Shown one piece after another: positions 1-64,000 of a stretch of DNA of 64,000 nt. Each line of letters opens with the position of its first letter. Within the stretch, counting starts at the first letter, position 1. A program made the translations under genes and the position numbers. Below the pieces are notes generated by a model. That model was not told where the DNA came from, did not search any database, and was given only the letters and a program-made list of their open reading frames with translations. The DNA comes from Vulcanisaeta moutnovskia 768-28 (GTDB lineage Archaea; Thermoproteota; Thermoprotei; Thermoproteales; Thermocladiaceae), in contig NC_015151.1 of the NCBI RefSeq assembly GCF_000190315.1, positions 1,612,001 to 1,676,000 of the forward strand, in the 5' to 3' direction.

Positions 1-600
1 ATTGCCAATTCTCGTTTTAAGTACAAACTCCTTAAAATCAATTCCATAAATAGCCCTAAACAACCAACTAATGGGTTTTGAGCCAAAGGCCGCGGATTCC
101 ACGGCAACCAGCTCAAGGGCATCTAAGTCACCCAGTGATTCCCTAATGTTGGGTATTGGAATATCCCCACTCATCTCAAGGAGTCTGGGTATTAGGTATT
201 CAGGTACGAACAATACACCCCTCCTCCTATGCATTAAAACCCCAGCCCTTATTAGCTCAGTAATAATATCCTCGTTAAAACCCATGAGGGTGAATTGAAC
301 CTTAAGAACGTTCTCATCACCACCAAGCCCCATGTACTTAACCAAAGCGTAAGCCGCATTACCGAAACCCCTAACCTTGCTCATTGAGTGGTCGGCCAAT
401 GTCTCATAAAATCTCTTAATCCTATTACCCACATCCTCCCCAATTGATGATATGAACTCTCTAACTCTATTAAGCACATCCATATACCTATCGCCATACC
501 TCAAACTAAAGTCCTGAATCAAGGTCTCCTCTCTCTCATCATCATAATTAATCAGTTGATACACACCCTCCAGTACCTCAGTATTTAATTGTTCACCCAC
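1..600 (-). CDS. Unknown protein, partial (runs off the left edge)
   Basis: An open frame of 200 codons reads leftward from a GTG at 600 and is still open at base 1, so the C-terminus is missing. I do not recognise the family. The visible part is soluble, rich in charged helices, and has a basic HRRRG patch before a hydrophobic segment that could be the wing of a winged-helix domain; that is only a guess. The GTG start is chosen because a TATA-like box (624-631) lies 27 nt upstream, as expected for a leaderless archaeal message. The same box serves moeA on the other strand. Confidence 0.75.
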   Translation of the reverse strand, partial: MGEQLNTEVLEGVYQLINYDDEREETLIQDFSLRYGDRYMDVLNRVREFISSIGEDVGNRIKRFYETLADHSMSKVRGFGNAAYALVKYMGLGGDENVLKVQFTLMGFNEDIITELIRAGVLMHRRRGVLFVPEYLIPRLLEMSGDIPIPNIRESLGDLDALELVAVESAAFGSKPISWLFRAIYGIDFKEFVLKTRIGN

Positions 601-623
601 ACCAATTATTAATGCTGCTAGAG

Positions 624-631
624 TTTTAAAT
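624..631. promoter_or_regulatory. Single near-palindromic TATA box shared by two divergent leaderless genes
   Basis: The sequence TTTTAAAT reads as a TATA box on both strands. Its centre (627.5) lies 27.5 nt from the GTG of the leftward gene (600) and 26.5 nt from the GTG of moeA (654). No other good box lies between the two starts, so one TBP site probably serves both directions. Confidence 0.65.
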
Positions 632-653
632 AGCGCATTGCCCTTTAAGCCAC

Positions 654-1922
654 GTGAAGCCTCATGAATATAAGTTCGTGATACCACATGAACTTGAGGA
701 ATTAACCAATGCAGTAAATACATTAAGTACTGTTAATGAGGAGCCAGTACCCGTGTGGGACTCAATGGGTAGAGTACTTTCGAGGGACATAATTGTACCC
801 ATAGACATACCACCACGCCCTAAGGTGGCTTATGACGGCTACGCCGTTAGAAGTCAAGACATTACCAAGGTACCCACTAAGTTAAGGTTTGTTGGTTCAG
901 TAAGTATTGGTGAGGTCCCAAGTATTAAGGTAGGCCCCATGGAGACGACCTACGTAACCACCGGCGCCTACTTACCAGATGGCACCGACGCTGTTGTCCC
1001 TGAGGAGTTTGTTGATGTTGTTGGCAATAATGAGGTCATTATTAATAAGGCGGTTAAGCCCTGGGAAAACGTAGACCCAGCAGGTAGTTTCGCCAGGAAA
1101 GGCGAGGTGGCACTCAGGGAAGGCACGGTTATAATGCCCTGGGACATACCAGCACTGCTGGAACTTGGCATCGGCGAGGTTTGGGTTAGGAGGAAGGTTA
1201 GGATTTACGTGATCGCCACAGGTTCCGAACTCGTAGAGGCAAGGGAACCAGGCGATGTTATTAATGCAATAGTCAATGGAAAGGTTATAGAAAGCACGGC
1301 ATCAATGATCAAAGATTATGTCAACATGTACGTTCCCTACGCCGAGGTTATCGGCAAAACAATAGTACCCGACAATCCAGACGCAATACGAAGTGCCATA
1401 CTTCACGGTCTCGACCAGGCAGATATAGTAATAACCACGGGGGGTACGGGGCCGAGTGGTATAGATTACGTGTACGAGGTCACACAATCCCTAAAGCCCA
1501 GGGCATACATTAGGGGCCTAAGAATGAGGCCAGGTAAACCCACAGGCCTAGCCGTACTGAGTAATAATAAGGTCATCATAAACCTCTCCGGCCACCCAAT
1601 ATCAACGTTAAATGCACTCACGGTAGTTGTTAATGATGTTATTAAGCGAATGGCTGGCGTCAAGATAGGTATGCCGGAACCCAGGGTTACCGCTAAACTG
1701 GCTAAGGGCTCGCTAGGTGATGAGGAGATTGCAAGGCAGTACAGGGTTAGGGTTAGGAGGGTTGGTAATGAGTACCTTATTGGGAACATACCGAGACAAG
1801 GTAGTTCACTGACGCACACGCTTCTAATGATAAATGGGCTAGTGTTCACGAGAAGGGGGCAAATAATTAGGGAGGGCGATTACGTTGAGGTGCTGCTCCT
1901 GAGAGAGCCGCCTCGCGAGTGA
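654..1922 (+). CDS. moeA: Molybdopterin molybdenumtransferase MoeA
   Basis: MoeA inserts molybdate (or tungstate in hyperthermophiles) into adenylylated molybdopterin in the last step of Moco/Wco synthesis in the cytosol. The 422-residue length fits the family. Visible motifs are YDGYAVR near residue 60, the GGTGPSGIDY molybdopterin-binding loop near 264, RMRPGKP near 291 and NLSGHP near 310, followed by a C-terminal beta-barrel domain IV. The GTG start at 654 sits 26.5 nt after the shared TATA box and implies a leaderless mRNA. The long ORFs on the opposite strand inside it are shadows. No other Moco gene is adjacent. Confidence 0.93.
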   Translation: MKPHEYKFVIPHELEELTNAVNTLSTVNEEPVPVWDSMGRVLSRDIIVPIDIPPRPKVAYDGYAVRSQDITKVPTKLRFVGSVSIGEVPSIKVGPMETTYVTTGAYLPDGTDAVVPEEFVDVVGNNEVIINKAVKPWENVDPAGSFARKGEVALREGTVIMPWDIPALLELGIGEVWVRRKVRIYVIATGSELVEAREPGDVINAIVNGKVIESTASMIKDYVNMYVPYAEVIGKTIVPDNPDAIRSAILHGLDQADIVITTGGTGPSGIDYVYEVTQSLKPRAYIRGLRMRPGKPTGLAVLSNNKVIINLSGHPISTLNALTVVVNDVIKRMAGVKIGMPEPRVTAKLAKGSLGDEEIARQYRVRVRRVGNEYLIGNIPRQGSSLTHTLLMINGLVFTRRGQIIREGDYVEVLLLREPPRE

Positions 1923-1993
1923 TTTCAATTTTACAAAATATTTCAACCCAAACACTGAAAGTAATTTATAAATCAAGTGGATAAAATAATTAT

Positions 1994-2296
1994 GTGAAGC
2001 AAAAACTACTGCAAAGACAGGAACAGAAACACAGATGTGGGATAAGCGATATTAGGGAATTCATAGTGAACTACGTAATTAAGAACTGCAGGAGGAACAT
2101 AACGAGGGATGATGAATACAAGATAACAATGGCGTGTTTCCACGCATGGCACCAAACAAGGTATGGAATAAGGGCATCACAGCAATGCATAAGAACCCTG
2201 GTACTCTACCTACCGGCAATAGCCCAGGAATTAAAACTAAAAATAGAAAGAGAAGGAAACGCAAAATACATAATAACAAGGCAGGAACCACCCTAA
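1994..2296 (+). CDS. Small conserved-looking protein of unknown function
   Basis: This encodes 100 residues from a GTG start, with a TATA box (TTTATAAATC, about 1965-1974) close to the expected distance upstream. The protein is basic, predicted all-helical, and carries Cys at several positions (CGIS, NCRR, ACFHAWHQ, QQCIR) but no ordered CxxC pair. I do not recognise the family. Codon usage and promoter position argue that it is a real gene; overlapping antisense ORFs were discarded. Confidence 0.6.
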   Translation: MKQKLLQRQEQKHRCGISDIREFIVNYVIKNCRRNITRDDEYKITMACFHAWHQTRYGIRASQQCIRTLVLYLPAIAQELKLKIEREGNAKYIITRQEPP

Positions 2297-2341
2297 CTGA
2301 ACACCCGAGGTAAAAAATACCACCAACAAGACTAAACAACA

Positions 2342-2467
2342 ATGAGTACTGTGAAACCCACCAATATAAGGCGCCTAATGGCGATCACCATACTCGCCCT
2401 AGGCATAGTCTCAATAGCCCTAACAATCCTGGCGCATTGGTCACAGCCAAGCCCTCCCCACCGTTAG
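2342..2467 (+). CDS. Possible 41-residue single-span membrane peptide
   Basis: An ATG at 2342 opens 41 codons: a basic N-terminus (KPTNIRR), a hydrophobic span of about 20 residues, and a short polar tail ending SQPSPPHR. An AT-rich TATA-like element (TAAAAAAT near 2311-2318) lies about 28 nt upstream, which fits a leaderless transcript. It overlaps an oppositely oriented ORF (2385-2585) that also has a promoter, so only one may be expressed as protein. Confidence 0.35.
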   Translation: MSTVKPTNIRRLMAITILALGIVSIALTILAHWSQPSPPHR

Positions 2468-2585
2468 TACTGACAACCCCCACCAACGGCCTATGAACAA
2501 CGTGAAGAACCAAGATGAGGCCCAGGATAACCATAATAATCATTGACATAGTTACTAATAAGCGCTTGCGGAATCTGAAAAACAT
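2385..2585 (-). CDS. Possible small membrane or secreted protein (66 aa)
   Basis: The ATG at 2585 is followed by a basic N-terminus (FRFRKR) and a strong hydrophobic span (about residues 10-30), typical of a signal anchor; the remaining 35 residues are not recognised. A TATA box reading ATTTAAAAG on this strand is centred about 32 nt before the start. It overlaps the opposing 41-residue ORF tail-to-tail. The C-terminal third lies antisense to that ORF's membrane span, so it may be composition-driven. Confidence 0.4.
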   Translation of the reverse strand: MFFRFRKRLLVTMSMIIMVILGLILVLHVVHRPLVGVVSTNGGEGLAVTNAPGLLGLLRLCLGRVW

Positions 2586-2652
2586 GACCCTCGGGAATTA
2601 AAAACGTAAGCTCTTTTAAATCCTATCCATAGAAATAACCTAATCCTTAATC

Positions 2653-2677
2653 ATAGTATTATGATTATTAATACTAT
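2653..2677. repeat. AT-rich perfect inverted repeat in an intergenic gap
   Basis: Two 9-bp arms, ATAGTATTA and TAATACTAT, flank a 7-nt loop. It lies in the 2586-2844 gap between the 3' end of the large secreted-protein gene and the start side of the 66-aa ORF. It could be an operator or a weak terminator. I see no other feature in this gap. Confidence 0.5.
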
Positions 2678-2844
2678 AGCTACAGCTACCTACATCAGCA
2701 ATTTCTCAATAAATATGTGAAGCTATAGTCACGAGCAGTATACCATAAGCTCATAGCCAAACCTACATGACTTAGAATGAGGTATTGAGATACAAAGAAA
2801 ATATTGTCCAAGGATTTTAAAGGAATAATGATTGCGTTAATTTC

Positions 2845-4437
2845 TCATGGGCATGTGGATGATGGTAATTCATACGAGCCTGAACCAGATGATGGACCGT
2901 AATAACTACTTAGGAGACTTACTGTGTAGGTTGCGCTTGGGTTATATTGAAGTACGAAGTATCCCTGGCTGAAGAATTGCTCAACCAGGTAACCTGAGGA
3001 CAATGGATAACATATCGCCACATTGCCAGAGTATACCGGTGATGCTGCAGTATTTATAGTGCCTGGGTTCACGACCCAAAGACCTTGACCATCAAGCACC
3101 CCGAAACCTACCGGGTACTCATAACCTATCTGTGTCTGTACTGGTGCGCAGAACCAATTCTGATTCTCAACACCTATGGACCAAGTAAGGCTACTTAGGA
3201 TACCCGATGATACATACGGACCATTGACTATGGACAGCGACGCCGTCAGCGAGTAAACAGGGCTTGATGGGTCAGATTCCAATGCGGCGTCATAAATGAA
3301 TTCTAGGACCTCCAAAGCGATCTGCTCAACCACCTCCAGTGTGGATGGTGAACTGAACGAACTACAACTCGTACTACCCGGCTGTGCCGCATCCGGGGTA
3401 CCAGTCCACGACATGTATGAGTTGTAGCCATTTTCCTGATCTATGTAGTATCCAGCAGTCATATTAATACCAACATTATAGTAGCCCCAATCACCACCGC
3501 CACCATTACTGCCGACCACAATATTGTTGAAACCAAGGTATTCAACAGGAATATCAGCAGGGGAACCAGATGGTTCGTAAACACCGGTTATGCAATAATC
3601 ATAAACGTACTCATTACCAGTATTAGTATCCATGATCGTATTCACCCCAGTACCGAAGAACCATTGATTAAGATTATTACTTTGTATTGCCTCTAATGTT
3701 TGCCTACAGAGGTCTACATCATAATATGTTGAGTCCATGTTTCTTAGCGGCAATTGATCTGTAGTTACTTTATTGATCTGTACCCAATACGAAATCAATC
3801 CATTCAACGTAACCGTATACTCACCACTCACCTGTACCGGACTTATTACTAGGTAATTCCTGCCGCCAAAGCCAACCACATACGCCGAACCATTAACATG
3901 CATGACCGGATACCCGATTACTTTGCTTTTGTAGTGGTTTCCCCATGCCACTGCTATTGCCTCCTCGAGCATTGGTACTTGCCCTGGGTTTTCCGTGTAG
4001 AGTATTACCAAGTCACCCCTTCCTACCACACCCTCGAGTTGCTCGGCCAGTTGGTTTAGTGAGGTGTGCATTGTCTCATTCACGAAATCCCAGTCAATGA
4101 TAACGATGGAGTCATTGGGCAATGATGATAATTGACCAAGACCCACCAACCCACTAATGAACCGGCCCGAACCAACCACATAGGCAGTGACGGGGAGGAC
4201 AAGCGGCTGAGGCTTGGCGGGAACAACCATGAAGCCACCACGCCCCAGCGACCCATACGCAGCACCGGGCCTATGGGTAATGCTTGATACAAACCTCACG
4301 GCATTGCTAACAGCATTAATAATGATCGAGGCCACAGAGGGCTTGAACAACGCAGTAATGAGAAACACATCAACCAGGGCGAGGACGAGCACAATCACAA
4401 ACAACCACCCGCGTGAGGTGATTCTCACACCCATCAA
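2845..4437 (-). CDS. Large secreted or membrane-anchored protein of unknown function
   Basis: This 530-residue protein starts with a short basic N-terminus and one hydrophobic segment (about residues 12-33), with no second span near the C-terminus, so it is an uncleaved signal-anchor or exported protein. Residues about 90-200 look like a compact alpha/beta domain (VIIDWDF, DLVILYTENP, VVGFGGRNYLVISP). The rest is rich in Tyr, Ser, Gly, Asn and potential N-glycosylation sites, as in crenarchaeal surface proteins. Several Cys occur in the distal half. The start is ATG 4437 or 4434. No family is recognised and it stands alone. Confidence 0.75.
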   Translation of the reverse strand: MMGVRITSRGWLFVIVLVLALVDVFLITALFKPSVASIIINAVSNAVRFVSSITHRPGAAYGSLGRGGFMVVPAKPQPLVLPVTAYVVGSGRFISGLVGLGQLSSLPNDSIVIIDWDFVNETMHTSLNQLAEQLEGVVGRGDLVILYTENPGQVPMLEEAIAVAWGNHYKSKVIGYPVMHVNGSAYVVGFGGRNYLVISPVQVSGEYTVTLNGLISYWVQINKVTTDQLPLRNMDSTYYDVDLCRQTLEAIQSNNLNQWFFGTGVNTIMDTNTGNEYVYDYCITGVYEPSGSPADIPVEYLGFNNIVVGSNGGGGDWGYYNVGINMTAGYYIDQENGYNSYMSWTGTPDAAQPGSTSCSSFSSPSTLEVVEQIALEVLEFIYDAALESDPSSPVYSLTASLSIVNGPYVSSGILSSLTWSIGVENQNWFCAPVQTQIGYEYPVGFGVLDGQGLWVVNPGTINTAASPVYSGNVAICYPLSSGYLVEQFFSQGYFVLQYNPSATYTVSLLSSYYGPSSGSGSYELPSSTCP

Positions 4438-4672
4438 AAATCATTAATTCACAGGACTTTTCTTTACTCCGCCTATTCATAAAAAGTGGGTCGAGCAGAG
4501 TTGAATCCGCCTTGGTCCTCCCTTGCCGCCTTCTCTCATCACAGCCTTAAACACCCACACTATCAAGATAAGCAGTGAGCAAAAACCAAACACACCACCA
4601 AAACACCAACACACAACCACAAACCCAACCCAGGGCAAAGACTTAAAAAACAAACAAGATAAAACCAACGCG

Positions 4673-4820
4673 CCCCCGGTAGCTCAGCGGTTAGAGCGGC
4701 CGGCTGTAGCCAGCCCCACGGGCAACAAACCAAAAAGCCCGTGGAAAAGATAGAAACCGGCAGGCCCCGGGTTCGAAGCCGTGGTGGAGAGCCACGGCGA
4801 AGGTCCCGGCCGGGGGACCA
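4673..4820 (+). tRNA. tRNA-Tyr(GTA) with two introns
   Basis: The mature parts fold as a class I tRNA: acceptor CCCCCGG pairs with CCGGGGG, giving the C1-G72 pair typical of archaeal tRNA-Tyr, then discriminator A and an encoded CCA. Intron 1 (4710-4755, 46 nt) is at canonical position 37/38. Exon CTGT pairs with intron ATAG, and both 3-nt bulges are cut after their second base. Intron 2 (4778-4803, 26 nt) lies in the T-loop at 59/60, where TTCG pairs with CGAA between two 3-nt bulges, with an inner CCGTGG/CCACGG stem. A TATA box (CTTAAAAAAC, about 4642-4651) is 27 nt upstream. The 4440-4672 gap before it shows nothing else. Confidence 0.93.
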
Positions 4821-4907
4821 AAAAATTCAATTCCTCATGCCTATTCAATTCCTATTTTATTAAGCCATTTATTCGCTAGCTCTCTTATTCTATGGCTCTT
4901 TTCATTA

Positions 4908-5087
4908 TTATTTACTGTTTGTTTTAGCCATTATTATTACTTCATTAAGTAGATCATCGTGCTCTTTAATTTCGCTCCAGGGTATGTATATTTCTGGTAA
5001 TTTTTCAGTGTCCCTCAGTTTATAGTTTATATTGTGTTTATTTAGTATCGCTATTATCTCGTTGATGTTACATTTTTTCCGCAACAT
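4908..5087 (-). pseudogene. Frameshifted C-terminal tail of the PaRep2b-like gene
   Basis: A second frame opens at ATG 5087, overlaps the end of the 387-aa ORF, and runs 59 codons to a TAA at 4908-4910. Its residues (CNINEIIAILNKHNINYKL, then a Trp-containing segment) continue the hydrophobic pattern of the upstream ORF, whereas that ORF ends abruptly. One extra A in the A6 run at about 5074-5079 would join the two frames. I take this as the displaced C-terminus rather than a separate gene. Confidence 0.5.
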
Positions 5088-6217
5088 GTCCTTAGTTGTA
5101 TTGTCTTTTCGGTTAATAATACGTTGAATTTAATTCCATAAATTTCTACTTGGGACGATCCATGCATACGCCCAATGCTTACGTTCGCCAGTGCCTTTAA
5201 TTTACGCCATTTATCAAGGTTAAGTTTCTCCTCGAGTATGTTGAGGATCTTCTTCAGTTTATTTGGGAGATTGTTAACTATGTGCCTGGCTAGGATTACC
5301 GCGTTGCTGTTCCAAAATATTATTCCAGCTCCCGTGTCCTTTACCGATATTTGATATTTAATTTTCAATTCGTTTGATAGTGGTGTTAGAGCTTTGCTTA
5401 ATTTTTCATAGTTACTTAATCCGGCGCTCATCTTTATGTTCTTTTTCTTTAAGTCAATACTGCCGTCACTCAATATGAGTGTGAGCATATTCCGTGATGA
5501 TATCCTCTTCTCTAGTTCTTGGAATGCTATATCCTTGTTTTTGATTGTTTCTTTGTGAGTTTTGGAGTATATGAACCACGTTATGTTAACGCTCTTTTTT
5601 GTGAATCCAAGGCTTTTTATTGAGACTTCAACTTCGCCAGGGTACAGTAATGACCAGAGTATTAATTGCCATAGTTGTCTTGTCTTCATTGCTGGTCTTC
5701 CCTCGTATATGATGCCGTCGCCGGCTCTAAAGCCGAGTCTTAAATCGTAGAATTCATTATCGCTTAGATTGAGCATGTTAGGTATTATTAGTGTTCTTGT
5801 GCTTAAGCCTCTGAGGTATATCTGGGTAACCACTGAATGGCTTTTGTTTCTTTTTATTTCAATTTCTATTGATGTTAATTTACCACGTATTTTAAGGAAT
5901 AGACTACCGTACCTGCCCTTAACCACGAACACCCTGTTTTTACCGGCGAGTGATTCTTTGAGGGTGCTGTTGACATCATTCTTATAGGCGTGGTTCCATT
6001 TATTCTCGACATCCTTGATCATGCTTATTAATTCCTCGATATTGGTCGTAATTATGTTCTGTAAATTAGTATTGTTATCATTGAAGTTCGTGTTGTTTAT
6101 GAGTTCCCTGAGTTGTTTTATCAATCCCTCTATTGTTTTATTAATGTCATGGTTATTAATGCGTATATAAGCCTCAGTTAATGCGTCGTTTATGAGCTTC
6201 TTAATCTCATAATCCAT
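5054..6217 (-). CDS. PaRep2b-like protein, probably frameshifted near its 3' end
   Basis: This 387-residue protein resembles PaRep2b, a multicopy crenarchaeal family of unknown function whose members often carry frameshifts; the call rests on remembered features. These include a GFRAGDG/EGRPAM-type segment near 175-190 followed by WQLILWSLLYPGEVEV, an LTLILSDGSI segment near 255, and GAGIIFWNSNAVILARHI near 310. The N-terminal 90 residues look coiled-coil and Asn-rich. Base composition is more AT-rich than neighbouring genes, suggesting acquired or relaxed sequence. The start ATG 6217 is preceded by a TATCGCGATA palindrome. The frame is probably broken at an A6 run. Confidence 0.6.
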   Translation of the reverse strand: MDYEIKKLINDALTEAYIRINNHDINKTIEGLIKQLRELINNTNFNDNNTNLQNIITTNIEELISMIKDVENKWNHAYKNDVNSTLKESLAGKNRVFVVKGRYGSLFLKIRGKLTSIEIEIKRNKSHSVVTQIYLRGLSTRTLIIPNMLNLSDNEFYDLRLGFRAGDGIIYEGRPAMKTRQLWQLILWSLLYPGEVEVSIKSLGFTKKSVNITWFIYSKTHKETIKNKDIAFQELEKRISSRNMLTLILSDGSIDLKKKNIKMSAGLSNYEKLSKALTPLSNELKIKYQISVKDTGAGIIFWNSNAVILARHIVNNLPNKLKKILNILEEKLNLDKWRKLKALANVSIGRMHGSSQVEIYGIKFNVLLTEKTIQLRTCCGKNVTSTR

Positions 6218-6463
6218 TATATCGCTTATCGCGATACAGCCACGCCTTTTTCTGCATTTTGCTCAGGTTGCGTTTATGTTTGTGGGTAGTGGCTGGTTTG
6301 TGTCTTTGCTTTGCATGGTGTTTTTCTGGGTGTTGTGTTTATTATTTTTCGTGGTTATTCCTGTTCAGTGGTGTTTTGTGAAAGTTTTGTTTGTGTGGAG
6401 GAGGGGAAGAGAAAGGGGAGAAATTGGTTGTTTTTGATTTTGAGGTTTTGTTTTGTTTTAGCC

Positions 6464-6664
6464 TTAGGTTATTATGTTTCCTTGTTCGTCTACCTTGGCT
6501 ATGACTTTTCTTACTGTCTTGCCATCGGGCGTCTTGAACAGTGCCATTACGAAGCCCTTCCTACCCTTAGGCTGCACCTTCCAAACCTTTGTTGGTTTTA
6601 GTTTCCTGCCCTCTACTTCGTATTCCTTCCTTGCTAGGTCTTCTAACGTGACCATATTGGTCAT
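6464..6664 (-). CDS. creN7: Chromatin protein Cren7
   Basis: Cren7 is a small SH3-like protein that bends and compacts crenarchaeal DNA. The 66-residue product matches its core: [19 protein letters not shown] followed by PDGKTVRKV corresponds to the conserved KVWxxxPKGRKG...GLFKxPxTGK strand pattern. The N-terminal 20 residues extend beyond the minimal family length. The ATG at 6664 lies about 25 nt after a TATA box (ATATTAAAC on this strand), so the mRNA is probably leaderless. Downstream, 6218-6463 is a T-rich (on +) stretch with no recognisable gene. Confidence 0.85.
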
Positions 6665-6824
6665 TGTTTTCGTGGTCGCGTGGTTTAATATGGTAATTGG
6701 TTATTTTAAGTGATTGTTTTATTAATGGACTTATGCTTTCCCTACTTTCCTTAGGCATTACTCAAGGCCTTATTGGTGTTGCGATGCGTAGCGCTTTTAA
6801 ACTGGGCCCTTTATTATCATTACT

Positions 6825-6900
6825 AGCCGGGTCGTCTAGAGGCCAAGGATGGCGGGCTCTGGACCCGTTGACCCCGGTTCGAATCCGGGCCCGGCTACCA
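6825..6900 (+). tRNA. tRNA-Gln(CTG), intronless, CCA encoded
   Basis: Acceptor AGCCGGG pairs with CCCGGCT. The D-arm is of the GTCT...GGAT type shared by Gln and Glu tRNAs. The anticodon loop CTCTGGA gives CTG between GCGGG and CCCGT, and the T-arm is CCCGG-TTCGAAT-CCGGG. Discriminator A and CCA end at 6900. A TATA box (TTTTAAAC, about 6795-6802) is 27 nt upstream. No intron is present. Confidence 0.93.
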
Positions 6901-7038
6901 CCCATTGTTGTTTTAATTTTGCTAGGAAATGTTTTAGTACTTTTTAGCGTTCTGTTATAGTCTTTTGTATTTAATTGCTTTGTTTTTATTATTTATTCAT
7001 AGAGTAATTCTTTAATAATTCCTTTGTAGTGTTTTTGT

Positions 7039-7508
7039 ATGGTTAAGGTTCAGTGGGCTCCGGAGCATTATAAATGGCCTCCTAGGGCGGGTAGTGCTGT
7101 TGCCTCTTAGTTCATTGGTTTTATGCTTGATGCGTATGATCTGACTTTTGTTACTGCGATGACGCCGATATTGGCCGCCGTGCTTTTACCCCCCGACTCT
7201 CTAAGTCCGTGGTTGGTTATTTCCTGACTTTGCTTGGTTATGCCTTTACGATGATTGCGAGGCCTGTGGGTAATGCCTTGTTTGGTAATTTTGCTGATAG
7301 GATTGGTAGAAGGGATACGTTGATGATAATGAGTGCTTTAACGGCCGCAATACCCACATACGCCCAGGTTGGTTGGGTTGCTTTTTGGGTCTATGCCTTG
7401 ATTAGGTTCATACTTGGTGTGTTTGTTGGTGGTGAGTACGCGGCCGGTCATCCATTCGCCATGGAGTACTCAGCGCCCAGGTGGAGAGCTGTTTCCTTTT
7501 TGTGTTAA
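7039..7508 (+). pseudogene. MFS transporter pseudogene, 5' part
   Basis: The gene begins at ATG 7039 with a TATA-like TTTAATAATT about 27 nt upstream. It reads into a first membrane segment (FIGFMLDAYDLTFVTAMTP) through an in-frame TAG at 7108. It then shifts frame near 7195-7205 and continues with FADRIGRRDTLM, the loop 2-3 signature of the major facilitator superfamily, and GGEYAAGHPFAME. Coding similarity stops at about 7495, next to the TnpB element. It was probably a sugar/metabolite:H+ symporter. The stop and frameshift are damage independent of the insertion. Confidence 0.75.
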
Positions 7509-8719
7509 CAAGTGTCTTTTTGTTTTTATTTGTGTTTATTTTCTTTGTTTGTTTATCCCCCTTAGTGCTATTAGGTATGCTGAGGCTGTGTGCCTATCTA
7601 GCCCGTATTTCCTCATTACCTCATCATGTTGTTGCGAGTTTGTTGTTCCTTTGGGGTTTACATAGATGGTTCTCATGGCATAAAGTGGTGCCTTGTAGGA
7701 TATCACCTCTATTGTCCTGCTCCTGAAAATGCTTACCCTATAGTTGTAGTTTCTCGAGCCTCTATCACCATTCCTCACCCAGTAATATCTAAGATAACCA
7801 ATGGTCCTGGGATTCTCTAAGGATATTGCTGAAACACCATGGTGATAGGCATAGTTTAACAGCTCATGTATTGCCTGGTGTATTTTCGTCCATGCAACCA
7901 CTCCTTTAAACCCCCTAGCCGTTACCTCCCTGAACCAAAACGTCTTCACATCCCTCAACCTACCATACCTATCAACTATGGCTAAGTTTAACCTATTAAC
8001 ATTCACATCAACACCACCAATCAGATTCCCCCTAGGCTCACTATACCTCCTCATAACATCGAGATATAGGCTGTACGGCACCATGACCTGCAGACCACAG
8101 TACAGGTGCATGTTGCCGGGGCGGAAGTTGTATCCCCTAACCATTACCCTAGCTGGGTAGCCCACTTCATACTTGCCTGCCCTTTCTATGAGCACCTTCA
8201 ACAGTTCCACATAGCCCTTAGGCGTCTTCAGCCCTATGTCTATCCTTTTTGAAGCTCCATCATAATTCAGCACTAGCACTTCAGCCTTATTTACTGATAA
8301 CAGCCTTATGTTCAAGTTTCCCCTCTTCTCGCTCTCCGCCTCGCTCTGGAATAACAACCACTGCCCTAGCTCTATGTCCCTTATGTTCACCCCTAGCTTC
8401 CTAGCACTCCTAAGTGTTGAGTGCACTAGGGTTGCCACACCATCTATGTACCTCCTGTTTGGTAAAAGCTCATAGCACCTCTCACGGGCATACTTAAGGA
8501 AGCTTGCCTGCGAAAAGCCAAGTAGGGCATCATTACCCTTTACATCGTTTAATAGCCTATGGGCACACAACTTGGAAAACCAAGCAGTATACCAAACCAG
8601 CTTGGCCTCTTCCCCATTGACCGTGAAGGGAATGTTTATAGCAATGTAATCTGGCAAGCCCGTATCTTTCATTTAGGGATATATACCCCAGAAGGTTTTT
8701 AAACCCTTCCCTTTAGAAT
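7509..8719 (-). mobile_element. TnpB-only IS200/IS605-type element interrupting an MFS gene
   Basis: The block between the two MFS fragments holds one complete tnpB reading leftward with its own promoter. There is no TnpA (Y1 transposase) gene and there are no obvious terminal inverted repeats, as in IS605-group derivatives mobilised in trans. Boundaries are inferred only from where MFS coding stops and resumes, so they may be off by tens of bases. Confidence 0.6.
7536..8672 (-). CDS. tnpB: TnpB-family RNA-guided nuclease-like protein lacking a clear zinc ribbon
   Basis: TnpB proteins are RuvC-fold nucleases guided by a transposon-encoded RNA. All three acidic motifs are visible: GGVDVN (D222), ISLENP (E286) and GLDRHTASAYL (D359). 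Between the last two, where TnpB normally has two CxxC pairs, the sequence reads YVNPKGTTNSQQHDEVMRKY with no Cys, so the zinc ribbon is missing. The 378-aa length is otherwise normal, with no stops. The start ATG 8672 lies 27 nt after a TATA box (TTTAAAAA on this strand), so the gene looks expressible. The 7509-7535 stretch after the stop is too short for a full guide-RNA scaffold. Confidence 0.85.
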   Translation of the reverse strand: MKDTGLPDYIAINIPFTVNGEEAKLVWYTAWFSKLCAHRLLNDVKGNDALLGFSQASFLKYARERCYELLPNRRYIDGVATLVHSTLRSARKLGVNIRDIELGQWLLFQSEAESEKRGNLNIRLLSVNKAEVLVLNYDGASKRIDIGLKTPKGYVELLKVLIERAGKYEVGYPARVMVRGYNFRPGNMHLYCGLQVMVPYSLYLDVMRRYSEPRGNLIGGVDVNVNRLNLAIVDRYGRLRDVKTFWFREVTARGFKGVVAWTKIHQAIHELLNYAYHHGVSAISLENPRTIGYLRYYWVRNGDRGSRNYNYRVSIFRSRTIEVISYKAPLYAMRTIYVNPKGTTNSQQHDEVMRKYGLDRHTASAYLIALRGINKQRK

Positions 8720-9057
8720 ATGTCTTGGTGGTCCTTGGTTCCCGAGACTCGTGGGCGAACCGCGGTGAGGGGCCAGGGAGTCGCCGCAATGAAGCCAGGG
8801 CGGAAACAACCAACAACAACCGCCCTCGACAGAGCGGTTCTGGTGTTGGTTTTGGTTATAGCTCCGGCATATTCATTAGTGCTTGGATGCCCCTCTACTC
8901 GATGCCACTGTATGGCGTTTTCCACGCCATTGAGGGTACAAATATTTGGTTTGTGGCTGCCTTCTGGCTTATTTTGGCAGGTATTATTTATGGCGCTGCG
9001 GTGGCCATAGGTCCTGAGACAATAGGTGTTGATTTAAGGATAGTTAGGGAGAAGTAA
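8720..9057 (+). pseudogene. MFS transporter pseudogene, 3' part
   Basis: Coding-like sequence resumes after the TnpB element in two successive frames. The first gives VPETRGR and a hydrophobic span (about 8720-8880). The second (to 9057) gives transmembrane pieces including FHAIEGTNIWFVAAFWLI and a terminal GPETIGVDL, as expected for the last helix of an MFS carrier. Helices between the two halves are missing and the frame changes inside, so neither frame is a functional gene. The 9058-9139 gap contains nothing recognisable. Confidence 0.65.
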
Positions 9058-9139
9058 TTTTGGCGTTTTTAATGTTACAAATAAAAATGTAAAAATTTTC
9101 TCTATTTTCTCCATTAATAATCACAATCTTCACCTCCTC

Positions 9140-9295
9140 CTATACTTTGCATTTAGCCAGGCGTTTATGAATTCCTTTATTTTTGCCTCTTTTCTTCTTA
9201 TTTTCAGATTCCCTTATGCATCTATTTACGCACTCTGTGTATTCCTCCTAGCGCTTTTCGTACTTCCTGCACTTCCTATAGCATTCTAGAATCAT
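9140..9295 (-). pseudogene. Small Cys-rich ORF coupled to iorB, interrupted by an in-frame TAG
   Basis: An ATG at 9295 overlaps the TGA of iorB in an ATGA arrangement, the usual sign of translational coupling. The frame encodes ECYRKCRKY, then a TAG (9248-9250), then TECVNRCIRES and a Lys/Arg-rich tail ending at TAG 9140-9142, 51 codons in all. The two Cx3C pairs suggest a zinc- or iron-binding peptide. Because the Cys pattern spans the internal stop, I read it as a recently broken gene, or less likely a recoded one. No family is recognised. Confidence 0.4.
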
Positions 9296-9888
9296 TGCTT
9301 ATTATTGTTATTGCTGCCGTATTTTAGGCCCTGTGCGAAGGCCTTCAGGTTTTTATCGGTGTCTCTCCTAATGTTTGTTCTAATTGATTCCTCAATTATG
9401 TTTTGTGGTATGTAATTGCTTAGTTTCATTATTGAGTATAGGGCGCCCAGTATTACCGTGTTTTCGTAGATTACATTACCCAGTCTAATGGCATCGTTGT
9501 AGGCATTCACAATGTAAATATTCTTAATGCTCCCTTTCAACATGCTCTCTAGATCCTCTATACTTGGTATTTTCTGTTTCGTTGCTGTTGGCCTTATTAA
9601 CCTCCTATTTACTATAAATATTGTATTTTCATTAGCATAGTCAAGGGCTCTGAATGCTTCGAGTATTTCGAACGCGACAATAATATCAGCGCCTCCCTTA
9701 GGTATTAGTGGCGCATCCACGTCCCCTATCCTAACATGAACATCTATGGAACCACCCCTTTGACTGAGGCCGTGAGTTTCTGCAACCAATGCCTTGTAAC
9801 CAGCCCTTATTGCTGCATCGCCAAGTATTGTCGCGAAGGTCACTAATCCCTGACCTCCGACCCCAGCTAGGTATATGTTAAGTCTCAT
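9292..9888 (-). CDS. iorB: Indolepyruvate ferredoxin oxidoreductase beta subunit
   Basis: IorB is the small gamma/beta-type subunit of the enzyme that oxidatively decarboxylates arylpyruvates (from Trp, Phe, Tyr) to acyl-CoA with reduction of ferredoxin. The family signature GVGGQGLVTFATILG lies at the N-terminus, and a HGLSQRGGSIDVHVRIG segment follows near 40-58. The 198-residue length is normal. I choose ATG 9888 over upstream GTGs because GAGGTGGTG just before it is a good ribosome binding site. It follows iorA by a few bases, in one operon. Confidence 0.93.
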   Translation of the reverse strand: MRLNIYLAGVGGQGLVTFATILGDAAIRAGYKALVAETHGLSQRGGSIDVHVRIGDVDAPLIPKGGADIIVAFEILEAFRALDYANENTIFIVNRRLIRPTATKQKIPSIEDLESMLKGSIKNIYIVNAYNDAIRLGNVIYENTVILGALYSIMKLSNYIPQNIIEESIRTNIRRDTDKNLKAFAQGLKYGSNNNNKQ

Positions 9889-9898
9889 AATCACCACC

Positions 9899-11749
9899 TC
9901 ACATTTCAGCCCACTTCCTTAGCCAATCCTTAACATTGCCCTCCGGCTTAATAGCATCGTATGGACAAACCTGGGCGCATACCGAGCATCCAACGCACAT
10001 GTTGGGGTCAATCCAAGCCTTCCTATTTTCAAGGGGCACAATTGCTGGGCATGCAATTAGGTTATAGCATATTCCACAGGCCTTACAGGCGTCTGGGTTC
10101 ACGTAGTAACGCGTCACGTAATTTCTAAATAACCTGGCGGCCTCTAGCGCACAGCCTCTCTTCATTACCACGACTGCAACACCACCCTTCTTAACAATAT
10201 TCATGGCCTCCATCAGAACTTCCTGAGCCCTCTTACTATCAAATGGATCTATGGTCCTCGCATAATCCACACCTACTGCCTTGGCAACGTCCTCAATGTT
10301 AATTGCACTTGTGGGATTTGGTTGACCACCCGTCATTGCTGTAACCCTATTATCGAGGATCAGTATCAGCATTGGTGTCTTGTTATAGACCGCGTTAACT
10401 AGGGCGGGTAGGCCTGCGTGGAAGAATGTTGAGTCTCCAATTATTGATATTACCATGGTCCTACCATTAGTACCGTGATAGAGACCCATGCCTAGACCTA
10501 GGGAACTACCCATGTTCGTTAGTAAATCCTGTTCATTGAATGGGTTATTAATACCTAGGCTATAGCAACCAATATCACCACTAAATACGGGTTTAACGCC
10601 TGACTTTGCCGTGGCAACCTTTAATTCATAGAATGATGCTGCGTGCGGGCATCCTGGGCAGAAGACTGGTGGTCTTGACGGTGGTGTGTAATCAACCTTA
10701 ACAGTCTTTATTGATGTAAGTGGGTTTTCAATATCGAGGACCTTTGATAATCCACTCATTACGGAATTAATTGTTAATTCACCAACCCTGTTAAAGATGT
10801 TCTCAGCCTTACCAAGTATTGGCACCCTAATGCCCTCATCATAAAGTAGGGCCTTTAATTGATACTCAATTACTGGATCTCCCTCCTCAATAACAATAAC
10901 CTTATCAGTCCTAGTAACAGCATCAGTAATGACCTTTCTGGGTAATGGGACAGGAGTCGCCACATTTAATATGCTTGCTCTTATGCCGTAATTCTTAACG
11001 GTCTCTAATGCGTATGTAAAGGCTACACCACTGGTTATTATGAGGGTTTTACCATCATTAATGTAGGTATGTGGCAATTCATTAACACCTCTCTCAATAT
11101 TACTCCACCTCCTTAGTAGATCCTCCTTAAGTGAACGGGCATGCGCAGGTATTAGTGCGTGTCTTCTTGGATCCTTAACGTACTCCCTTGCGTATTTAGG
11201 AACCTCTGGTGTACATATTGTTACTGGGCCCCTTACATGGGATACCCTGGTGACTGTCCTCATCATTACTGGATGACCATACTTCTCACTAAATTCAATG
11301 GCAAGCCTTATGAAGTCCTTGGCGCTCTGCGGATCATAAGGCTCAAAGACAGGGATATAGGCATGGAGACCAACCCACCTATTGTCTTGTTCGTTCTGAC
11401 TACTCCACATGTTTGGATCGTCAGCCGTGACTATAACAAATCCGCCCTTAACGCCTGTATAGGCACTTGACATTAGTGGGTCCATGGCTACGTTAAGTCC
11501 CACGTGCTTCATTGTTGTCATTGACCTAGCGCCAGAGAGAGCTGCGCCATAGGCCACCTCAAAGGCAACCTTCTCATTACTACTCCACTCAGCGTAGATT
11601 CCGAACTCCTTACCATAATCAATTAGGTACTCAATTATTTCACTTGATGGTGTACCTGGATAGCCAGCAGCAACCGCTACCCCAGCCTCCAATGCTCCAT
11701 GGGCAATCGCATGATTACCAAGTATTAACCTAGTCGTGCAGTTACTCAT
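9899..11749 (-). CDS. iorA: Indolepyruvate ferredoxin oxidoreductase alpha subunit
   Basis: This is the large, thiamine-diphosphate-containing catalytic subunit. The N-terminal pyrimidine-binding domain starts with GNHAIAHGALEAGV and GYPGTPSSEI. The TPP domain includes FCPGCPHAASFYEL and the GDSTFFHAGLPALVNAVYN segment, here followed by LDNRVTAMTGGQPNP. Two [4Fe-4S] motifs (CKACGICYNLIACP and CVGCSVCAQVCP) close the protein. ATG 11749 is preferred to the in-frame TTG at 11752 because a TATA-like AATTTAAA is centred 25-27 nt upstream. With iorB it forms an amino acid fermentation operon. Confidence 0.95.
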   Translation of the reverse strand: MSNCTTRLILGNHAIAHGALEAGVAVAAGYPGTPSSEIIEYLIDYGKEFGIYAEWSSNEKVAFEVAYGAALSGARSMTTMKHVGLNVAMDPLMSSAYTGVKGGFVIVTADDPNMWSSQNEQDNRWVGLHAYIPVFEPYDPQSAKDFIRLAIEFSEKYGHPVMMRTVTRVSHVRGPVTICTPEVPKYAREYVKDPRRHALIPAHARSLKEDLLRRWSNIERGVNELPHTYINDGKTLIITSGVAFTYALETVKNYGIRASILNVATPVPLPRKVITDAVTRTDKVIVIEEGDPVIEYQLKALLYDEGIRVPILGKAENIFNRVGELTINSVMSGLSKVLDIENPLTSIKTVKVDYTPPSRPPVFCPGCPHAASFYELKVATAKSGVKPVFSGDIGCYSLGINNPFNEQDLLTNMGSSLGLGMGLYHGTNGRTMVISIIGDSTFFHAGLPALVNAVYNKTPMLILILDNRVTAMTGGQPNPTSAINIEDVAKAVGVDYARTIDPFDSKRAQEVLMEAMNIVKKGGVAVVVMKRGCALEAARLFRNYVTRYYVNPDACKACGICYNLIACPAIVPLENRKAWIDPNMCVGCSVCAQVCPYDAIKPEGNVKDWLRKWAEM

Positions 11750-11829
11750 CAATCGTGAATAGGTATATTTAATTTAAAGCCTTTCTCCTAGAACTTGATA
11801 AATTAGTTAGTGATATATTGATTGGGTAT

Positions 11830-11850
11830 GAGTATATAGTATATATACTC
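11830..11850. repeat. Perfect AT-rich inverted repeat next to a C/D sRNA
   Basis: Arms GAGTATATA and TATATACTC flank a 3-nt centre. On the minus strand the repeat begins inside the D box of the sRNA at 11849-11897, so it may shape the 3' end of that RNA; alternatively it is an operator for iorA. Confidence 0.5.
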
Positions 11851-11897
11851 AGCATAGAATGATATCGTCACGCATCCGCATGTCTAGGGCTCATCAC
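11849..11897 (-). ncRNA. C/D box sRNA (candidate 2'-O-methylation guide)
   Basis: Reading the minus strand: C box GTGATGA (11897-11891), 12-nt guide, D' box CGGA (11878-11875), 3-nt spacer, C' box GTGACGA (11871-11865), 12-nt guide, D box CTGA (11852-11849). The two guide intervals are exactly 12 nt, the standard archaeal geometry for assembly with L7Ae, Nop5 and fibrillarin. A TATA box on this strand (TTAAATATATAAAC, 11935-11922) would start transcription at about 11901, four bases before the C box. By the N+5 rule the targets would be a U within CATGTCTAGGGC (D' guide) and a G within CATAGAATGATA (D guide); the target RNA is unknown. Confidence 0.75.
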
Positions 11898-11906
11898 AAG
11901 TGCTTT

Positions 11907-11921
11907 ACTAGTAATACTAGT
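11907..11921. repeat. 15-nt palindrome in the sRNA promoter
   Basis: ACTAGTA and TACTAGT flank a single central base. It lies between the TATA box and the inferred start of the minus-strand C/D sRNA, where a bound protein would block transcription. A half-site-like ACTAGT recurs near 11970. Confidence 0.4.
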
Positions 11922-12021
11922 TTATATATTTAAGGCATACAAGCAAAAATCGCGCGTTTCTAGGTATTACACTAGTTATTTTAATTGCTTATTTAATATT
12001 ACCTGGTTCATAATCGATCTC

Positions 12022-14034
12022 GTGAACAGTATGAGGAGGAACTTGGCAATACTCCTGGTAGTAATGGCAGTAACAATCTCGGTAATAGCCCTAGCTAGTC
12101 AGTATCAGGTTGCGCCAAATGCCAACTCTCCGTCAACAATAAACCAGCCATACTACGCAATACTCGAGTACATAGACTACATAAACACAACGAGAACTGT
12201 GACCCTCGCGCCTGGCCAGTCAATGACGATACAGGCGCCATTACCTCCTGGCCCAGGTTATGTATTAAGTTATGTTAAGGTTAATGTTAATCCACCATCG
12301 CCAGCCATACTAATCAGCGGTAACAATGTTATGTATGGTAAGAATGAAGTCGGTGCGATAATCAGCGCCTATACAACGAGTAACACACTATCAATAGCCA
12401 ACTCCGGTAATCAACCGTTGAATGAGACGGTATCGGTGACGTACGTATTCGTGAATGAGAAATACCTTGCACTGAATACCTCTGCTTCATCATTTACGTT
12501 AGATATATCAATTCCTGATAACACAATACAGTATGTGACACAGCAGGTGGTTGAGTTGTCAATACCGAATTACATGCCCTTCGAAATAGCGGGTGTGGCG
12601 TTACCCAATGGAACAACACTATCACAACTAGTCTCTGCCTGGAGCCCACTGGCTAATTATATAAAGGTTGAGCCGAAGTACGTGGAGCTAACGGCAAATG
12701 AGCTACCACCTGGTCAGTACCAGATAACGATTAATTATGGTAGCGAGTACGTAATGCCGAGTGCAATGCTAATTAAGGGTACGGAGTTCCTAAACTACAC
12801 TGTTAATCCAGGCCAGACACTGGAAATAACTGGTTCAGAGTTTGGTGTTCCGCCTGGTTGGAACCTACTGGGTTACATAGTTGCTGTTTACACTGTTCAG
12901 CCATTGGTTGTTGGTGAGCAGCCTGGTCACTTCGAGATGGTCGCTAACATGGTTTCCCCAGCCTACCTATACAGTGACTTAATACAAGTCAGTGGTATTA
13001 GCTACCTACTGCCGCCGTTCATAAGGTTTGCGCCAATGATAGGGATTTACATAGTTTATGATAGGTACTTCGAGATCGTTGATAACCTGAATGTGCCGCT
13101 CGTCGTGACTTTCATGCCAATAATATACAAGCCAGTTGGACAATGGGTTAATGGTAATTTAGAAGCCACTGTCACGGATGCCGATGTGTCCAGTGGTTTA
13201 TGGACAGCACTTGTTGTTCAGTTACCCGAAATAGCGCATGTGTACAAGATAGTCACACCAAGCGGTACTGTGTATACTGGTTTAGTGGATTCAGAAATAC
13301 CATGGGGCTCTGCGGAGAGACTGGTCTCAATAAGCCCTGATGGTTCCCAGGCATACATAGCCATTTCAACTCTTGGTGTTAGTGAGACTGGTACATACAC
13401 AGTCTATGTTAATTGGACACCAATAACAATGCACTTCACAAACACGCTAAATGCCCCAATAAGCAATGTTAAGGTTGAGGCTAGTGTGAATGGTTCACTC
13501 ATAGCAAGTAGTGTTAGTGATGCAAGTGGTAATGCGTACATAAACATTAAGGAGCCTTCTCCATTCACGGCAGTTGTGTATTATGATAATGTGCCCATTT
13601 ACTACGTTAATGTGAATTCATTAATTAATCAACCAATTGGTATAACAATAGGTCTGTATAACGTGACGGTGCTATTTGTTGGTGCGAGGAACCAGGCGAT
13701 ATCCCATGCAAAGATATCACTATATAGAGTTGGTACTGGCCCGATCTACAATGGTACAACGGGTAGTACAGGAACGACTGGATTTGCAAACATCTTAGGT
13801 GGAACATACCTAGTGACTGCCCAGTATGGTAATCTGAAATACAGTGAGTTGGTGACGATAAATGGAAATGACGTAATAACAATAAAGTCGGATATATTAG
13901 CCATAATTGATGGGTTCCCAATAACCACCATAGAGGCCTTAATAGGCACGCTGGGATTAGGTGGTGCTGCAGCTATAGCCTTTGCCTTCGCTAATAGGAA
14001 GAGCGGTAAGGATTATGAAGTTGTGACCATGTGA
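12022..14034 (+). CDS. Large surface protein with signal peptide and C-terminal membrane anchor
   Basis: This 670-residue protein has an N-terminal signal (RRNLAILLVVMAVTISVIAL), a long extracellular part rich in Asn, Thr, Ser, Tyr, Pro and N-glycosylation sequons, and a single C-terminal span (about 640-658) followed by the positive NRKSGKDY. Residues about 475-625 contain two beta-rich repeats of the carboxypeptidase-regulatory/Ig-like type (ISNVKVEASVNGSLIASSVS... and ISHAKISLYRVGTGPIYNGT...). It may be an S-layer or adhesion component. GTG 12022 lies 27 nt after a TTATTTAAT box, so it is leaderless. Confidence 0.8.
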   Translation: MNSMRRNLAILLVVMAVTISVIALASQYQVAPNANSPSTINQPYYAILEYIDYINTTRTVTLAPGQSMTIQAPLPPGPGYVLSYVKVNVNPPSPAILISGNNVMYGKNEVGAIISAYTTSNTLSIANSGNQPLNETVSVTYVFVNEKYLALNTSASSFTLDISIPDNTIQYVTQQVVELSIPNYMPFEIAGVALPNGTTLSQLVSAWSPLANYIKVEPKYVELTANELPPGQYQITINYGSEYVMPSAMLIKGTEFLNYTVNPGQTLEITGSEFGVPPGWNLLGYIVAVYTVQPLVVGEQPGHFEMVANMVSPAYLYSDLIQVSGISYLLPPFIRFAPMIGIYIVYDRYFEIVDNLNVPLVVTFMPIIYKPVGQWVNGNLEATVTDADVSSGLWTALVVQLPEIAHVYKIVTPSGTVYTGLVDSEIPWGSAERLVSISPDGSQAYIAISTLGVSETGTYTVYVNWTPITMHFTNTLNAPISNVKVEASVNGSLIASSVSDASGNAYINIKEPSPFTAVVYYDNVPIYYVNVNSLINQPIGITIGLYNVTVLFVGARNQAISHAKISLYRVGTGPIYNGTTGSTGTTGFANILGGTYLVTAQYGNLKYSELVTINGNDVITIKSDILAIIDGFPITTIEALIGTLGLGGAAAIAFAFANRKSGKDYEVVTM

Positions 14035-14084
14035 GTTCTTTCGTTAAAATCAATTAAAAATCAAAATTAATTTCTTTAAATCAA

Positions 14085-14579
14085 TCATTTATTCCTCCTA
14101 TCATACTCAATTCTCAATTCCCTAGCTAGTTCCATCACCTTATTTAGTAATTCATTACTAACATCAAAGACCTCATGTATCGAAACCAATTGCCTATACT
14201 CCCTATCAAATCTTGAGAATTCCCTCCTAATCTTCTCGCCTCTTTGTGACCTAATTCTCCTAAGTAGGGCTTCACCCCATGAAATTAGTCTTTGGCTATC
14301 GTTCTCCAGTTTCCTCACTATTAACGGTCTAATCACCTTAAATTGTTCATCAGTAAGCTCAATTATTGCATATGCGAATTCACCCTCAAAGCCTCTCTCT
14401 ATTATGTCGATCAATTTCTCCTTAACACTCAACAACTTCCTCTCCACCTCCTGTTTAGGCAGCCAGGAAATAACTACGTTGGGTAGTACCGAAAGTCCTA
14501 AACCGGTTAAATGCCTATTTACTAATCCCTGAACCTCATCATTGCTTACATACGTTAGTATTAATATGAATCGCCTCAT
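14085..14579 (-). CDS. Unknown 164-aa protein, second gene of a two-gene operon
   Basis: The protein begins with a short beta strand (RRFILILTYVS) and is then mostly charged helix, with an Arg/Glu-rich coiled-coil-like stretch at about 105-164 (RRIRSQRGEKIRREFSRF). No membrane segment or Cys motif is present and I do not recognise a family. Its ATG overlaps the stop of the upstream 116-aa gene (ATGA), so the two are translationally coupled and probably work together. Confidence 0.75.
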   Translation of the reverse strand: MRRFILILTYVSNDEVQGLVNRHLTGLGLSVLPNVVISWLPKQEVERKLLSVKEKLIDIIERGFEGEFAYAIIELTDEQFKVIRPLIVRKLENDSQRLISWGEALLRRIRSQRGEKIRREFSRFDREYRQLVSIHEVFDVSNELLNKVMELARELRIEYDRRNK

Positions 14580-14926
14580 GATTCCCTCATGTAAATATTC
14601 AAGGCATTAATTATTAATTCTTTAATAACTGAATCCTCAATGTTCCCCCTTAATAATATTCTTACAGATATTAATTCCCTGCGTGATCCATCATCATAGC
14701 CTACGAATTCCCACTCAAGACCATTAATGATCTCCTTTCGATAAATCAACCGCACATCACCAACCTTAATTGATTGATCGATTGGTAAACTCCATGGAGC
14801 AATCATGTCTATACTAAGTACCTTCTCCTCATTGCCAAGACTTAGTAGCCTTGCCAATGAAGTATTTCCACACGTGTACTCCTTAATCTCACCCCTATCA
14901 ATTATATCAATGTCACTGCACTGCAT
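14576..14926 (-). CDS. Unknown 116-aa protein, first gene of a two-gene operon
   Basis: A small soluble protein with mixed strands and helices (SLPIDQSIKVGDVRLIYRKE, WEFVGYDDGSRRELISVRI). It is not recognised. The start ATG 14926 is followed by CSDIDIID. It is divergent from the ribbon-helix-helix regulator beginning at 15015, with 88 bp between, so that regulator could control this pair. Confidence 0.7.
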   Translation of the reverse strand: MQCSDIDIIDRGEIKEYTCGNTSLARLLSLGNEEKVLSIDMIAPWSLPIDQSIKVGDVRLIYRKEIINGLEWEFVGYDDGSRRELISVRILLRGNIEDSVIKELIINALNIYMRES

Positions 14927-15014
14927 TGTTCGGCAATACCACCAACTCTCAATTTATTACTTTAACTCAAAGAAAGATTTAAATACTAAGTAATATTTGA
15001 AATACTTGATTAAC

Positions 15015-15470
15015 ATGTCTAGCAGTTCTAGCAATAGTGAGGAGAGTAGTGAGAGGAAGACTGTGACTATTAGGGGATTAAGTACTGACATTTATGGCAG
15101 GGTAAGCAGGTTAGCCAAGGAGACAGGTACGACAGTGGGTGAAATAGTGAATGAGGCACTCAGGAGGTATATAGCGACTCTAGAGAACATATCTAAGGCC
15201 ATTGACAACATGATTAGGGCTGGGGATGTAGTTATGATAAGTGGTGTCTCGTCATTAACAGTGACGAGGGCTGATCTCGAGTCATTAGATAAGCCCGTGG
15301 TTTTTAGAGACATGGATGAGCTTGCCTTTGCTGATGATGTTAATAATGACCTCATTAAGAATAAGGTTGCCAGGATAGTTAATGTTAATACGGTTTATGT
15401 ACCTAAGTCAGTATCAACACTGCTAATAGCTTCGAAGAGCGAGTTCGTTAAGAAAATAGTACCTAGATGA
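15015..15470 (+). CDS. Ribbon-helix-helix DNA-binding protein with C-terminal domain
   Basis: Residues about 15-55 (ERKTVTIRGLSTDIYGRVSRLAKETGTTVGEIVNEALRRYI) are a CopG/Arc-type RHH fold: a strand followed by two helices. The remaining 95 residues, with LTVTRADLESLDKPVVFRDMDE, form an unassigned domain that may bind a ligand or partner. ATG 15015 is preferred over an in-frame TTG at 14997 because the TATA box (GATTTAAATAC, about 14975-14985) puts transcription start near 15005. The Ser-rich leader (SSSSSNSEESS) is probably disordered. Confidence 0.8.
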   Translation: MSSSSSNSEESSERKTVTIRGLSTDIYGRVSRLAKETGTTVGEIVNEALRRYIATLENISKAIDNMIRAGDVVMISGVSSLTVTRADLESLDKPVVFRDMDELAFADDVNNDLIKNKVARIVNVNTVYVPKSVSTLLIASKSEFVKKIVPR

Positions 15471-15508
15471 TGATTAATTTTAATTAGGGCGCACCTAGTT
15501 AAAATCAT

Positions 15509-16423
15509 GTGAAGGTTCTTGTTGTTGGTATTGGTTCAATGGGCTTGAACCACATTAAGGTGCTTACGCAATTGAAGAAGGAGAATCTAGTGACGGAGAT
15601 ATACGCCGTAGACATTGATAAGCAAAGGCTGGACATTGCCAAGAATCAAGGTGCCGATCTAGTATTCACCGATTTTCATGAAGCCATACCACGCAAGCCG
15701 GACCTGGGTATAATCGCATTACCAACAAGGCTTCATTACACAGTTACTAACGAACTCATGGATCACATGGACCTATTGGTAGAGAAGCCAATCACCGAGA
15801 AACTAGGTGAGGCATTGGACTTATACCGTAAGTCGAAGACTCTCGGAAGAAGGGTTTTTGTGGGTTATATTGAGAGGTTTAACCCCGTATATAAGGCCTT
15901 AATTAATGATATTGGTAATGAGAAGCCAATGTACGTAGAGACCATAAGGATTGGTAAGTTAAGAGGTAATCCCCAATCATATGGCAATGTGCTTCTTGAC
16001 CTTGGAATTCACGATATAGATCTTGCGCTTAATATGGTCAATGAGGATAAGGTTAAGGTCCTGGGTAATGTACTTAGGGGTGATCCCATTAGTACGGCAT
16101 GGCTCATGCTTAGCATCGGTGGTTCTATACATGTCCTTCATGTATCCTGGGATTACGAATTTAGGATAAGGAAAATGCATGTAACATTAAGGAATAGGTA
16201 TTATGAGGCTGACTTATTAAATAAGGTACTTATTCGTAATGGAACAAAGCACATGATAGAGAGTACTGATCAATTAAGGCAGGAATTAATGCATGTAATA
16301 AATGTTTTAAGGGGTATTGAGAGGCCAATCATAGACATTACTGATGGCATTAGGGCATTAGCTATAATTGATGGTATATTAATGAATAAGTCCATTATAG
16401 ACCTGGATGAATTACTAATGTGA
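15509..16423 (+). CDS. Gfo/Idh/MocA-family NAD(P)-dependent oxidoreductase
   Basis: The N-terminal Rossmann fold shows VLVVGIGSMGLNHIKVL (GxGxxG) and an acidic end of strand 2 (YAVDIDKQ), giving NAD preference. The family hallmark EKPITEKLGEAL lies near residue 95. LDLGIHDIDLAL near 165 holds the conserved Asp and His of the active site. The 304-residue length is on the short side of normal. The substrate, probably a sugar or cyclitol derivative, cannot be told. GTG 15509 is used; the 3' end overlaps the convergent 120-aa gene by 9 nt. Confidence 0.88.
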   Translation: MKVLVVGIGSMGLNHIKVLTQLKKENLVTEIYAVDIDKQRLDIAKNQGADLVFTDFHEAIPRKPDLGIIALPTRLHYTVTNELMDHMDLLVEKPITEKLGEALDLYRKSKTLGRRVFVGYIERFNPVYKALINDIGNEKPMYVETIRIGKLRGNPQSYGNVLLDLGIHDIDLALNMVNEDKVKVLGNVLRGDPISTAWLMLSIGGSIHVLHVSWDYEFRIRKMHVTLRNRYYEADLLNKVLIRNGTKHMIESTDQLRQELMHVINVLRGIERPIIDITDGIRALAIIDGILMNKSIIDLDELLM

Positions 16424-16774
16424 ATAATCAATAATTGACCTAACCCTAACAATGTACTTACTAGCCAGGTCCTCAGTCCACTTGGGTAATCTTAATGTGC
16501 TGATAACCTCATTAATCAAGATCTCAGCATCATCACAATCATCTAAACCTTGATCCCTACAGATCTTCACTAAATACCTACTCCTAGCCTCAAATAAATC
16601 CCTATCCATAGTGATCCTATTGCAGTCATGGTCATAAGTCCACCCCCTCCTGAGGTCTCTCAAATGAAGAAGTAGATGCGCAGCAATCCTGCCTAAGTCC
16701 ATAGGCCCTGACGCAACGTACATACCCTCATTAATAGCATAACAACTGTTATGACCCATGTATATATTCGTCAT
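16415..16774 (-). CDS. Unknown 119-aa protein
   Basis: A soluble, mainly helical protein (MDLGRIAAHLLLHLRDLRRGW, then DCDDAEILINEVISTLRLP) with scattered Cys but no metal motif. It is not recognised. ATG 16774 is preferred to the TTG before it; a TTTATTTACTTTA box is centred about 27 nt upstream. Its 3' end overlaps the convergent oxidoreductase gene by 9 nt. Confidence 0.65.
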   Translation of the reverse strand: MTNIYMGHNSCYAINEGMYVASGPMDLGRIAAHLLLHLRDLRRGWTYDHDCNRITMDRDLFEARSRYLVKICRDQGLDDCDDAEILINEVISTLRLPKWTEDLASKYIVRVRSIIDYSH

Positions 16775-16921
16775 CAATTAAATAAACGAACTAAAGTAAA
16801 TAAAGATAACACTTTTAATGGCTAAGGGTCATTAACGTTATACGACAGGATAGAACTCATACAAGAGGTTAGAGACGTAGAATATTAAATTCTCAAGTGC
16901 ATGAAAAGGGAAGAACGTAAT

Positions 16922-17013
16922 TGGTGGGCCCGCCGGGATTTGAACCCGGGATCTCCCGCGTTCTCAGGGATTTCCTCGTGAGGCGGGCATCCTAACCGCT
17001 AGACTACGGGCCC
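16922..17013 (-). tRNA. tRNA-Val(CAC) with a 16-nt canonical intron
   Basis: Acceptor GGGCCCG pairs with CGGGCCC; discriminator A and CCA are encoded. The D-arm is GTCT...GGAT and the anticodon stem CCCGC/GCGGG. The loop reads CTCACG, then the intron (16976-16961), then C. A bulge-helix-bulge forms from exon CTCA with intron TGAG between two 3-nt bulges (CGA and AAC), each cut after its second base, which fixes the intron at 37/38 and the anticodon as CAC. The T-arm is CCGGG-TTCAAAT-CCCGG. A TATA-like TTAAAATT (about 17036-17043) precedes it. Confidence 0.92.
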
Positions 17014-17043
17014 GACGGAGAGTAGATTTATAGGAATTTTAAG

Positions 17044-17332
17044 TTTTTGGGACCCTTAGTATTTGTTTGACCAGTCAAGGACTTAGTCCCAATAAGGATA
17101 GGGCATTTAATTTATGGTTATTTTAGATTAAGCTTTGTTTAGGATCCTTGGTTTTAGTTGGTTTAATGTTAAATTTCCTTGTTCTTTGGTTGTTTTGTTT
17201 CTTTTGTGCATTTTTGTCTTGTCACTATTATTTATCTTGATCTTTATTGTTCTTTTGATCTTGTTTCGTTTTTGAACTATGTTAACTAGATAGAATGTTT
17301 TATATCTAGATTTGTTAAGGCAATTTTTTGAC
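17044..17332. other. Intergenic stretch with no recognisable gene
   Basis: This is T-rich on the + strand and reads as low-complexity Lys/Asn/Thr in the longest minus-strand frame, with no promoter upstream of that frame. At its right end a TATA box (TTTTATATC, about 17297-17305) serves the AbrB-like gene. I see no RNA gene or repeat. Confidence 0.6.
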
Positions 17333-17659
17333 ATGAATAGGGGGATAAAGGTTAATGGGCTTCCCTACAGGACCCGTGTTTATATAAATAACCAAGTCCT
17401 GATACCATCAAATCTCGTGAAACTCCTTGGTATTGAGAAAAGCCTATTTGCTAATGTGGTTATTAGGCATGAGGGTAGGATTATCAATATTAGTAGAGTT
17501 AAGTTGTTGAGGAATAGGCGTGCCACTTCTAGGCAGTTTACTATTCCTAGGGAGGTTAGGGAGGCCTACGGCGTTAAGCCTCTTGATGAGATTGAGATAG
17601 TGAATATTGAACCTGCCGAGACCATTAATAATAGGAGAGATGAATTATTACGACATTAG
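17333..17659 (+). CDS. AbrB/SpoVT-like swapped-hairpin DNA-binding protein
   Basis: The product has two related halves: TRVYINNQVLIPSNLVKLLGIEK at about 11-33 and SRQFTIPREVREAYGVKPLDEIEIV at about 66-90. The second is a textbook AbrB/MazE half (strand, IPxxVRxxxGV, GDEIEI-like strand). It is likely a transcription factor or antitoxin-like regulator; no toxin partner is adjacent. ATG 17333 is preferred to an in-frame codon 7 residues upstream because the TATA box is about 30 nt before it. It is convergent with the membrane protein gene one base beyond its stop. Confidence 0.8.
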   Translation: MNRGIKVNGLPYRTRVYINNQVLIPSNLVKLLGIEKSLFANVVIRHEGRIINISRVKLLRNRRATSRQFTIPREVREAYGVKPLDEIEIVNIEPAETINNRRDELLRH

Positions 17660-17660
17660 G

Positions 17661-18116
17661 TTAGGTTTTCCGTAACCTCTCTGCCTCCATTATCTTTACT
17701 ATACTTATGTACAGTACTATTGCAGCTGGTATGTAATAAAGTGGTAATCCACCATGTATTGGTATTGTTGGATACGTAAAGATGTGCAGGTTCTTAATAT
17801 AGCCCCATGAATGCGGTATATGACCACTAAAGAGCCAGAACATCGCATCCTCGCTCCACACAGCCACATCCGCAGCGAATAACCACTGCCAGAAATCACC
17901 AAAGGCTATCCAGGGTATTGCAAGTACAATGGCCACACCAATCCTATAAAGCCACATGCCCAACCATGGGTGGTAATGAACAAGGGCTAGGTACCAGGAG
18001 TTTGATGGGTCGTGGTGAAATGCGTATACGAGCTCTGGTAGTATCATTGTCTCAATCATTGCATAGCCTATGCCTGTCATTAATGGTGGTATCGTTAATT
18101 TAGCCCAATTAACCAT
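17661..18116 (-). CDS. Multi-pass membrane protein of unknown function
   Basis: The 151 residues include about four hydrophobic segments and many Trp, His and Tyr (FHHDPSNSWYLALVHYHPWLGMWLYRIG; SEDAMFWLFSGHIPHSW; HIFTYPTIPIHGGLP). His pairs at membrane edges could bind heme or a metal, but no known cytochrome pattern is present. ATG 18116 is used rather than TTG 18122. The family is not recognised. Confidence 0.7.
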   Translation of the reverse strand: MVNWAKLTIPPLMTGIGYAMIETMILPELVYAFHHDPSNSWYLALVHYHPWLGMWLYRIGVAIVLAIPWIAFGDFWQWLFAADVAVWSEDAMFWLFSGHIPHSWGYIKNLHIFTYPTIPIHGGLPLYYIPAAIVLYISIVKIMEAERLRKT

Positions 18117-18154
18117 TTTCAATTAAGGGAAAATAGCAGCCCTTATTAACCTTG

Positions 18155-19285
18155 CTATCCTATTATTGTCTTTGTTTTGTATATTTTTATTCCTTCCTTC
18201 TTAAGCTCATTTATTACCTGGTTTAGTATGGCCTTATTCCTCATGTATGTCTCCTCGATCGGTGTTAGTCCCTCACCCTTTATTTCGTCCCTAGCTGCTA
18301 AATCTGCCACGATGGCTGCTGTGAAGCCAGTTAGCCTAGCCATTGATGTGAAGTCACCCTGGGCATAATCAACACCCTCGAACCTAACAATTGCAGTTTC
18401 ACCACTAATCTTACCCCTAGCCTCAACAACCGTTATTGAGAAGTCATTAGTGCCAGTCTTCAATGACTTGGAGAGTACGTACTTAGCAGTCTCAATATCA
18501 TTCAAAAGTCCAAGATCCTTAAGAACGCTCATAACCTCCAAATGCCTCCTCCACCTAATAGTTCTCTCATAAGCGTTTTTCAAAGTCCTGAAGTGCCTAG
18601 GTAATGTGACTAATAACGTGCTTAGACCATCAGTATAGAACTCGGCAAAATCACCGTTAACGAGCCATGTCTGGAATGGGAATATTTCGGTAAGGGGTTC
18701 GACATTAACCACCTTACCATCCCTAATAATTGTTGCGGGCCTAACATACTCATCAATAGTACTCTCAAGTGAGAAGAGTAATTCGTAGTAAAGCGGTGGT
18801 TTTGGACTGACTGGGTTACCACCAACATGTATGCCGACTTCCTCAATAACCTCAAGTTCATTAGCCGCAGCCATAGCCAGTAGGTTCGTTAGCCCAGGTG
18901 CCCAGCCCATGGCCGGTATGATGATCGATCCATTGCTTAACCTACGAGCTATTTCCTCATCGTACTTCCACATGAATATTAGGTCAATCACTGGTTTACC
19001 TAACTCATGGATCCTAAGGACTACTTGATCAGCGATTGATTGTGGGACTGCACTAATAATTACGTCATTCTCACTGGCAATACGTTTAAGGGTTTCATCG
19101 CCCCTAACATCAGCCTTAACAGCATTATTAAGTCCAATCCTCCTAGCTTCATTGATTGCATCATCACTTGCATCATAACCATTAACAACATGACCCGTAT
19201 GCCTAACTAAGTAGTAGGCAATTGCACGACCCATAGGACCCAAACCAACAACACCAATAGAAACCACAGCAAAGTCACTATACAT
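18155..19285 (-). CDS. Saccharopine dehydrogenase-like oxidoreductase
   Basis: The N-terminal Rossmann domain begins IGVVGLGPMGRAIAYYL, followed by NGYDASDDAI for NAD(P) binding. The central GMGWAPGLTNLLAMAAANEL-like segment (here AMGWAPGLTN near 140) and GGNPVSPKPP are typical of the saccharopine dehydrogenase/LysN group. The 376-residue length fits. The substrate is uncertain (lysine or another amino acid). It starts 24 nt after ABCE1 ends, so it is probably cotranscribed with that gene. Confidence 0.8.
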   Translation of the reverse strand: MYSDFAVVSIGVVGLGPMGRAIAYYLVRHTGHVVNGYDASDDAINEARRIGLNNAVKADVRGDETLKRIASENDVIISAVPQSIADQVVLRIHELGKPVIDLIFMWKYDEEIARRLSNGSIIIPAMGWAPGLTNLLAMAAANELEVIEEVGIHVGGNPVSPKPPLYYELLFSLESTIDEYVRPATIIRDGKVVNVEPLTEIFPFQTWLVNGDFAEFYTDGLSTLLVTLPRHFRTLKNAYERTIRWRRHLEVMSVLKDLGLLNDIETAKYVLSKSLKTGTNDFSITVVEARGKISGETAIVRFEGVDYAQGDFTSMARLTGFTAAIVADLAARDEIKGEGLTPIEETYMRNKAILNQVINELKKEGIKIYKTKTIIG

Positions 19286-19309
19286 CCTTATTATTAAGCT
19301 CTAACTAGG

Positions 19310-21142
19310 TCATTGATTACCTGTCTCTTCACTTTCCTCAGTGCTCATATAGTAATAATACTCATCGAGTTCCCTCTGTAGGCGGTCTAGGTATGAGTAC
19401 CTCTTGTTTATTCTCGGCCTACCTACCTGTGGTTCTCTCCTAAACGTCACATCCTGACTCCTCAGAAACTCATTCATACCAGTTCTTAGGTCTGTTGGTG
19501 GTTCTGCAATACCATGCTTACCTGGTTCTCCGAGGAATATCATGACCGAGGTACTTAAATAATCAATCATTGTTATGTCATGCTCAATCACCAGAGCAAC
19601 CACATCTCTCTCCTCAATTATCCTCCTAATTACTGACGCAACCCTAACTCTTTGCTCAATATCCAGGTAAGCCATTGGCTCATCAAGCAGGTAAACCTCC
19701 GCATCCTTAAGTAATGACCCGGCTACAACGACTCTTTGAAGCTCACCACCACTTAGGCTTGATAACTCCCTATCCATTAATGGAGTTAATGATAATCCAT
19801 TAGCCAGGTCAGGCCAGATAATCCTTGAGTTAAAGTCATTACCTGCTATCATGGCTAAGTACTCCCTAACTGTCTTATCACCATACTTAACGGCTAAATC
19901 CCTAACGTACTGAGGCTTATAACTAATCCTGACCTCACCATGAGGAATTACAACGCCGGAATCAGGCTCTATCTCATTAACAAGGAGTCTAGCAAATGTG
20001 GTCTTGCCAATCCCGTTGGGACCTAGCACGCCAATGACCTCACCCCTATGTATGACTCCAGCCTTAACCTCAAGCTCAAAATCACTAAGCTTCTTCGTTA
20101 AGTCAGTCCACTCAAGTAATATGTGCTCTCTTTGAATAGGCCTTGGTGCTGGTTTAACCCTAAACTTAATGGGTTCTCTCCTAATTAGCATATTCTCACT
20201 TGTTAAGTAACCATTAAGGTATTCGTTAATACCCTCCCTGGCGCCCCTCATGTGGGACACTACGCCATATGCGCCAGGCTTACCGTAAAGAATAACAACT
20301 TGATCGGCTAGGTAATCAAGCACGGCTAAATCGTGGTCTATAACGATCACGTACTTATTACCACTAGCAGTGTCCTTAATTGCCTCAGCAACTCTTAGTC
20401 TTTCAACAATGTCTAGGTGCGTTGTTGGTTCATCGAATATGTACGTATCCGAATTCCTAAGTAATGCCGCAGCAATAGCGAGTCTCTGAAGTTCACCACC
20501 ACTTAACTTACTAACATCTCTATCAAGCAGGTACATCAGATTTAGTTTTTCTGCAATCTTCATGACATTACCCTCATCACTGCTTATCTTCATTAACACG
20601 TCCTTAACCGTACCTTTAACATACATGGGTATTAACTCGATATATTGAGGCTTATGAACAACCTTAATCTCACCCTTATAGAGCTTTGATAAGTAGGGTT
20701 GTAACTCCGTGCCCCTGAAAAACCTTATGACATCATCCACGGAAGTCTGCGCATTAGTGCATAGATTCGGCATTAATTCGCCAGCAAGTATCTTGGCTAT
20801 TGTTGTCTTACCCATGGCATTCTGGCCAATTATTCCAAGCACCCTCCCCAACTTGGGCATGGGTAGTCTAAAGAGCTTGAAGCCACTGGGGCCATACTGA
20901 TGAACGCAGTCCTCGCCTAATTCACTTGGTAGGTTAACAATGGTTATTGCCTCAAAGGGGCATTTCCTAATGCATATACCGCAGGCTGTACATAGGTCTG
21001 TTATGACAGGATGACCCAACTGCTCATCCATGTATATTGCCCTCTTACCACCCCTAACTATTGGGCAGAACCTAATGCACTCTTGGCTGCACTTCCTTGG
21101 TTGGCATAGGTCCTTATCAACAACAGCTATCCTGACGGGCAT
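19310..21142 (-). CDS. abce1: Ribosome recycling factor ABCE1 (Rli1)
   Basis: ABCE1 splits post-termination 70S ribosomes with aIF6/aRF1 partners. The N-terminal 75 residues carry eight Cys for two [4Fe-4S] clusters (CQPRKCSQECIRFCP and CTACGICIRKCP). Two ABC domains follow: Walker A GQNAMGKTT near 106 and GPNGIGKTT near 374, each with its signature LSGGELQR. The first Walker A has Ala-Met where Gly-X is usual. The 610-residue length is normal. ATG 21142 is leaderless, with a GGTTTAATTT box about 27-30 nt upstream. Confidence 0.96.
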   Translation of the reverse strand: MPVRIAVVDKDLCQPRKCSQECIRFCPIVRGGKRAIYMDEQLGHPVITDLCTACGICIRKCPFEAITIVNLPSELGEDCVHQYGPSGFKLFRLPMPKLGRVLGIIGQNAMGKTTIAKILAGELMPNLCTNAQTSVDDVIRFFRGTELQPYLSKLYKGEIKVVHKPQYIELIPMYVKGTVKDVLMKISSDEGNVMKIAEKLNLMYLLDRDVSKLSGGELQRLAIAAALLRNSDTYIFDEPTTHLDIVERLRVAEAIKDTASGNKYVIVIDHDLAVLDYLADQVVILYGKPGAYGVVSHMRGAREGINEYLNGYLTSENMLIRREPIKFRVKPAPRPIQREHILLEWTDLTKKLSDFELEVKAGVIHRGEVIGVLGPNGIGKTTFARLLVNEIEPDSGVVIPHGEVRISYKPQYVRDLAVKYGDKTVREYLAMIAGNDFNSRIIWPDLANGLSLTPLMDRELSSLSGGELQRVVVAGSLLKDAEVYLLDEPMAYLDIEQRVRVASVIRRIIEERDVVALVIEHDITMIDYLSTSVMIFLGEPGKHGIAEPPTDLRTGMNEFLRSQDVTFRREPQVGRPRINKRYSYLDRLQRELDEYYYYMSTEESEETGNQ

Positions 21143-21242
21143 TATCGACGGTTTATGGAGGATTAAGTGAAATTAAACCTTATGCCCTGGGTAATTATGC
21201 TGAGAGTAATACTAATAAGATTTGGCGTTTACGGCGTGTTTA

Positions 21243-21926
21243 ATGAATTTTAGGGTTGAGCGTAAACACCTCTACATCGCACTAACGCTATACCTGCTCT
21301 ATATCCTATTAACGATCTATGTAGTTACAAGTGGAGAGGGCACCTCACTAAATACCTACTTATTCTTCGCAATTTTTAATAATAAGTTACCTCAATTAAC
21401 GCCGTTACTAACGGTGATTAGCATTGATGATTATGGTAGGGCGTTCTTCTGGATACCTGTGGCCCTGATACTCTGGTACTCCGGCGGTAGGTACAGGAGG
21501 GTCAGTGTTCTCATGGTTTCGGCCTTCGTGATAAGCCTAATACTCGGTGAATTAATGAAGCACGTACTATACGAGCCAAGGCCATTTCTAGTACTGCATA
21601 TAGTGCCATTGATTCATGAGCAGCCAGACTCCTCATACCCATCAGGCCACGCATTGATCGTTAGCACTGGGGCGTACTCGGCGATAATGACATTGCCTTG
21701 GTACATATCGTTACCCCTAACCGCGGAGGCACTGCTTGTCTCCTATGGTAGGATTTACGTCGGTGTTCACTGGCCGTTGGACGTGATTGCAGGTTGGTTA
21801 TTGGGGATTGCCAATGTTGAGCTTGTACTTGCGCTACCTTGGTACTACGAAATTGTTTACATAATAATGAAGAAATTACTTGGCCGGTTGAGTTACCGGC
21901 ATGATTGTCCTTCTACCAATTATTAA
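21243..21926 (+). CDS. PAP2-family membrane phosphatase
   Basis: This integral membrane acid phosphatase is likely active on prenyl- or lipid-diphosphates on the outer membrane face. All three motifs are present: KHVLYEPRPF (KX6RP-like), YPSGHA, and SYGRIYVGVHWPLDV (SRX5HX3D-like). Five to six membrane spans are visible. ATG 21243 is chosen over TTG 21222 because the first span then follows a short basic leader. Its last 51 nt overlap the 3' end of trmI on the other strand. Confidence 0.88.
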   Translation: MNFRVERKHLYIALTLYLLYILLTIYVVTSGEGTSLNTYLFFAIFNNKLPQLTPLLTVISIDDYGRAFFWIPVALILWYSGGRYRRVSVLMVSAFVISLILGELMKHVLYEPRPFLVLHIVPLIHEQPDSSYPSGHALIVSTGAYSAIMTLPWYISLPLTAEALLVSYGRIYVGVHWPLDVIAGWLLGIANVELVLALPWYYEIVYIIMKKLLGRLSYRHDCPSTNY

Positions 21927-22667
21927 GTAACCGGTGTGGGCGTTTATCCACGTCTGTGGCCTAACCTCAGTGGGTTCGGTCTTCCATTCCCTAACCATGA
22001 CATCAAACATTCTAATATCGACATAGTTAATTTTGTTCATTGCATTGAGAACCTTAAGCACTTGATTCACTGTGGGTACGTACACGACTAGAACTCCATC
22101 TGATCTTAGGGCCTCTGTTGCCTTGGGTATTGCATTCCACGGATCACCCATGTCTAGAACCACGGCATCTAAATCCCTCTCGAGGAATCCATCATTAGTT
22201 ACATCCCTTAAGCGTAACTCAACCCAGTCAATAAGGCCAAGCATTTCAAGGTTCTTCCTCGCAACACTTATTGAATCTTCCCTCTTGTCATATCCGTAAA
22301 TCTTACCGTTAGGTTTCACATAATAGGCAAGCATTGCGGTCATGAATCCACTACCAACACCTGCCTCTGCAACCCTGCTGCCAGGGCCTATGCCGGTATT
22401 AATTATTATTTGAGCAGCATCCTTGGGGTATATTACTTGAGTGATCCTATTGGCCTTTTCTAGGAGGATATCCGTGATCAACGGCCTTAATAAGGCCATG
22501 TTATAACCCAGGTTTGTCTTTATCACTGTACCATATTCACGGCCTATCACATCATCAGTATTTATGATACCCCTTATCGTACTGATCCTAGAACCCTTAA
22601 CAATCCTAACCACTGATCTAACACTATCACCAACGATTAATACGTAATCCCCCTCCTTAATTGGCAT
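21876..22667 (-). CDS. trmI: tRNA (adenine-N1)-methyltransferase TrmI (m1A57/58)
   Basis: TrmI methylates A58 (and A57 in archaea) in the tRNA T-loop using SAM. The N-terminal beta barrel (KEGDYVLIVGDSVRSVVRI) and the linker RITQVIYPKDAAQII precede the Rossmann MTase with AGVGSGFMTAMLAYYV (motif I) and VVLDMGDPWNAI (motif IV, DPW). The 263-residue length is right. It ends a psmA / Cys-cluster / trmI operon and overlaps the convergent PAP2 gene by 51 nt. In this genome one tRNA (Tyr) has its intron next to the modified position. Confidence 0.92.
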   Translation of the reverse strand: MPIKEGDYVLIVGDSVRSVVRIVKGSRISTIRGIINTDDVIGREYGTVIKTNLGYNMALLRPLITDILLEKANRITQVIYPKDAAQIIINTGIGPGSRVAEAGVGSGFMTAMLAYYVKPNGKIYGYDKREDSISVARKNLEMLGLIDWVELRLRDVTNDGFLERDLDAVVLDMGDPWNAIPKATEALRSDGVLVVYVPTVNQVLKVLNAMNKINYVDIRMFDVMVREWKTEPTEVRPQTWINAHTGYLIIGRRTIMPVTQPAK

Positions 22668-22701
22668 ATTACCTTCGAGTGCTAATTAATGAAGGGAATA
22701 T

Positions 22702-23304
22702 TTATGAATTTTTACGGGAATGCTCATCAACGACCTGCTCTATATAATTCATAAATTCCTCGAGGGTGCCACTAACCAAGCCCTTACTAACCATTTCATT
22801 CCACTTATTAATAACCTCCTTGAACTCTTTCTTAGCCTTTACTGCATCGTCTATTGATGATATTTCAACCCTGAAATTAGCATAGCCTCCCTTACCAATG
22901 CCAGGGCAATACCCAAGTGCTTTATCGTAAACCTCGAACTTTACAATATTACCATCAAGCCAATAGATGAATGGGTAGTACCTACACACGTTAGGCTTAA
23001 CGGGGTGTATTGAGCAAATTAGTTTATCATCGATCCACTTATTGAATATGCACGTGCCATCAAGCCTCTTCTTAAGCACGAGGTAGTACTCACCATCCCT
23101 AAGCCTTATTACTGGTTCATCCCAATCAGCAGCCATGTCCTTAGGAAATAATGCCAGGAAATCCCTAGGTCTCATGCCTACATACTTCGTAATCCTAGCC
23201 GCATCCCTATGCGTCACAGGTATCCAATAACGCCTACAGCACTCACCACACATTATGCAATTGAATCTAACCCTTGGGAATTCCGCATTCACCATAATTC
23301 TCAT
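22702..23304 (-). CDS. YkgJ-type cysteine cluster protein
   Basis: The N-terminal FNCIMCGECCRRYW (CxxCxxCC) with downstream CIFNKWIDDKLICSIHPVKPNVCRYYPF matches the YkgJ/CxxCxxCC family, thought to bind Zn or an Fe-S cluster; the biochemical role is unknown. The 200-residue length is normal. It lies between psmA (35 nt) and trmI (34 nt) in one orientation, so it is likely cotranscribed with them. Confidence 0.85.
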   Translation of the reverse strand: MRIMVNAEFPRVRFNCIMCGECCRRYWIPVTHRDAARITKYVGMRPRDFLALFPKDMAADWDEPVIRLRDGEYYLVLKKRLDGTCIFNKWIDDKLICSIHPVKPNVCRYYPFIYWLDGNIVKFEVYDKALGYCPGIGKGGYANFRVEISSIDDAVKAKKEFKEVINKWNEMVSKGLVSGTLEEFMNYIEQVVDEHSRKNS

Positions 23305-23339
23305 GGTTAATTTAATGGTACTTGCATTGTAAGGGCTTG

Positions 23340-24080
23340 TTATGAGGATTGTGACTGAGAAGATCCCTTAATCTCCTGTAGATACTTACTTACTTCATCT
23401 ATTGTTAACTTCCTAAATAACTTGGTCTTAACATCGATAACTCCTATCTCTAGCCTATCAGGCTCGGGTGCCTCAAGGACTAGGCTTAATGCCCTGATTG
23501 CGAGTTTTACACAATCATTAACACCCATGTCATACTTATACTCCTTCTCGAGGAATTCCGTTATTCTCGATGATTCGGCGCCCATGGCAACCGCGTAGAA
23601 GCCGAAGTATATACCGCCTGGGTCTGTCTGGAATAGCCTTGGTCCATGCTTATCAACACCACCAACAATCAATGCAGCACCAAAGGGCCTTACACCACCG
23701 TATTGCGTATGCATCTGCTTAAGATCACTAATCCTCTTGGTCAATAACTCAACATCTATGGGCTCATCATAGAGCAACCTATGTGTCTGGGCCTCCTGCC
23801 TAGCATACTCAATAAGTACCCTGGCGTCCGACAATAAGCCCGATGCTGCTATGCCCACGTGATCATCAACCATATAAACCTTCTCAATACTACCCAGGTC
23901 GATTAGGGAACTTACCTTTCTCTTCTCTGCAGCAAGCACAACACCATCAACGCACTTAATACCAATGGTAGCCCAACCCCTCTTAACAGCCTCACCAGCA
24001 TACCTAACTTGGTATAACTCACCCTCTGGACTAAATATTGTTATGGCCCTATCATATCCATATACCTGTGGAGAGAACAT
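23340..24080 (-). CDS. psmA: Proteasome alpha subunit
   Basis: PsmA forms the outer gating rings of the 20S proteasome. YDRAITIFSPEGELYQVRYA at the N-terminus is the alpha-subunit signature, and the Ser/Gln-rich tail is typical. The 246-residue length fits. A TATA box (GATTTAAAAACC on this strand, about 24103-24115) is about 27-30 nt before ATG 24080. In many archaea psmA heads an operon with SBDS and the exosome; here it heads a different operon and those genes lie 30-40 kb away. Confidence 0.96.
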   Translation of the reverse strand: MFSPQVYGYDRAITIFSPEGELYQVRYAGEAVKRGWATIGIKCVDGVVLAAEKRKVSSLIDLGSIEKVYMVDDHVGIAASGLLSDARVLIEYARQEAQTHRLLYDEPIDVELLTKRISDLKQMHTQYGGVRPFGAALIVGGVDKHGPRLFQTDPGGIYFGFYAVAMGAESSRITEFLEKEYKYDMGVNDCVKLAIRALSLVLEAPEPDRLEIGVIDVKTKLFRKLTIDEVSKYLQEIKGSSQSQSS

Positions 24081-24190
24081 ACTTCTCGATAATGTATTGT
24101 CAAGGGGTTTTTAAATCAAACCTACTTGTTACCTATTTCGTGGCATTGCGCGTAACCTTTTTAAATTAGTAATCGAGTTCGATATCGGTT

Positions 24191-25069
24191 ATGAAAATAG
24201 CAATATCCGTGAGTAATGGTTTCGTATCTGGACCTGGTGAAGGCGATGAAGTTTGGATAGTTGAGGTTGAGGATCATGGCAACTACAAATTAATTGAGCG
24301 ATATGAGAACCCAGCAAGGTATGCACAGCAGATAAGGGGTGTGTTCATGTTGAGGAGTTTGCTTGATCGTGGAATTAACACGGTAATACTCTCCGAAATA
24401 GGACCTCCAGGCTATAGGTGGGCTGCTGAGAAGGGCATTAGGATATATATATTTGAGGGACGTGTCGAGGATGCAATCAAGGCCTTTATTGAGGGTAAAC
24501 TAACTGAGGCGCAGGGGCCAACGCATGGTGAGCATCATGGTCATTACGGGCATCACGGCCATCATAGACATATAGAGGGTTTTGAAACATACGACTTCCT
24601 AAAGCCCTATGTAAGTAATGGTATGGCGATTGCCGACCTAGGTTGCGGGAGTGGTTATTACTGTAACTTCTTTAAGGACTATGCATCAAGGCTTTACTGT
24701 GTTGATGTTGATGAAGCGGCTATTAATGAGGTTCGTAGGAACTTTAGTAACTATGGAAATGTGGTCATACTTAATGAGGACATTACAAGGGCGTCAATAC
24801 CAAGCAATAGTATTGATTTAGCATTTATGTCCAATGTGTTTCATGACATTGAGGATAAGGAGGCAGCCGTTAGGGAAGTGAGTAGGATCTTGAAGCCTGG
24901 CGGTAGGTTATTAATTATTGAGTTTAAGAAGGACGTGGTTTTTGGGCCACCATTTAAGTTAAGTCCTGATGAGGTTGAGCAGTACTTCAGTAGGGAGGGC
25001 TTTGTTAGGGAGGGTTATGCCGAGGTTTCTCCTTATCATTATATGCTCGTCTTTAAAAAGGTAAGGTAG
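24191..25069 (+). CDS. Fusion: NifX/NifB-type cofactor-binding domain, His-rich linker, SAM methyltransferase
   Basis: Residues 1-105 match the dinitrogenase Fe-Mo cofactor domain (MKIAISVSNGF, LLDRGINTVILSEIGPPGY, GIRIYIFEGRVEDAIKAFIEGKL). Residues about 112-130 are a metal-binding linker (HGEHHGHYGHHGHH). Residues 135-292 are a class I methyltransferase (IADLGCGSGYYCNFF; YCVDVDE; NVFHDI; ILKPGGRLLIIEF). The substrate is unknown. The gene is leaderless (TTTTTAAAT box 27 nt before ATG 24191) and stands alone, divergent from psmA. Confidence 0.85.
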   Translation: MKIAISVSNGFVSGPGEGDEVWIVEVEDHGNYKLIERYENPARYAQQIRGVFMLRSLLDRGINTVILSEIGPPGYRWAAEKGIRIYIFEGRVEDAIKAFIEGKLTEAQGPTHGEHHGHYGHHGHHRHIEGFETYDFLKPYVSNGMAIADLGCGSGYYCNFFKDYASRLYCVDVDEAAINEVRRNFSNYGNVVILNEDITRASIPSNSIDLAFMSNVFHDIEDKEAAVREVSRILKPGGRLLIIEFKKDVVFGPPFKLSPDEVEQYFSREGFVREGYAEVSPYHYMLVFKKVR

Positions 25070-25136
25070 GGTGCAGGTTGGATATATTTTACTATGGTTT
25101 AAATATAGGTATCTATAGTTAAAATATGGTGAAATA

Positions 25137-25805
25137 ATGAAGGGAAGGCCCGATTGGATCATTCGATATAAGGATATCATTAATAAATTGAGGTTTATTC
25201 TCTACGAATTTGAAAATGGGGATCTTAATTTTCAATTATTTGTTAATGAAATAAATAAATCATTAACTAATTGTGGATATGATCCAATAAAGGTTATGGT
25301 ATCTGATATTATGACGGAATTCTTCGGGGCATACGCCGTATACGTACCTCGTAAGCCAGTATCCATAGTGTATGTTTCCACAGAACTTATGAAAAAGCCA
25401 AGGCCCCTACTTGGTAGGGTTTTAGTGCATGAGATATTTCACCACATACTTTATCAAAGGCCTCCATCATTGCTATTTAAATTGGCGCCGAAGAGATTCG
25501 AACCAATTATTCTAATAATCTTACCATTTATAATCCTCGCAATTTTAGCAATACCTCTTTACTCTACACTGTATAACTTCTTATCTTATATTGTTGCTTC
25601 ATCATCTATAACCATGACATTATTAACGGCAATCCTGATAAGGGCCTTAAATGAGCATGAATTAATGGCTACAACATTCGTGGTTTACCTAGTGACTGGT
25701 GAATGGGTTAAGAACTGGACTTATTACCATGATGAAAACGCATTAATGAACCTCAGGTGGGATGAAGCCGTTAGGCCTAGGGAGGTTATTGTTATGCAAA
25801 GGTAA
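25137..25805 (+). CDS. Membrane-associated zinc metalloprotease-like protein
   Basis: VLVHEIFHHILYQRPP carries the HExxH zinc motif (near residue 100). Two hydrophobic spans follow (about 120-142 and 146-168), and then NEHELMATTFVVYL, whose Glu could be the third ligand, as in M48-type gluzincins. The 222-residue protein is shorter than HtpX and I cannot place it in a named subfamily. It starts 8 nt after a probable transcription start and is followed by the phosphatase gene with an SD-linked start, suggesting an operon. Confidence 0.7.
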   Translation: MKGRPDWIIRYKDIINKLRFILYEFENGDLNFQLFVNEINKSLTNCGYDPIKVMVSDIMTEFFGAYAVYVPRKPVSIVYVSTELMKKPRPLLGRVLVHEIFHHILYQRPPSLLFKLAPKRFEPIILIILPFIILAILAIPLYSTLYNFLSYIVASSSITMTLLTAILIRALNEHELMATTFVVYLVTGEWVKNWTYYHDENALMNLRWDEAVRPREVIVMQR

Positions 25806-25832
25806 ATTAAGGGTTGGTAATTAGGAGGCTTG

Positions 25833-26540
25833 ATGATTAGGCTTGTGTTACTCGATATTGATGGCACCTTAACGAAGGATAGGAATACGGAGGCTTTTGA
25901 TCCAGATGCCATTGCAGCAGTGCAGGATGTTGTGAACAAGTATGTCGTTGGTCTCGTGACTGGTAACGCCTTAATAGTGACGCAAGCACTATCACGCTAC
26001 ATAGGATTGCCTAGAGGATCACCACTTATTGCGGAGAATGGGTGCTTAGTGGATTATAGAGGTGAAGTTCATGAACTATGTGAAGACCTAAATTTAAGGG
26101 ACATTGCGTTAAGGCTTATGAAGGTAATACCAGGCTTGAGACCTACATATCAATTTAATTATAGGAAGTTCGACATAACACTATGGGCGCCTAGGGATCC
26201 TAATGAGTTAGTGGAGGTTGTTAAGGCTGAATTGAGGAAAATGAACTTAGATGGTAAGGTGAGGGTTTCCCATAGTGGTTATGCACTGCATCTGCAGCCT
26301 ATTAATTCAAGTAAGGCTACAGCTATTAAGTACCTATGTGGTGTAATTGGTGTATCCTGTAATGAGGTTGTTTACGTTGGTGATAGCGATACGGACATTG
26401 ATGCGATGAATGTAGTTGGTTATGGAGTTGCAGTGTCTAACGCTACTGACGGACTTAAGAGGAGGGCTAAGATAATTCTTGAGAAGCCAAGTGGTAAGGG
26501 TGTTGTCGACTTTCTAAAGAATTACTTACCTAAGCTATGA
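25833..26540 (+). CDS. pgp: Archaeal phosphoglycolate phosphatase (HAD superfamily)
   Basis: The HAD motifs are intact: LLDIDGTLT (nucleophile Asp and acid/base Asp), LVTGNA (motif II Thr), a Lys within SSKATAIKYL, and VYVGDSDTDIDAMNVVG (motif IV). The C2-type cap (residues about 85-155) and the 235-residue length match archaeal phosphoglycolate phosphatase, though sucrose-phosphatase-like relatives are close. GGAGG at 25822-25826 sets the ATG 25833 start. The 3' end overlaps the convergent gene by 6 nt. Confidence 0.88.
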   Translation: MIRLVLLDIDGTLTKDRNTEAFDPDAIAAVQDVVNKYVVGLVTGNALIVTQALSRYIGLPRGSPLIAENGCLVDYRGEVHELCEDLNLRDIALRLMKVIPGLRPTYQFNYRKFDITLWAPRDPNELVEVVKAELRKMNLDGKVRVSHSGYALHLQPINSSKATAIKYLCGVIGVSCNEVVYVGDSDTDIDAMNVVGYGVAVSNATDGLKRRAKIILEKPSGKGVVDFLKNYLPKL

Positions 26541-27251
26541 TTTCCTAAACATCATTAATAGGTAGTTATACGCACTCTCGATGTTGAAGTTATTCCTAAC
26601 GAAATCTCTAAAGTCATCATACTTCCTAATAAAGTCATTATCTATACCCTTTATAGCATCATTCCATAGAGATCTTCCCAAGCTCATGTTTCCCGCTAGC
26701 TCGATACTAAGTGGTATGTCGAGGGCCAATGCAGTTATTGCGCAATCAATTGTTGGTTTGCACGTTATTAATGCGTTCCTTAGGTCGTTCATATTAAATG
26801 TATTAATTAAGTATTGAATCAGTGTTTCATATTTAGCTATTACTACGTCAACTGTTCTCCTAAGCATTGCCAAAGAGATCCTATACACCACATCATCTTT
26901 CATACTCTGTGGTATACTCCACAGGCTAATTAGCGTTGGATCTCTCATGATCTTTACAAGGGCTACTTCACGTAACACCATAATCCTTGCCTCATAATCC
27001 TTTAATTGAAGTAATTTACCCGGTATTATGGATATTATGGTTAGTTCATCAGTGTTCATATACTTTACGGGCCACTCTTCATGAGTAGCACTTTCAAGTC
27101 CAAGAGCCTCCCTTATCCTATTATGGTTGTCCGTTATGTAAACAATGGCATCATTACTTGGAATCTCAAGTTCCTTAAATGCCCATTCAACGAGTTCTTT
27201 GACTTTATTTAATTCATTGGTCGTAACTTCTATTAACTGTATTATTTCCAC
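26535..27251 (-). CDS. Unknown 238-aa soluble protein
   Basis: The protein is mainly helical with a Met/Leu-rich central region, no Cys motif and no membrane segment. EARIMVLREVALVKIMRDP near 88-106 might correspond to a degenerate metallopeptidase helix (no HExxH), which is only a thought. GTG 27251 is leaderless, with an AATATTAAC box 27 nt upstream. It is divergent from the radical SAM gene (114 nt between starts). Confidence 0.65.
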   Translation of the reverse strand: MEIIQLIEVTTNELNKVKELVEWAFKELEIPSNDAIVYITDNHNRIREALGLESATHEEWPVKYMNTDELTIISIIPGKLLQLKDYEARIMVLREVALVKIMRDPTLISLWSIPQSMKDDVVYRISLAMLRRTVDVVIAKYETLIQYLINTFNMNDLRNALITCKPTIDCAITALALDIPLSIELAGNMSLGRSLWNDAIKGIDNDFIRKYDDFRDFVRNNFNIESAYNYLLMMFRKS

Positions 27252-27365
27252 TCTATGTATGTTTTTGTTGAGGTTAATATTCCTTAATTAGCAGGGCAGA
27301 AATACAAGTGAGAATCTTAAACAGTGGTAAAAGTTTTTAAAGGAAGTATTTCCCTGCTATCACTA

Positions 27366-29003
27366 ATGGTATTACCAAAGTACGATGTTATCTTGACCAC
27401 AGATCGCTCAATGATGAGTAATTATCATGGTAAGGAGTTCTTGGGATTTGTAACAACAGGACCGCTTTTCATAACCGTAGGACCCTTTAGAAAACTTGGT
27501 GAGTGGATTCATGAGTACATTGCAATGCCTAAGATGAAGGTTGATAAGTACGGTAGGCCATATCAAGCACCCTACGGCATGAGGAAGATAGAGGCCGCAT
27601 TACTTGATTCTGGCATTAACGCAGCGATAATAGATCCAGACCACGTACATAAATACATACTAAATACTAAAATGCTCATGCTTAGTCATCATGATTATTT
27701 CGGGCTTAATCCACCATCATCGACCTGGTCAGCCATTGTTGGTAAAGAATCGCTTAATGCATATTCATTTAGGAGATTTATGGCGAGGATAAGGCCATAC
27801 ATAATGGATGCCAAGAGCAGGAATGGTCTTAAGGTTGTTGTTGGCGGCCCATCTGCATGGCAGTGGTTATATCTACCAGAGCTCATGGATTTTTATGGAA
27901 TTGACACTATATTTGATGGCGAGGGTGAAAAATTAGTTGTTGACTTTGTTAAGAGGGTTCTAAATAATGAGCCTGTGCCTCGTTACGTATACGTTGGCGT
28001 GAATGACGTGCCAAGTATTAATGAAATACCAATAATAAAGTACCCAGCTGTTAATGGGTTTGTCGAGATAGGTAGGGGGTGTCCAAGGGGCTGCGCTTTC
28101 TGTCCAGTCACAATAAGGCCACTTAGGTGGTACCCCCTTGAGAAGATTGAGGAGGAATTGAAATTACATGTGAAGTACGGTATAGTACACGGACTCATAC
28201 ATTCCGATGACGTACCACTTTATGGCTCAACAGGTGTTGACCTTAATCCTGATAAATTAATTAAGTTACATCAATTAGTAAAGAGATATTACCTAACAAT
28301 AGCCTGGAGCCACACGACACTGGCATCAGTGCTAACGGCAGAAAAGAAATACAATAGGCTAGCCACGAAGATCGCAGAGATAATAGAGGACGAGCACCAG
28401 GACTGGTGGGGCGCCCAGGTAGGTCTTGAGACGGGTTCAAGGAGGTTGGCCAAGGCAATAATGCCTGGCAAGGCTGCGCCGTTTAAGATTGAGGATTGGT
28501 GGGACGTGGTTGAGGAGGCCCTGGGCGTTATGCATGATATTAAGCTCATACCTGCCCTAACAGTGATTGTGGGATTACCTGGTGAGACTGAGGACGATGT
28601 TATGGAGACGATAGAACTACTTGATAGAATAAGGCCCTATAGGAGCTTAGTTGTGCCCATGTTCTATGTACCCATGAATCACATTAGGGCTGAGAAGGAC
28701 GGCTGGATAATCAAGTACAACCTAATGCCTGAACACATTGAGTTGATGAAGAAGATGTTTGAACATAGTATTTATTGGGCTAAGGACATTGTGAACCACT
28801 TCTACCTGAGGGGTCCGCAGTACTGGCCTGTTAGGGTTGCTGTTAATTACTTCATGAATTACGTGGAGAGGAGGGTTAGGGCGCTCTATGATAGGCTTGA
28901 CCAAATAGCCGCTGAGATTAAGAATAGGAAGCTCGTGTCGAAGGTGGAGGCTCCTAAGCTTATGGAATTATACTCATCATCCATTAATACTGAGGATGAA
29001 TAG
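27366..29003 (+). CDS. B12-binding-type radical SAM protein
   Basis: GRGCPRGCAFCPVTIRP (residues about 240-256) supplies the CxxxCxxC ligands for the radical SAM [4Fe-4S] cluster. Before it, VVVGGPSAWQW and DTIFDGEGEKLV resemble the cobalamin-binding Rossmann domain seen in B12-radical SAM methylases and YgiQ/Elp3-like proteins. ALTVIVGLPGETEDDVMETIELL is typical of the barrel C-terminus. The substrate is unknown. ATG 27366 is chosen (545 aa) because the TATA box AGTTTTTAAAGG lies inside a longer 5' ORF, 28 nt upstream. Confidence 0.88.
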   Translation: MVLPKYDVILTTDRSMMSNYHGKEFLGFVTTGPLFITVGPFRKLGEWIHEYIAMPKMKVDKYGRPYQAPYGMRKIEAALLDSGINAAIIDPDHVHKYILNTKMLMLSHHDYFGLNPPSSTWSAIVGKESLNAYSFRRFMARIRPYIMDAKSRNGLKVVVGGPSAWQWLYLPELMDFYGIDTIFDGEGEKLVVDFVKRVLNNEPVPRYVYVGVNDVPSINEIPIIKYPAVNGFVEIGRGCPRGCAFCPVTIRPLRWYPLEKIEEELKLHVKYGIVHGLIHSDDVPLYGSTGVDLNPDKLIKLHQLVKRYYLTIAWSHTTLASVLTAEKKYNRLATKIAEIIEDEHQDWWGAQVGLETGSRRLAKAIMPGKAAPFKIEDWWDVVEEALGVMHDIKLIPALTVIVGLPGETEDDVMETIELLDRIRPYRSLVVPMFYVPMNHIRAEKDGWIIKYNLMPEHIELMKKMFEHSIYWAKDIVNHFYLRGPQYWPVRVAVNYFMNYVERRVRALYDRLDQIAAEIKNRKLVSKVEAPKLMELYSSSINTEDE

Positions 29004-29006
29004 GGG

Positions 29007-29549
29007 TTAGGTTCTCATTAATTCCTGCATTTTCACTAATTCATAATCAGCAAACACTATCTTGGCTTCGTTAATACCAATGCTCTTAAATGTCTCGAAG
29101 TTTTCCCATGGGTATATAATGTAGACCCACGTTATCCATTTATAGGCGTAGTAATCTGGCACGTACTTACTCGATAGTACCTTATAATCAAGAACGGCGG
29201 TCTTAACTTCCCTCGCACCAACTTTCATCAACTCCTCCCTAGCCTCATTAAGTGTTAGACCTGTATCACTAACATCATCAATTAACAATACCCTGAGATT
29301 TCTCACATCAATACTTGGTCTATACTTAATAATAACATTATTCTTAACCCTACTAAAGTTCCAATGAGATAGTTGCATTAAATCAGTGGGTATTCCAAGC
29401 ATGTCTGATATTAACGAAGCAATTATAACACCGCCCTTAGATATTCCTATTATTGCATCAGGTTGGAAATCACTTTTAAGGATATCCTGGACCAATTTCA
29501 AGACGCCTCTTTCGATATCTTCCCACTTATACCGGTGGTAATCCGCCAT
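29007..29549 (-). CDS. Purine/xanthine-type phosphoribosyltransferase
   Basis: The PRPP-binding motif LLIDDVSDTGLTLNEAR (near 96-112) and IIGISKGGVIIASLISDMLGIP identify a type I PRTase of the hypoxanthine/xanthine-guanine salvage group. The 180-residue length fits. The exact base cannot be assigned. It is convergent with the radical SAM gene, 3 nt apart. ATG 29549 follows a TTTATAAATA box. Confidence 0.85.
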   Translation of the reverse strand: MADYHRYKWEDIERGVLKLVQDILKSDFQPDAIIGISKGGVIIASLISDMLGIPTDLMQLSHWNFSRVKNNVIIKYRPSIDVRNLRVLLIDDVSDTGLTLNEAREELMKVGAREVKTAVLDYKVLSSKYVPDYYAYKWITWVYIIYPWENFETFKSIGINEAKIVFADYELVKMQELMRT

Positions 29550-29674
29550 TATGACTTGTGGTGAGGATGTATTTATAAACCAATCGTTTTACGTATTTAA
29601 ATAGATACTGCGGTACGAATCTAATTAGGATAAGGGATTTATGTGTCATTTGCTTAAGAATTGATGAGTTTCAA

Positions 29675-30187
29675 ATGATTAATAGATACCAAGCAATGAT
29701 GCTTCTAGGAGTTGTATTGATATTACTATCATCAATACCAATCTATTATTCTCATCAGGAATCAATAATCTCGTACAATCACGTTAATGCATCAACATGC
29801 ATAAGGGTTCTAAGTGGTATCATTAATGGGTCATTGGTTAGTGATAGAATAGAGGAGGTGATGAGGTCAATGGAACGGTCATTTTTGATTTCAATTGAGA
29901 TTAACGTAAATTATGCAAATGGATCAAGTATAACCTATGGTTATTATATACCGATTGGCGAGGGTGGTGTAGCTATAACGCCCATGGTCTCCGGTAATAT
30001 TGAGATCTTCGGTAGATCCCACTGCGCCTACGTGGGTAATAATTACGTAGTTAATGTATTCATAGGGCAATACGTAACCCCCCTTTACCTATTTGGCCTT
30101 GGAGTGATGCTTATCATTATGGGTTTCATACTTATTGCACTAGGTGATTACTTGAGGGATAAGTATATGCGAAATGCTTTATCTTAA
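29675..30187 (+). CDS. Two-span membrane protein with an extracytoplasmic loop, unknown
   Basis: The product has hydrophobic segments at about residues 8-25 and 136-158, separated by about 110 residues with two Cys (STCIRVLS and SHCAYVG) that could form a disulfide outside the cell. No family is recognised. It precedes the stomatin/NfeD operon in the same direction, 88 nt upstream, but a separate TATA box lies between. Confidence 0.65.
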   Translation: MINRYQAMMLLGVVLILLSSIPIYYSHQESIISYNHVNASTCIRVLSGIINGSLVSDRIEEVMRSMERSFLISIEINVNYANGSSITYGYYIPIGEGGVAITPMVSGNIEIFGRSHCAYVGNNYVVNVFIGQYVTPLYLFGLGVMLIIMGFILIALGDYLRDKYMRNALS

Positions 30188-30275
30188 GATTAATAAATTA
30201 ATATCTTAAGAGGAATTGCTGTTTTTTGGGGTCAATAAATAGGTTTATTAATAACCTCATTTGTAATGTTACTTA

Positions 30276-31106
30276 ATGTACATGCATTTATTACTTCAGG
30301 TAGGTACGCTAATAGCGGTCGCGGTTCTGGCAATAATACTGCTCATAATAATTATAGCAATACTCGCGTACTCAATTAGGATAGTCCCTGAGTACCAGAG
30401 GATTGTTAAGCTTAGGCTTGGTAAGTTCAAGGGTATTTATGGACCTGGAATTGTGTTCATAATACCCGTAATCGACAGACCAATAACGATGGATCTCAGG
30501 GTAATCTCAATTGATTTATCAAGCCAGAGGGCTTTAACTAAGGATAATGTTGAGGTTACGATAGATGCCGCAGTCTATATGAGGGTTATTGACGCGTCTA
30601 AGGCTGTTCTATCAGTAACTGATTATAGGAGCGCCACGGTTACTTTAGGAGCTGCTGTTTTGAGGGATGTCATTGGTATGGTGGATCTTGACACACTACT
30701 TACACAGAGGGAGGAGGTTGCCAAGAGGATAGCTTCGATAATCGATGAGCATGTGAGTCCCTGGGGTGTTAAGGTCACGGCAGTCGCTATTAAGGACATA
30801 AAGCTACCCGACACGCTGATCAGGGCTATGGCCGCTCAGGCGGAGGCTGAGAGAATGAGGAGGGCTAAGGTTATTCTTGCCCAGGCAGATTATGAAGCAT
30901 CACAAATGTACCTAAAGGCTGCAGATACCTATGCTAAGAACGCAATATCACTTTCCCTTAGACAGCTTGACACATTGCTAGAGGTTGCTAAGGAGCATAA
31001 CCTGATCCTAGTGGTGCCAAGTTCGTTAGAGGTCACCGCACTATCGGCGCTTGCCGCCGCAACACTAAAGAAGCAGGAGGGCTCAGGCGTTACGCAGCAG
31101 GGGTGA
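30276..31106 (+). CDS. SPFH/stomatin-like membrane protein (slipin)
   Basis: An N-terminal membrane helix (residues about 7-30) is followed by the SPFH domain: RIVPEYQRIVKLRLGKFKGIYGPGIVFIIPVIDRP, DLSSQRALTKDNVEVTIDA and RDVIGMVDLDTLLTQREEV. A helical Ala/Glu-rich region (AEAERMRRAKVILAQADYEASQ) then drives oligomerisation. It overlaps the NfeD protease gene, its usual partner, whose substrate in archaea includes the stomatin C-terminus. ATG 30276 is leaderless (TTTATTAATA box). Confidence 0.95.
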   Translation: MYMHLLLQVGTLIAVAVLAIILLIIIIAILAYSIRIVPEYQRIVKLRLGKFKGIYGPGIVFIIPVIDRPITMDLRVISIDLSSQRALTKDNVEVTIDAAVYMRVIDASKAVLSVTDYRSATVTLGAAVLRDVIGMVDLDTLLTQREEVAKRIASIIDEHVSPWGVKVTAVAIKDIKLPDTLIRAMAAQAEAERMRRAKVILAQADYEASQMYLKAADTYAKNAISLSLRQLDTLLEVAKEHNLILVVPSSLEVTALSALAAATLKKQEGSGVTQQG

Positions 31107-31108
31107 TT

Positions 31109-32443
31109 ATGCAGTTAAAGCGTAAGTTATCTATTTCTTTGATAATCATTACCACCTTATTACTAGTATTAATGCATACATTGATTGCCAGTTCCAACAC
31201 GTACGTAATTCATGAGGTCTATGTATTTAATCTGAATGGTGAAATTACGGATGTAACGTATGATGAATTACAAAATGCAATGCAACTTGCAGAATCAACG
31301 CCGAACTCAGCATTATTGATAATTCTCGAAACGCCCGGTGGCGAATTAGATGCTGCACTAAATATTGTATCAAGTATTGAGAGTGCTAGTATTCCCGTGA
31401 TAGGCTTCGTGTATCCCACTGGGTCATATTCATGGTCAGCAGGTACATTAGTCCTGCTTTCAACCACGATAGCCGCCATGGCGCCCAGCACGGTAATTGG
31501 TTCCTGCCAACCCGTTGAGATAAACCCAATAACTGGGCAGGAGGAGTTCATAAACGAGAGTAAGATACTCAATGCAATTAGTCAGTACTTCGTGGAAGTT
31601 GCTGAGTTTAGGGGTAGGAACGCGACCTTTGCTCATGATTGCGTATTCTACAACACAAACCTTGGGCCTGAAGATGCACTTAAGTACAAGGTCATAAACT
31701 TCATAGCCACAGACGTAGACTCACTACTTAATGAGATAAATGGTAGCACGATAAATGGGGTCACGTACTACGTGATTAATCCCACCATTACATATTACCA
31801 ACCTGGCATTGGTTACCAGGTTTATGAGGTGCTTATCAATTCCACAATACAGGACCTACTGAGCGGGTTAGGTCTGCTTCTCGCAATCGTTGGGTTTGCC
31901 ATAAGGCATTATTACCTGGCTGGTGTTGGTATTCTTTTAATGCTGATACCCCTACTCACGGGCTTATCCATTAATTGGCTTGGTTTAGCGTTATTAATCA
32001 TTGGCTTAGCCGCAATAGCCATAGACGTACATGCAGGCTTCACAACACATGCAGCGTTATTCATAACGGGTATAGTACTTACCGTATTAGGCATTGTACT
32101 TCTTCAACCAACATACACGCCTCAATCATGGTTAATAGCCACAAATCAAGTTGAGGCGAGGATAGTCCTATACTCATTAGTGGCCTTTGTGGGTGGTTTT
32201 GGCGGTTTCATAGCCGCTAAGGTAATAGGCATAATAAGGACTAGACCGCTTTCGGAGAGGCTTTACTTGCCTGTAAATGATGTTGGGGTTGCAGTTGATG
32301 ATATTAATAAGGATGAGATCGGTTATGTGAAGGTTAGGGGTGAGTATTGGAGGGCTAAGGCACTTGAGAGTGTTAGGAGGGGGTCGAGGGTTATTATTGT
32401 TGGTATTGATGGTGACACACTGCTTGTGAAGCCTGTGGGTTAG
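31109..32443 (+). CDS. nfeD: NfeD-type membrane serine protease
   Basis: A signal segment (about 8-28) leads into a ClpP-fold domain with LLIILETPGGELDAALNIV and SYSWSAGTLVLLS (nucleophile Ser near 105; a Lys serves as base in this family). Four to five membrane spans follow (about 245-375), then a C-terminal OB-fold NfeD domain (GVAVDDINKDEIGYVKVRGEYWRAK). ATG 31109 is preferred because GGGGTGA just upstream is a ribosome binding site. It is translationally coupled to the stomatin gene. Confidence 0.93.
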   Translation: MQLKRKLSISLIIITTLLLVLMHTLIASSNTYVIHEVYVFNLNGEITDVTYDELQNAMQLAESTPNSALLIILETPGGELDAALNIVSSIESASIPVIGFVYPTGSYSWSAGTLVLLSTTIAAMAPSTVIGSCQPVEINPITGQEEFINESKILNAISQYFVEVAEFRGRNATFAHDCVFYNTNLGPEDALKYKVINFIATDVDSLLNEINGSTINGVTYYVINPTITYYQPGIGYQVYEVLINSTIQDLLSGLGLLLAIVGFAIRHYYLAGVGILLMLIPLLTGLSINWLGLALLIIGLAAIAIDVHAGFTTHAALFITGIVLTVLGIVLLQPTYTPQSWLIATNQVEARIVLYSLVAFVGGFGGFIAAKVIGIIRTRPLSERLYLPVNDVGVAVDDINKDEIGYVKVRGEYWRAKALESVRRGSRVIIVGIDGDTLLVKPVG

Positions 32444-32482
32444 TTACGTTTATTAAGCTTTAGTTATGTTCATCATTGGGTA

Positions 32483-33217
32483 ATGGCGTCTAAATACGAT
32501 GTAAAACCAAGGCTTGGTATTAGGTTTTCATTACCTGTGAGTATATTTATATTCATAGGTTTCCTGGTAATATCACCCCTGTTACTGTTCCTATTCCTAG
32601 TCCTGGTTAGTATAGGCATACAGCCATTATTGGCGTTAACATTAACGTTGGGTTCATTATTAACGAGTTACATAAACGTAGTGATTGCTGAAATCACTTA
32701 CTACGTCCCATTTAACCCATTCATAGACCTCATGAAAATATTCCCAATGCCACTAGTTATACAGAGGATTGATAAGTTATTCCTCGAGGTAAATATTGGT
32801 GGTGCAATAATACCAGTAGTGACATCAATATACTTGATAAGCACATACCTGGTTGGTAATATGGCAATCTTAATGGCCTTTATAATATCATTGGTCATAT
32901 CATCAATAGTAATATGGCAGAGCGCCAGGTTGATTCCTGGCATTGGAATTGCACTACCCACGGCATTACCTGTCCTCTTAACATTAATACTTACCCTAAT
33001 ATCCACAGTACTGTTCCATGCAAATCCTCTAGCCTTCTCATATAGTTTGGGTTCATTATCAACGTTAATCGGCGCCGATTTACTGAATATTAAGAAGGTT
33101 ATAAGGACTATGAGGGGTTACGTATCGATTGGAGGAGCAGGGGTTTTTGATGGAATTTACATAACAGGCCTTATGTCACTGATACTAGCGTCATTGTATA
33201 AGGTACTCATACTTTAA
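32483..33217 (+). CDS. DUF1614-like multi-pass membrane protein
   Basis: The 244 residues hold about seven hydrophobic spans. The C-terminal GGAGVFDGIYITGLMSLI and the GADLLNI segment match what I recall of DUF1614 membrane proteins, whose function is unknown. GIGIALPTALPVLLTL is another typical piece. ATG 32483 is leaderless with a TTTATTAAG box 27-30 nt upstream. Confidence 0.75.
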   Translation: MASKYDVKPRLGIRFSLPVSIFIFIGFLVISPLLLFLFLVLVSIGIQPLLALTLTLGSLLTSYINVVIAEITYYVPFNPFIDLMKIFPMPLVIQRIDKLFLEVNIGGAIIPVVTSIYLISTYLVGNMAILMAFIISLVISSIVIWQSARLIPGIGIALPTALPVLLTLILTLISTVLFHANPLAFSYSLGSLSTLIGADLLNIKKVIRTMRGYVSIGGAGVFDGIYITGLMSLILASLYKVLIL

Positions 33218-33258
33218 TCGTGAGACAAGCTTTTAATTCTTAGTATTATTGGTTATTT

Positions 33259-33308
33259 GTGATGAATTACAGGTCTACGGATAATAATGACGATACCTTG
33301 CTGACTGA
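33259..33308 (+). ncRNA. Candidate C/D box sRNA overlapping the HAD gene start
   Basis: C box GTGATGA (33259-33265), 12-nt guide, D' CGGA (33278-33281), 5-nt spacer, C' ATGACGA (33287-33293), 11-nt guide, D CTGA (33305-33308). The box variants equal those of the clearer sRNAs in this window. Against it, the TATA box (TTTTAATT, 33231-33238) places transcription start at about 33261, inside the C box, which suits the leaderless HAD mRNA better. It may be a processed 5' end, or coincidence. Confidence 0.35.
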
Positions 33309-33951
33309 TGTTAAGGGAATAAGGGCCGTGATATTTGACCTAGACGGTACCCTTGTAGATACTATACCACTGCATGTGTTGTCTTGGATAGAAACATGTA
33401 AGCACCTTGGACTTTCTATTCCAACCATGGATCATGTAAATACATTAATAGGATTAAGAGCTCTAGACATAGCAAGGAAGTTATGTGGCGATGAGAACGC
33501 CGAGAAGGCCCTTCAAATTAAGAATGAGATATACCTATCATTGTTAGGGGACGCCAAGGCCATTAATGGCGCGCCCGAATTACTAAAAATGCTTAAGGAG
33601 AGGGGTTTCACCATTGGTATTGTTACCTCAAGTTCCAGGAGAGTCGCTATTAAGGCGCTCGAGGTAACAGGCCTTTATAATTACATTGATGGTATTGTGG
33701 CTGGGGACGACGTTAATAAGGGTAAGCCAGACCCTGAGCCATTAATGAAGATACTTCGTTTCCTAGGGCTTAAGGTGAGTGAGGTTGCCGTGGTTGGTGA
33801 TTCTAAGTATGATGCTGAGATGGCGTTAAACGCGGGTGTTAGGGTTATATTTTTCCTAGGTTCTCATGAGGATCCTCGGGTAATAAGTATCGGGAACTTA
33901 TTAGATATTACTAGGTATCTCGATCTTGGTCAATTTCTAATTAGGCATTAA
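33262..33951 (+). CDS. HAD-superfamily phosphatase, beta-phosphoglucomutase-like
   Basis: The catalytic motifs are VIFDLDGTLVDT, GIVTSSSRR, a Lys within NKGKPDPEPLMKIL, and VAVVGDSKYDAEMALNAGV, with a C1 helical cap (about 35-95). This is the phosphoglycolate phosphatase/beta-PGM subgroup; the substrate is not determinable. The first 17 residues (NYRSTDNNDDTLLTDV) are an unusual polar extension that coincides with a C/D sRNA-like motif. A GTG further in could be the true start, but the TATA box 27 nt before ATG 33262 supports this one. Confidence 0.85.
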   Translation: MNYRSTDNNDDTLLTDVKGIRAVIFDLDGTLVDTIPLHVLSWIETCKHLGLSIPTMDHVNTLIGLRALDIARKLCGDENAEKALQIKNEIYLSLLGDAKAINGAPELLKMLKERGFTIGIVTSSSRRVAIKALEVTGLYNYIDGIVAGDDVNKGKPDPEPLMKILRFLGLKVSEVAVVGDSKYDAEMALNAGVRVIFFLGSHEDPRVISIGNLLDITRYLDLGQFLIRH

Positions 33952-33983
33952 TTTTATTAATTTTTCCTTAGTCTCTACCTGCA

Positions 33984-34784
33984 ATGTTGGTTCTGCAGTT
34001 AGGAGTTGCGATGTATGTGGTAATAATAATAGTCGCAATAGCAATAGTTCTAGCTGTGCTATATAGACTGGGGTATTTTGGAGGTAAGCGTAGGGAGAAG
34101 GGTCAGGGCGAAATCCCTGAGCAAGTAATTCCACAACCCAAGCCGGAGCAAAGAACCCCACCGCGTTTAAGGCCTAGTTCCCAATACCCACCGTCTCCTC
34201 AGGAAGTACCTGCTGGGCAGGGCACCAGGGCATTACTCGTTGAGAGTAGGCCCGTTGAGGTTAAGCCACTGCAGAGTCCAGAGAGGCCCCCTGATACGGA
34301 GAGGATAGAGAGGCTCATTAGGGGTATCGAGAATGAGCTGATCCAGGTACTTAAACAAACCTCCGCTGATACTGCTGATTTAATAATATCGAGGATTAAT
34401 GAACTCAGGGATTATATTAATCAATTAGAGAGACAATGCATAATGCAAAGCCCACCCTTTGTTCAGATGGGTTATGTCCCATCAAGCCTGTCAGAATTTA
34501 AGGAATTGTTTAAGGCATCCTTCGCAGGCCTTATGAAGGGCAATGATATGCTTGAGTATACGGGTGAGTTAAGTATGGATGATGAGGAGTTAATAAAATC
34601 AATCATTAATTATAACACGGATTTTATAGCCATCTATAGTAATAATAAGTACGTATACTTAGTCAAGCATAATGATTATTCCCTGGTCCTAACAACAGAT
34701 GAATACCTGGATCCCGTTAGTAGTGGCTTGGTCAGGTTATTATTTAGGAGGTTCATTGACGAAACACTTAAACCGCAGGGTTAG
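33984..34784 (+). CDS. Membrane-anchored protein with Pro-rich and coiled-coil regions, unknown
   Basis: A single N-terminal span (VVIIIVAIAIVLAVLY) is followed by a Lys/Pro-rich disordered region (about 35-100) and helix with coiled-coil character (IERLIRGIENELIQVLKQ...). A compact C-terminal domain of about 110 residues (ELFKASFAGLMKGNDMLEYTGE; KYVYLVKHNDYSLVLTTD) resembles a Roadblock/longin-type fold in length only. The family is unknown. ATG 33984 is leaderless (ATTTTATTAAT box). Confidence 0.7.
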   Translation: MLVLQLGVAMYVVIIIVAIAIVLAVLYRLGYFGGKRREKGQGEIPEQVIPQPKPEQRTPPRLRPSSQYPPSPQEVPAGQGTRALLVESRPVEVKPLQSPERPPDTERIERLIRGIENELIQVLKQTSADTADLIISRINELRDYINQLERQCIMQSPPFVQMGYVPSSLSEFKELFKASFAGLMKGNDMLEYTGELSMDDEELIKSIINYNTDFIAIYSNNKYVYLVKHNDYSLVLTTDEYLDPVSSGLVRLLFRRFIDETLKPQG

Positions 34785-34786
34785 TT

Positions 34787-35464
34787 TCATAATCTACGCT
34801 TAATTGACCAGGAAAGTCTCCTAAGGATTAATTCAGGACCTGGATAATGCGTGATAGGTTTAACACGGTTATTTACTAATGCCTTAAATGCGGATTCCAC
34901 GGTTAGATCATCGAGTTCAAATACGGTATACGTAACACCAACGAGTTCAGGCACATGAGCATCACTATTAGCAAGACCTGGTAATCCCAAATCATGTGCG
35001 GCCTTAGCAGCTCTCCAGTTAAATATTGGTAATGCACCAGCATTAAACACCTCTATTGCATGCCATTTAAACATACGCACTTTATTCCCAATGCCATGCC
35101 TCAGTATATCGTAAGGATGCGCAGGTATTGCTACGCAATTATTCTCAGAAACCCAATCAAGTAGTTCAGGTATTAATTTCGGTGTATCATCAGTGCCAGG
35201 ATACTCCCTACACAGTACTAGTATGTCGCCATCAACAGTCCTAACCTCATTACCCACTATAAAGACGAAATCATTCCTATGAAGTAATCCATTACTCCTT
35301 ATGAACTCCAACGCCTTAAGCGAGCCTTTGAATGTGTCGTGATCCGTTATTGACAATAAGCCTATACCCCTATCTAAAGCACTTTTTATTACGTCCCTTG
35401 GATCCCCCCTACCATCACTATATATACTGTGCGTGTGTAAGTCAGCCCTTACCCTTAGAACCAC
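34787..35464 (-). CDS. PHP-domain metal-dependent phosphoesterase
   Basis: The N-terminal ADLHTHSIYSDGRG and LLSITDHDTF supply PHP metal ligands; AIPAHPYD and GLANSDAHVP complete the site. It is likely a nucleotide or phosphosugar phosphoesterase of the TrpH/YciV type. GTG 35464 is chosen (225 aa): a strong TTATTTATATTAAATT box is centred 26 nt upstream and lies within the longer 250-residue frame, whose extra residues are hydrophobic and promoter-derived. Confidence 0.88.
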   Translation of the reverse strand: MVLRVRADLHTHSIYSDGRGDPRDVIKSALDRGIGLLSITDHDTFKGSLKALEFIRSNGLLHRNDFVFIVGNEVRTVDGDILVLCREYPGTDDTPKLIPELLDWVSENNCVAIPAHPYDILRHGIGNKVRMFKWHAIEVFNAGALPIFNWRAAKAAHDLGLPGLANSDAHVPELVGVTYTVFELDDLTVESAFKALVNNRVKPITHYPGPELILRRLSWSIKRRL

Positions 35465-35572
35465 GTAGGTAATGCATAATAAATTTAATATAAATAATTG
35501 GGTATTGCTTAGCTGGGATACTAATAAATACCTAGCCATGAAGGCCTAATTCCATGTCTCTTTCATTATTTA

Positions 35573-36235
35573 TTAATGATTAGTATTTTTGCATACTTTC
35601 AACTCCTCCATTAAGTCCCTCTCGGCAACTTCACCATTAGGTTCAACTTCCTTAAATATTTGAGCCTCGTAGATTAGCACTGACGTATCCTCATCCAACC
35701 AACAATCAGGGGGTAGGAATGCCTTCGTACAGCCCTCATTTAGGAATGTTAATGAATCCCAGCAATACTCAACAGGTACCTGAGGAAGAAGCAATCCTGA
35801 GTAGTAGCCTTTCTGAATAACAATACCATGCCTACCAACTATGATCTTCTCAGGGTAATTCCTCGGATTACCAGGTTCAAGTAACTCAAGTGGACTTAAT
35901 ATGGAGACTTCGAAAGTTACTCTACTCAACTCCTCAATCCTCATGGGTTCAAACCTTGGATCCTCGACGGCAGCGGCTATGGCGCTCCTAATTACCCCAT
36001 TAACAGTATTATAAACAGCCTGTGGAAAGCCAATACAACCCCTAAGTTCACCCCTCCTATCCCTACCCATGAATATCTCTATTGTTGTGAAAACCCCATA
36101 CTTATCCTTAAATAGTCTTGATGGCGTATCTGATGGTGCCTGGATAACCTTACCACTACGTAGGTATTCCTCAACGGCCATCCGAGCCAGCTTGACCAGG
36201 AACTTCCCCTCCTCAATACTGTAGGGTTTGAACAT
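35573..36235 (-). CDS. AMMECR1-domain protein
   Basis: The hallmark LRGCIGFP occurs in RRGELRGCIGFPQAVY (near 78). EDPRFEPM, VEVSIL-like FEVSILSPLELL and WDSLTFLNEGCTKAFLPPDCW complete the AMMECR1 fold. Molecular function is unknown although the family is universal in archaea. ATG 36235 is preferred to upstream GTGs because of the SD-like GAGTGGTGA. It overlaps the preceding small membrane protein gene, so the two are cotranscribed. Confidence 0.9.
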   Translation of the reverse strand: MFKPYSIEEGKFLVKLARMAVEEYLRSGKVIQAPSDTPSRLFKDKYGVFTTIEIFMGRDRRGELRGCIGFPQAVYNTVNGVIRSAIAAAVEDPRFEPMRIEELSRVTFEVSILSPLELLEPGNPRNYPEKIIVGRHGIVIQKGYYSGLLLPQVPVEYCWDSLTFLNEGCTKAFLPPDCWLDEDTSVLIYEAQIFKEVEPNGEVAERDLMEELKVCKNTNH

Positions 36236-36446
36236 TGTCACCACTCTTCTCTACTCTAGAGTTAAATAAATACACTATGCCCGTGATAATTCCTGAAATA
36301 ACAACGAGAGAGAGCATTAGGACGTCCAAGGCCTTATTTGTATTGCCAATTAGGAATTGGCCCTTATCCATGAAGACCGCATAGTAAATTAATATTGCAA
36401 TGGTTACTATGAATAGCATTGTTGCAAGTATGACGGTATACCTCAT
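36213..36446 (-). CDS. Small two-span membrane protein
   Basis: The 77 residues hold two hydrophobic segments (about 4-24 and 40-62) joined by a polar loop, with a charged tail. It is not recognised. A CTTTATATTAAT box is about 27 nt before ATG 36446. Its last 32 nt overlap the AMMECR1 frame, implying coupled translation. Confidence 0.7.
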   Translation of the reverse strand: MRYTVILATMLFIVTIAILIYYAVFMDKGQFLIGNTNKALDVLMLSLVVISGIITGIVYLFNSRVEKSGDNVQTLQY

Positions 36447-36495
36447 TAACTCTCCAATTTAAGATAATTAATATAAAGGTTACTACCTAGGGAAA

Positions 36496-37059
36496 TTACG
36501 TATTTAATAACGTCCTTATCTTATCATTCACATTCCTAAATACATGGACATTACTTAAGAATATTAAATGCGCTATATACTTATTTAATTGATTAAGCAT
36601 ACCAATGAGTTCACTAACCTTATTATCAGGTAGGTAATCATCATCGAGAAGCTTAACGGCGGTCCTCTCTGCCTCCCTAGCCTTAACCCTAAGGAGATTC
36701 AGTAACGCCGCTGTTTTGTCGCTAGGTATGAACCAACCCAACTCCCTACTGTCCAACTCACAGGCCTTATTAATTATCTCCCTAACTGGTTTAAGCCACT
36801 CATCATTTCCAGTGGCTAGGTACGTATTTAATGCAGCTGTCATTGCAGCGATAACCCTAAACTCATCATTGCCAATTTCCTGAAGACCCCACTCGGCCAA
36901 TGCCTCGAGTTCATCAAGCCTACCCATGAGTTCAATGGCTGGGTGGTCCTTCCTAAGCTTAACATGCTTGCCAAATACGATGACCTCGCTAAATCCTCCA
37001 TCGCCTGGGCACCGTATTGACCCATCAATCCTCAGGCAATCAACAAATACATTAGTCAT
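36496..37059 (-). CDS. PduO-like cob(I)alamin adenosyltransferase family protein (divergent)
   Basis: PduO-type ATRs transfer adenosyl from ATP to cob(I)alamin. PGDGGFSEVIVFGKHVKLRKDHPAIELMGRLDELEAL aligns with the N-terminal ATP loop (TGDxGxTxL...G.RVxK...G.vDEL), and RVKAREAERTAVKL near 130 matches the RR.ER helix. The key Thr after GDxG is changed and GGF replaces GxT, so activity is uncertain. The 187-residue length is right. The start is ATG 37059. It is divergent from a small zinc-finger gene. Confidence 0.65.
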   Translation of the reverse strand: MTNVFVDCLRIDGSIRCPGDGGFSEVIVFGKHVKLRKDHPAIELMGRLDELEALAEWGLQEIGNDEFRVIAAMTAALNTYLATGNDEWLKPVREIINKACELDSRELGWFIPSDKTAALLNLLRVKAREAERTAVKLLDDDYLPDNKVSELIGMLNQLNKYIAHLIFLSNVHVFRNVNDKIRTLLNT

Positions 37060-37155
37060 AACAAAACATGTAATTCATCATTGGGGAAATTAATATAGGT
37101 AGTACTTAATTTAATAACTTAATAGCCGACAATGGTTCAGTAGAGGTGGGCGAAA

Positions 37156-37392
37156 GTGAGTTTCACATGTAGTATATGTGGAAGGCACGTAACGTTTTGG
37201 GAAGTAGCCTATATAGGGAATTCCCTAATAATATGTAAGAGGTGCTACCCTGACTATTACGTAAAGCACTGCCCATTAGTTAGGCGGAGATTGGCTGGTG
37301 AGCTACCACAATCATGCAATTACTGCCTATATCGTAGTAAGTGCGATGAGTACATTAAGTCATCATTAAAGGGTAGTAATTCATCGCAATAG
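37156..37392 (+). CDS. Small zinc-finger protein with four Cys pairs
   Basis: CSICGRH, ICKRCYPD, HCPLV and SCNYCLYRSKC give a treble-clef or double zinc-ribbon-like pattern in 78 residues. The function is unknown; it could act as an RNA/DNA- or protein-binding adaptor. A GAGGTGGG ribosome binding site at 37144-37151 precedes GTG 37156. The following FAD enzyme gene begins 20 nt after its stop. Confidence 0.75.
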   Translation: MSFTCSICGRHVTFWEVAYIGNSLIICKRCYPDYYVKHCPLVRRRLAGELPQSCNYCLYRSKCDEYIKSSLKGSNSSQ

Positions 37393-37412
37393 ATAAAACT
37401 TATAATTATTTC

Positions 37413-39230
37413 ATGCCTATATGGCCTGTGAATAAACGGCCATGGATTGTTGAGGAACTTAATCATGGTAACTACGGCGTAATGCGTAGTTCAAGGTATG
37501 GTGAGACTAGGGGTTTCATGTGCTGTGAGTGGTGGTGTGAGGGTTATTGGGCCTCATCTGGTTATTACAACCTATGTAATGATAAGCCGGTAATGCCGAG
37601 CAGGCCTAGCAGTGTTCCCTCGATATTTAGAGGTCTTGCAAGCCCATCATCATTCCCCAGGAATAGGTTATTAATATCATTATGGTCGTTGATCCGTAAC
37701 ACCGTACGAAACTCCTTAAATAGGTCCTCAATTAATGAATTACCTAGTGTTCCTGAAGGGGCGTCTAGGGTCAATATTAATACTGACATTTTAATTATTG
37801 GTGGTGGATTGGCTGGTCTCTCAGTGGCTGAGGAATTGAATAAACTTGGTCTAAAGGTTGTAATTGTTGAGGGTGAGCATTACCTAGGTGGGCACTTAAT
37901 AATTGATGATACTGAGATTAAGGACTTAGGGTGTGGTAGTGAATTCATTGGTAAATTAAGTAAGGAGATAAGTGATTCAGTTACTGTACTTACTGGTGTG
38001 ATCTTTGATGGTTTTCTTGAAGATGCCGTGATTGGACATTCCAGGGACTTCTCCAGGTTATATACTTTCAATTACAAGTACCTAATACTAGCGCAGGGCT
38101 TTAGGGAGGTTCCGCTGATTTTCCCTGGCAATAACACGCCACGCATGATTACTGGATTAACAATGCTTAAGCTTACTAAGTGGTGGGGATTTAAGCCGAG
38201 GAGGGTTTTGGTTTGGGGCAGTGATGATTGGGCGGTCAGGGTTGCCATGAACCTTATTCAAACAGGTATTGAGGTATATCTTGGTGATAATTCGGTCACC
38301 ATAAGGAGCGACTTATATAGGGATAGGGTTGATGCGCTTGGTATTAAGACCTTCATTGGCATGAATATAGTTGATGCTAAGGATTCAAGTGAGGGATTGA
38401 GACTCGTCCTTGAGAATATAAGGGGTAAGAAGGCTAAGAGGCAGAGGAGAGAGGAGGTCGTGGTTGATGTCCTAGTAAGTGCCGTTAGAGTGCCTGTCAT
38501 TGACTTACCAGCGCAATTAAACGCACCTATTGTTTATGCACCTGAAATTGGTGGTCTTGTACCTAGGAGGGGCTTTACGGGGGATCTTGGACTGGGTAAT
38601 GCCTATGTGATTGGCGATGCTGGAGGTTTACTGCCAGAGCACTTAATTGTTAGGCAGGCTAGGGTGACTGCACTAAGCATTGGTGCCATGGAGGACCTAG
38701 TGACTAAGGATGCCTTTGATAAGGAGCTAGTGGATTTTAAGAGGGATTTAGTCACCACTAATTCCTCGTATTATAACGTAATCCTTAGGTTTGAGCAGGG
38801 GCTTCAGGGTAGTGGCTATTATGCTGAGCCTAACGTTGTCCACGCGCCCATGTGGGCTACCGCTGGGTCAATTGAGGATGTTGAAAATGCCCTGAAAAGC
38901 GCTAATAGGCAGTACCTATGTTTCTGTGAGGATGTTACATTAAATGACGTGTTGAGGTCTATCAATGTGCTAATGCATGGTAAGGAGATTAAGGTTAGGG
39001 TACTGCATGGTGAAGAGGAGGAGTATAAGTCATTAAGATTGCCAGGTATGGAGAGAATAAAGAGGGTTGTTGGTCTAGGCACTGGTCCCTGCCAGGGTAA
39101 GCTCTGCCTAATTAATACGAACTTAATACTCAGCTTCATTTACCAAAAGAAACCCAGCGAATTTGGTTTACCAAGGATTAGGTTTCCCGAGGCGTCAATA
39201 CCAATGGCTACCCTTGCGGGTGGTGAGTGA
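37413..39230 (+). CDS. FAD-dependent oxidoreductase alpha subunit (sarcosine oxidase/dye-linked proline dehydrogenase type)
   Basis: DILIIGGGLAGLSVAEEL (near 127) is the FAD Rossmann motif, and VIGDAGGLLPEHLIVRQA the second FAD motif. The C-terminal CFCEDVT...GTGPCQGKLC is a BFD-like [2Fe-2S] site as in heteromeric sarcosine oxidase, opine/proline dehydrogenase alpha subunits. The first 120 residues are an unusual extension with MCCEWWCEGYW and a Ser/Pro-rich part. It overlaps the beta gene by 4 nt (ATGA). The substrate, probably an N-methyl or cyclic amino acid, is inferred. Confidence 0.85.
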   Translation: MPIWPVNKRPWIVEELNHGNYGVMRSSRYGETRGFMCCEWWCEGYWASSGYYNLCNDKPVMPSRPSSVPSIFRGLASPSSFPRNRLLISLWSLIRNTVRNSLNRSSINELPSVPEGASRVNINTDILIIGGGLAGLSVAEELNKLGLKVVIVEGEHYLGGHLIIDDTEIKDLGCGSEFIGKLSKEISDSVTVLTGVIFDGFLEDAVIGHSRDFSRLYTFNYKYLILAQGFREVPLIFPGNNTPRMITGLTMLKLTKWWGFKPRRVLVWGSDDWAVRVAMNLIQTGIEVYLGDNSVTIRSDLYRDRVDALGIKTFIGMNIVDAKDSSEGLRLVLENIRGKKAKRQRREEVVVDVLVSAVRVPVIDLPAQLNAPIVYAPEIGGLVPRRGFTGDLGLGNAYVIGDAGGLLPEHLIVRQARVTALSIGAMEDLVTKDAFDKELVDFKRDLVTTNSSYYNVILRFEQGLQGSGYYAEPNVVHAPMWATAGSIEDVENALKSANRQYLCFCEDVTLNDVLRSINVLMHGKEIKVRVLHGEEEEYKSLRLPGMERIKRVVGLGTGPCQGKLCLINTNLILSFIYQKKPSEFGLPRIRFPEASIPMATLAGGE

Positions 39231-40399
39231 TGAGTGAGGGTCGTGGTTTAATATCATTAACCGCGGATGCCGTGGTAATTGGCGCAGGCATTGTTGGTTT
39301 AGCAGTTGCCTATTACTTAGCACGTAGAGGATTCTCTGTTGTCGTTCTTGAGAAAAGTTATGTTGGTTCAGGAAGCTCCACAAGGAATGCCGGCAGGTAC
39401 AGGGTTCACTTTGGGAATAGGGAGAATACTGAGTTCGCAATAAGGGCAATTAGGAAGTTGGAGTCCCTCAGTGGTGAGCTTGGTTGGAATGGTGTTTTTG
39501 AAAGAGCAGGTTATCTATGGCTTACTAGACGTAGGGAGGTTATTAATAATTACGAAAAACTCAATGAACAGTTATGGAAACCCCTAGGCATACCTGTTCA
39601 AATACTCACGGTTGAGGAATTAAGGGATAGGTTCCCATACATAAACACGCAGGGCATGGTAGGCGCTGTCTTTGGTCCTCAGGACGGTGCCTTTCACCAT
39701 GACTATCTAGTGATGGGTTATTATGAGAGGGCACTCGACCTTGGAGTTAAGGTTTTTGAGTACTCAGAGGTTAAGAGTGTTGGTGTAGAGAATAGTAAGG
39801 TAGTTAGTGTCTCAAGTAATGACGTTTTCGTTAAGACAAAAAACGTAGTATTTACTGCGGGGGCGTGGACTGGCGAGATCATGAAGAAGACACTCAATAT
39901 TGATATTCCAATAAAGCCCGTTAGGAGGGAGATAGGGATTACGGAATCTGTGAAGCCTATAATTAATACCTACATAATAGATGCTGAGACAAACCTATAT
40001 CTCGGTCAAACAATGAGGGGTGAGATACTGGGTAGTATAGAGCTTGATGTTGGTGAGGGCTTCCTACCTTACGGAAACACATTCACTTGGTTAACCGCCT
40101 GGGCTAGGGAAACTGTGAAGTTAATACCGAGTCTCGGTAGGATAAGGATCATGAGGATATGGTCTGGTTACTATGAAATGACGCCTGATCATAGCCACGT
40201 GATGGGTAGGTCAAGTACATGGCCTGAGGGTGTCTATGTATTGTCTGGTTTCTCAGGTCATGGATTCATGCTTGGTCCATACGCAGCTGAGTTGTTGGCT
40301 AATTACATAGTTAATGGTGTAATTGATCCGATTATGAAGCCATTCTTACCTGATAGGTTCGCTACAGGGAACTTAATCAAGGAGTTATTGGTTATTTAA
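39227..40399 (+). CDS. FAD-dependent amino acid dehydrogenase beta subunit (DAO family)
   Basis: AVVIGAGIVGLAVAYYLARRGFSVVVLEK is a classic FAD-binding start of the D-amino acid oxidase/sarcosine oxidase beta fold. GSSTRNAGRYRVHFG is the flavin-contact loop and VYVLSGFSGHGFMLGPYAAELLA the C-terminal FAD motif. The 390-residue length is right. It is translationally coupled to the alpha subunit, and the pair forms a membrane- or dye-linked dehydrogenase. The substrate is not determined by sequence. Confidence 0.9.
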   Translation: MMSEGRGLISLTADAVVIGAGIVGLAVAYYLARRGFSVVVLEKSYVGSGSSTRNAGRYRVHFGNRENTEFAIRAIRKLESLSGELGWNGVFERAGYLWLTRRREVINNYEKLNEQLWKPLGIPVQILTVEELRDRFPYINTQGMVGAVFGPQDGAFHHDYLVMGYYERALDLGVKVFEYSEVKSVGVENSKVVSVSSNDVFVKTKNVVFTAGAWTGEIMKKTLNIDIPIKPVRREIGITESVKPIINTYIIDAETNLYLGQTMRGEILGSIELDVGEGFLPYGNTFTWLTAWARETVKLIPSLGRIRIMRIWSGYYEMTPDHSHVMGRSSTWPEGVYVLSGFSGHGFMLGPYAAELLANYIVNGVIDPIMKPFLPDRFATGNLIKELLVI

Positions 40400-40530
40400 T
40401 TTTCCTTAATTTCCTTAAGTGCTTAGTACGGGTTTGCATACGTGAATCTTCGTATTATTCATGTGTAATTTATGGAGTACCATTTAATTAATGTGTTTGG
40501 GTAATTATTAATCGTAATTAGTGTTTTCTT

Positions 40531-40962
40531 ATGACGATGGAGCAGAATACCACAGACATCGCGGTGGGTATAAACAAGGTGGAGGCTGGAGTAAATGAGC
40601 TAATTAGTAAGTTGGCCACTGTTGTTGACCCAAGGCTAGTGACTAGGGAACCTCCTGTGGATGTTTTTGACAATGGTGATTCAATAATAATACTTGCCGA
40701 CCTACCTGGCGTTAAGAAGGAGAGTATTAAGGTTAGGGTGGGTAATAACTACGTGGAGATCATGGCTGAGCCACAGTCGTTGCCAACCATCGGTAAAGTC
40801 GCTAGGGTAGAGAGACTGAGTAATTTTAGGATTTATAGGAGGGTTGAGCTTGGTGTGAGGTTTAAGGTTGATGGTGCTAAGGCAGCGTATAAGGACGGCG
40901 TGTTACAGATAATTATACCTAAATTAGGTAGTATAGCTGAGACGGAGGTTTCAATAGAATAG
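40531..40962 (+). CDS. hsp20: Small heat shock protein (Hsp20/alpha-crystallin)
   Basis: An ATP-independent holdase. The alpha-crystallin domain (about 50-143) shows VDVFDNGDSIIILADLPGVKKESIKVRV and AAYKDGVLQIIIPKL (the GVL motif). A C-terminal IxI motif is not evident: the tail TEVSIE ends early. It has its own promoter (TAATTATTAAT about 27 nt before ATG 40531). Confidence 0.92.
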   Translation: MTMEQNTTDIAVGINKVEAGVNELISKLATVVDPRLVTREPPVDVFDNGDSIIILADLPGVKKESIKVRVGNNYVEIMAEPQSLPTIGKVARVERLSNFRIYRRVELGVRFKVDGAKAAYKDGVLQIIIPKLGSIAETEVSIE

Positions 40963-41064
40963 TTATGAATAATAAATAAATATTTCACCTCTAAAAATCA
41001 TGATACTAATAATTATTGATTTATTAGGATAAGGTATTTATAGGGGTCTAATTATTAGGTCGTG

Positions 41065-42120
41065 ATGTCTATAGTGAAATTTGAGCCAGAAACCAGGAGG
41101 GTTCAACTAACTGGTGGCGCAACCTTAATAGTTTCACTACCGAAGGAGTGGACTAGGCAAGTTGATCTTAAACCTGGTGATGAGGTTCTGGTAATACCGC
41201 AGCCAGACCTCTCATTGCTTGTTGTGCCCAAGAAGATGGTTAAGGCGCCATTACTCGAATCATCAATAAACGTGACCCAGGACCTATCAAACATAGATCA
41301 TCTCGAGAGGATATTACTTGCTCATTACCTATCTGGTTATGACATATTTAGGCTTAATTTTGACATAGCGACATTAAACCTGAAGAAGCAGGTTAAGGAC
41401 ATTGTCCGGAGGAAGCTAACCGGAGTTGAGATTATTGAGGAGGGTAGGAATACGTTAGTTATTCAAAACCTCGTTAATGTACCTGATATAAACATTAGGG
41501 ACATATTAGTGAAGCTTGGTAAGACGGTTGTCGGCATGATAGATGACTTAAGAACGCCAATGGAGAACGGTGATAAGTCAATAGCCATGGACATTATTGA
41601 GAGGGATAATGAGGTCGATAAGTTCTACTGGCTCCTAAATAGGCAGTTGAAGAGGGTCTTGGTGAGTAAGCATGCCCTAAGCCTATCTGGTATTCAGGAC
41701 CCAAGGAGTATCATTGAGTATGCAATAATTAATAAGTCGCTCGAGAGGGCTGCTGATCATGCCGTTAAGATCGCGCGGGAGGTCGTAAATCTAGGCGATA
41801 AATACGTACTTATAATGCCGCAGGAGCTTAGGCAAAGATTCAGTGAGCTCCTTAGTAAGGACTCCATGATAATGAGTAATGTTGGTAAGGCAATGACGGA
41901 GAAAATAGATGCAAGGGAGGTTAATTACATAATTGATATTGTTAAGTATGAAATACGGACGACAGTAGATTCACTGGATTCCTCGCTATCGAATTATAGC
42001 CTAACCACACAGGCGGCCGCGTCGGCTAGGTTAATACTGGATAGTATCTATAGGATAGCTGAATACGCATCAGACGTTGGGGAGGCATTACTTAACCTCG
42101 CAATTGAGCAATTTGGATAA
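41065..42120 (+). CDS. AbrB-PhoU fusion regulator (phosphate uptake regulator family)
   Basis: The N-terminal AbrB-type domain (RRVQLTGGATLIVSLPKEWTRQVDLKPGDEVLVI) is fused to PhoU-like helical bundles (residues about 135-351) with repeated helices such as MDIIERDNEVDKFYWLLNRQLKR and KSLERAADHAVKIARE. This archaeal architecture is annotated as PhoU-like and may control phosphate genes; no Pst transporter is adjacent. ATG 41065 is chosen with a GTATTTATAGG box 26 nt upstream. Confidence 0.9.
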   Translation: MSIVKFEPETRRVQLTGGATLIVSLPKEWTRQVDLKPGDEVLVIPQPDLSLLVVPKKMVKAPLLESSINVTQDLSNIDHLERILLAHYLSGYDIFRLNFDIATLNLKKQVKDIVRRKLTGVEIIEEGRNTLVIQNLVNVPDINIRDILVKLGKTVVGMIDDLRTPMENGDKSIAMDIIERDNEVDKFYWLLNRQLKRVLVSKHALSLSGIQDPRSIIEYAIINKSLERAADHAVKIAREVVNLGDKYVLIMPQELRQRFSELLSKDSMIMSNVGKAMTEKIDAREVNYIIDIVKYEIRTTVDSLDSSLSNYSLTTQAAASARLILDSIYRIAEYASDVGEALLNLAIEQFG

Positions 42121-42134
42121 TACCTTGATTAAAA

Positions 42135-42731
42135 TTAGACCTTATTAAAAACCATTGTTATTATGTCCTCAAAAAAGTAATGAGTTGCCTTGATCATTAC
42201 CAGTTTATAGCCACATCTTCCTAAGTAATCAATTGATTCCTCCCAATTGGACAGTGAGGATTGCGTTAGTATGAACATGGAGGCTTTATACTGACATATT
42301 TGCTGTATTAATTGCTTAATCACATCATTACCGTGAGATCCACCGAAGATCCTCCAATCCTCATTCCAATTACCTGGTAAGTAGGGAGGATTACTAACAA
42401 CTATGTCGAGGCAAAATCGTGTCCTTATTGCATCTAGTAAATTCATCGTTATCACATCAGCGTAGTGATAAAGACCATTATTAACTAGGTTTATTCTGGT
42501 GTTCATTGATGCATTGTAATCATGATCCGCAGCCAAAACCCATGCAGTGCCTCCCTTACTAACTATTTCATTCAACGCCGTTAATGCTAATATACCCGTC
42601 CCAGATCCTACATCGATTATGCGTAAGTACCCATCATTGGCGTGATTGCTCATAACCCAACGGAGTAGCTCAGCAGTTTGCCACGAATCCTCGGCAGGGG
42701 GATAGACATTACTTAATACTATGATTTTCAT
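42135..42731 (-). CDS. HemK/PrmC-like class I methyltransferase
   Basis: VYPPAEDSWQTAELL is the N-terminal signature of the archaeal HemK/Mtq2 group, DVGSGTGILALTAL motif I, and VVSNPPYLP the catalytic NPPY for glutamine N5-methylation of a release factor. The 199-residue length is typical for archaeal members lacking the N-terminal helical domain. The start is ATG 42731, or GTG 42737 overlapping the upstream stop. It follows the regulator gene in one operon. Confidence 0.9.
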   Translation of the reverse strand: MKIIVLSNVYPPAEDSWQTAELLRWVMSNHANDGYLRIIDVGSGTGILALTALNEIVSKGGTAWVLAADHDYNASMNTRINLVNNGLYHYADVITMNLLDAIRTRFCLDIVVSNPPYLPGNWNEDWRIFGGSHGNDVIKQLIQQICQYKASMFILTQSSLSNWEESIDYLGRCGYKLVMIKATHYFFEDIITMVFNKV

Positions 42732-42733
42732 GA

Positions 42734-43552
42734 TCACTTGAACAATACTATGTATATTAATACTGAGGGTATTAATAGGAATAATGTTTCGAAGAGTAGT
42801 GAGTATTCCATGGGTTTTCCTGAAATCATTGATAGTACCGTGGCTAGCATTATTAGGCTAATGAGTGGTAATAATGCCTTAAGCAATGCGTCAATTATTG
42901 AGAGTGGGTAGGGTGGTACCCACGGTGTTATTAACGCCATTATAGTTGGGTATAGCGATATCGGTATCAATGATGTTAAAACACCACTTAATAACTTAAG
43001 ATCCACAATCTCACCGCCGAGTAAGTACCTATAAATAAATAATGAAATACCTAGGTATGCGAGTATTGAAATTATTGTCACATCTATCGGCATAGAGTAC
43101 ATACTCTCCACAAAAACCAGGAGTAATAATTCATAATTCTGTGTGAATGCCGTAACTAAACCAAGCACTATAATTACCATTGAGTATATGAATAATGCAT
43201 TCGGGCCGAGCCTATACATGTTTATTGTTAATGGTCTCATCAATAATATGTCAGTTAACTCCTCGGTTTTTGCACTTGGGTTCTTAATATCAGAGTTGGG
43301 GCTTAATAATTCATCAATCCTCTCAATGAGTGTTCTTCCCTTACTCGTTATCTTTACGTAGGGTCCATCCCTTATAACAAAGCCATTAGCCCTTAGTATC
43401 TCAATATCGTAGTAAATGGATGATGTGGGTGCATTTAGTACTTTTCTTAGGTCTGATATCCTCATAGTACCCTGACCAATCAATAATTTCAGTATTTGTA
43501 TTCTCCTTGGCTTAAGTACAATGTTGTCAATATCATCAATATCCCTACTCAT
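42734..43552 (-). CDS. Winged-helix regulator anchored by transmembrane segments
   Basis: Residues about 12-85 form an ArsR-like winged helix (RRIQILKLLIGQGTMRISDLRKVLNAPTSSIYYDIEILRANGFV). After a linker, four to five hydrophobic segments fill residues 118-272, so DNA binding occurs at the membrane. The signal it senses is unknown. ATG 43552 is leaderless and shares a central TATA box with the divergent gene at 43606, which makes that gene a natural target. Confidence 0.82.
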   Translation of the reverse strand: MSRDIDDIDNIVLKPRRIQILKLLIGQGTMRISDLRKVLNAPTSSIYYDIEILRANGFVIRDGPYVKITSKGRTLIERIDELLSPNSDIKNPSAKTEELTDILLMRPLTINMYRLGPNALFIYSMVIIVLGLVTAFTQNYELLLLVFVESMYSMPIDVTIISILAYLGISLFIYRYLLGGEIVDLKLLSGVLTSLIPISLYPTIMALITPWVPPYPLSIIDALLKALLPLISLIMLATVLSMISGKPMEYSLLFETLFLLIPSVLIYIVLFK

Positions 43553-43575
43553 TACAGCAATACTTATAGAGTAAG

Positions 43576-43583
43576 TATAAAAG
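43576..43583. promoter_or_regulatory. Single TATA box serving two divergent leaderless genes
   Basis: TATAAAAG (CTTTTATA on the other strand) is centred at 43579.5. It lies 27.5 nt from the ATG of the membrane regulator (43552) and 26.5 nt from the GTG of the rightward gene (43606). The spacing is identical to the box at 624-631. Confidence 0.7.
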
Positions 43584-43605
43584 AGTTCTTTTCGGAGAGA
43601 TTTCT

Positions 43606-44508
43606 GTGGTTAGCTTTGATGATTTAAAGGTGTCATTAAGTACGTACATAATGAGGAACAAGAGAGTTACTTATCAGGATCTATTGAGGTGGTCATCGAG
43701 CAATAAGGTCGGTAACGCCCTACTATACCTAGTCATTAGAGAGTTAGTTCGTGAGAGGAAGTTCAAGGTATCCGGGGAGTACGTAATTGGAACAATAAGA
43801 ATCGGCAATAATGATGTTAAGTTATCAATACCAATGTACATAGAGGTACCTGGTGAGACCGTTAAGCCAACAACATCCACTAAACGCCAAACAAGGCAAA
43901 GACATGCCAGGAGTTCAAGCATCCTAGAGGCGTTTAGTAAGGAAAAGGCTCCGGAGGAAAAGCAGGTTACAACGGAGGGTGGTGAGGAAAAAGGAGTTGT
44001 AGGAAGATCTTCTAAGGAGGTTGAACGAGAGGAAACACCACAAAAAACTGGATTAAGTGAGGCTAGAGAGCAGAAGGAGGTTCAGGGCAATACTGAGAAT
44101 GAGACAATGGAGACTAAGGTTAAGGAGGTAGATAATACCGTGGTGAGTATCGAGGAGACGAGAATTCCAACTGATTATTCAACAATTTCAATGGAGGATT
44201 TTATGACAATGCTTAGGAGGATTATTGACGAGGAGTTACCCCAGAATAGAGAGGAGGGTTATAAAATAGCCATGGCGATTTTGACGTACTTATCAAAATA
44301 CTGGAGCGTTGGTGAGTTAAGACTAAAGCTTGACATTGCTAAGCAGTTTGGCGGTGTTAATGAGAATATAATGAGGATTGAGGATGGGGTTTTAAGGGCA
44401 CTTAGGAAGCTGGGTATTATAGAGGTTGTAGAGCCTGGTGTTATCAATAGAATGAGGGAATTACCCAAGGATTTTGCTAAGGTTAGACTTGATTCGTTAT
44501 TTACCTAA
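43606..44508 (+). CDS. Unknown protein with two winged-helix-like ends and a charged disordered centre
   Basis: The N-terminal 75 residues (SLSTYIMRNKRVTYQDLLRW..., LVIRELVRERKFKVSG) and C-terminal 95 residues (AILTYLSKYWSVGELRLKLD..., VLRALRKLGIIEVV) both look like small helical DNA- or protein-binding modules. The region between, about 90-190, is Glu/Lys/Thr-rich and probably disordered. No family is recognised. The start GTG 43606 shares its TATA box with a membrane-bound regulator. Its stop abuts the convergent S25e gene. Confidence 0.7.
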   Translation: MVSFDDLKVSLSTYIMRNKRVTYQDLLRWSSSNKVGNALLYLVIRELVRERKFKVSGEYVIGTIRIGNNDVKLSIPMYIEVPGETVKPTTSTKRQTRQRHARSSSILEAFSKEKAPEEKQVTTEGGEEKGVVGRSSKEVEREETPQKTGLSEAREQKEVQGNTENETMETKVKEVDNTVVSIEETRIPTDYSTISMEDFMTMLRRIIDEELPQNREEGYKIAMAILTYLSKYWSVGELRLKLDIAKQFGGVNENIMRIEDGVLRALRKLGIIEVVEPGVINRMRELPKDFAKVRLDSLFT

Positions 44509-44850
44509 CTACGCAGCTATTTGCTTAAGTCTGTCAGGTGTTGTGTAAACCTCGGTTCTATGACCCTTAGAAACAAGTACCAAAGCTCCCTTATTTGCCA
44601 GAGTCCTCAGTATTTGATAGGCAACGCTTATTTTTGTATTAAACCTAGTCGCTACCAAGTACGGCGTAACGTACTCCCACTTCACGACCTCCTTCTCAAC
44701 ATCATTAAGTAGTTTAGGATCAACAAGTGAAGCCCTAACTGTTGGCCTCTCCTCAGCGGCTTTCTTACCCTTCGCAGTTGGTTTTGCTGGGGCTTGCTTT
44801 TCCTGTCTCTTTGCTAATTGTGATAATGTTGGTTTTTTCTTTCCACCCAT
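44509..44850 (-). CDS. rps25e: 30S ribosomal protein S25e
   Basis: The N-terminal Lys/Ala/Pro-rich tail (GGKKKPTLSQLAKRQEKQ) leads to the winged-helix core KEVVKWEYVTPYLVATRFNTKISVAYQILRTLANKGALVLVSKGHRTEVY, which matches S25e. The 113-residue length fits. ATG 44850 is used instead of a codon three residues upstream; a TTTATAAAGG box lies about 33 nt before it. Confidence 0.93.
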   Translation of the reverse strand: MGGKKKPTLSQLAKRQEKQAPAKPTAKGKKAAEERPTVRASLVDPKLLNDVEKEVVKWEYVTPYLVATRFNTKISVAYQILRTLANKGALVLVSKGHRTEVYTTPDRLKQIAA

Positions 44851-44944
44851 ACAGGTCAAAATGCCTCCCTAACCACCCTTTATAAACTATTCTTCGCCAT
44901 AAGCATGGAGTTTAGGTATTATGCCTATGGTTGTATCGGAAAGA

Positions 44945-44966
44945 TTTTTTAAGTGCTTTTTTAAAT
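44945..44966 (+). promoter_or_regulatory. Tandem TATA-like boxes in front of the TBP gene
   Basis: TTTTTTAA (44945-44952) is centred 26.5 nt before the TBP start and fits the functional box. A second, at least equally good box, TTTTTTAAAT (44957-44966), is centred only 13.5 nt before it, where TBP binding would block transcription initiation. Confidence 0.5.
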
Positions 44967-44974
44967 CATGAATA

Positions 44975-45556
44975 ATGGCAAATCCCACTTATCGTATTGA
45001 GAATATTGTCGCCACGGTAAACCTCGGCATTGACCTGGACCTAGATAAACTCGCAGAAAGGCTTCCCGCAGCTGAGTACAATCCTGAGCAATTCCCCGGC
45101 TTGATACTAAGGTTACAGAGACCGAAGATATCGGCATTAATCTTTAGGACGGGTAAGATGGTGTGTACGGGTGCTAAGAGCGAGAATGAGCTTAAGAGGG
45201 CTGTTAAGGAATTAGTGAGGTTGCTTAATGAGCATGGCGCCGACGTACCACTCACTCCGGAGATTCAGGTACAGAACATTGTGGCTTCCGGTAACCTGCA
45301 TGCCGAGGTTGATATTGAGAAATCAGCCCTAATGCTTGAGAATTCAATGTACGAACCTGAGCAATTCCCCGGCCTCATTTATAGGATGGATGATCCGAAG
45401 GTTGTGCTACTAATATTTAGCTCAGGTAAGATAGTGTGTACGGGGGCCAAGAAGGAACAGCAGGTTAGGGATGCTGTCTTTAAGATTCATGACGTTCTTA
45501 GGGATATAGGGGCTTTGTATGAGGAGGAGGGTGGTAAGGAAGAAGAGGAGCTTTGA
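44975..45556 (+). CDS. tbp: TATA-box binding protein
   Basis: Two direct repeats of about 90 residues form the saddle: RIENIVATVNLGIDLDL...FPGLILRLQRPKISALIF...MVCTGAKSE and QVQNIVASGNLHAEVDI...FPGLIYRMDDPKVVLLIF...IVCTGAKKE. An acidic tail (EEEGGKEEEEL) follows, as in other crenarchaea. It heads an operon with an unknown Cys-containing protein and probably hjc. Confidence 0.97.
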   Translation: MANPTYRIENIVATVNLGIDLDLDKLAERLPAAEYNPEQFPGLILRLQRPKISALIFRTGKMVCTGAKSENELKRAVKELVRLLNEHGADVPLTPEIQVQNIVASGNLHAEVDIEKSALMLENSMYEPEQFPGLIYRMDDPKVVLLIFSSGKIVCTGAKKEQQVRDAVFKIHDVLRDIGALYEEEGGKEEEEL

Positions 45557-45561
45557 TAATT

Positions 45562-46266
45562 ATGTTCCCAGAGGCAGTACCAATAATTGACCAGGGCATT
45601 AAGCGAATACCTAATTTAGTATTTACCAATAAGTTAGCGGTTGAATTAAAGGGTGAAGTGAGCTCTGGCACTATAAAGAGGTTAGAGTCGTTGGGTAAGG
45701 AGGTCATTGGTATTGTCAGGATTAATGATAACCTTAATGTCAAGCTTCCAAGTTCATTAAGTAAGTTTGATAAAGCAATCATAATTTTTGGACCTGGAGT
45801 TGGTGAGTCCTGGCTTAGGTACGTGGTTGGTCTCACAAATACGGTGGTTGGTTTCACCCTCGATTCACTAATGAAATTCATAGGGTTAAGGCCACACCTC
45901 CTTAATATACCTAGTGAATTATTCATTGACCCGTTAATCAATGATAAGGTTGCGGTATTACCCAAGGTCTTACCAAAGGCTGTTATTGGCTGGTTAATGG
46001 ATTACATAGACTCGGGGGGAGACCTATACGTATTAGTGCGTGGTGATTCAATAAATAGCACTGACCTACTTATTCATTCGCGGCTTGTCTTTACTTACGA
46101 TATTAGGCTAGCTGAATTATACAATAATATTATTAAGAGTAATTCCACGAGTAATGTTAGAATAACCACAAAGGCTGAATGCGACTTCTGTGGTGATCCT
46201 CCAAGCCCAATATGCATATTATTATGCCCCAACATAGATTTAACCAGGGAGGTTAGGGTTGAGTAG
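45562..46266 (+). CDS. Unknown protein with C-terminal Cys motif, in the TBP operon
   Basis: The 234-residue protein is mostly alpha/beta without recognised motifs until the C-terminus, where CDFCGDPPSPICILLCP gives four Cys (CxxC, then CxxxxC), likely a zinc or Fe-S site. ATG 45562 is set by GAGGAGC about 10 nt upstream; a TTG overlapping the tbp stop is the alternative. Gene order ties it to transcription or DNA repair, but the function is unknown. Confidence 0.7.
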   Translation: MFPEAVPIIDQGIKRIPNLVFTNKLAVELKGEVSSGTIKRLESLGKEVIGIVRINDNLNVKLPSSLSKFDKAIIIFGPGVGESWLRYVVGLTNTVVGFTLDSLMKFIGLRPHLLNIPSELFIDPLINDKVAVLPKVLPKAVIGWLMDYIDSGGDLYVLVRGDSINSTDLLIHSRLVFTYDIRLAELYNNIIKSNSTSNVRITTKAECDFCGDPPSPICILLCPNIDLTREVRVE

Positions 46267-46267
46267 T

Positions 46268-46687
46268 ATGAGCTTATCAAAAAGGAAGGGTTCTGCGCAT
46301 GAAAGGGCTTTGGCAAATAAGCTATGGGATATGGGTCTCGCGGTTCTGAGGGGGTGTTCATCAGGTGGTGGTGTTAGGAAGAGGTTTGTTCCGGACATTG
46401 TTGCTATGGGCCCTGGATTCGTATTAGTACTTGAGGTTAAGTATAGGTCTGAGAGAGGGCCCGTAAGGATTGAGGAGGAGAAGGTGGAGAAATTGCTGGA
46501 GTTTGCGCGCAGGGCTAAGGGCGATGCCTACATTGCTGTGAAGTTTAGGGGTGATGATTGGCGCATACTACCCATAAGTGATAGGGGAGGTGTTACCATA
46601 AGACCTGATGATTTAGGTAATGCCTATACGCTTGAGCAGTTGGTTAATAAGTACATGAGTAGATCATTGACCGAGTACTTGAAATAA
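46268..46687 (+). CDS. hjc: Holliday junction resolvase Hjc
   Basis: Hjc cleaves four-way junctions during recombination. RKGSAHERALANKLWDMG gives the N-terminal Glu, KRFVPDIVAMGPGFVLVLEVKYR the PD-(D/E)XK core. The 139-residue length is standard. ATG 46268 follows the previous stop directly, with GGGAGG upstream, so it belongs to the tbp operon. Confidence 0.94.
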   Translation: MSLSKRKGSAHERALANKLWDMGLAVLRGCSSGGGVRKRFVPDIVAMGPGFVLVLEVKYRSERGPVRIEEEKVEKLLEFARRAKGDAYIAVKFRGDDWRILPISDRGGVTIRPDDLGNAYTLEQLVNKYMSRSLTEYLK

Positions 46688-46735
46688 CTACCTCAAGCGA
46701 TTAATCTTTAATAATGCCCAATTGATTAATCATTA

Positions 46736-47017
46736 ATGTCATCATCAATGCAACGTGAATTAAAGACATTAGTAGACCAAACACTCAAAAACCTGGAGAC
46801 TAAGTCATTAAAATACACACGAGTCAGTGTTAAGGATTCAAACCAAGGATTTGAGATAAGTATCAAGGTATACCTAGAACACCCAATGCACTTTAGGAGC
46901 ATTTATGAATTAACAAGGACAGTAACCAGTAAGTACGGGATTACGATCGATGACGTGATGATATACGCACCCCACTCAAGGGCAATTAGGATATCCTTCA
47001 CAATTAAAAGGAAGTAA
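46736..47017 (+). CDS. Small unknown protein (93 aa)
   Basis: A basic, mixed alpha/beta protein (TRVSVKDSNQGFEISIKVYLEHP; YELTRTVTSKYGITIDDVMIY). The pattern suggests a small ferredoxin-like or KH-like fold, but the family is not recognised. ATG 46736 is leaderless with a CTTTAATAAT box 27 nt upstream. Confidence 0.65.
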   Translation: MSSSMQRELKTLVDQTLKNLETKSLKYTRVSVKDSNQGFEISIKVYLEHPMHFRSIYELTRTVTSKYGITIDDVMIYAPHSRAIRISFTIKRK

Positions 47018-47061
47018 TTTTTGTGGTAAAGCTTATTTAATTAATGGATTAATTAGGATTA

Positions 47062-47751
47062 ATGAGTGCGCAATCATACATTAAATGGCTTGGTCATGCG
47101 GCCTTCGAAATAATGCTAAGCGGTAAGAAAATACTAATTGATCCCTGGATATCGAACCCACTATCACCCATAACACTTAGTGAAATAACAAACGTTGATT
47201 ATATACTTGTGACACATGATCATTTTGATCACCTAGGTGAAACCATTGATATCGCTAAAAAGACCAATGCAACCGTAGTCGGTGTTTTCGAACTCGTTAA
47301 TTATCTCAGCGAGCAGGGTGTTAAGAACACCATAGGCATGAATGTTGGTGGTTCCGTAAAGTTAACGAGTGAGATTGAGGTTTACGTAACCCCAGCACTG
47401 CATAGCTCAAGTAGGGGTGTGCCCGTGGGATTCATAATAAGGGCTCCCGAGGCAACTATATACCATGCAGGGGATACTGGGCTCTTTAGCGAGATGGATT
47501 TACTGGGCAGGTTGTTTAAGATTGATGTTGCCATACTACCAATAGGTAGTTTGTTCACGATGGATCCGAGGCAAGCTGCCTATGCATTAACAATGCTGAG
47601 GCCTAGAGCAGCGATACCTATACATTATAATACATTCCCTGACATTAAGCAGGATCCACAGCAGTTTAAGGAGCTTGCGGAGTCCATGCTTCCTGACATT
47701 AAGGTGTTTATATTAAAGCCTGGTGAGGCTTTACAATTACCGATCAAGTAA
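47062..47751 (+). CDS. Metallo-beta-lactamase-fold hydrolase (UPF0173 family)
   Basis: IKWLGHAAFEI, IDPWISNPLSP and VTHDHFDHLGE (HxHxDH) followed by YHAGDTGLFSEM and IPIHYNTFP place it in UPF0173. The in vivo substrate is unknown. The 229-residue length is normal. The gene is leaderless (CTTATTTAATT box). Confidence 0.92.
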   Translation: MSAQSYIKWLGHAAFEIMLSGKKILIDPWISNPLSPITLSEITNVDYILVTHDHFDHLGETIDIAKKTNATVVGVFELVNYLSEQGVKNTIGMNVGGSVKLTSEIEVYVTPALHSSSRGVPVGFIIRAPEATIYHAGDTGLFSEMDLLGRLFKIDVAILPIGSLFTMDPRQAAYALTMLRPRAAIPIHYNTFPDIKQDPQQFKELAESMLPDIKVFILKPGEALQLPIK

Positions 47752-47806
47752 TTAATCATTATTAAGCCCTTAATATTTAAAATCTACCCAGCACATCGTT
47801 GCTGGT

Positions 47807-49183
47807 ATGGGTAATTTCGATGTTATTGTGGTTGGCGCAGGTACAGCGGGTTCCTATGCATCATACTTACTTGCTAAGGCAGGACTTAATGTAGCCCTAA
47901 TAGAAATGAAGAGGAGGGATAAGGTCTTTAAGACGACTGGTGATGCCATTGGTATTCACCACATTGAGCGAATGAGCATTAAACCACCAAGTGATGTATA
48001 TGCGATAAAGTACGAAGGCGCGGAGTTATATAGCCCCGATCTATCGATTAAGTACGTAGTGCTCGGTAAGGGCTTTGGGTTAGATATGGCGAAGTGGGCT
48101 CAATGGCTAATCAGTGAGGCTGAGAAGGCCGGTGTTCATATTTTTGATGATCATAAGGTTCAGGGGCCAATAATAGAGAATGGAGCAGTTTCTGGAGTCA
48201 GGGTGTTGAAGCCTGATGGTTCTGCTGAGGATTTTAGGGCTAAGGTTGTCATTGATGCCAGTGGCGTTGGTGCCGTTGTTAGGAGTAGGCTTCCCCGTGA
48301 ATGGTGGGTTTCCGAGCCATTACTACCTGAGGACGTCTCAAACGCCTATAGGGAGATTATCCAGGTTGATTATGAGATTGAGAAGCCTGAGTACATAAAG
48401 ATATACCTAGATACTAACATAGCACCTGGCGGTTACTGGTGGTTATTCCCAAAGAGTTCGAACACAATGAATATTGGGCTTGGTCTATGGGGTAAGTTAA
48501 GTGAGGAGAATGGATTAAACCCTAGGCATAATTATGATAAGTACTTAGCCAATAGCCAATATACGAGAGGTAGAAAGGTAATACACATGGGCGGCGGTAT
48601 TGTACCAACACGTAGGCCATTACCATCACTCGTGGCCAACGGCTTCCTGGCTGCTGGCGATGCCGCAGTTACGGTAAACCCAGTGCACGGCGGTGGTATA
48701 GGGCCTGCCCTCCTCTCGGCGGAGTTGGCTTCGAAGACCGTGATAGATGCATTTGAAAAGGGTGACTTCACAGAAAGGGGATTATGGAGGTATAATATTG
48801 AGTATTTAAGGGCTTACGGCATAAAGCAGGCAATGCTTGATGTATTTAGGTTAATGCTTCAAACGCTTACTGATGATCAATTAAACAAGGGCTTAAGGGC
48901 TAGACTTCTTACTGAGGATGAGGTTCTGGAAATATCGGAACGAGGATCACTGGAGTTATCATTTATTGATAAGTTGAAGATCGGCCTGCGCTTAATGAGA
49001 GTACCTGACGTTGCATCCAAGTTAAGGCTTGCGTTGAGGTATATGAATGAGGTTAAGAGCTTATACGAGGCCTACCCAGAGAGTCCCAGTGTTTTATCGA
49101 GTTGGTATGGTAAATTAGCGAGTATTTATCGTGAATACACAGGTAGGCTTGGCATAACTTTGAAATGGTTAAGTAACACTTAA
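47807..49183 (+). CDS. Geranylgeranyl reductase-family protein (archaeal lipid saturation)
   Basis: [26 protein letters not shown] is the FAD Rossmann motif; [18 protein letters not shown] and [19 protein letters not shown] are diagnostic of digeranylgeranylglycerophospholipid reductases, which saturate the isoprenoid chains of membrane lipids. The 458-residue length fits. ATG 47807 follows a TAATATTTAAAAT box. The last 15 nt overlap the convergent mtnA. Confidence 0.88.
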
Positions 49184-50269
49184 TACTTTAGGTATGTTCT
49201 TATCGAAGGGTGGGTAAATAATCCCCTTCTCAGTTATTAATGCGGTCACGTACTTAGGAGGCGTAACATCAAATACTGGGTTAAACACAGGAACATTCTC
49301 GGGGGCTATTAGCACACCTCTAATCTTCCTAACCTCATCGGGATCCCTCTCCTCAATCTTCACATCCTCAACCCTACTCTTAAGGTCGAATGTCGATGAT
49401 GGTGCTATTGCGTAAAAGGGTATGCCCAATTCATGTGCAATAACCGCCTCCTTAAACGTTCCAATCTTATTATAAACATGTCCATACCTTAGTATCCTGT
49501 CTGCGCCAACCATCACACTATTAACCATGCCCCTATACATTACGTAACCAACTGCTGTATCCGTTATCAACGTGACTGGTATTCCATCAACCATCAACTC
49601 ATAAACAGTTAACCTAGCGCCCTGAAGCCAAGGCCTGGTCTCAGGTGCTATCACGGAAACCTTAATGCCTAATGCATGAGCTACCCTCACTGGTGCCGTA
49701 GCTGTGCCAATTCCAGTACCAGTTGCTAATCCACCGGCATTGCATTGAGTTAATACGGTGTCTCCATCATTTATCTTTTCAAGTCCGTAAATTCCCATCA
49801 TCAATTCAGCATCGAATTCCTCATCAAATATAGCCTTAGCCTCCATCTTCATAATATTAAGTAATTCCTTCACGTTCTTAGCACTACCGTTATGCACGGC
49901 ATTTCTAGCTACATTAAGCATTCTTTCCGTGGCCCAGAATAAGTTATGGGCTGTTGGTCTCGCCGTATTCAAAACATCCCTAGCCTTCACTAATTCATTG
50001 AGGGCTTCATCAAGTGTTGGTATATTACCATGGGCTATGGCCAGTACCATCCCGTAGGCTGCGGTTATCCCTATCGCTGGTGCTCCGCGAATTATCATTT
50101 GCTTAATGGCGTCAGCCGTTGATACTGGGTCCCTCAACTCCACGTAAACCTCCTCAAAGGGTAACTTCCTTTGGTCTAGTAATAGGAGTGTATTGTCTTC
50201 GTCACGCCAGATTATTGGCCTTAACTTAGGCTTTATTTTACTTTTCAATTCCTCAAGATCAATCCTCAT
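49169..50269 (-). CDS. mtnA: Methylthioribose-1-phosphate isomerase
   Basis: MtnA converts MTR-1-P to methylthioribulose-1-P in methionine salvage. [29 protein letters not shown] (catalytic Cys), [18 protein letters not shown] and VGADRI (catalytic Asp) are all present. The related ribose-1,5-bisphosphate isomerase is an alternative, but [12 protein letters not shown] favours MtnA. ATG 50269 (366 aa) lies about 28 nt after a CTTAAAAGTT box, so it is leaderless. Confidence 0.9.
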
Positions 50270-50303
50270 ACTCAATTGATAATAATCAATAACTTTTAAG
50301 TGT

Positions 50304-50438
50304 TTACCCGTGGTGTATCTTTTCCTTGCTTTTAATTGCTTCTAATTCTGCCACGGGCACCTCTCTTAAGGGATCATACACAGTCACCCTTAGGTCATTG
50401 GGGCTAGTCGAGGGAAACACCACTACCCTCCCATCCAC
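50304..50438 (-). CDS. Possible small gene (44 aa) between mtnA and the M32 peptidase
   Basis: GTG 50438 opens 44 codons ending at TAA 50304. The product is polar with an ordered strand pattern ([20 protein letters not shown]) and a Lys-rich helix-like tail. CTAAAAAG is centred about 30 nt upstream, so it could be leaderless. No family is recognised, but codon use resembles the neighbours and the gap would otherwise be empty. Confidence 0.45.
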
Positions 50439-50475
50439 CTTTTTGCCAAGTTAAGTCAGTCTTTTTAGCGGGTTC

Positions 50476-51939
50476 CTAACCCAAGTATTTCTCACGTAAG
50501 TAATTTAGTAGATGTGTTGGGTTATACGTATCATTGAAGGACCTCATGAGCAACTCCTTAGGTGGGTATATGGCACCATACTTACAAATCCTATCCCTAA
50601 GGAACTCCTTAATCTCATTGAACATCCTGTTTGCAACCTTATCCCTAAGCCCAGGTAATTTGGCATATATCATACCAGCAATAACGTTGCCCAATGTATA
50701 CGTTGGGAAGTAACCGAAGGACCCCTGAGACCAATGAATATCCTGGAGAACACCCTCAGCATCATTCCTCGGCCTAACCCCTAAGTACTTATCCATGAAG
50801 TCATTCCATAGTGATGGTAAGTCAGACACATCAAGCTTACCAGCTATCACACCCTTCTCAATCTCATAACGGAGAGCTATGTGGAAGTTATAAGTGACCT
50901 CATCAGCATCAACCCTAATAAGACTCGGTCTAACAATATTGAAGTACCTGTAAATGTCCTCCTCACCGTAATCCCTGAGAAATGGTAACCTCTCCTTAAG
51001 TAACGGGTATATTAAATGCACGAACTCCCTACTCCTACCAATAATATTCTCCCAAAATCTCGACTGGCTCTCATGAACGCCCATGGAGACTCCACGCCCA
51101 ACGGGTGTCATTTCAAGGGATGGATCAATCATTAACTCATACATTGCATGACCACTCTCATGAATAACGGAGAACATGGTTGACCTAAAGTCCTTACCCT
51201 CATACCTAGTGGTTATCCTCACATCATTGATTGCCATGCTTATCGTGAATGGGTGCGCAGACACATCCATCCTGAACCTACTACCCACGGGCATCTCAAG
51301 TATCTTAAGTAGCTCCTCATTAATTGATTTCATGACATTAACATCATAAGGCGTATCCTCAAGCGGGTGCTTACTTGGGTACCTACCCTCGCTCAGCACC
51401 TTCTCAAGTATTGACTTTAGGTTGGGGAGTAATGTGTTGAATACATTATCCGCATCATTAACGGTAAATCCCTCCTCATACAAATCTAATAACGCATTGT
51501 ATGGGTGGCCCTCATAACCAAGTTTGTCGGCAATAACCCTCTCCAACTCCACAATCTTTGATAGGTATGGTTTAAACTTCTCGAAGTTCGCCTCCTTCTT
51601 TGCCTCTCTCCAGACAACAGCAGCCTTCGTAGTAGTCCTATCAAGCTCCTCAAGGATTTCTGGAGGTATTGATGTGTAGTATTTCATCTCTCTCTTCAAA
51701 ACCCTGATAACCCCCCTCTCAAATTCTGTCAAGTCCTTAGCATCCTCATACTTACTAACAAGGTCCCTAAGTCTAAGCAAATGCTCCCTGCGGACCAAGG
51801 TTAATTGCGCCAGTGCTTCACCACGTGGCGAAGCACCCTCAACAGGCATATTGACCTCCAAGTCCCACTCAAGTAATGACCTTGCGTGATCAATAGCCCA
51901 CACCGACCTATACTCCTTTAGTAGGTCGTCGATCTTCAT
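50476..51939 (-). CDS. Carboxypeptidase Taq (M32 metallopeptidase)
   Basis: The zinc motif is HESGHAMYE (HExxH, near 262) in FSVIHESGHAMYELMIDPS; GVSMGVHESQSRFWEN is the second signature with the third ligand. HWSQGSFGYFPTYTLGN near the C-terminus is also typical. The 487-residue all-helical protein has the family length. ATG 51939 is leaderless with a TACTTAAGTA box about 27 nt upstream. Confidence 0.95.
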   Translation of the reverse strand: MKIDDLLKEYRSVWAIDHARSLLEWDLEVNMPVEGASPRGEALAQLTLVRREHLLRLRDLVSKYEDAKDLTEFERGVIRVLKREMKYYTSIPPEILEELDRTTTKAAVVWREAKKEANFEKFKPYLSKIVELERVIADKLGYEGHPYNALLDLYEEGFTVNDADNVFNTLLPNLKSILEKVLSEGRYPSKHPLEDTPYDVNVMKSINEELLKILEMPVGSRFRMDVSAHPFTISMAINDVRITTRYEGKDFRSTMFSVIHESGHAMYELMIDPSLEMTPVGRGVSMGVHESQSRFWENIIGRSREFVHLIYPLLKERLPFLRDYGEEDIYRYFNIVRPSLIRVDADEVTYNFHIALRYEIEKGVIAGKLDVSDLPSLWNDFMDKYLGVRPRNDAEGVLQDIHWSQGSFGYFPTYTLGNVIAGMIYAKLPGLRDKVANRMFNEIKEFLRDRICKYGAIYPPKELLMRSFNDTYNPTHLLNYLREKYLG

Positions 51940-51964
51940 TAATCGGTGGCTCGTAGCGTCTTAC

Positions 51965-52621
51965 TTAAGTATTTCCTCTATTGCATGAATTTACTAACAG
52001 GGATACCAGGTTATATAGTCGAATCGCGGTTTTCAACTTACTCAGTGATAAATTGCCAAGCCCCAGCTCTCTCCTTACATCGCTTATCAGAGAACCACAA
52101 TTATCAGGATTAACCCCCAATTTATCACATACGCAGTTCCAATCATTGCAATTAATAACTGCGTTAATTACGTCCCTGGTCTTACCATCACATGATTTCA
52201 CTGCCAGTGTAAATACGGTATTCACTAGATCACCAATGGCTTCATAAATCACGTTTTCAATTACAGTTCTCAACTCATCAATGGTTAGTACAACGGCCTC
52301 CTCAAGATTTATAACAGAAACACCCAACTCATCGGCCAATGCCTTACTCGAGTCATTACTAAAGCCCCTAGCCACAATTAGGGGCTTCGCGTTTAATACC
52401 TTGGCATTGACATATGCCTGCCTAATGGCGCTCACATCAACCTTGCCAGACTTAACCTCAATAGCATACTTATTGCCTGAGTTATCCTCGGCCACGATAT
52501 CTACCTCCCCAACCTCCACACCATTAACAGTGATCTTTATTCTTCGGCCAATGACCTTAAACCCAAGTCTACTCAATAACTCAGCCACATAATCCTCAAA
52601 CTTAATGCCCGAATTAGCCAC
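51965..52621 (-). CDS. RecB-like (PD-(D/E)XK) nuclease-family protein
   Basis: GIKFEDYVAELLSRLGFKVIGRRIK leads to VGEVDIVAEDNSGNKYAIEVKSGKVD, with the Asp and ExK of the restriction-endonuclease-like fold. The C-terminal 110 residues, with several Cys (SCDGKTRDVINAVINCNDWNCVCDKLG), are not recognised. It probably cuts or binds structured DNA; no methylase is adjacent, so it is not obviously a restriction enzyme. GTG 52621 is leaderless, with an AT-rich box at about 52644-52653. Confidence 0.8.
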   Translation of the reverse strand: MANSGIKFEDYVAELLSRLGFKVIGRRIKITVNGVEVGEVDIVAEDNSGNKYAIEVKSGKVDVSAIRQAYVNAKVLNAKPLIVARGFSNDSSKALADELGVSVINLEEAVVLTIDELRTVIENVIYEAIGDLVNTVFTLAVKSCDGKTRDVINAVINCNDWNCVCDKLGVNPDNCGSLISDVRRELGLGNLSLSKLKTAIRLYNLVSLLVNSCNRGNT

Positions 52622-52672
52622 TGCAATTAATAATGCGCAAACCCTTTAATTAATTTTGATACTTTTATTTGA

Positions 52673-52721
52673 GTGATGATGGTTTGCAGCCCTGAATAAT
52701 GACGAAATCGCTGAGGACTGA
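52673..52721 (+). ncRNA. C/D box sRNA (2'-O-methylation guide)
   Basis: C box GTGATGA (52673-52679), 12-nt guide, D' box CTGA (52692-52695), 3-nt spacer, C' box ATGACGA (52699-52705), 12-nt guide, D box CTGA (52718-52721). Both guides are exactly 12 nt. The AT-rich box CTTTAATTAA (about 52644-52653) precedes it and also faces the divergent nuclease gene. By the N+5 rule the D guide would direct methylation of the second-last C of a TCCTC core within TCCTCAGCGATT, and the D' guide a G within GGCTGCAAACCA; targets were not verified. It abuts the 3' end of rrp42. Confidence 0.85.
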
Positions 52722-52723
52722 CT

Positions 52724-53575
52724 TCACAATTTAAGGTCCGTTTGCGGGTTCGCCATAATACTCGTTACCACGTTCTTGAGCTTTACGTATTGATTAACAG
52801 AATTACTAATCATGTAATTTACCTCATCCTTAGTGAAAGCACCAGTAACCTTTTGTATAGCCACGACATTACCCCCAGCTATGCCAGTTATGTAAATTCC
52901 GTCGGATAGATCCTCCTCCTCCCGCGTTGGGTCTACCAGTAGGAAGTTCCCTAGCTTGGCGTGGGTTATTGTTAATGGTAATTTATCGACATTAAGTGCC
53001 AAAGGCGATTTATTGCTCCTGTCTATCCTCAATATATTACCTGCTGGGTCAAGCTCTACCTTAGGTAATGCAGTATTCATTAATGCGGTTATGGCGGCTA
53101 TTGTGGATGCATCCACTAGGTTGCCATCATGGTTAAGTACGTATATGTCAACCCAAAGGAACCATGCGTGCCTACCCGTTACTATTGATAATGACTTAAA
53201 ATTCAGAAAACCACTATGTCTTATTGCCCTATCTACTACCCTGGCAATCTCAATGGCATTCTCATCAGGTGGTCCAGGCTCTATGTCTGGGGATGCAGCT
53301 GGTGCAATTTCCAGGTTTACTATTAATGCGCCCTCATCTGGAGTATCTTCGAAGGGTTTTCCAACCTCAACCTTTACCCCAGCCATCACCTTAGTATTAC
53401 CGAGGGATACTAGGGAGCTTCCATCGGCGGTCCTCACAACACCAACCCTAATACTTAATTCTCTATAATCATTCAATCCCCTATTATCAATCCTAACACC
53501 CTGCTCAATCATTTTCCTCATAACGTCTTGCTTAAGCTTCGGAATAACACCTTTCTCCTGAGTTACGCTCAGCAT
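52724..53575 (-). CDS. rrp42: Exosome subunit Rrp42
   Basis: Rrp42 is the catalytically inactive RNase PH-fold partner of Rrp41 in the hexameric exosome ring. RIDNRGLNDYRELSIRVGVVRTADGSSLVSLGNTKVMAGVKVE is typical of the N-terminal half, with RAIRHSGFLNFKSLSI following. The 283-residue length is right. ATG 53575 has its own ATTAAAAGG box about 27 nt upstream, so it is not strictly dependent on the rrp41 transcript 56 nt away. Confidence 0.95.
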   Translation of the reverse strand: MLSVTQEKGVIPKLKQDVMRKMIEQGVRIDNRGLNDYRELSIRVGVVRTADGSSLVSLGNTKVMAGVKVEVGKPFEDTPDEGALIVNLEIAPAASPDIEPGPPDENAIEIARVVDRAIRHSGFLNFKSLSIVTGRHAWFLWVDIYVLNHDGNLVDASTIAAITALMNTALPKVELDPAGNILRIDRSNKSPLALNVDKLPLTITHAKLGNFLLVDPTREEEDLSDGIYITGIAGGNVVAIQKVTGAFTKDEVNYMISNSVNQYVKLKNVVTSIMANPQTDLKL

Positions 53576-53631
53576 TTAGGGGACTATTACTTAAGCCCTT
53601 TTAATTTTATTCGTCTTAAGGGCTTTTAATA

Positions 53632-54372
53632 CTAAATGGTTAGTGTCATTGATGGTTCGACATACTTATTCTTAAGTACGTCCTTCTGCAACCTATATAT
53701 CTGCTCAGCAGCCTTGAAGGCTAGCTCAACTGCTTGATTAACCTCAGTGGGTGTCCACTCACCATCTGCCTGCATAAGGGTTATTAATCCGCGACCATAC
53801 ATTATGGCAAGGGGCATGTCACCCTCACCATACTGATCCTCAAGCTGGTTCAAATCAACAATTATTGTCCCAGATACCTTACCCACCGATACACCAACCA
53901 ATAAATCCCTCATGGGTATACCAGCATCTGCCAACGCCAGTGAAGCCGCAGTTATTCCAGTAACCCTAGTACTACCATCGGCCTGGAGTACCTCGATATA
54001 CACATCTATTGTGGTTCTTGGGAATCTCTCGAGGATAACGACGGGTTCGAGCGCGGTCCTAATGACCTTGGAAATCTCAATCTCTCTCCTAGATGGCGTT
54101 GGGCTCTTCCTACCCTCAGAGGTGCTGAATGGGATCATGTGGTACCTAACCCTCAGTATGGCCTTGTCTGGTAATTCAAGGTGCTTTTGCGGTACTTCCC
54201 TCGGCCCATAAACTGCAGCGAGGATTACGGTATTTCCATAGGCAACTAATGCGCTACCCTCGGCATTACTTATTACGCCAACCTCCATCCTAACTGGTCT
54301 ATGCTCATTGGGTAATCTCCCATCGCTCCTCCTATCATTAACTATCAATGGTACTGGTGGTTGCTTACCCAT
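53632..54372 (-). CDS. rrp41: Exosome subunit Rrp41 (catalytic)
   Basis: Rrp41 carries the phosphorolytic active site for 3'-5' RNA decay. [19 protein letters not shown] opens the RNase PH fold. [17 protein letters not shown] gives the RNA/phosphate-binding Arg, and [16 protein letters not shown] includes the catalytic Asp. The 246-residue length is normal. A TATATAAAA-like box (about 54393-54402) is about 26 nt before ATG 54372. Rrp4 is not upstream but 9 kb away. Confidence 0.96.
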
Positions 54373-54436
54373 TAATCCCCATCTTTATTTTTGATATAAA
54401 AGTATTTTTAGGGGTAAAATTTCTTCAGTTACCAGT

Positions 54437-54904
54437 ATGGTTACACTTAGGGAAGCTCGGGAAAGTGACGTGGAAACCTTAATTGACCTTGTGGTCAGGT
54501 TAAAACGGCTCAATAGTGAATTCGACCCCCTATTTAGCGCGAGGAATGACTGCGCGGAACGCGCCAGGGAATACCTATTAAACGCAATACATGATAGTAA
54601 AGGTCACCTGATACTTGTTGCTGAGGATATGGGGAAGATAGTTGGTGTGCTGAAGGCGGACATTAGGGAGCGATTATTCTACTCACCAAGTATTGAGGGC
54701 GCCATTGTGGACTTCTACGTAATGCCTGAGTACAGGCGTAAGGGGTTGGGTAGGATGATGCTTGAGAAGGCCATAGCAATGCTCCGTGAGAGGGGTGCCC
54801 AGTTAATAACTGCGGAGTTCCCAACACAGAATCAAATAGCCATAAACTTCTATAATAAGATGGGATTTAGATCACTCGTTAGTGTGTATGCTAGGGAGAC
54901 CTAG
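54437..54904 (+). CDS. GNAT-family N-acetyltransferase
   Basis: The acetyl-CoA-binding motif is VMPEYRRKGLGRMMLEKAIAML (Q/RxxGxG/A), preceded by GAIVDFYV and followed by AINFYNKMGFR. The substrate is unknown; it could be a protein N-terminus or a small molecule. The 155-residue length is normal. It is divergent from rrp41 with separate boxes for the two directions. Confidence 0.88.
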   Translation: MVTLREARESDVETLIDLVVRLKRLNSEFDPLFSARNDCAERAREYLLNAIHDSKGHLILVAEDMGKIVGVLKADIRERLFYSPSIEGAIVDFYVMPEYRRKGLGRMMLEKAIAMLRERGAQLITAEFPTQNQIAINFYNKMGFRSLVSVYARET

Positions 54905-54905
54905 G

Positions 54906-55991
54906 TTAGGGAAGGTCAAAAACTCTCGCGATCCAGTCACCCATTTTATTACCAACCATAACGTAGGCCTTTACCTTAGGGCACTCATCCCCTATGACTA
55001 TGGGCACCACTATCATGCTGAATAAAAGGTTATTAGCCTTAATTATCCTTGTCGCTATTGGTTCAAGCCTATCCACGGCTTCCCTAGCCCTAGGTGCATA
55101 GTTATTATTAGTGGTTATGACATCACCAATTAAGGCACCAACGGGTTTACCACCCTGTATGATTAATGCATGCTCATCACTTAATTGAGTACTAACTAGG
55201 TTTAGGTTTATTGTGACATCAACATCACTCAAAATACTCATCATATAAAAGCCCTTACTATTCATTAGGTAATTAAATACCGTAATCACTTGATTCAATA
55301 CGCAATTTCTCGGCGGTTCTAATGCTATAAAGCAACCCCCGCTCTTTAAGTAATTCTCTAGGGTCTTGGAATACTGTAGGCACTTAAACTCATCACTACT
55401 CATTATTATCTCCAACAAATTACTCGTGTAATTAATCTCATCTCTCCTTGTAAGGCCTAGGAGCTTTATTGCATCATTAATTGAAAGGCCCTCAGCCAGC
55501 CTATCAATAACCTCCTTCAACGCACAATTCCTAGTGGCTATCCTATATAGTATGTTTGGTAATTCCTGGGCCCCATCAATCACGGCCTTCCCCAATTCCT
55601 CAGCCTCCCTCGTTATTCTACCCTGCTTCCAAAGACCCAGTGCTGACAGGGTTGGTATAATTACTCTATAGTTCGATCTACTAAGTCCATGGGAATCCAG
55701 GTACTTCATTAGGTTCTCCGTATCATCACCCTGCCTATTCCTTACCAGGAATGTGACTATTTCAAGGAGCTTAGCGACAGGTAGCCTAATATACCAGCCT
55801 CTTAGGGTGCATGTGCTTGATCTCAGGGTATCGGAACTTTCCCTAGTCGTTAATAAATCCCTAATCTCATTATTTAATGAGCTCATTAATTCATTAATTG
55901 ACCTGGCCTTTAGGATCCTCGTTACTCCATCACCCTCAATAATTACCTGATACTCATCACTTTCCTGAATAATCCTAATGCTCAGGTCCAC
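54906..55991 (-). CDS. Unknown 361-aa soluble protein
   Basis: The N-terminal 45 residues form a small beta sheet (RIIQESDEYQVIIEGDGVTRIL). The middle is helical, with a winged-helix-like element (DSHGLSRSNYRVIIPTLSALGLWKQG near 102) and Cys scattered at CTLRGWY, NCALKE and KCLQYS. The C-terminal 130 residues are strand-rich (ALIIQGGKPVGALIGDV). No family is recognised. GTG 55991 is leaderless with a TTTTAAATATTC box 25 nt upstream. Confidence 0.68.
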   Translation of the reverse strand: MDLSIRIIQESDEYQVIIEGDGVTRILKARSINELMSSLNNEIRDLLTTRESSDTLRSSTCTLRGWYIRLPVAKLLEIVTFLVRNRQGDDTENLMKYLDSHGLSRSNYRVIIPTLSALGLWKQGRITREAEELGKAVIDGAQELPNILYRIATRNCALKEVIDRLAEGLSINDAIKLLGLTRRDEINYTSNLLEIIMSSDEFKCLQYSKTLENYLKSGGCFIALEPPRNCVLNQVITVFNYLMNSKGFYMMSILSDVDVTINLNLVSTQLSDEHALIIQGGKPVGALIGDVITTNNNYAPRAREAVDRLEPIATRIIKANNLLFSMIVVPIVIGDECPKVKAYVMVGNKMGDWIARVFDLP

Positions 55992-56136
55992 AATTGCCTA
56001 TTATCCTGCGAATATTTAAAATGCTCATTTTAACCATAGTAAGTAATACCTCGTTAAATACTGCATTGCCTCACTGTAGTGATAAAATTATGTGAGTAAA
56101 AATGCTTTAAATGACCTAAATATAGATACCCATAAT

Positions 56137-57321
56137 ATGATGGTTGATACGGTTGAAATACTAGAGATATTAATAATAATTGGTACATCATTATGGGCAA
56201 TACAATACCTCGTTTCAAGGAGGATCCACACATACGAGAGACCAACATTAACAAACACCCAGGTAGAGAGTTTACCAAAGGTCTCAATAGTATTACCTGT
56301 TTATAAGGAGAGAAGGCAAAGTATTGAGAAGACGCTCGACAGTATATCATCACAGAACTACCCTAAAAACCTTCTTGAGGTTTTGATAGTTGTTGATAGG
56401 GACGATACCCATACACTTAACGAGGCATTAAAGGCTGTGGGGAAGTTCCTAAGTTCACTGGATGTTAAGATGGTAATTAATGAGAACTCGGGACGTAGGC
56501 TTAAGGCCGTGGCCATGAACACCGCCATGAAATACGCAGGAGGCTTAATTATTGGCTTTTACGATGCGGATGACGTATTCCCAAACGACCAGGTCCTTAA
56601 TGCCATTCTCCTAATGATTGAGAGGAATTACGCAGCCGTGGGCACCAGGGTGTATAGGTTCAGGAGTAGTGTGCTTGGTGGTTTAATGTACCTAGAATCA
56701 ATAGTTTGGTATAATGCGATAATACCATTCCTAAGGTCTACCGTGAGGATAACGCCATTATCCGGGGAGGGTCTCTTCATAAGGAGGGACATTGTTGACT
56801 CAATACCGCAGAGCATGGCTGAGGATGCATTACTATCGTTAAGGTTAACTAGTCGTGGATACTCAGTGGGTCTCCTTGATTCTTACGTTTATGAATTAGC
56901 GCCTGTGAATATTATTAGCTTCATAAGACAGAGGATTAGGTGGAATAAGGGTTATGCCCAAAACCTCGTCCTAATATTTAAACAAGGCGTTCAATTAAAC
57001 TATGCATTGAGGGTATTAATACTGTACATATTGATAGCATTACCACCGGCATTACTATTTATTTCCGCAGTGGGTTTTATCGCTGTTACCTACATGGTGG
57101 TGATAACCAAGGTATACGCACTGGCTTCCCTCTATCAATTAGTTCTCGCAATGGTAATATCAGAGATTGTGGTTCTGTACCTAATGCGTGATTTTATAAA
57201 TGAAAGCATGAACATGGGAAAAGCCGTCGTATTATTACCCATTTATTGGTTATTATTGGGCACTGTGACAATAACATCACCACTAGTACCAATCAATAAT
57301 TGGTTAAAGACTACTCGCTAA
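56137..57321 (+). CDS. Membrane glycosyltransferase, family 2
   Basis: An N-terminal span (EILEILIIIGTSLWAIQYLV) is followed by the GT-A domain: VSIVLPVYKERRQSIEKTLDS, LLEVLIVVDRDDTH, FYDADDVFPNDQV (DxD metal site), and the acceptor motif RQRIRWNKGYAQN (QxxRW-like). Three C-terminal spans anchor it. The catalytic Asp may lie in SMAEDALLSLRL. It probably makes a cell-surface glycan. ATG 56137 fits a CTTTAAAT box about 29 nt upstream; an in-frame GTG at 56092 is the alternative. Confidence 0.88.
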   Translation: MMVDTVEILEILIIIGTSLWAIQYLVSRRIHTYERPTLTNTQVESLPKVSIVLPVYKERRQSIEKTLDSISSQNYPKNLLEVLIVVDRDDTHTLNEALKAVGKFLSSLDVKMVINENSGRRLKAVAMNTAMKYAGGLIIGFYDADDVFPNDQVLNAILLMIERNYAAVGTRVYRFRSSVLGGLMYLESIVWYNAIIPFLRSTVRITPLSGEGLFIRRDIVDSIPQSMAEDALLSLRLTSRGYSVGLLDSYVYELAPVNIISFIRQRIRWNKGYAQNLVLIFKQGVQLNYALRVLILYILIALPPALLFISAVGFIAVTYMVVITKVYALASLYQLVLAMVISEIVVLYLMRDFINESMNMGKAVVLLPIYWLLLGTVTITSPLVPINNWLKTTR

Positions 57322-58387
57322 TATTCACAACCTTTACATTAACAGTAGGAGCGGTCTTACTACTCATTATTACTTGATAACCAACCCTACTGGCAATCCT
57401 ATTCACAATATCAACCACAACATTTAATTCATCAGGTGTAAGCCCTAGGTCAATACTATCAATAAGCAGCACTGAACCCGGTGGTGTAAGCGCTAATTGA
57501 ACTATTACTGGTAATAATGCCTTCACCTTAAGACCGGCATGGTACATGGGGACCCACTTACCTCTCACCTTAACATACCCGGAAATCCTCTTTGGAGCCG
57601 TAAAACCAGCCTTAATGCCCTCTATACCAAGCTCACTTACCAACTCCATTAATTCATTATACACACCCTCATACTCAGGCCTTGTCTCTATCACTGAGAG
57701 TTGATGCACGGTATATTGACCGTCAGAACCCACGGAATTACTCGGTAGATCAACCGTGGTTTCATAATCCCTCTTCCACCAACAGACCCTACCCTCACCA
57801 AGGTAGTAAAACTTATTCTTGAGCATGTTCCTAAGGATGAATGCCAGTGAGTATGCCTTTCTCGATACGTCACCATCACATACCATAAACGCATCCTCAT
57901 GAATAACATGGGTTGGCGTAATGCAAAGCCTAGCATTTACTGGGTACTTCATTAATCCTTCATTACCAACCTTCTCAATGGTAGCCACGAGATCATTACC
58001 TAGGTATATTTCCTGGCGAACCCAGTAATCACTGAGTCTAAAGCTATAATGATAACCTATTATAGAGCCCCTATTTAATTCAAGGCCGATACTACGGCCA
58101 AGTTTCTCACCATCCTCATCAACCTCATAATAAGCACCAACCCTCACCTCCTCGTTTAGATCTAGGCCATAGACCAAATCCTCCGGTTCATGTATAATTA
58201 TGTAATTACCCTCTAGGACAAGCCACTCCTCACCCCTACTCTGCATTAGGAGTGCCAGGGCCTCCATTAGGCTCGTCTTACCTGACCCACTACGCCCAAC
58301 AATTATGGTATTACCACTAAAGTTAATTGTTAATTCCTCACTCAATCCCTTAAAGCCCTTAATGATTGCCTTCACGAGTCTCGTCAT
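57311..58387 (-). CDS. P-loop ATPase of the SMC/AAA_21-like type, unknown role
   Basis: AIIKGFKGLSEELTINFSGNTIIVGRSGSGKTSLMEALALLM shows the typical start of RecF/SMC-like ATPases with Walker A GRSGSGKTS. GSVLLIDSIDLGLTPDEL is a Walker B in which the usual Glu after Asp is Ser, and no long coiled coil separates the two. A clear LSGG signature is not seen. The start is uncertain among ATGs at 58405, 58393 and 58387. It overlaps the preceding 90-aa gene, suggesting a two-component unit. Confidence 0.8.
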   Translation of the reverse strand: MTRLVKAIIKGFKGLSEELTINFSGNTIIVGRSGSGKTSLMEALALLMQSRGEEWLVLEGNYIIIHEPEDLVYGLDLNEEVRVGAYYEVDEDGEKLGRSIGLELNRGSIIGYHYSFRLSDYWVRQEIYLGNDLVATIEKVGNEGLMKYPVNARLCITPTHVIHEDAFMVCDGDVSRKAYSLAFILRNMLKNKFYYLGEGRVCWWKRDYETTVDLPSNSVGSDGQYTVHQLSVIETRPEYEGVYNELMELVSELGIEGIKAGFTAPKRISGYVKVRGKWVPMYHAGLKVKALLPVIVQLALTPPGSVLLIDSIDLGLTPDELNVVVDIVNRIASRVGYQVIMSSKTAPTVNVKVVNISE

Positions 58388-58631
58388 CCTCATCAACCAA
58401 TGCATAGGCTATTATTAGTATTCCGCTTATATTACCGAGATTCACATTACTAACATTAATGCCAACCTGCCTAATATTGCGCGATCCAACAATACTACTT
58501 AACTCACTCAATGCCTTATTTAATGAATCATCAAGCCTATTCAATGCAACATCAAACTCCACACTCCTAACTAACTGACCAACGTTCACATTAAGTGGTA
58601 TGAATTTCCTAACATGGATTATCCTAGTCAT
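58359..58631 (-). CDS. Small protein (90 aa) coupled to the P-loop ATPase gene
   Basis: The protein has a basic N-terminus, a helical centre (RSVEFDVALNRLDDSLNKALSELSSIVG), a short strand region (SGILIIAYALVDEDD) and an acidic tail. It is not recognised. ATG 58631 is leaderless with a GTATTTTACG box 27-30 nt upstream. The 3' end overlaps the ATPase start region, implying coupled translation and probably partnership. Confidence 0.7.
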   Translation of the reverse strand: MTRIIHVRKFIPLNVNVGQLVRSVEFDVALNRLDDSLNKALSELSSIVGSRNIRQVGINVSNVNLGNISGILIIAYALVDEDDETREGNH

Positions 58632-58703
58632 TACATAACACTTCGTTTAAGGCGTAAAATACCTTTTCCACAGGGTAAGCATTTATTTAGTCTCAGGGTA
58701 TGA

Positions 58704-59207
58704 ATGCATTGGATGGAGGTTGTCTTTACACCGTGGCGTTGGACCTACATAAGGTCTACGAACAATAAGGGTGAGGAGTGCGTATTGTGTGCTTACCTAC
58801 ATGGTAATGATGACGGATTGGTCGTTTACAGGGGTAAGTACTGCTTCATTGTTATGAATAAGTACCCATACAATGTTGGTCATGTTATGATAGTACCCAA
58901 TAGGCATGTCTCATCAATTACTGACCTAAGCGAGAATGAACTAAGCGAATGCGCGGCACTATTAATAGTGATTATTAAGGCGTTGGTAAAGGTCCTGGGA
59001 ATTAACTATGGGGATTTTGATGTGGGTATTAACATTGGTAGGGTTGCCGGCGCAGGCATTGAGGAGCACATGCATATTCACGTTGTTCCAAAGCCCTCAG
59101 TAATATCATTTAACTCAACAAGCCCTGAGGCAGTCATGAACCAAACAAAGGAGATAGCGGGTAAACTTAGGGAGGTTATTTCACAACTTATGAGCGGTTC
59201 TGCATAG
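58704..59207 (+). CDS. HIT-family nucleotide hydrolase
   Basis: The histidine triad EEHMHIHVVPKP (HxHxH) near residue 120 and YPYNVGHVMIVPNRHV are the two HIT signatures; ECVLCAYL near the N-terminus contributes Cys for zinc. This is the FHIT/Ap4A-hydrolase-like branch. ATG 58704 is used; ATG 58713 is possible given the position of the ATTTATTTAG box. Confidence 0.92.
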   Translation: MHWMEVVFTPWRWTYIRSTNNKGEECVLCAYLHGNDDGLVVYRGKYCFIVMNKYPYNVGHVMIVPNRHVSSITDLSENELSECAALLIVIIKALVKVLGINYGDFDVGINIGRVAGAGIEEHMHIHVVPKPSVISFNSTSPEAVMNQTKEIAGKLREVISQLMSGSA

Positions 59208-59298
59208 TCATTCCTTCATAAATTGCATAATTCATATAATATAGTGATTAGTTCTCTAAGGATGTACTTTTTATAAATGCTTGAATTAACGGAGTTAA

Positions 59299-60198
59299 GT
59301 GCCATTTACAGGTGAGCCTTTGAAGGCATTACTTACGGATGTGGTTACGCCTAAGTACGTATATTCACTAATGAATTCGCTTAAATGCGGGTCATCAACA
59401 GATAAGGACTTCCTAGTATTAACAATTGGTGGTGGGGTTAAGCGGGTTCTCTTGGTGACGGGCTTCTCAATAAATGACTACAGAATAGGCAATGCATTAA
59501 TCTATATGTTGCTTAATAAGTGCGTAAACCACGTATACTCAATACCAACATTTAGCGCCTCACAACTCTCCAGGTGGTCAATAAGGATAGTACCTATGGT
59601 GAATCCATGGCCCTTCAATTCATGGGACATCATCCGCGGAAAAGACCCATTCTACTCAATTGATGATGAGGGAATTCCCGTAAGGTATGATGCATTAACC
59701 CTCAAGAGCAAGTACTCAATTAAACTCCATAATTTAATCCATGAAATAAATCCCGAACTCATAGTAATGCTTGTAAGTTCTGATAAATGGTCAATAAGTA
59801 CCCCAGAGCCAATAAGGGTTAATGATTATGGGTCCATTGATTCAGACCCAGCTGATTTCGTTAATCACTTCTCATATGAGAGTTACCCCACAATAATCCT
59901 CTCAATACCTAGGGATGCAGAAATACGCGAGATTGCCAGTGAAATTATTCAGTTAATTAAGGAGCACAGCATTAAGAGGCAGGAGACTAAGCCACTGGAG
60001 GTTGTGGTTAAGGTTAATGGCGATATTGATAATATATCTAATGTACTTAGGGTTCATGGCTTCCTAATAGGTGTTGATGGAAATAAATTAATCATTAGAG
60101 CCAGTGATAAATCACAAGCATTATTGAATGCTTTAATAGATAATAATTTAATTGAGCATTACTTCGACGTGGAGATTTCTGAGATTCACCTTCAGTGA
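59299..60198 (+). CDS. Possible degenerate M14 carboxypeptidase-like protein
   Basis: RVLLVTGFSINDYRIGNALIYMLL and, about 50 residues on, WSIRIVPMVNPWPFNSWDIIRGKDPF echo the M14 fold, where the first segment normally reads HGxE with zinc ligands and the second RxxPxxNPDG. Here the HxxE ligands are replaced, so zinc binding and catalysis are unlikely. The C-terminal 80 residues are an unassigned domain. GTG 59299 is leaderless with a CTTTTTATAAATG box 26 nt upstream. The family call is tentative. Confidence 0.6.
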   Translation: MPFTGEPLKALLTDVVTPKYVYSLMNSLKCGSSTDKDFLVLTIGGGVKRVLLVTGFSINDYRIGNALIYMLLNKCVNHVYSIPTFSASQLSRWSIRIVPMVNPWPFNSWDIIRGKDPFYSIDDEGIPVRYDALTLKSKYSIKLHNLIHEINPELIVMLVSSDKWSISTPEPIRVNDYGSIDSDPADFVNHFSYESYPTIILSIPRDAEIREIASEIIQLIKEHSIKRQETKPLEVVVKVNGDIDNISNVLRVHGFLIGVDGNKLIIRASDKSQALLNALIDNNLIEHYFDVEISEIHLQ

Positions 60199-60273
60199 TT
60201 TTACCTAAGTATTAAATACCATGGGTAAGTATTCAGAAAACTTAATTATTCTTTATTCCTATATAATTAGATT

Positions 60274-61332
60274 ATGGAGAAACTTGTACTCTCGTACTCG
60301 GATAAGTACTTGAACTATGATTTTGGGCCATGGCACCCCTTTAAGCCGTATAGGGAGCAGAAATTGATAGAATTGCTCAGGGAGCACGACCTATTGGGGA
60401 CTTACGTTGACTTAGTGGAGCCTGAGCTTGCCTCTGATGATGAGTTAATGCTAGTTCATACTAAGGATTACATAGAGTATGTTAAGAAGGCTAGTGCTAA
60501 TGGTGTGGGTTACTTGGATTACGGAGATACGCCAGCCTTTAGGGGTGTTCATGAGGCAGCGGCCATCAGGGTTGGCGGTACATTACTTGTTACAAAGCTC
60601 GTTAACGCCAATAAGTATGTACATGGTTTCAACCCAGGTGGTGGTTTCCACCATGCCAAGCCAGGTGAGGCTGCGGGTTTCTGTGTCTATAATGACATAG
60701 CCATAGCCATTAAGTGGCTTAGGAACCATGGTGTAAGGCGTGTGGCTGTGGTTGATGTTGATGTTCACCATGCAGATGGCACGCAGGAGGTATTTAACAA
60801 CGAGGATGTCTTGTTAATATCGACTCACGGTTATGACGGCCGCTTCTACCCAGGTACTGGCTGGATTGATGAGGATGGTGTAGGCCCTGGTAAGGGACTT
60901 AAGGTAAACATACCATTACCGCCTCATACAGGTGATGATTTATACTCAATAGTAATTGATGAGGTAATAAAGCCAATACTTGACAGGTACTCACCTGAGT
61001 TCCTGGTTCTTCAGTTTGGTGCTGATGCACACACTGGTGATGAATTGGGGATACTTGATCTAACCACGGCATCATATCTCAAGGTGCTCAGTATTATTCA
61101 TGAGATGGCGCATAAGTATGCTGGTGGTAGGTTGGTCATGACTGGTGGTGGAGGTTATGATGTTTGGAATACCGTTAAGACCTGGTTCCTCGCCACCGTG
61201 TTACTCACAGACCCAGGTAAGCTTAGTCAGTACTCGAACTACCTCGATCCGGAGCCTACGAGAACCCCTGGGCGTTATTACGAGGAGGCATTATACGTGA
61301 TAGACGCTGTGAAACAAAGATTCGGAATCTAA
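60274..61332 (+). CDS. Histone deacetylase-family amidohydrolase (AcuC/acetylpolyamine type)
   Basis: NPGGGFHHAKPGEAAGFCVYNDIAIAI supplies the paired active-site His, VVDVDVHHADGTQEVF the Asp/His metal ligands, and QFGADAHTGDELGI the third Asp. MTGGGGYD contains the transition-state region where deacetylases have Tyr. Substrates may be acetyl-lysine (archaeal chromatin such as Alba or Cren7) or acetylpolyamines. The 352-residue length is normal. ATG 60274 is leaderless. Confidence 0.94.
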   Translation: MEKLVLSYSDKYLNYDFGPWHPFKPYREQKLIELLREHDLLGTYVDLVEPELASDDELMLVHTKDYIEYVKKASANGVGYLDYGDTPAFRGVHEAAAIRVGGTLLVTKLVNANKYVHGFNPGGGFHHAKPGEAAGFCVYNDIAIAIKWLRNHGVRRVAVVDVDVHHADGTQEVFNNEDVLLISTHGYDGRFYPGTGWIDEDGVGPGKGLKVNIPLPPHTGDDLYSIVIDEVIKPILDRYSPEFLVLQFGADAHTGDELGILDLTTASYLKVLSIIHEMAHKYAGGRLVMTGGGGYDVWNTVKTWFLATVLLTDPGKLSQYSNYLDPEPTRTPGRYYEEALYVIDAVKQRFGI

Positions 61333-61334
61333 AC

Positions 61335-61577
61335 CTACTCAATATGCGATACCCTCTTTGTCTGGAAGGACCTTATTTTAATAATAATTCTATATCCACA
61401 GTATGGGCAGTGGACACCAGGTGTTATCATGTCCTCGAGTGAAAACACCCTACCGCATCTGAGGCACATGTACATCTTTCGACCAGCAACCTCACCAGTG
61501 GTCTCCTCACCGCCTTCCCCACTCAATGTACTAGCTGGTTCCCTCTCACCACCCTCCTCAAAGAATTCCTCACTCAC
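61335..61577 (-). CDS. rpoP: RNA polymerase subunit P (Rpb12 homologue)
   Basis: The core MYMCLRCGRVFSLEDMITPGVHCPYCGYRIIIK is the zinc-ribbon RpoP/Rpb12 fold with two CxxC pairs. It is preceded here by a 33-residue acidic Glu/Gly extension not found in the minimal 48-residue subunit. GTG 61577 is leaderless with an AATTTAAGG box 27 nt upstream. The gene stops 2 nt from the convergent amidohydrolase. Confidence 0.9.
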   Translation of the reverse strand: MSEEFFEEGGEREPASTLSGEGGEETTGEVAGRKMYMCLRCGRVFSLEDMITPGVHCPYCGYRIIIKIRSFQTKRVSHIE

Positions 61578-61606
61578 GCCGTATTGATGAAGCAGACCCC
61601 TTAAAT

Positions 61607-62122
61607 TTATTTTTGTACTATTCTCCGAACCCTATCCTCGGCATTAATCCTGCTCAGGATTGGCAATACCCCCGTGGCCACGAAACCCTGCCATGACCTA
61701 TCACCAGCAGCCATCAACTCCCTAATCCTCGTACCACTATAAACCTCCTTATTGAAGAACGGTGTATTAAGGACTTTAATGCCGCCGTATTCAAGGCATA
61801 ACTTCGTGAATTCATCATTAGTGTAGGCTATGTCGAATGATGGGCATTGCTCACGGACATAGGCATACCATAGGGCTGAATCGCCCTTCGTATCGGGTAC
61901 GGCGCAATAGAGGGCCCTATTGACTAGGTTTAACTCCTTAAGCATTGAGTGGAGCATTTCAATCCTCTCACCAACAGTGAATGGGTTCCTAAGCGTAAAC
62001 GACTCATTAGCGGACCCAATTGCAATAACTAACTCGTCATGCCTACTTAATATCCACTTAATTACTTCCTCATGCCCCCTATGCAATGGTTGAAACCTCC
62101 CAACAAACAATGCCCTTACCAT
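61607..62122 (-). CDS. nadM: Nicotinamide-nucleotide adenylyltransferase
   Basis: NadM joins NMN and ATP to make NAD. ALFVGRFQPLHRGHEEVI carries the HxGH nucleotidyltransferase motif, with AIGSANESFTLRNPFTVGERIEML and YSGTRIRELM (ISxTxxR equivalent). The 171-residue length is exactly that of archaeal NadM. ATG 62122 lies 26.5 nt from a GATAAAATAA box that also faces the divergent thioesterase gene. Confidence 0.95.
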   Translation of the reverse strand: MVRALFVGRFQPLHRGHEEVIKWILSRHDELVIAIGSANESFTLRNPFTVGERIEMLHSMLKELNLVNRALYCAVPDTKGDSALWYAYVREQCPSFDIAYTNDEFTKLCLEYGGIKVLNTPFFNKEVYSGTRIRELMAAGDRSWQGFVATGVLPILSRINAEDRVRRIVQK

Positions 62123-62163
62123 ACAGCGCCAGTTAATGAGGGGTTATTTTATCTATTTCCTAA

Positions 62164-63180
62164 ATGATTATGCTTAAATTAATGAGTATCAAGGAGTATA
62201 CTAATATGGTTAGTATTAAGGAGACGGAGGTAGTACTTGTCGAGGCAGTACAACCTTTCGACATTAATTCCCTGGGTAATTTATTCGGCGGTCGAATGCT
62301 CGAGTGGATGGCCAACATAGGCACGGTAGCCGCTACGCGATTCTCAAGAGGCCCAGCAGTCCTTGCATACCTAGATAGGCACTTCTTCATAAGGCCTGTC
62401 AGGCTTGGAGAATTCGTAATACTCAAGGCAAGGGTTGAGTACGTGGGTACGTCTTCCATGGAGGTAAGGATAGAGGCATGGAAGGAGAGCCTAGGTGGTA
62501 AACAGGAATTAGTTACTATGACAACTGCCTCCTACGTGGCTATTGATGAGTATGGAGTTCCAAGGCCAATAAATAATGTGCTAGAGCCGGCAGATAATGA
62601 GAGGCAGCTCTATGAGGAGGCTAAGAAGAGGTATGAGGAGAGAAGGAAGAAAATCGGGGACAGGAAGTTCAAGAGATTCGACATAACGGATCCAACTAGG
62701 GGACTTAGGTGGCGCGTTGATTCTAGTCGTTGGGCAACGCCATCGGATGCCTTCGTTGGTAACCTAGTGTCTGGTGGTAGATTATTGGCGTGGCTTGATG
62801 AGATAGCGGGACTACTCGCGGCTAGGTATTCAGGTGGTGCTGCCGTGACGGGTTCCGTGGATGAAACAGCGTTTTACGCACCAATTAGGGTTGGTGACAT
62901 AGTCACAATTAGAGCTGGAATTACCTACGTTGGTAAGGCGTCAATGGAGATAATGCTTGATGTAATTGCTGAGGGTGCGTATGGACATGCAAGGCATGTA
63001 TGCACGGCATACTATACATATGTTCACGTCGATAGTAATGGGAGACCAGCCCCAGTGCCTGAGTACGTGCCTGTTAATGACTATGAGAAGAGTTTATTCA
63101 CTGAGGGTGAGAGGAGGAGGCAGGTTAGGGATGAGGAGTTGACGAGGATTAAGAGGATGTGGATGAGCCCTGAGTCTTAG
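62164..63180 (+). CDS. Acyl-CoA thioesterase with two hotdog domains
   Basis: Each half has the hotdog signature: GNLFGGRMLEWMANIGTVAATRFSRGPAVLAYLDRHFF and GNLVSGGRLLAWLDEIAGLLAARYSGGAAVTGSVDETAF. The second carries the catalytic-type Asp in WLDEIAG. The 120-residue repeats are joined by a charged helix (YEEAKKRYEERRKK). It hydrolyses acyl-CoA, chain length unknown. The start is uncertain among ATG 62164, 62170, 62182 and 62206. Its 3' end overlaps rrp4 by 32 nt. Confidence 0.88.
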   Translation: MIMLKLMSIKEYTNMVSIKETEVVLVEAVQPFDINSLGNLFGGRMLEWMANIGTVAATRFSRGPAVLAYLDRHFFIRPVRLGEFVILKARVEYVGTSSMEVRIEAWKESLGGKQELVTMTTASYVAIDEYGVPRPINNVLEPADNERQLYEEAKKRYEERRKKIGDRKFKRFDITDPTRGLRWRVDSSRWATPSDAFVGNLVSGGRLLAWLDEIAGLLAARYSGGAAVTGSVDETAFYAPIRVGDIVTIRAGITYVGKASMEIMLDVIAEGAYGHARHVCTAYYTYVHVDSNGRPAPVPEYVPVNDYEKSLFTEGERRRQVRDEELTRIKRMWMSPES

Positions 63181-63886
63181 CGCCCGCCTTCTTCTCCTTA
63201 TACTGAGTCACTATTAACCTGACTCTATCCGTTAACCCACTCGTGTGGCTCTCGCTCTCTATGAACTTTATGATCCTGGCAATAAATGCCTCATCCCCCG
63301 GGTCTTTACACCTAATCCAAACTCTACCGTTCTGGCCGACGGTGACGTCACAATTAAGCTCCTCACTAAATATACTAACCATTGAACCCCTCCTACCGAT
63401 TACCCTGGCCACCTTACTAGCGTCAATCTCAACCAGTGTGCCATTCTCAATCCTACCAAGTCTAGCCTCCTTAAGCGTTAACGTTACTGGGTTGTCCTTA
63501 GTTAGGTTGTAGTCTATTATTCTGGCGAGCACTATATCGCCAATGCCCAGCAGGCTCTTTAAATCAATGGTTGTTAGGTCAATGGGCTTTAGGGTAGCTT
63601 CCTGGACAGGTAGGTATGCTGAGTATGGGGACTTAATATCAATGACCCAACCAGTGAGCCCTATATCAACTACGTAACCAATTACTACATCGCCAACCCT
63701 AGGCTTATAAATACCGCTGAGTGGTATTACCTCCACATCCCTCTCGCTCCTAATGTTTATGAGACCAACAACCGCGGAGTAAGCTACATCACCATCCCAA
63801 TAAACACTACCACCAACATTATAGTCCCTAGTGGCTATGGCATCCCCCGGCAACACTATCTGCCTATCACTAACGTAGAGAGGCAT
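63149..63886 (-). CDS. rrp4: Exosome RNA-binding subunit Rrp4
   Basis: Rrp4 caps the exosome ring and binds substrate RNA. The N-terminal domain (RQIVLPGDAIA), S1 domain (VGDVVIGYVVDIGLTGWVIDI) and KH-like domain (EIDASKVARVIGRRGSMVSIFSEEL) are in order. ATG 63886 (245 aa) is preferred to the longer frame because a TTAAAAATAAAAT box (63911-63923) is about 30 nt upstream. It lies 51 nt after SBDS, keeping part of the usual superoperon. Confidence 0.94.
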   Translation of the reverse strand: MPLYVSDRQIVLPGDAIATRDYNVGGSVYWDGDVAYSAVVGLINIRSERDVEVIPLSGIYKPRVGDVVIGYVVDIGLTGWVIDIKSPYSAYLPVQEATLKPIDLTTIDLKSLLGIGDIVLARIIDYNLTKDNPVTLTLKEARLGRIENGTLVEIDASKVARVIGRRGSMVSIFSEELNCDVTVGQNGRVWIRCKDPGDEAFIARIIKFIESESHTSGLTDRVRLIVTQYKEKKAGAKTQGSSTSS

Positions 63887-63937
63887 AATCAAAATACCCT
63901 GTGGCACCCTATTTTATTTTTAATCCTAGTTCAATTA

Positions 63938-64000
63938 CTATGATGTTGACATTAACTTAACATCCCCTGAACCATGAGTCAACTCATTAACCTTAGCAAT
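63938..64000 (-). CDS. SBDS (SDO1) ribosome maturation protein, C-terminal 20 residues only
   Basis: At the right edge, 20 codons read leftward and end at TAG 63938-63940. KVNELTHGSGDVKLM matches the conserved C-terminus of archaeal SBDS (LT-HG-x-VK pattern), and SBDS is the expected neighbour upstream of rrp4. The assignment rests on this short tail plus gene order. Confidence 0.7.
   Translation of the reverse strand: MAKVNELTHGSGDVKLMSTS

Follow-up and report, generated by a model that had tools for sequence, protein, structure and literature searches.

What does a NifX-like domain do when it is joined, within one polypeptide, to a methyltransferase dependent on S-adenosylmethionine (SAM), in an archaeon whose genome carries no nitrogenase genes? 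The question is raised by a gene of Vulcanisaeta moutnovskia 768-28 that lies in the window, by which we mean the whole stretch of DNA analysed (64,000 nucleotides of contig NC_015151.1, positions 1,612,001 to 1,676,000). A first-pass annotation had described a NifX-type domain, a His-rich metal linker and a SAM methyltransferase in a single protein, and this description is borne out by an intact reading frame and by two Pfam matches above their cut-offs. The frame runs uninterrupted on the forward strand from the ATG at 24191 to the stop codon at 25067-25069 and encodes 292 amino acids (Table 1). Residues 16-100 match PF02579 (E 4.6e-10; 40.1 bits, cut-off 26.3) and residues 149-242 match Methyltransf_11 (E 8.3e-22; 78.1 bits, cut-off 21.2), and motif I is present, which makes the protein a member of both PF02579 and the class I SAM methyltransferases. 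Neither Radical_SAM nor a P-loop NTPase gave a Pfam match in the fusion protein, and the former result sets it apart from NifB. The reported lack of nitrogenase genes extends to the entire genome, in which PF00148 has no match in a single contig of 2.30 Mb (99.97% complete); four of 14 control genomes were positive. The protein is thus not placed among the NifX/NifB carriers of nitrogenase.

Table 1. Positions of the fusion gene and its features in the window.
Feature	Position	Strand	Basis
Whole fusion gene, 292 aa and stop	24191..25069	+	Single frame kept in 13 other genomes
NifX-like (PF02579) domain, residues 1-109, GPGEG at 14-18	24191..24517	+	Pfam; Ta1041/2re2 profile and fold match
PTH motif and His-rich stretch, residues 110-128	24518..24574	+	9 His in 17 residues; tail in free-standing relatives; low model confidence
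Class I SAM methyltransferase domain, residues 130-292	24578..25066	+	Pfam; 3i9f E 1.9e-57, Z 22.5; 3dh0 Z 23.2
SAM-binding motif I GCGSG, residues 151-155	24641..24655	+	Fusion alignment and methyltransferase alignment
Cys158	24662..24664	+	Invariant in 14 fusions; at least 90% in 19-row methyltransferase alignment
Cys170 in YC(V/I)D	24698..24700	+	Invariant in 14-fusion and 19-row methyltransferase alignments
FGPP, residues 251-254	24941..24952	+	GPP invariant in 19-row methyltransferase alignment
Possible archaeal TATA element CCTTTTTAAATTAG, ~28 bp 5′ of ATG	24156..24169	+	By eye from sequence

The putative TATA element suggests a leaderless, single-gene transcript; a scan for sigma-70 promoters gave nothing useful. 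AlphaFold2 models of the 14 fusions described below (mean pLDDT 86.9, pTM 0.57) contain two confident domains, with pLDDT below 50 at residues 113-131. As modelled, the protein would be a pair of firm domains joined by a loose tether, which is probably disordered, and neither a docking of the domains nor a fixed arrangement of one against the other is predicted with confidence. The only Cys residues of the window protein are 152, 158 and 170, all within or after motif I, and none of the 14 fusions has a Cys in its NifX half. Because of this, an Fe-S cluster ligated by Cys is unlikely in the NifX half, where a His site or a non-covalently held cluster is possible.

The stretch between the domains, PTHGEHHGHYGHHGHHRH, contains nine His residues in a span of 17. 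The next-richest of 73 window reading frames of at least 100 amino acids reaches four in the same span, and shuffling the fusion protein 20000 times never gave more than six. The stretch had been interpreted as a linker. It does lie between the domains, but it is mostly a tail at the C terminus of the NifX half (hereafter the carrier), because free-standing NifX relatives end likewise in PTH and additional His; PTHGEHHGHGGHHIHH, PTHEHGHDEHELESM and PTHEEHHHHHHYY are examples of such tails. PTH is invariant in all 18 aligned carrier rows, the window sequence among them, and each row has at least one further His, the number varying; 11 of the 18 are unlinked proteins. With GPGE at residues 14-17 and PTH followed by His, the window sequence belongs to a Ta1041-type group of His-tailed NifX proteins, a group that is defined here by the carrier alignment in which this sequence is itself included. 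Among the fusions, PTH is present in 13 of 14, and the remaining one (L004), which is outside the 18-row alignment, has PAP. The free methyltransferases vary at the other side of the joint, some beginning with His (MRRMHHHLHHG in Caldivirga) and others not. Only one other PF02579 protein was found in the window genome, without a His tail, and a search of NCBIfam with three carrier sequences matched no family.

The tract need not have anything to do with metal. It could serve acid-loving hosts as a spacer that is flexible and responds to pH, with Cys158 and Cys170 forming a stabilising disulfide and the NifX domain binding a small organic ligand. The cytosolic pH of acidophiles is close to that at which His titrates, disulfides are frequent in cytosolic proteins of crenarchaea, and the Cys pair is missing from the Thermoplasma-type relatives (L214-L217). 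The conserved PTH and further His of the 18 aligned carriers argue against such a spacer, however, since the 11 unlinked proteins would need none, and we consider this explanation improbable.

The two halves are not separate genes throughout the relatives of this organism. In 13 other genomes the fusion is intact and the join region is in frame, at 47-86% identity, so that the arrangement and its linker are not peculiar to the window. Twelve Vulcanisaeta genomes were compared: the fusion is intact in eight, including that of the window, frame-broken in three, and was not found in one genome that is 54% complete. With all six Thermoproteus genomes, in which it is also intact, the total is 14 genomes in two genera. 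No additional fusion was found at E values up to 1e-12 in a scan of the class (81 genomes) or of the phylum (398 Thermoproteota genomes taken from a larger set). A scan of named genomes gave 10 full-length matches among the best 80 of 171 relatives, all from Vulcanisaeta or Thermoproteus; it used methyltransferase motifs only and was therefore blind to free carriers. Among the 20 of 30 records listed in a plasmid search, matches were to the methyltransferase part only, at less than 60% identity.

The three broken copies, in Vulcanisaeta drafts G003, G004 and G008, were considered as real fissions or programmed frameshifts, and both were rejected: three, three and five of eight neighbour genes, respectively, are likewise spread over several frames. 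In two of these drafts a base is missing at the same short run of C, which we take as a shared sequencing weakness. A fourth draft (G002) has five of eight neighbour genes spread over frames and an intact fusion nonetheless, and in the other five Vulcanisaeta loci compared every gene found is in one frame. More generally, Vulcanisaeta drafts of the JCM series (L050, L058, L059 and L060) carry many frame breaks in housekeeping genes, and apparent gene splits in them are therefore unreliable.

Outside these two genera the halves occur as separate genes. This is the case in Caldivirga and genus g4, both of the family of Vulcanisaeta, and in family f32, which is probably Sulfolobaceae, a family with laboratory strains; we assign it so from the likeness of its methyltransferases to 3i9f, a Sulfolobus structure. 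The separate genes are not neighbours within the loci read, which extend a few kilobases to each side. Profiles of the two halves were run against these 398 Thermoproteota genomes, with limits of 100 bits for the carrier and 150 bits for the methyltransferase that were chosen after the scores had been seen. Intact carriers score at least 147 bits, a broken copy 106 and a degraded copy 104, and the next genomes 85 (G383) and 67 (G374); for the best methyltransferase of each genome the corresponding values are at least 191 for intact genes, 152 for a broken copy and 135 for the next genome.

At these limits the carrier is present in 38 genomes, the methyltransferase in 42 and both in 37. A strong methyltransferase match thus accompanies the carrier in 37 of 38 genomes, compared with five of the 360 that have no carrier, and when fusions are excluded the proportion among carrier genomes is still 20 of 21. 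The sole carrier genome without a strong methyltransferase match is 67% complete. Fisher tests gave p values of 1.6e-45 for genomes, 1.2e-12 for genera and 2.5e-10 for genera without fusions; these ignore shared ancestry and overstate the association, because it rests on about three independent blocks (f1, Thermoproteus or g7, and f32). Within families the halves move together, as g3, g5 and g8 have no strong match to either; g5 has weak matches of PF02579 type. Of the 19 f32 genomes with a methyltransferase, five have no carrier. In a sixth f32 genome, G287, the carrier match (C1:1827870-1828220) contains eight stop codons and the methyltransferase is retained, and this carrier seems to be decaying.

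Beyond the phylum, 20 of 243 genomes of a group that is presumably Thermoplasmatota (the phylum around G409) have a carrier of at least 99 bits, and one of these carriers is letter-for-letter Ta1041 of structure 2re2. Counted from the printed sequences, PTH, ATH or STH occupies the tail position in 15 of the 20 and is absent from five. The four best methyltransferase scores of this phylum (135-144 bits) all fall within the 20 carrier genomes; the other 16 have no methyltransferase of at least 130 bits and possess weaker relatives only. Among the first 20 listed of 219 carrier-free genomes, with four genomes of weaker carrier matches left out of the comparison, the best methyltransferase scores 96 bits and none reaches 100. 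The Nanoarchaeota present the reverse arrangement, with the methyltransferase in all three genomes examined and the carrier found in none of the three. These genomes, of 0.4-0.6 Mb, carry the methyltransferase half at loci L082, L083 and L084 (match near 6001 in each).

In the methyltransferase tree, the Thermoproteales rows, fused and split, form one group (100/99) with the Nanoarchaeota rows inside it, and two further Caldivirga paralogues fall outside. The two Nanoarchaeota rows, from Nanopusillus and Nanobsidianus, nest inside Caldivirga, which suggests that the methyltransferase was transferred from a Caldivirga-like archaeon to these episymbionts and retained in very small genomes. All 14 fusions are on one side of this tree (92/94, not starred), next to the rows of Caldivirga, g4 and Nanoarchaeota. 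The carrier tree also holds the Thermoproteales rows together, whether fused or split (95/88), but it groups Thermoproteus with Caldivirga and g4 (97/87, starred); its root is unsure because four Thermoplasmatota-type rows fall among f32, and an AU test on it did not reject a single fusion clade (p 0.06). The trees disagree, and the arrangement may have arisen by one fusion with later fission or by two fusions, between which we make no ranking.

Gene neighbourhoods were read for further clues. In Vulcanisaeta the setting is conserved and of housekeeping character, comprising a divergent proteasome alpha gene, a TrmI-like tRNA methyltransferase, a HAD-type hydrolase (by our reading) and a radical SAM protein. 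We rejected these as operon partners, since family clustering finds none of them accompanying the gene into Thermoproteus or into the split-gene loci. On the same strand, 67 bp downstream of the fusion (25137-25805), lies a gene for a 222-amino-acid protein with the sequence HEIFHH, which resembles the HExxH of zinc peptidases, and with hydrophobic stretches. The nine other Vulcanisaeta loci that were compared likewise have it downstream of the fusion. The copies from the window and L056 have no Pfam match, and the window copy has none in NCBIfam or PADLOC. None of the neighbour proteins scanned was recognisable as the product of an arsenic gene. In four of nine f32 loci read (L154, L156, L166 and L169; Pfam on L154 only), the carrier gene overlaps, at its start, a regulator gene of PadR type.

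Two other contexts bring to mind cofactor biosynthesis, with a tetrapyrrole, corrinoid or pterin as methyl acceptor and the carrier supplying metal or an intermediate. In g4, the free His-tailed carrier precedes genes for a PF13241 protein (precorrin-2-dehydrogenase-like) and glutamyl-tRNA reductase in all three loci (L041, L043 and L045; Pfam on L041 only). In five of six Thermoproteus genomes (L051, L052, L053, L079 and L081; Pfam on one member) the fusion is immediately preceded, on its own strand, by a PF00809 gene (dihydropteroate-synthase-like). These two contexts disagree with each other, however, and the PF00809 gene was rejected as a partner: of 389 genomes, 141 have it; they include g5 and g8, genera with no strong match to either half, and none of the 141 is from f32. 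The methyltransferase domain is also below the cut-off of the CbiT model and, at 34.5 bits against 180, of the CpaM model. Contexts that differ between genera and are mutually inconsistent carry little weight, and a role in cofactor biosynthesis seems to us a long shot.

Taken with the distribution of the two halves, the architecture leads us to prefer, with a probability of roughly 0.4, an explanation in which a carrier and His-tail module with a putative metal role is tethered to, and works with, the SAM methyltransferase. A functional link between carrier and methyltransferase is well supported, because the fusion occurs in two genera and the halves co-occur strongly elsewhere. Also in favour of this explanation are PTH in every aligned carrier, the lack of a His tail on the other PF02579 protein of this genome and the cohesion of the Thermoproteales rows in each tree. 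The metal role is moderately plausible, with IssA and MrpORP, described below, as precedents for the carrier fold. A His-tailed NifX-type carrier of the Ta1041 group would be permanently tethered to a small class I SAM-dependent methyltransferase of the 3i9f group; its tail and NifX fold would bind a metal ion or a small metal-sulphur species, and it would present either the metal or an acceptor with metal bound to the methyltransferase. Flexibility of the linker would allow docking of the carrier at the active site, followed by exchange of its load. As methyl acceptor we would guess at a small thiol, at a ligand bound to metal or at the precursor of a cofactor, and not at DNA or protein.

Several observations count against this tethered-carrier explanation, namely the Cys-free NifX half, GPGEG in place of the FGRA of MTH1175, the occurrence of the halves apart, the variable neighbours, the pTM of 0.57, the conflict between trees, the small number of independent blocks behind the co-occurrence and the PAP of L004. 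Metal-dependent methylation, or methylation with a metallocofactor or metalloid as its target, was the proposal of the first-pass annotation. The architecture that it described and a functional coupling of the halves are supported. For the chemistry, the NifX half lacks Cys, neither the ArsM models nor their Cys pattern is matched and each half also occurs without the other, and we regard metal-dependent or metallocofactor methylation as plausible but unproven. In its broadest form the idea would be that His-tailed NifX proteins and 3i9f-type methyltransferases together make up a system of thermoacidophilic archaea, not described before, for methylation with handling of metal. Metal or metal-sulphur held by the carrier would be delivered to the methyl acceptor or form part of it, and in Vulcanisaeta and Thermoproteus the two would have been welded into one protein. 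We consider that extension unlikely. Were the metal link to hold, methylation and metal handling would be coupled by a new route.

The metalloid part of the proposal invites comparison with ArsM, which is also a class I SAM methyltransferase and gives a weak profile match. Arsenite, selenite or tellurite might be methylated here, the metalloid being bound in part by the His tract, and an unrelated enzyme would then do ArsM-like work. The hosts of the fusion inhabit hot springs. The thermophilic enzyme TtArsM of Thermus is reported to have one Cys and two His proposed at its site, with a conserved Cys77 before motif I (PMC8649762). The match of the methyltransferase domain to the ArsM model PRK11873 reaches only 39.5 bits against a cut-off of 263, however, and all three Cys residues lie in or after motif I, not before it as Cys77 does. 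Together with the failure to recognise an arsenic gene among the scanned neighbours, these results make metalloid detoxification a poor prospect. Other methyltransferase models fared similarly: the DVU_1556 family scored 45 bits against a cut-off of 155, and UbiE and BioC were far below theirs. The PADLOC model for mad2 of the MADS system gave E 2.4e-22 but covered 173 of 492 positions, in a library without a cut-off for it, and the scanned neighbours are housekeeping genes, so we do not assign the protein to that system. Matches of this model to the methyltransferase domain are a possible source of false defence-system calls.

Two PF02579-type proteins with described metal chemistry resemble the carrier in part. 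MrpORP of Desulfovibrio is, like the fusion, a two-domain protein, and its Di-Nase domain is reported to bind an Fe-S cluster, with Fe-S bound by both of the domains (PMC6345978). Its partner domain is instead a P-loop NTPase, and the CXHFGHCE and CDH motifs given there need Cys; the fusion protein has no NTPase match and its NifX half no Cys, which excludes it from the MrpORP type as so described. In IssA of Pyrococcus furiosus, the PF02579/IPR003731 domain binds Fe and S, and it is followed, as here, by an unstructured tail, one proposed to bind or wrap thioferrate; some members of the clade have a short tail or none (PMC5524996). By analogy with this storage of thioferrate on the same fold, the NifX domain and His tail might store or buffer metal or iron sulphide, the methyltransferase having been joined to them through a common stress or nutrient programme with no chemical coupling. 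Carriers without a close methyltransferase in most carrier genomes of the Thermoplasmatota type are in keeping with this, as is the PadR-type gene that overlaps the carrier start in some f32 loci. The tail of IssA is nonetheless of another kind in the same report, some 70 residues that are cationic and rich in Gly and aromatic residues, and its giant thioferrate particles involve no methyltransferase; here the tail has about 18 residues and is rich in His, with no Trp in the window protein and one Trp in some Thermoproteus copies. Storage would also leave both the fusion and the strong co-occurrence unexplained, and we hold it to be doubtful.

The first-pass annotation regarded the combination of domains as not previously described, and our literature searches agree as far as they reach, with no description of a NifX-like/methyltransferase fusion met among the papers listed; nor was a functional study of Ta1041/2re2 or 3i9f met there. 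It is these two solved structures that the tethered halves most resemble. Within PF02579, MTH1175 has FGRA at the position where the fusion carrier has GPGEG. Ta1041 (Thermoplasma acidophilum, PDB 2re2) shares the GPGE motif, ends in PTHDHGHHH and matches the carrier half with 50% identity over the Foldseek alignment, a profile E of 1.2e-44 and a fold Z of 20.8; unlike the fusion, this NifX-like protein from structural genomics is free-standing, with no methyltransferase attached. The nearest solved methyltransferase is 3i9f, a putative type 11 methyltransferase from Sulfolobus solfataricus, which has GCG, Cys and GPP motifs in common with the second half and differs in being a free-standing chain of 170 amino acids; the fold match to 3dh0 is comparable (Table 1). 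The two structures, for which no function was met, represent groups of proteins, known mainly through structural genomics, that co-occur and that are fused in two genera. For organisms that lack nitrogenase, this offers a concrete and testable hypothesis on what the PF02579 proteins are partnered with.

Follow-up and report, generated by a model that had tools for sequence, protein, structure and literature searches.

A probable bidirectional promoter with a single TATA box between divergent genes for a membrane-anchored regulator and a PBP2-related protein in Vulcanisaeta moutnovskia

The window analyzed here, a 64,000-nt stretch of the Vulcanisaeta moutnovskia 768-28 chromosome (G000:C1:1612001-1676000), contains two divergent genes whose start codons are separated by only 54 nt, counted from the first base of the minus-strand ATG at 43552 to the first base of the plus-strand GTG at 43606 (Table 1). 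The leftward gene encodes a membrane-anchored regulator. Hydropathy indicates roughly five hydrophobic segments between residues 119 and 266, preceded by a winged helix-turn-helix (wHTH) domain at residues ~14–70. This domain gave a weak match to HTH_5 (0.00037) together with ArsR-type matches, and AlphaFold and Foldseek modeling yielded a MarR/ArsR-like winged helix. The N terminus of the protein therefore resembles that of ArsR/MarR winged-helix regulators with a membrane domain, while its C-terminal polytopic membrane domain matches no named family and reaches no curated one. A HemK2/Mtq2-like methyltransferase gene overlaps the regulator gene by 4 nt and is probably co-transcribed with it. 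The rightward gene encodes a protein modeled as a winged helix (residues 1–80), a disordered charged linker (~89–186) and a C-terminal winged helix; genes encoding ribosomal protein S25e and the TATA-binding protein (TBP) lie beyond it.

Table 1. Genes and sequence elements at the divergent locus (window coordinates)
Feature	Position	Strand	Basis or remark
HemK2/Mtq2-like methyltransferase	42135..42737	-	Pfam MTS 5.8e-9; TIGR00537 4.2e-18, under curated cut-off
Membrane-anchored winged-helix regulator, 272 aa, ATG 43552, predicted leaderless	42734..43552	-	ORF, conserved start
58 bp identical between G000 and syntenic G015	43536..43593	.	Covers minus start, spacer, TATA and BRE(-)
Perfect inverted repeat ATACTTA-TAGAG-TAAGTAT (19 bp), candidate operator	43560..43578	.	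Overlaps BRE(+) and TATA box
AGTAAG, candidate BRE of rightward gene	43570..43575	+	Promoter matrix, conservation
TATA box TATAAAAG (CTTTTATA on minus strand), common to both genes	43576..43583	.	Sequence, conservation, promoter matrix
AGTTCT (minus strand AGAACT), candidate BRE of leftward gene	43584..43589	-	Promoter matrix; GTTC invariant in 11 sequences
300-aa two-domain protein, GTG start 43606	43606..44508	+	
Ribosomal protein S25e gene	44509-44850		
TBP gene	44975-45556		

Direct reading of the spacer bore out the initial annotation, which had placed the box TATAAAAG at 43576-43583 with 27.5 nt separating its center from the leftward ATG and 26.5 nt separating it from the rightward GTG. 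Both start codons appear sound: the ATG aligns at the same place in relatives, and the GTG is the sole in-frame start upstream of codon 6 when full-length Vulcanisaeta orthologues are considered. Across 322 promoters in 464 kb of the same genome (G000), TATA-like hexamers are most often centered at −25 to −29 relative to the start codon, as would be predicted for leaderless transcription. Both genes show this leaderless-type spacing (~26–27 nt before the start codon). The two offsets are thus ordinary leaderless values for this genome, and 54 nt is the distance that results when two leaderless promoters are placed on one box. As in archaeal BRE-TATA-BRE promoters, a single TATA box lies midway between the divergent starts at core-promoter distance. 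Of its two strongly conserved flanks, GTAAGT fits the learned BRE, and AGAACT on the minus strand shows a partial fit. Full promoter-matrix scores are moderate, at 4.4 and 5.7 for the two directions, or about the 90th–95th percentile of random windows.

The box and both distances are kept among relatives. The nine genus members with both starts measured have start-to-start distances of 54 or 55 nt, G016 and G020 have the same spacer, G025 has 57 nt, and the distance from box to plus start is constantly 26.5 or 27.5 nt in orthologues. All 11 aligned genus members carry an unchanged core, AGTAAGTAT..AA..GTTC, whereas the plus-gene proteins of the genus share only 44–71% identity with the window protein. 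We interpret this core as BRE(+)/TATA/BRE(−), a motif described in Pyrococcus furiosus. The layout with a single fitting box is conserved in 11–12 genus members, and GTAAGT within the rightward BRE region is kept as far as Caldivirga-like genomes. Beyond the genus, the two genes are 59–64 nt apart in g3 relatives and 86–106 nt apart in the Caldivirga-like g2 genomes, where sequences judged by eye contain an apparent separate box for the minus gene. The divergent pair itself is present in f1, f2 (G001), g8 of f3 (G043, G044) and f9 (G056). This wide taxon range, along with the apparent separate g2 box, indicates that the one-box layout is limited to the genus and that the divergent arrangement is older. 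The idea that the spacer is exceptionally conserved between G000 and G015 was rejected: 45-nt upstream identity exceeds the median without being extreme, ranking 26 and 53 of 148.

Collectively, these data make it probable (roughly 80%) that the 54-nt spacer acts as one archaeal promoter for both directions, with a single TATA box starting the two genes. In the predicted mechanism, TBP would bind the sole box and TFB would dock on either side of it, at AGTAAG for the rightward gene or at AGAACT (minus strand) for the leftward gene. The orientation of TFB would then decide in which direction RNA polymerase is sent. The predicted start sites lie at, or 1–2 bases from, ATG 43552 and GTG 43606, so that the mRNAs of both genes would be leaderless. 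A single box can accommodate only one complex at a time, and competition between the two directions is therefore expected.

Bidirectional transcription from a shared TATA box is a known kind of promoter with precedent in Pyrococcus. A P. furiosus BRE-TATA-BRE promoter produced in vitro transcripts both ways, with transcription start sites (TSSs) 49 bp apart (PMC6640164). The Vulcanisaeta spacer resembles these promoters in having one TATA box, candidate BRE-like flanks and starts ~50 bp apart. The P. furiosus examples, which carry mapped TSSs and in vitro proof, mostly pair a gene with an antisense RNA. The Vulcanisaeta promoter, recognized from sequence, instead joins two protein genes, with start codons at the inferred TSSs and leaderless transcripts predicted both ways; a search for TSS maps of the genus found none. 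Symmetric prokaryotic promoters that drive divergent transcription have also been described (Warman et al. 2021 Nat Microbiol, as presented in PMC10268837 and PMC12825309). According to those accounts, a near-symmetric element likewise engages the transcription machinery in two orientations, although the bacterial case uses a common −10 element with TSSs 18 bp apart rather than a TATA box and ~54 nt. The Vulcanisaeta locus offers a natural, conserved and exactly spaced case of one TBP site between two coding genes, where predicted leaderless transcription would allow competition between TFB orientations to be cleanly measured.

The most direct challenge to a shared box comes from CTTATAGA, the other plus-strand box, which lies at 43563-43570 (−39.5 from the GTG) and in the plus orientation scores 6.1 in the promoter matrix, above TATAAAAG. 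Two separate, overlapping promoters could therefore be envisaged, with the leftward gene served by CTTTTATA and the rightward gene by CTTATAGA. The rightward mRNA would then carry a 12–13-nt leader bearing a GGAG-like ribosome site. A purine-rich GGAGAG does lie 7–12 nt before the GTG, and a purine-rich stretch precedes the GTG in several species; it could act as a Shine-Dalgarno sequence behind a short leader in some of them, which would count against leaderless transcription. However, CTTATAGA is absent in relatives L007 and L008, while TATAAAAG and the 26.5/27.5 spacing remain, so the plus gene there must use the shared box. Caldivirga-like relatives also keep GTAAGT plus an AT box before the rightward gene, and across the genome the −12 to −5 region of first genes is not enriched in G. 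We regard this two-promoter arrangement as quite unlikely.

A functionally one-way promoter, with a strong rightward start and leftward initiation that is mere noise from the symmetry of the box, would fit the better BRE match and deeper conservation of GTAAGT, as well as the finding that the bidirectional signals studied in P. furiosus mostly gave antisense RNA assumed to be non-functional (PMC6640164). Yet on the left a conserved gene begins exactly at leaderless distance, the 20 nt on that side are identical in most species, and no other box serves the leftward gene in Vulcanisaeta. These features make a one-way promoter very improbable.

The bidirectional promoter may also be regulated by the leftward product. 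The perfect 7-bp arms of the inverted repeat overlie the box and are kept in most genus members, and the divergent regulator/target layout recurs throughout the family and also in another family of the same order. As an addition to the shared-TATA reading and not a replacement for it, the regulator might bind ATACTTA-N5-TAAGTAT over BRE(+)/TATA and repress or steer both directions, its own gene included. Such autoregulation by a membrane winged-helix protein is possible, but we hold this switch to be doubtful: the left arm is lost, and the repeat thereby broken, in L007, L008 and L010, though regulators are kept there, and other placeable close matches to the repeat sit in coding DNA or behind a tRNA. 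A regulon of the repeat was rejected on the latter ground, as was a regulon of GTAAGTATAAAAG, whose exact motif is unique in the genome. A second exact copy of ATACTTA-N5-TAAGTAT was seen at G000:C1:456667-456685, intergenic and just behind an apparent tRNA 3′ end, where it may be a terminator or integration-site feature.

The initial annotation had taken the locus as one of two independent members of a compact bidirectional promoter class with a fixed 54-nt architecture. We therefore place the locus against a census of 254 divergent pairs, called with a home-made simple gene caller in 1.264 Mb of G000, which is a 55% sample, taken as stretches, of a single 2,298,983-bp contig. The proposed genome-wide count of pairs 52–56 nt apart gave nine in this sample versus ~4 expected from a smooth fit (p ~0.02). 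A 51–55-nt range, picked after seeing the data, held 10 versus 3.7 expected (p 0.005). When 400 kb from each of G015, G018 and G025 was added, 20 pairs fell at 51–55 nt versus 9.5 expected, a roughly twofold excess across four genomes that share orthologues and so are not independent. In 13 of these 20 pairs, the best box for both genes lay at −24 to −30.5 from the start, compared with 1.6 ± 1.3 of 20 (maximum 7) in 500 rounds of shuffled spacers. A class of compact shared-box pairs is thus real, modest in size and defined by a distance range. What did not survive is the fixed spacing, with distances spread over ~51–58 nt; 54 nt as a magic number was rejected, as orthologues have 54, 55 and 57 nt and neighboring distances are used too.

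The purported second member of the class fared less well. Its elements (GTG 600, TTTTAAAT at 624-631 and GTG 654) do follow the same arithmetic as 43552/43606, but the distance is not conserved: candidate minus starts in relatives are separated from the plus start by 52 or 43, 72, 62 or 41, 68, and 67 nt, and the start at 600 was not chosen by our gene caller. The pair was rejected as a coincidence. In a chance model for the 17 divergent pairs of the window, with distances drawn from the sample with random jitter, two pairs had equal distances in about half of runs, and equal distances inside 45–62 nt in ~5%. Elsewhere, at G000:C1:1852191-1852244, a compact divergent pair is 53 nt apart in both G000 and G015 and its promoters are 96–98% identical, which makes it a good further example of a conserved promoter with a shared box.

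The identity of the rightward protein carries a larger potential pay-off than the promoter. PBP2 has been described as indispensable for the activity of PolB1 in Sulfolobus acidocaldarius and as missing from Thermoproteales; both PBP1 and PBP2 are reported to be undetectable there, and an alternative to PBP2 has been supposed (PMC5418573, PMC7923795). The best solved-structure match to the C-terminal domain of the rightward protein was PBP2 of Saccharolobus PolB1 (SSO6202, PDB 5n35, PF22511; Foldseek E 0.03, prob 1.00, 34% identity, TMt 0.71). Winged helices are common, so this match is weak by itself. The domain, however, also shares the SVGE[IL] motif, and WSVG is present throughout the family alignment. 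No gene in the genome matches PF22511 better than the rightward gene, although its C-terminal domain scores 15.4 bits and does not reach the curated cut-off of 27; 12 of 19 such domains touch Pfam PBP2, with a best E of 0.0011, below the cut-off. Comparison of the PBP2 and C-domain profiles gave an hhalign E of 5.1e-5 (prob 67). Two-domain homologues from other families of the class clear the PF22511 cut-off, at 35–52 bits. A profile built from such two-domain ORFs detects the window protein at 115.7 bits, the match covering both domains, which places the C-terminal domain of the window protein in the same family. A sequence search of solved structures with rightward-protein profiles returned nothing convincing. 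Homology of the C-terminal winged helix to PBP2 is well supported.

The rightward gene thus looks like a candidate for the PolB1 subunit that Thermoproteales reportedly lack. It is not filed as PBP2, since PolB1 binding is predicted only and neither its size nor its curated score fits. PF22511-matching open frames in the best-scoring genomes are mostly 67–120 aa, and unlike small, stand-alone PBP2 the 300-aa window protein carries an additional winged helix at its N terminus, together with a charged linker. The window-family profile matches 78 of 81 genomes of the class, some by short N-domain matches; with a named candidate whose family occurs in nearly every genome of the class, the missing-PBP2 question becomes directly testable. 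A literature search of limited range found no paper naming the gene. It is conceivable, if unlikely, that Thermoproteales rebuilt PBP2 as a two-domain protein and tied it through the shared TATA box to a membrane regulator, such that a membrane signal would set the level of a replicative-polymerase subunit. In G016, G017, G019 and G020, the rightward gene is split by frame breaks at differing places (L009/L027, L011/L026, L012/L025 and L005/L028); these are lower-completeness genomes, and assembly errors rather than biology are the likely cause.

Two other blocks of the window are identical to G015. One, at 41007-41087 (81 bp), lies upstream of and extends into a MazE/PhoU-domain gene at 41062, and ranks, within 400 kb, among the longest conserved promoter blocks of non-RNA type. 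The other, at 21164-21226, is a 63-bp intergenic block with neither a called gene nor a tRNA.
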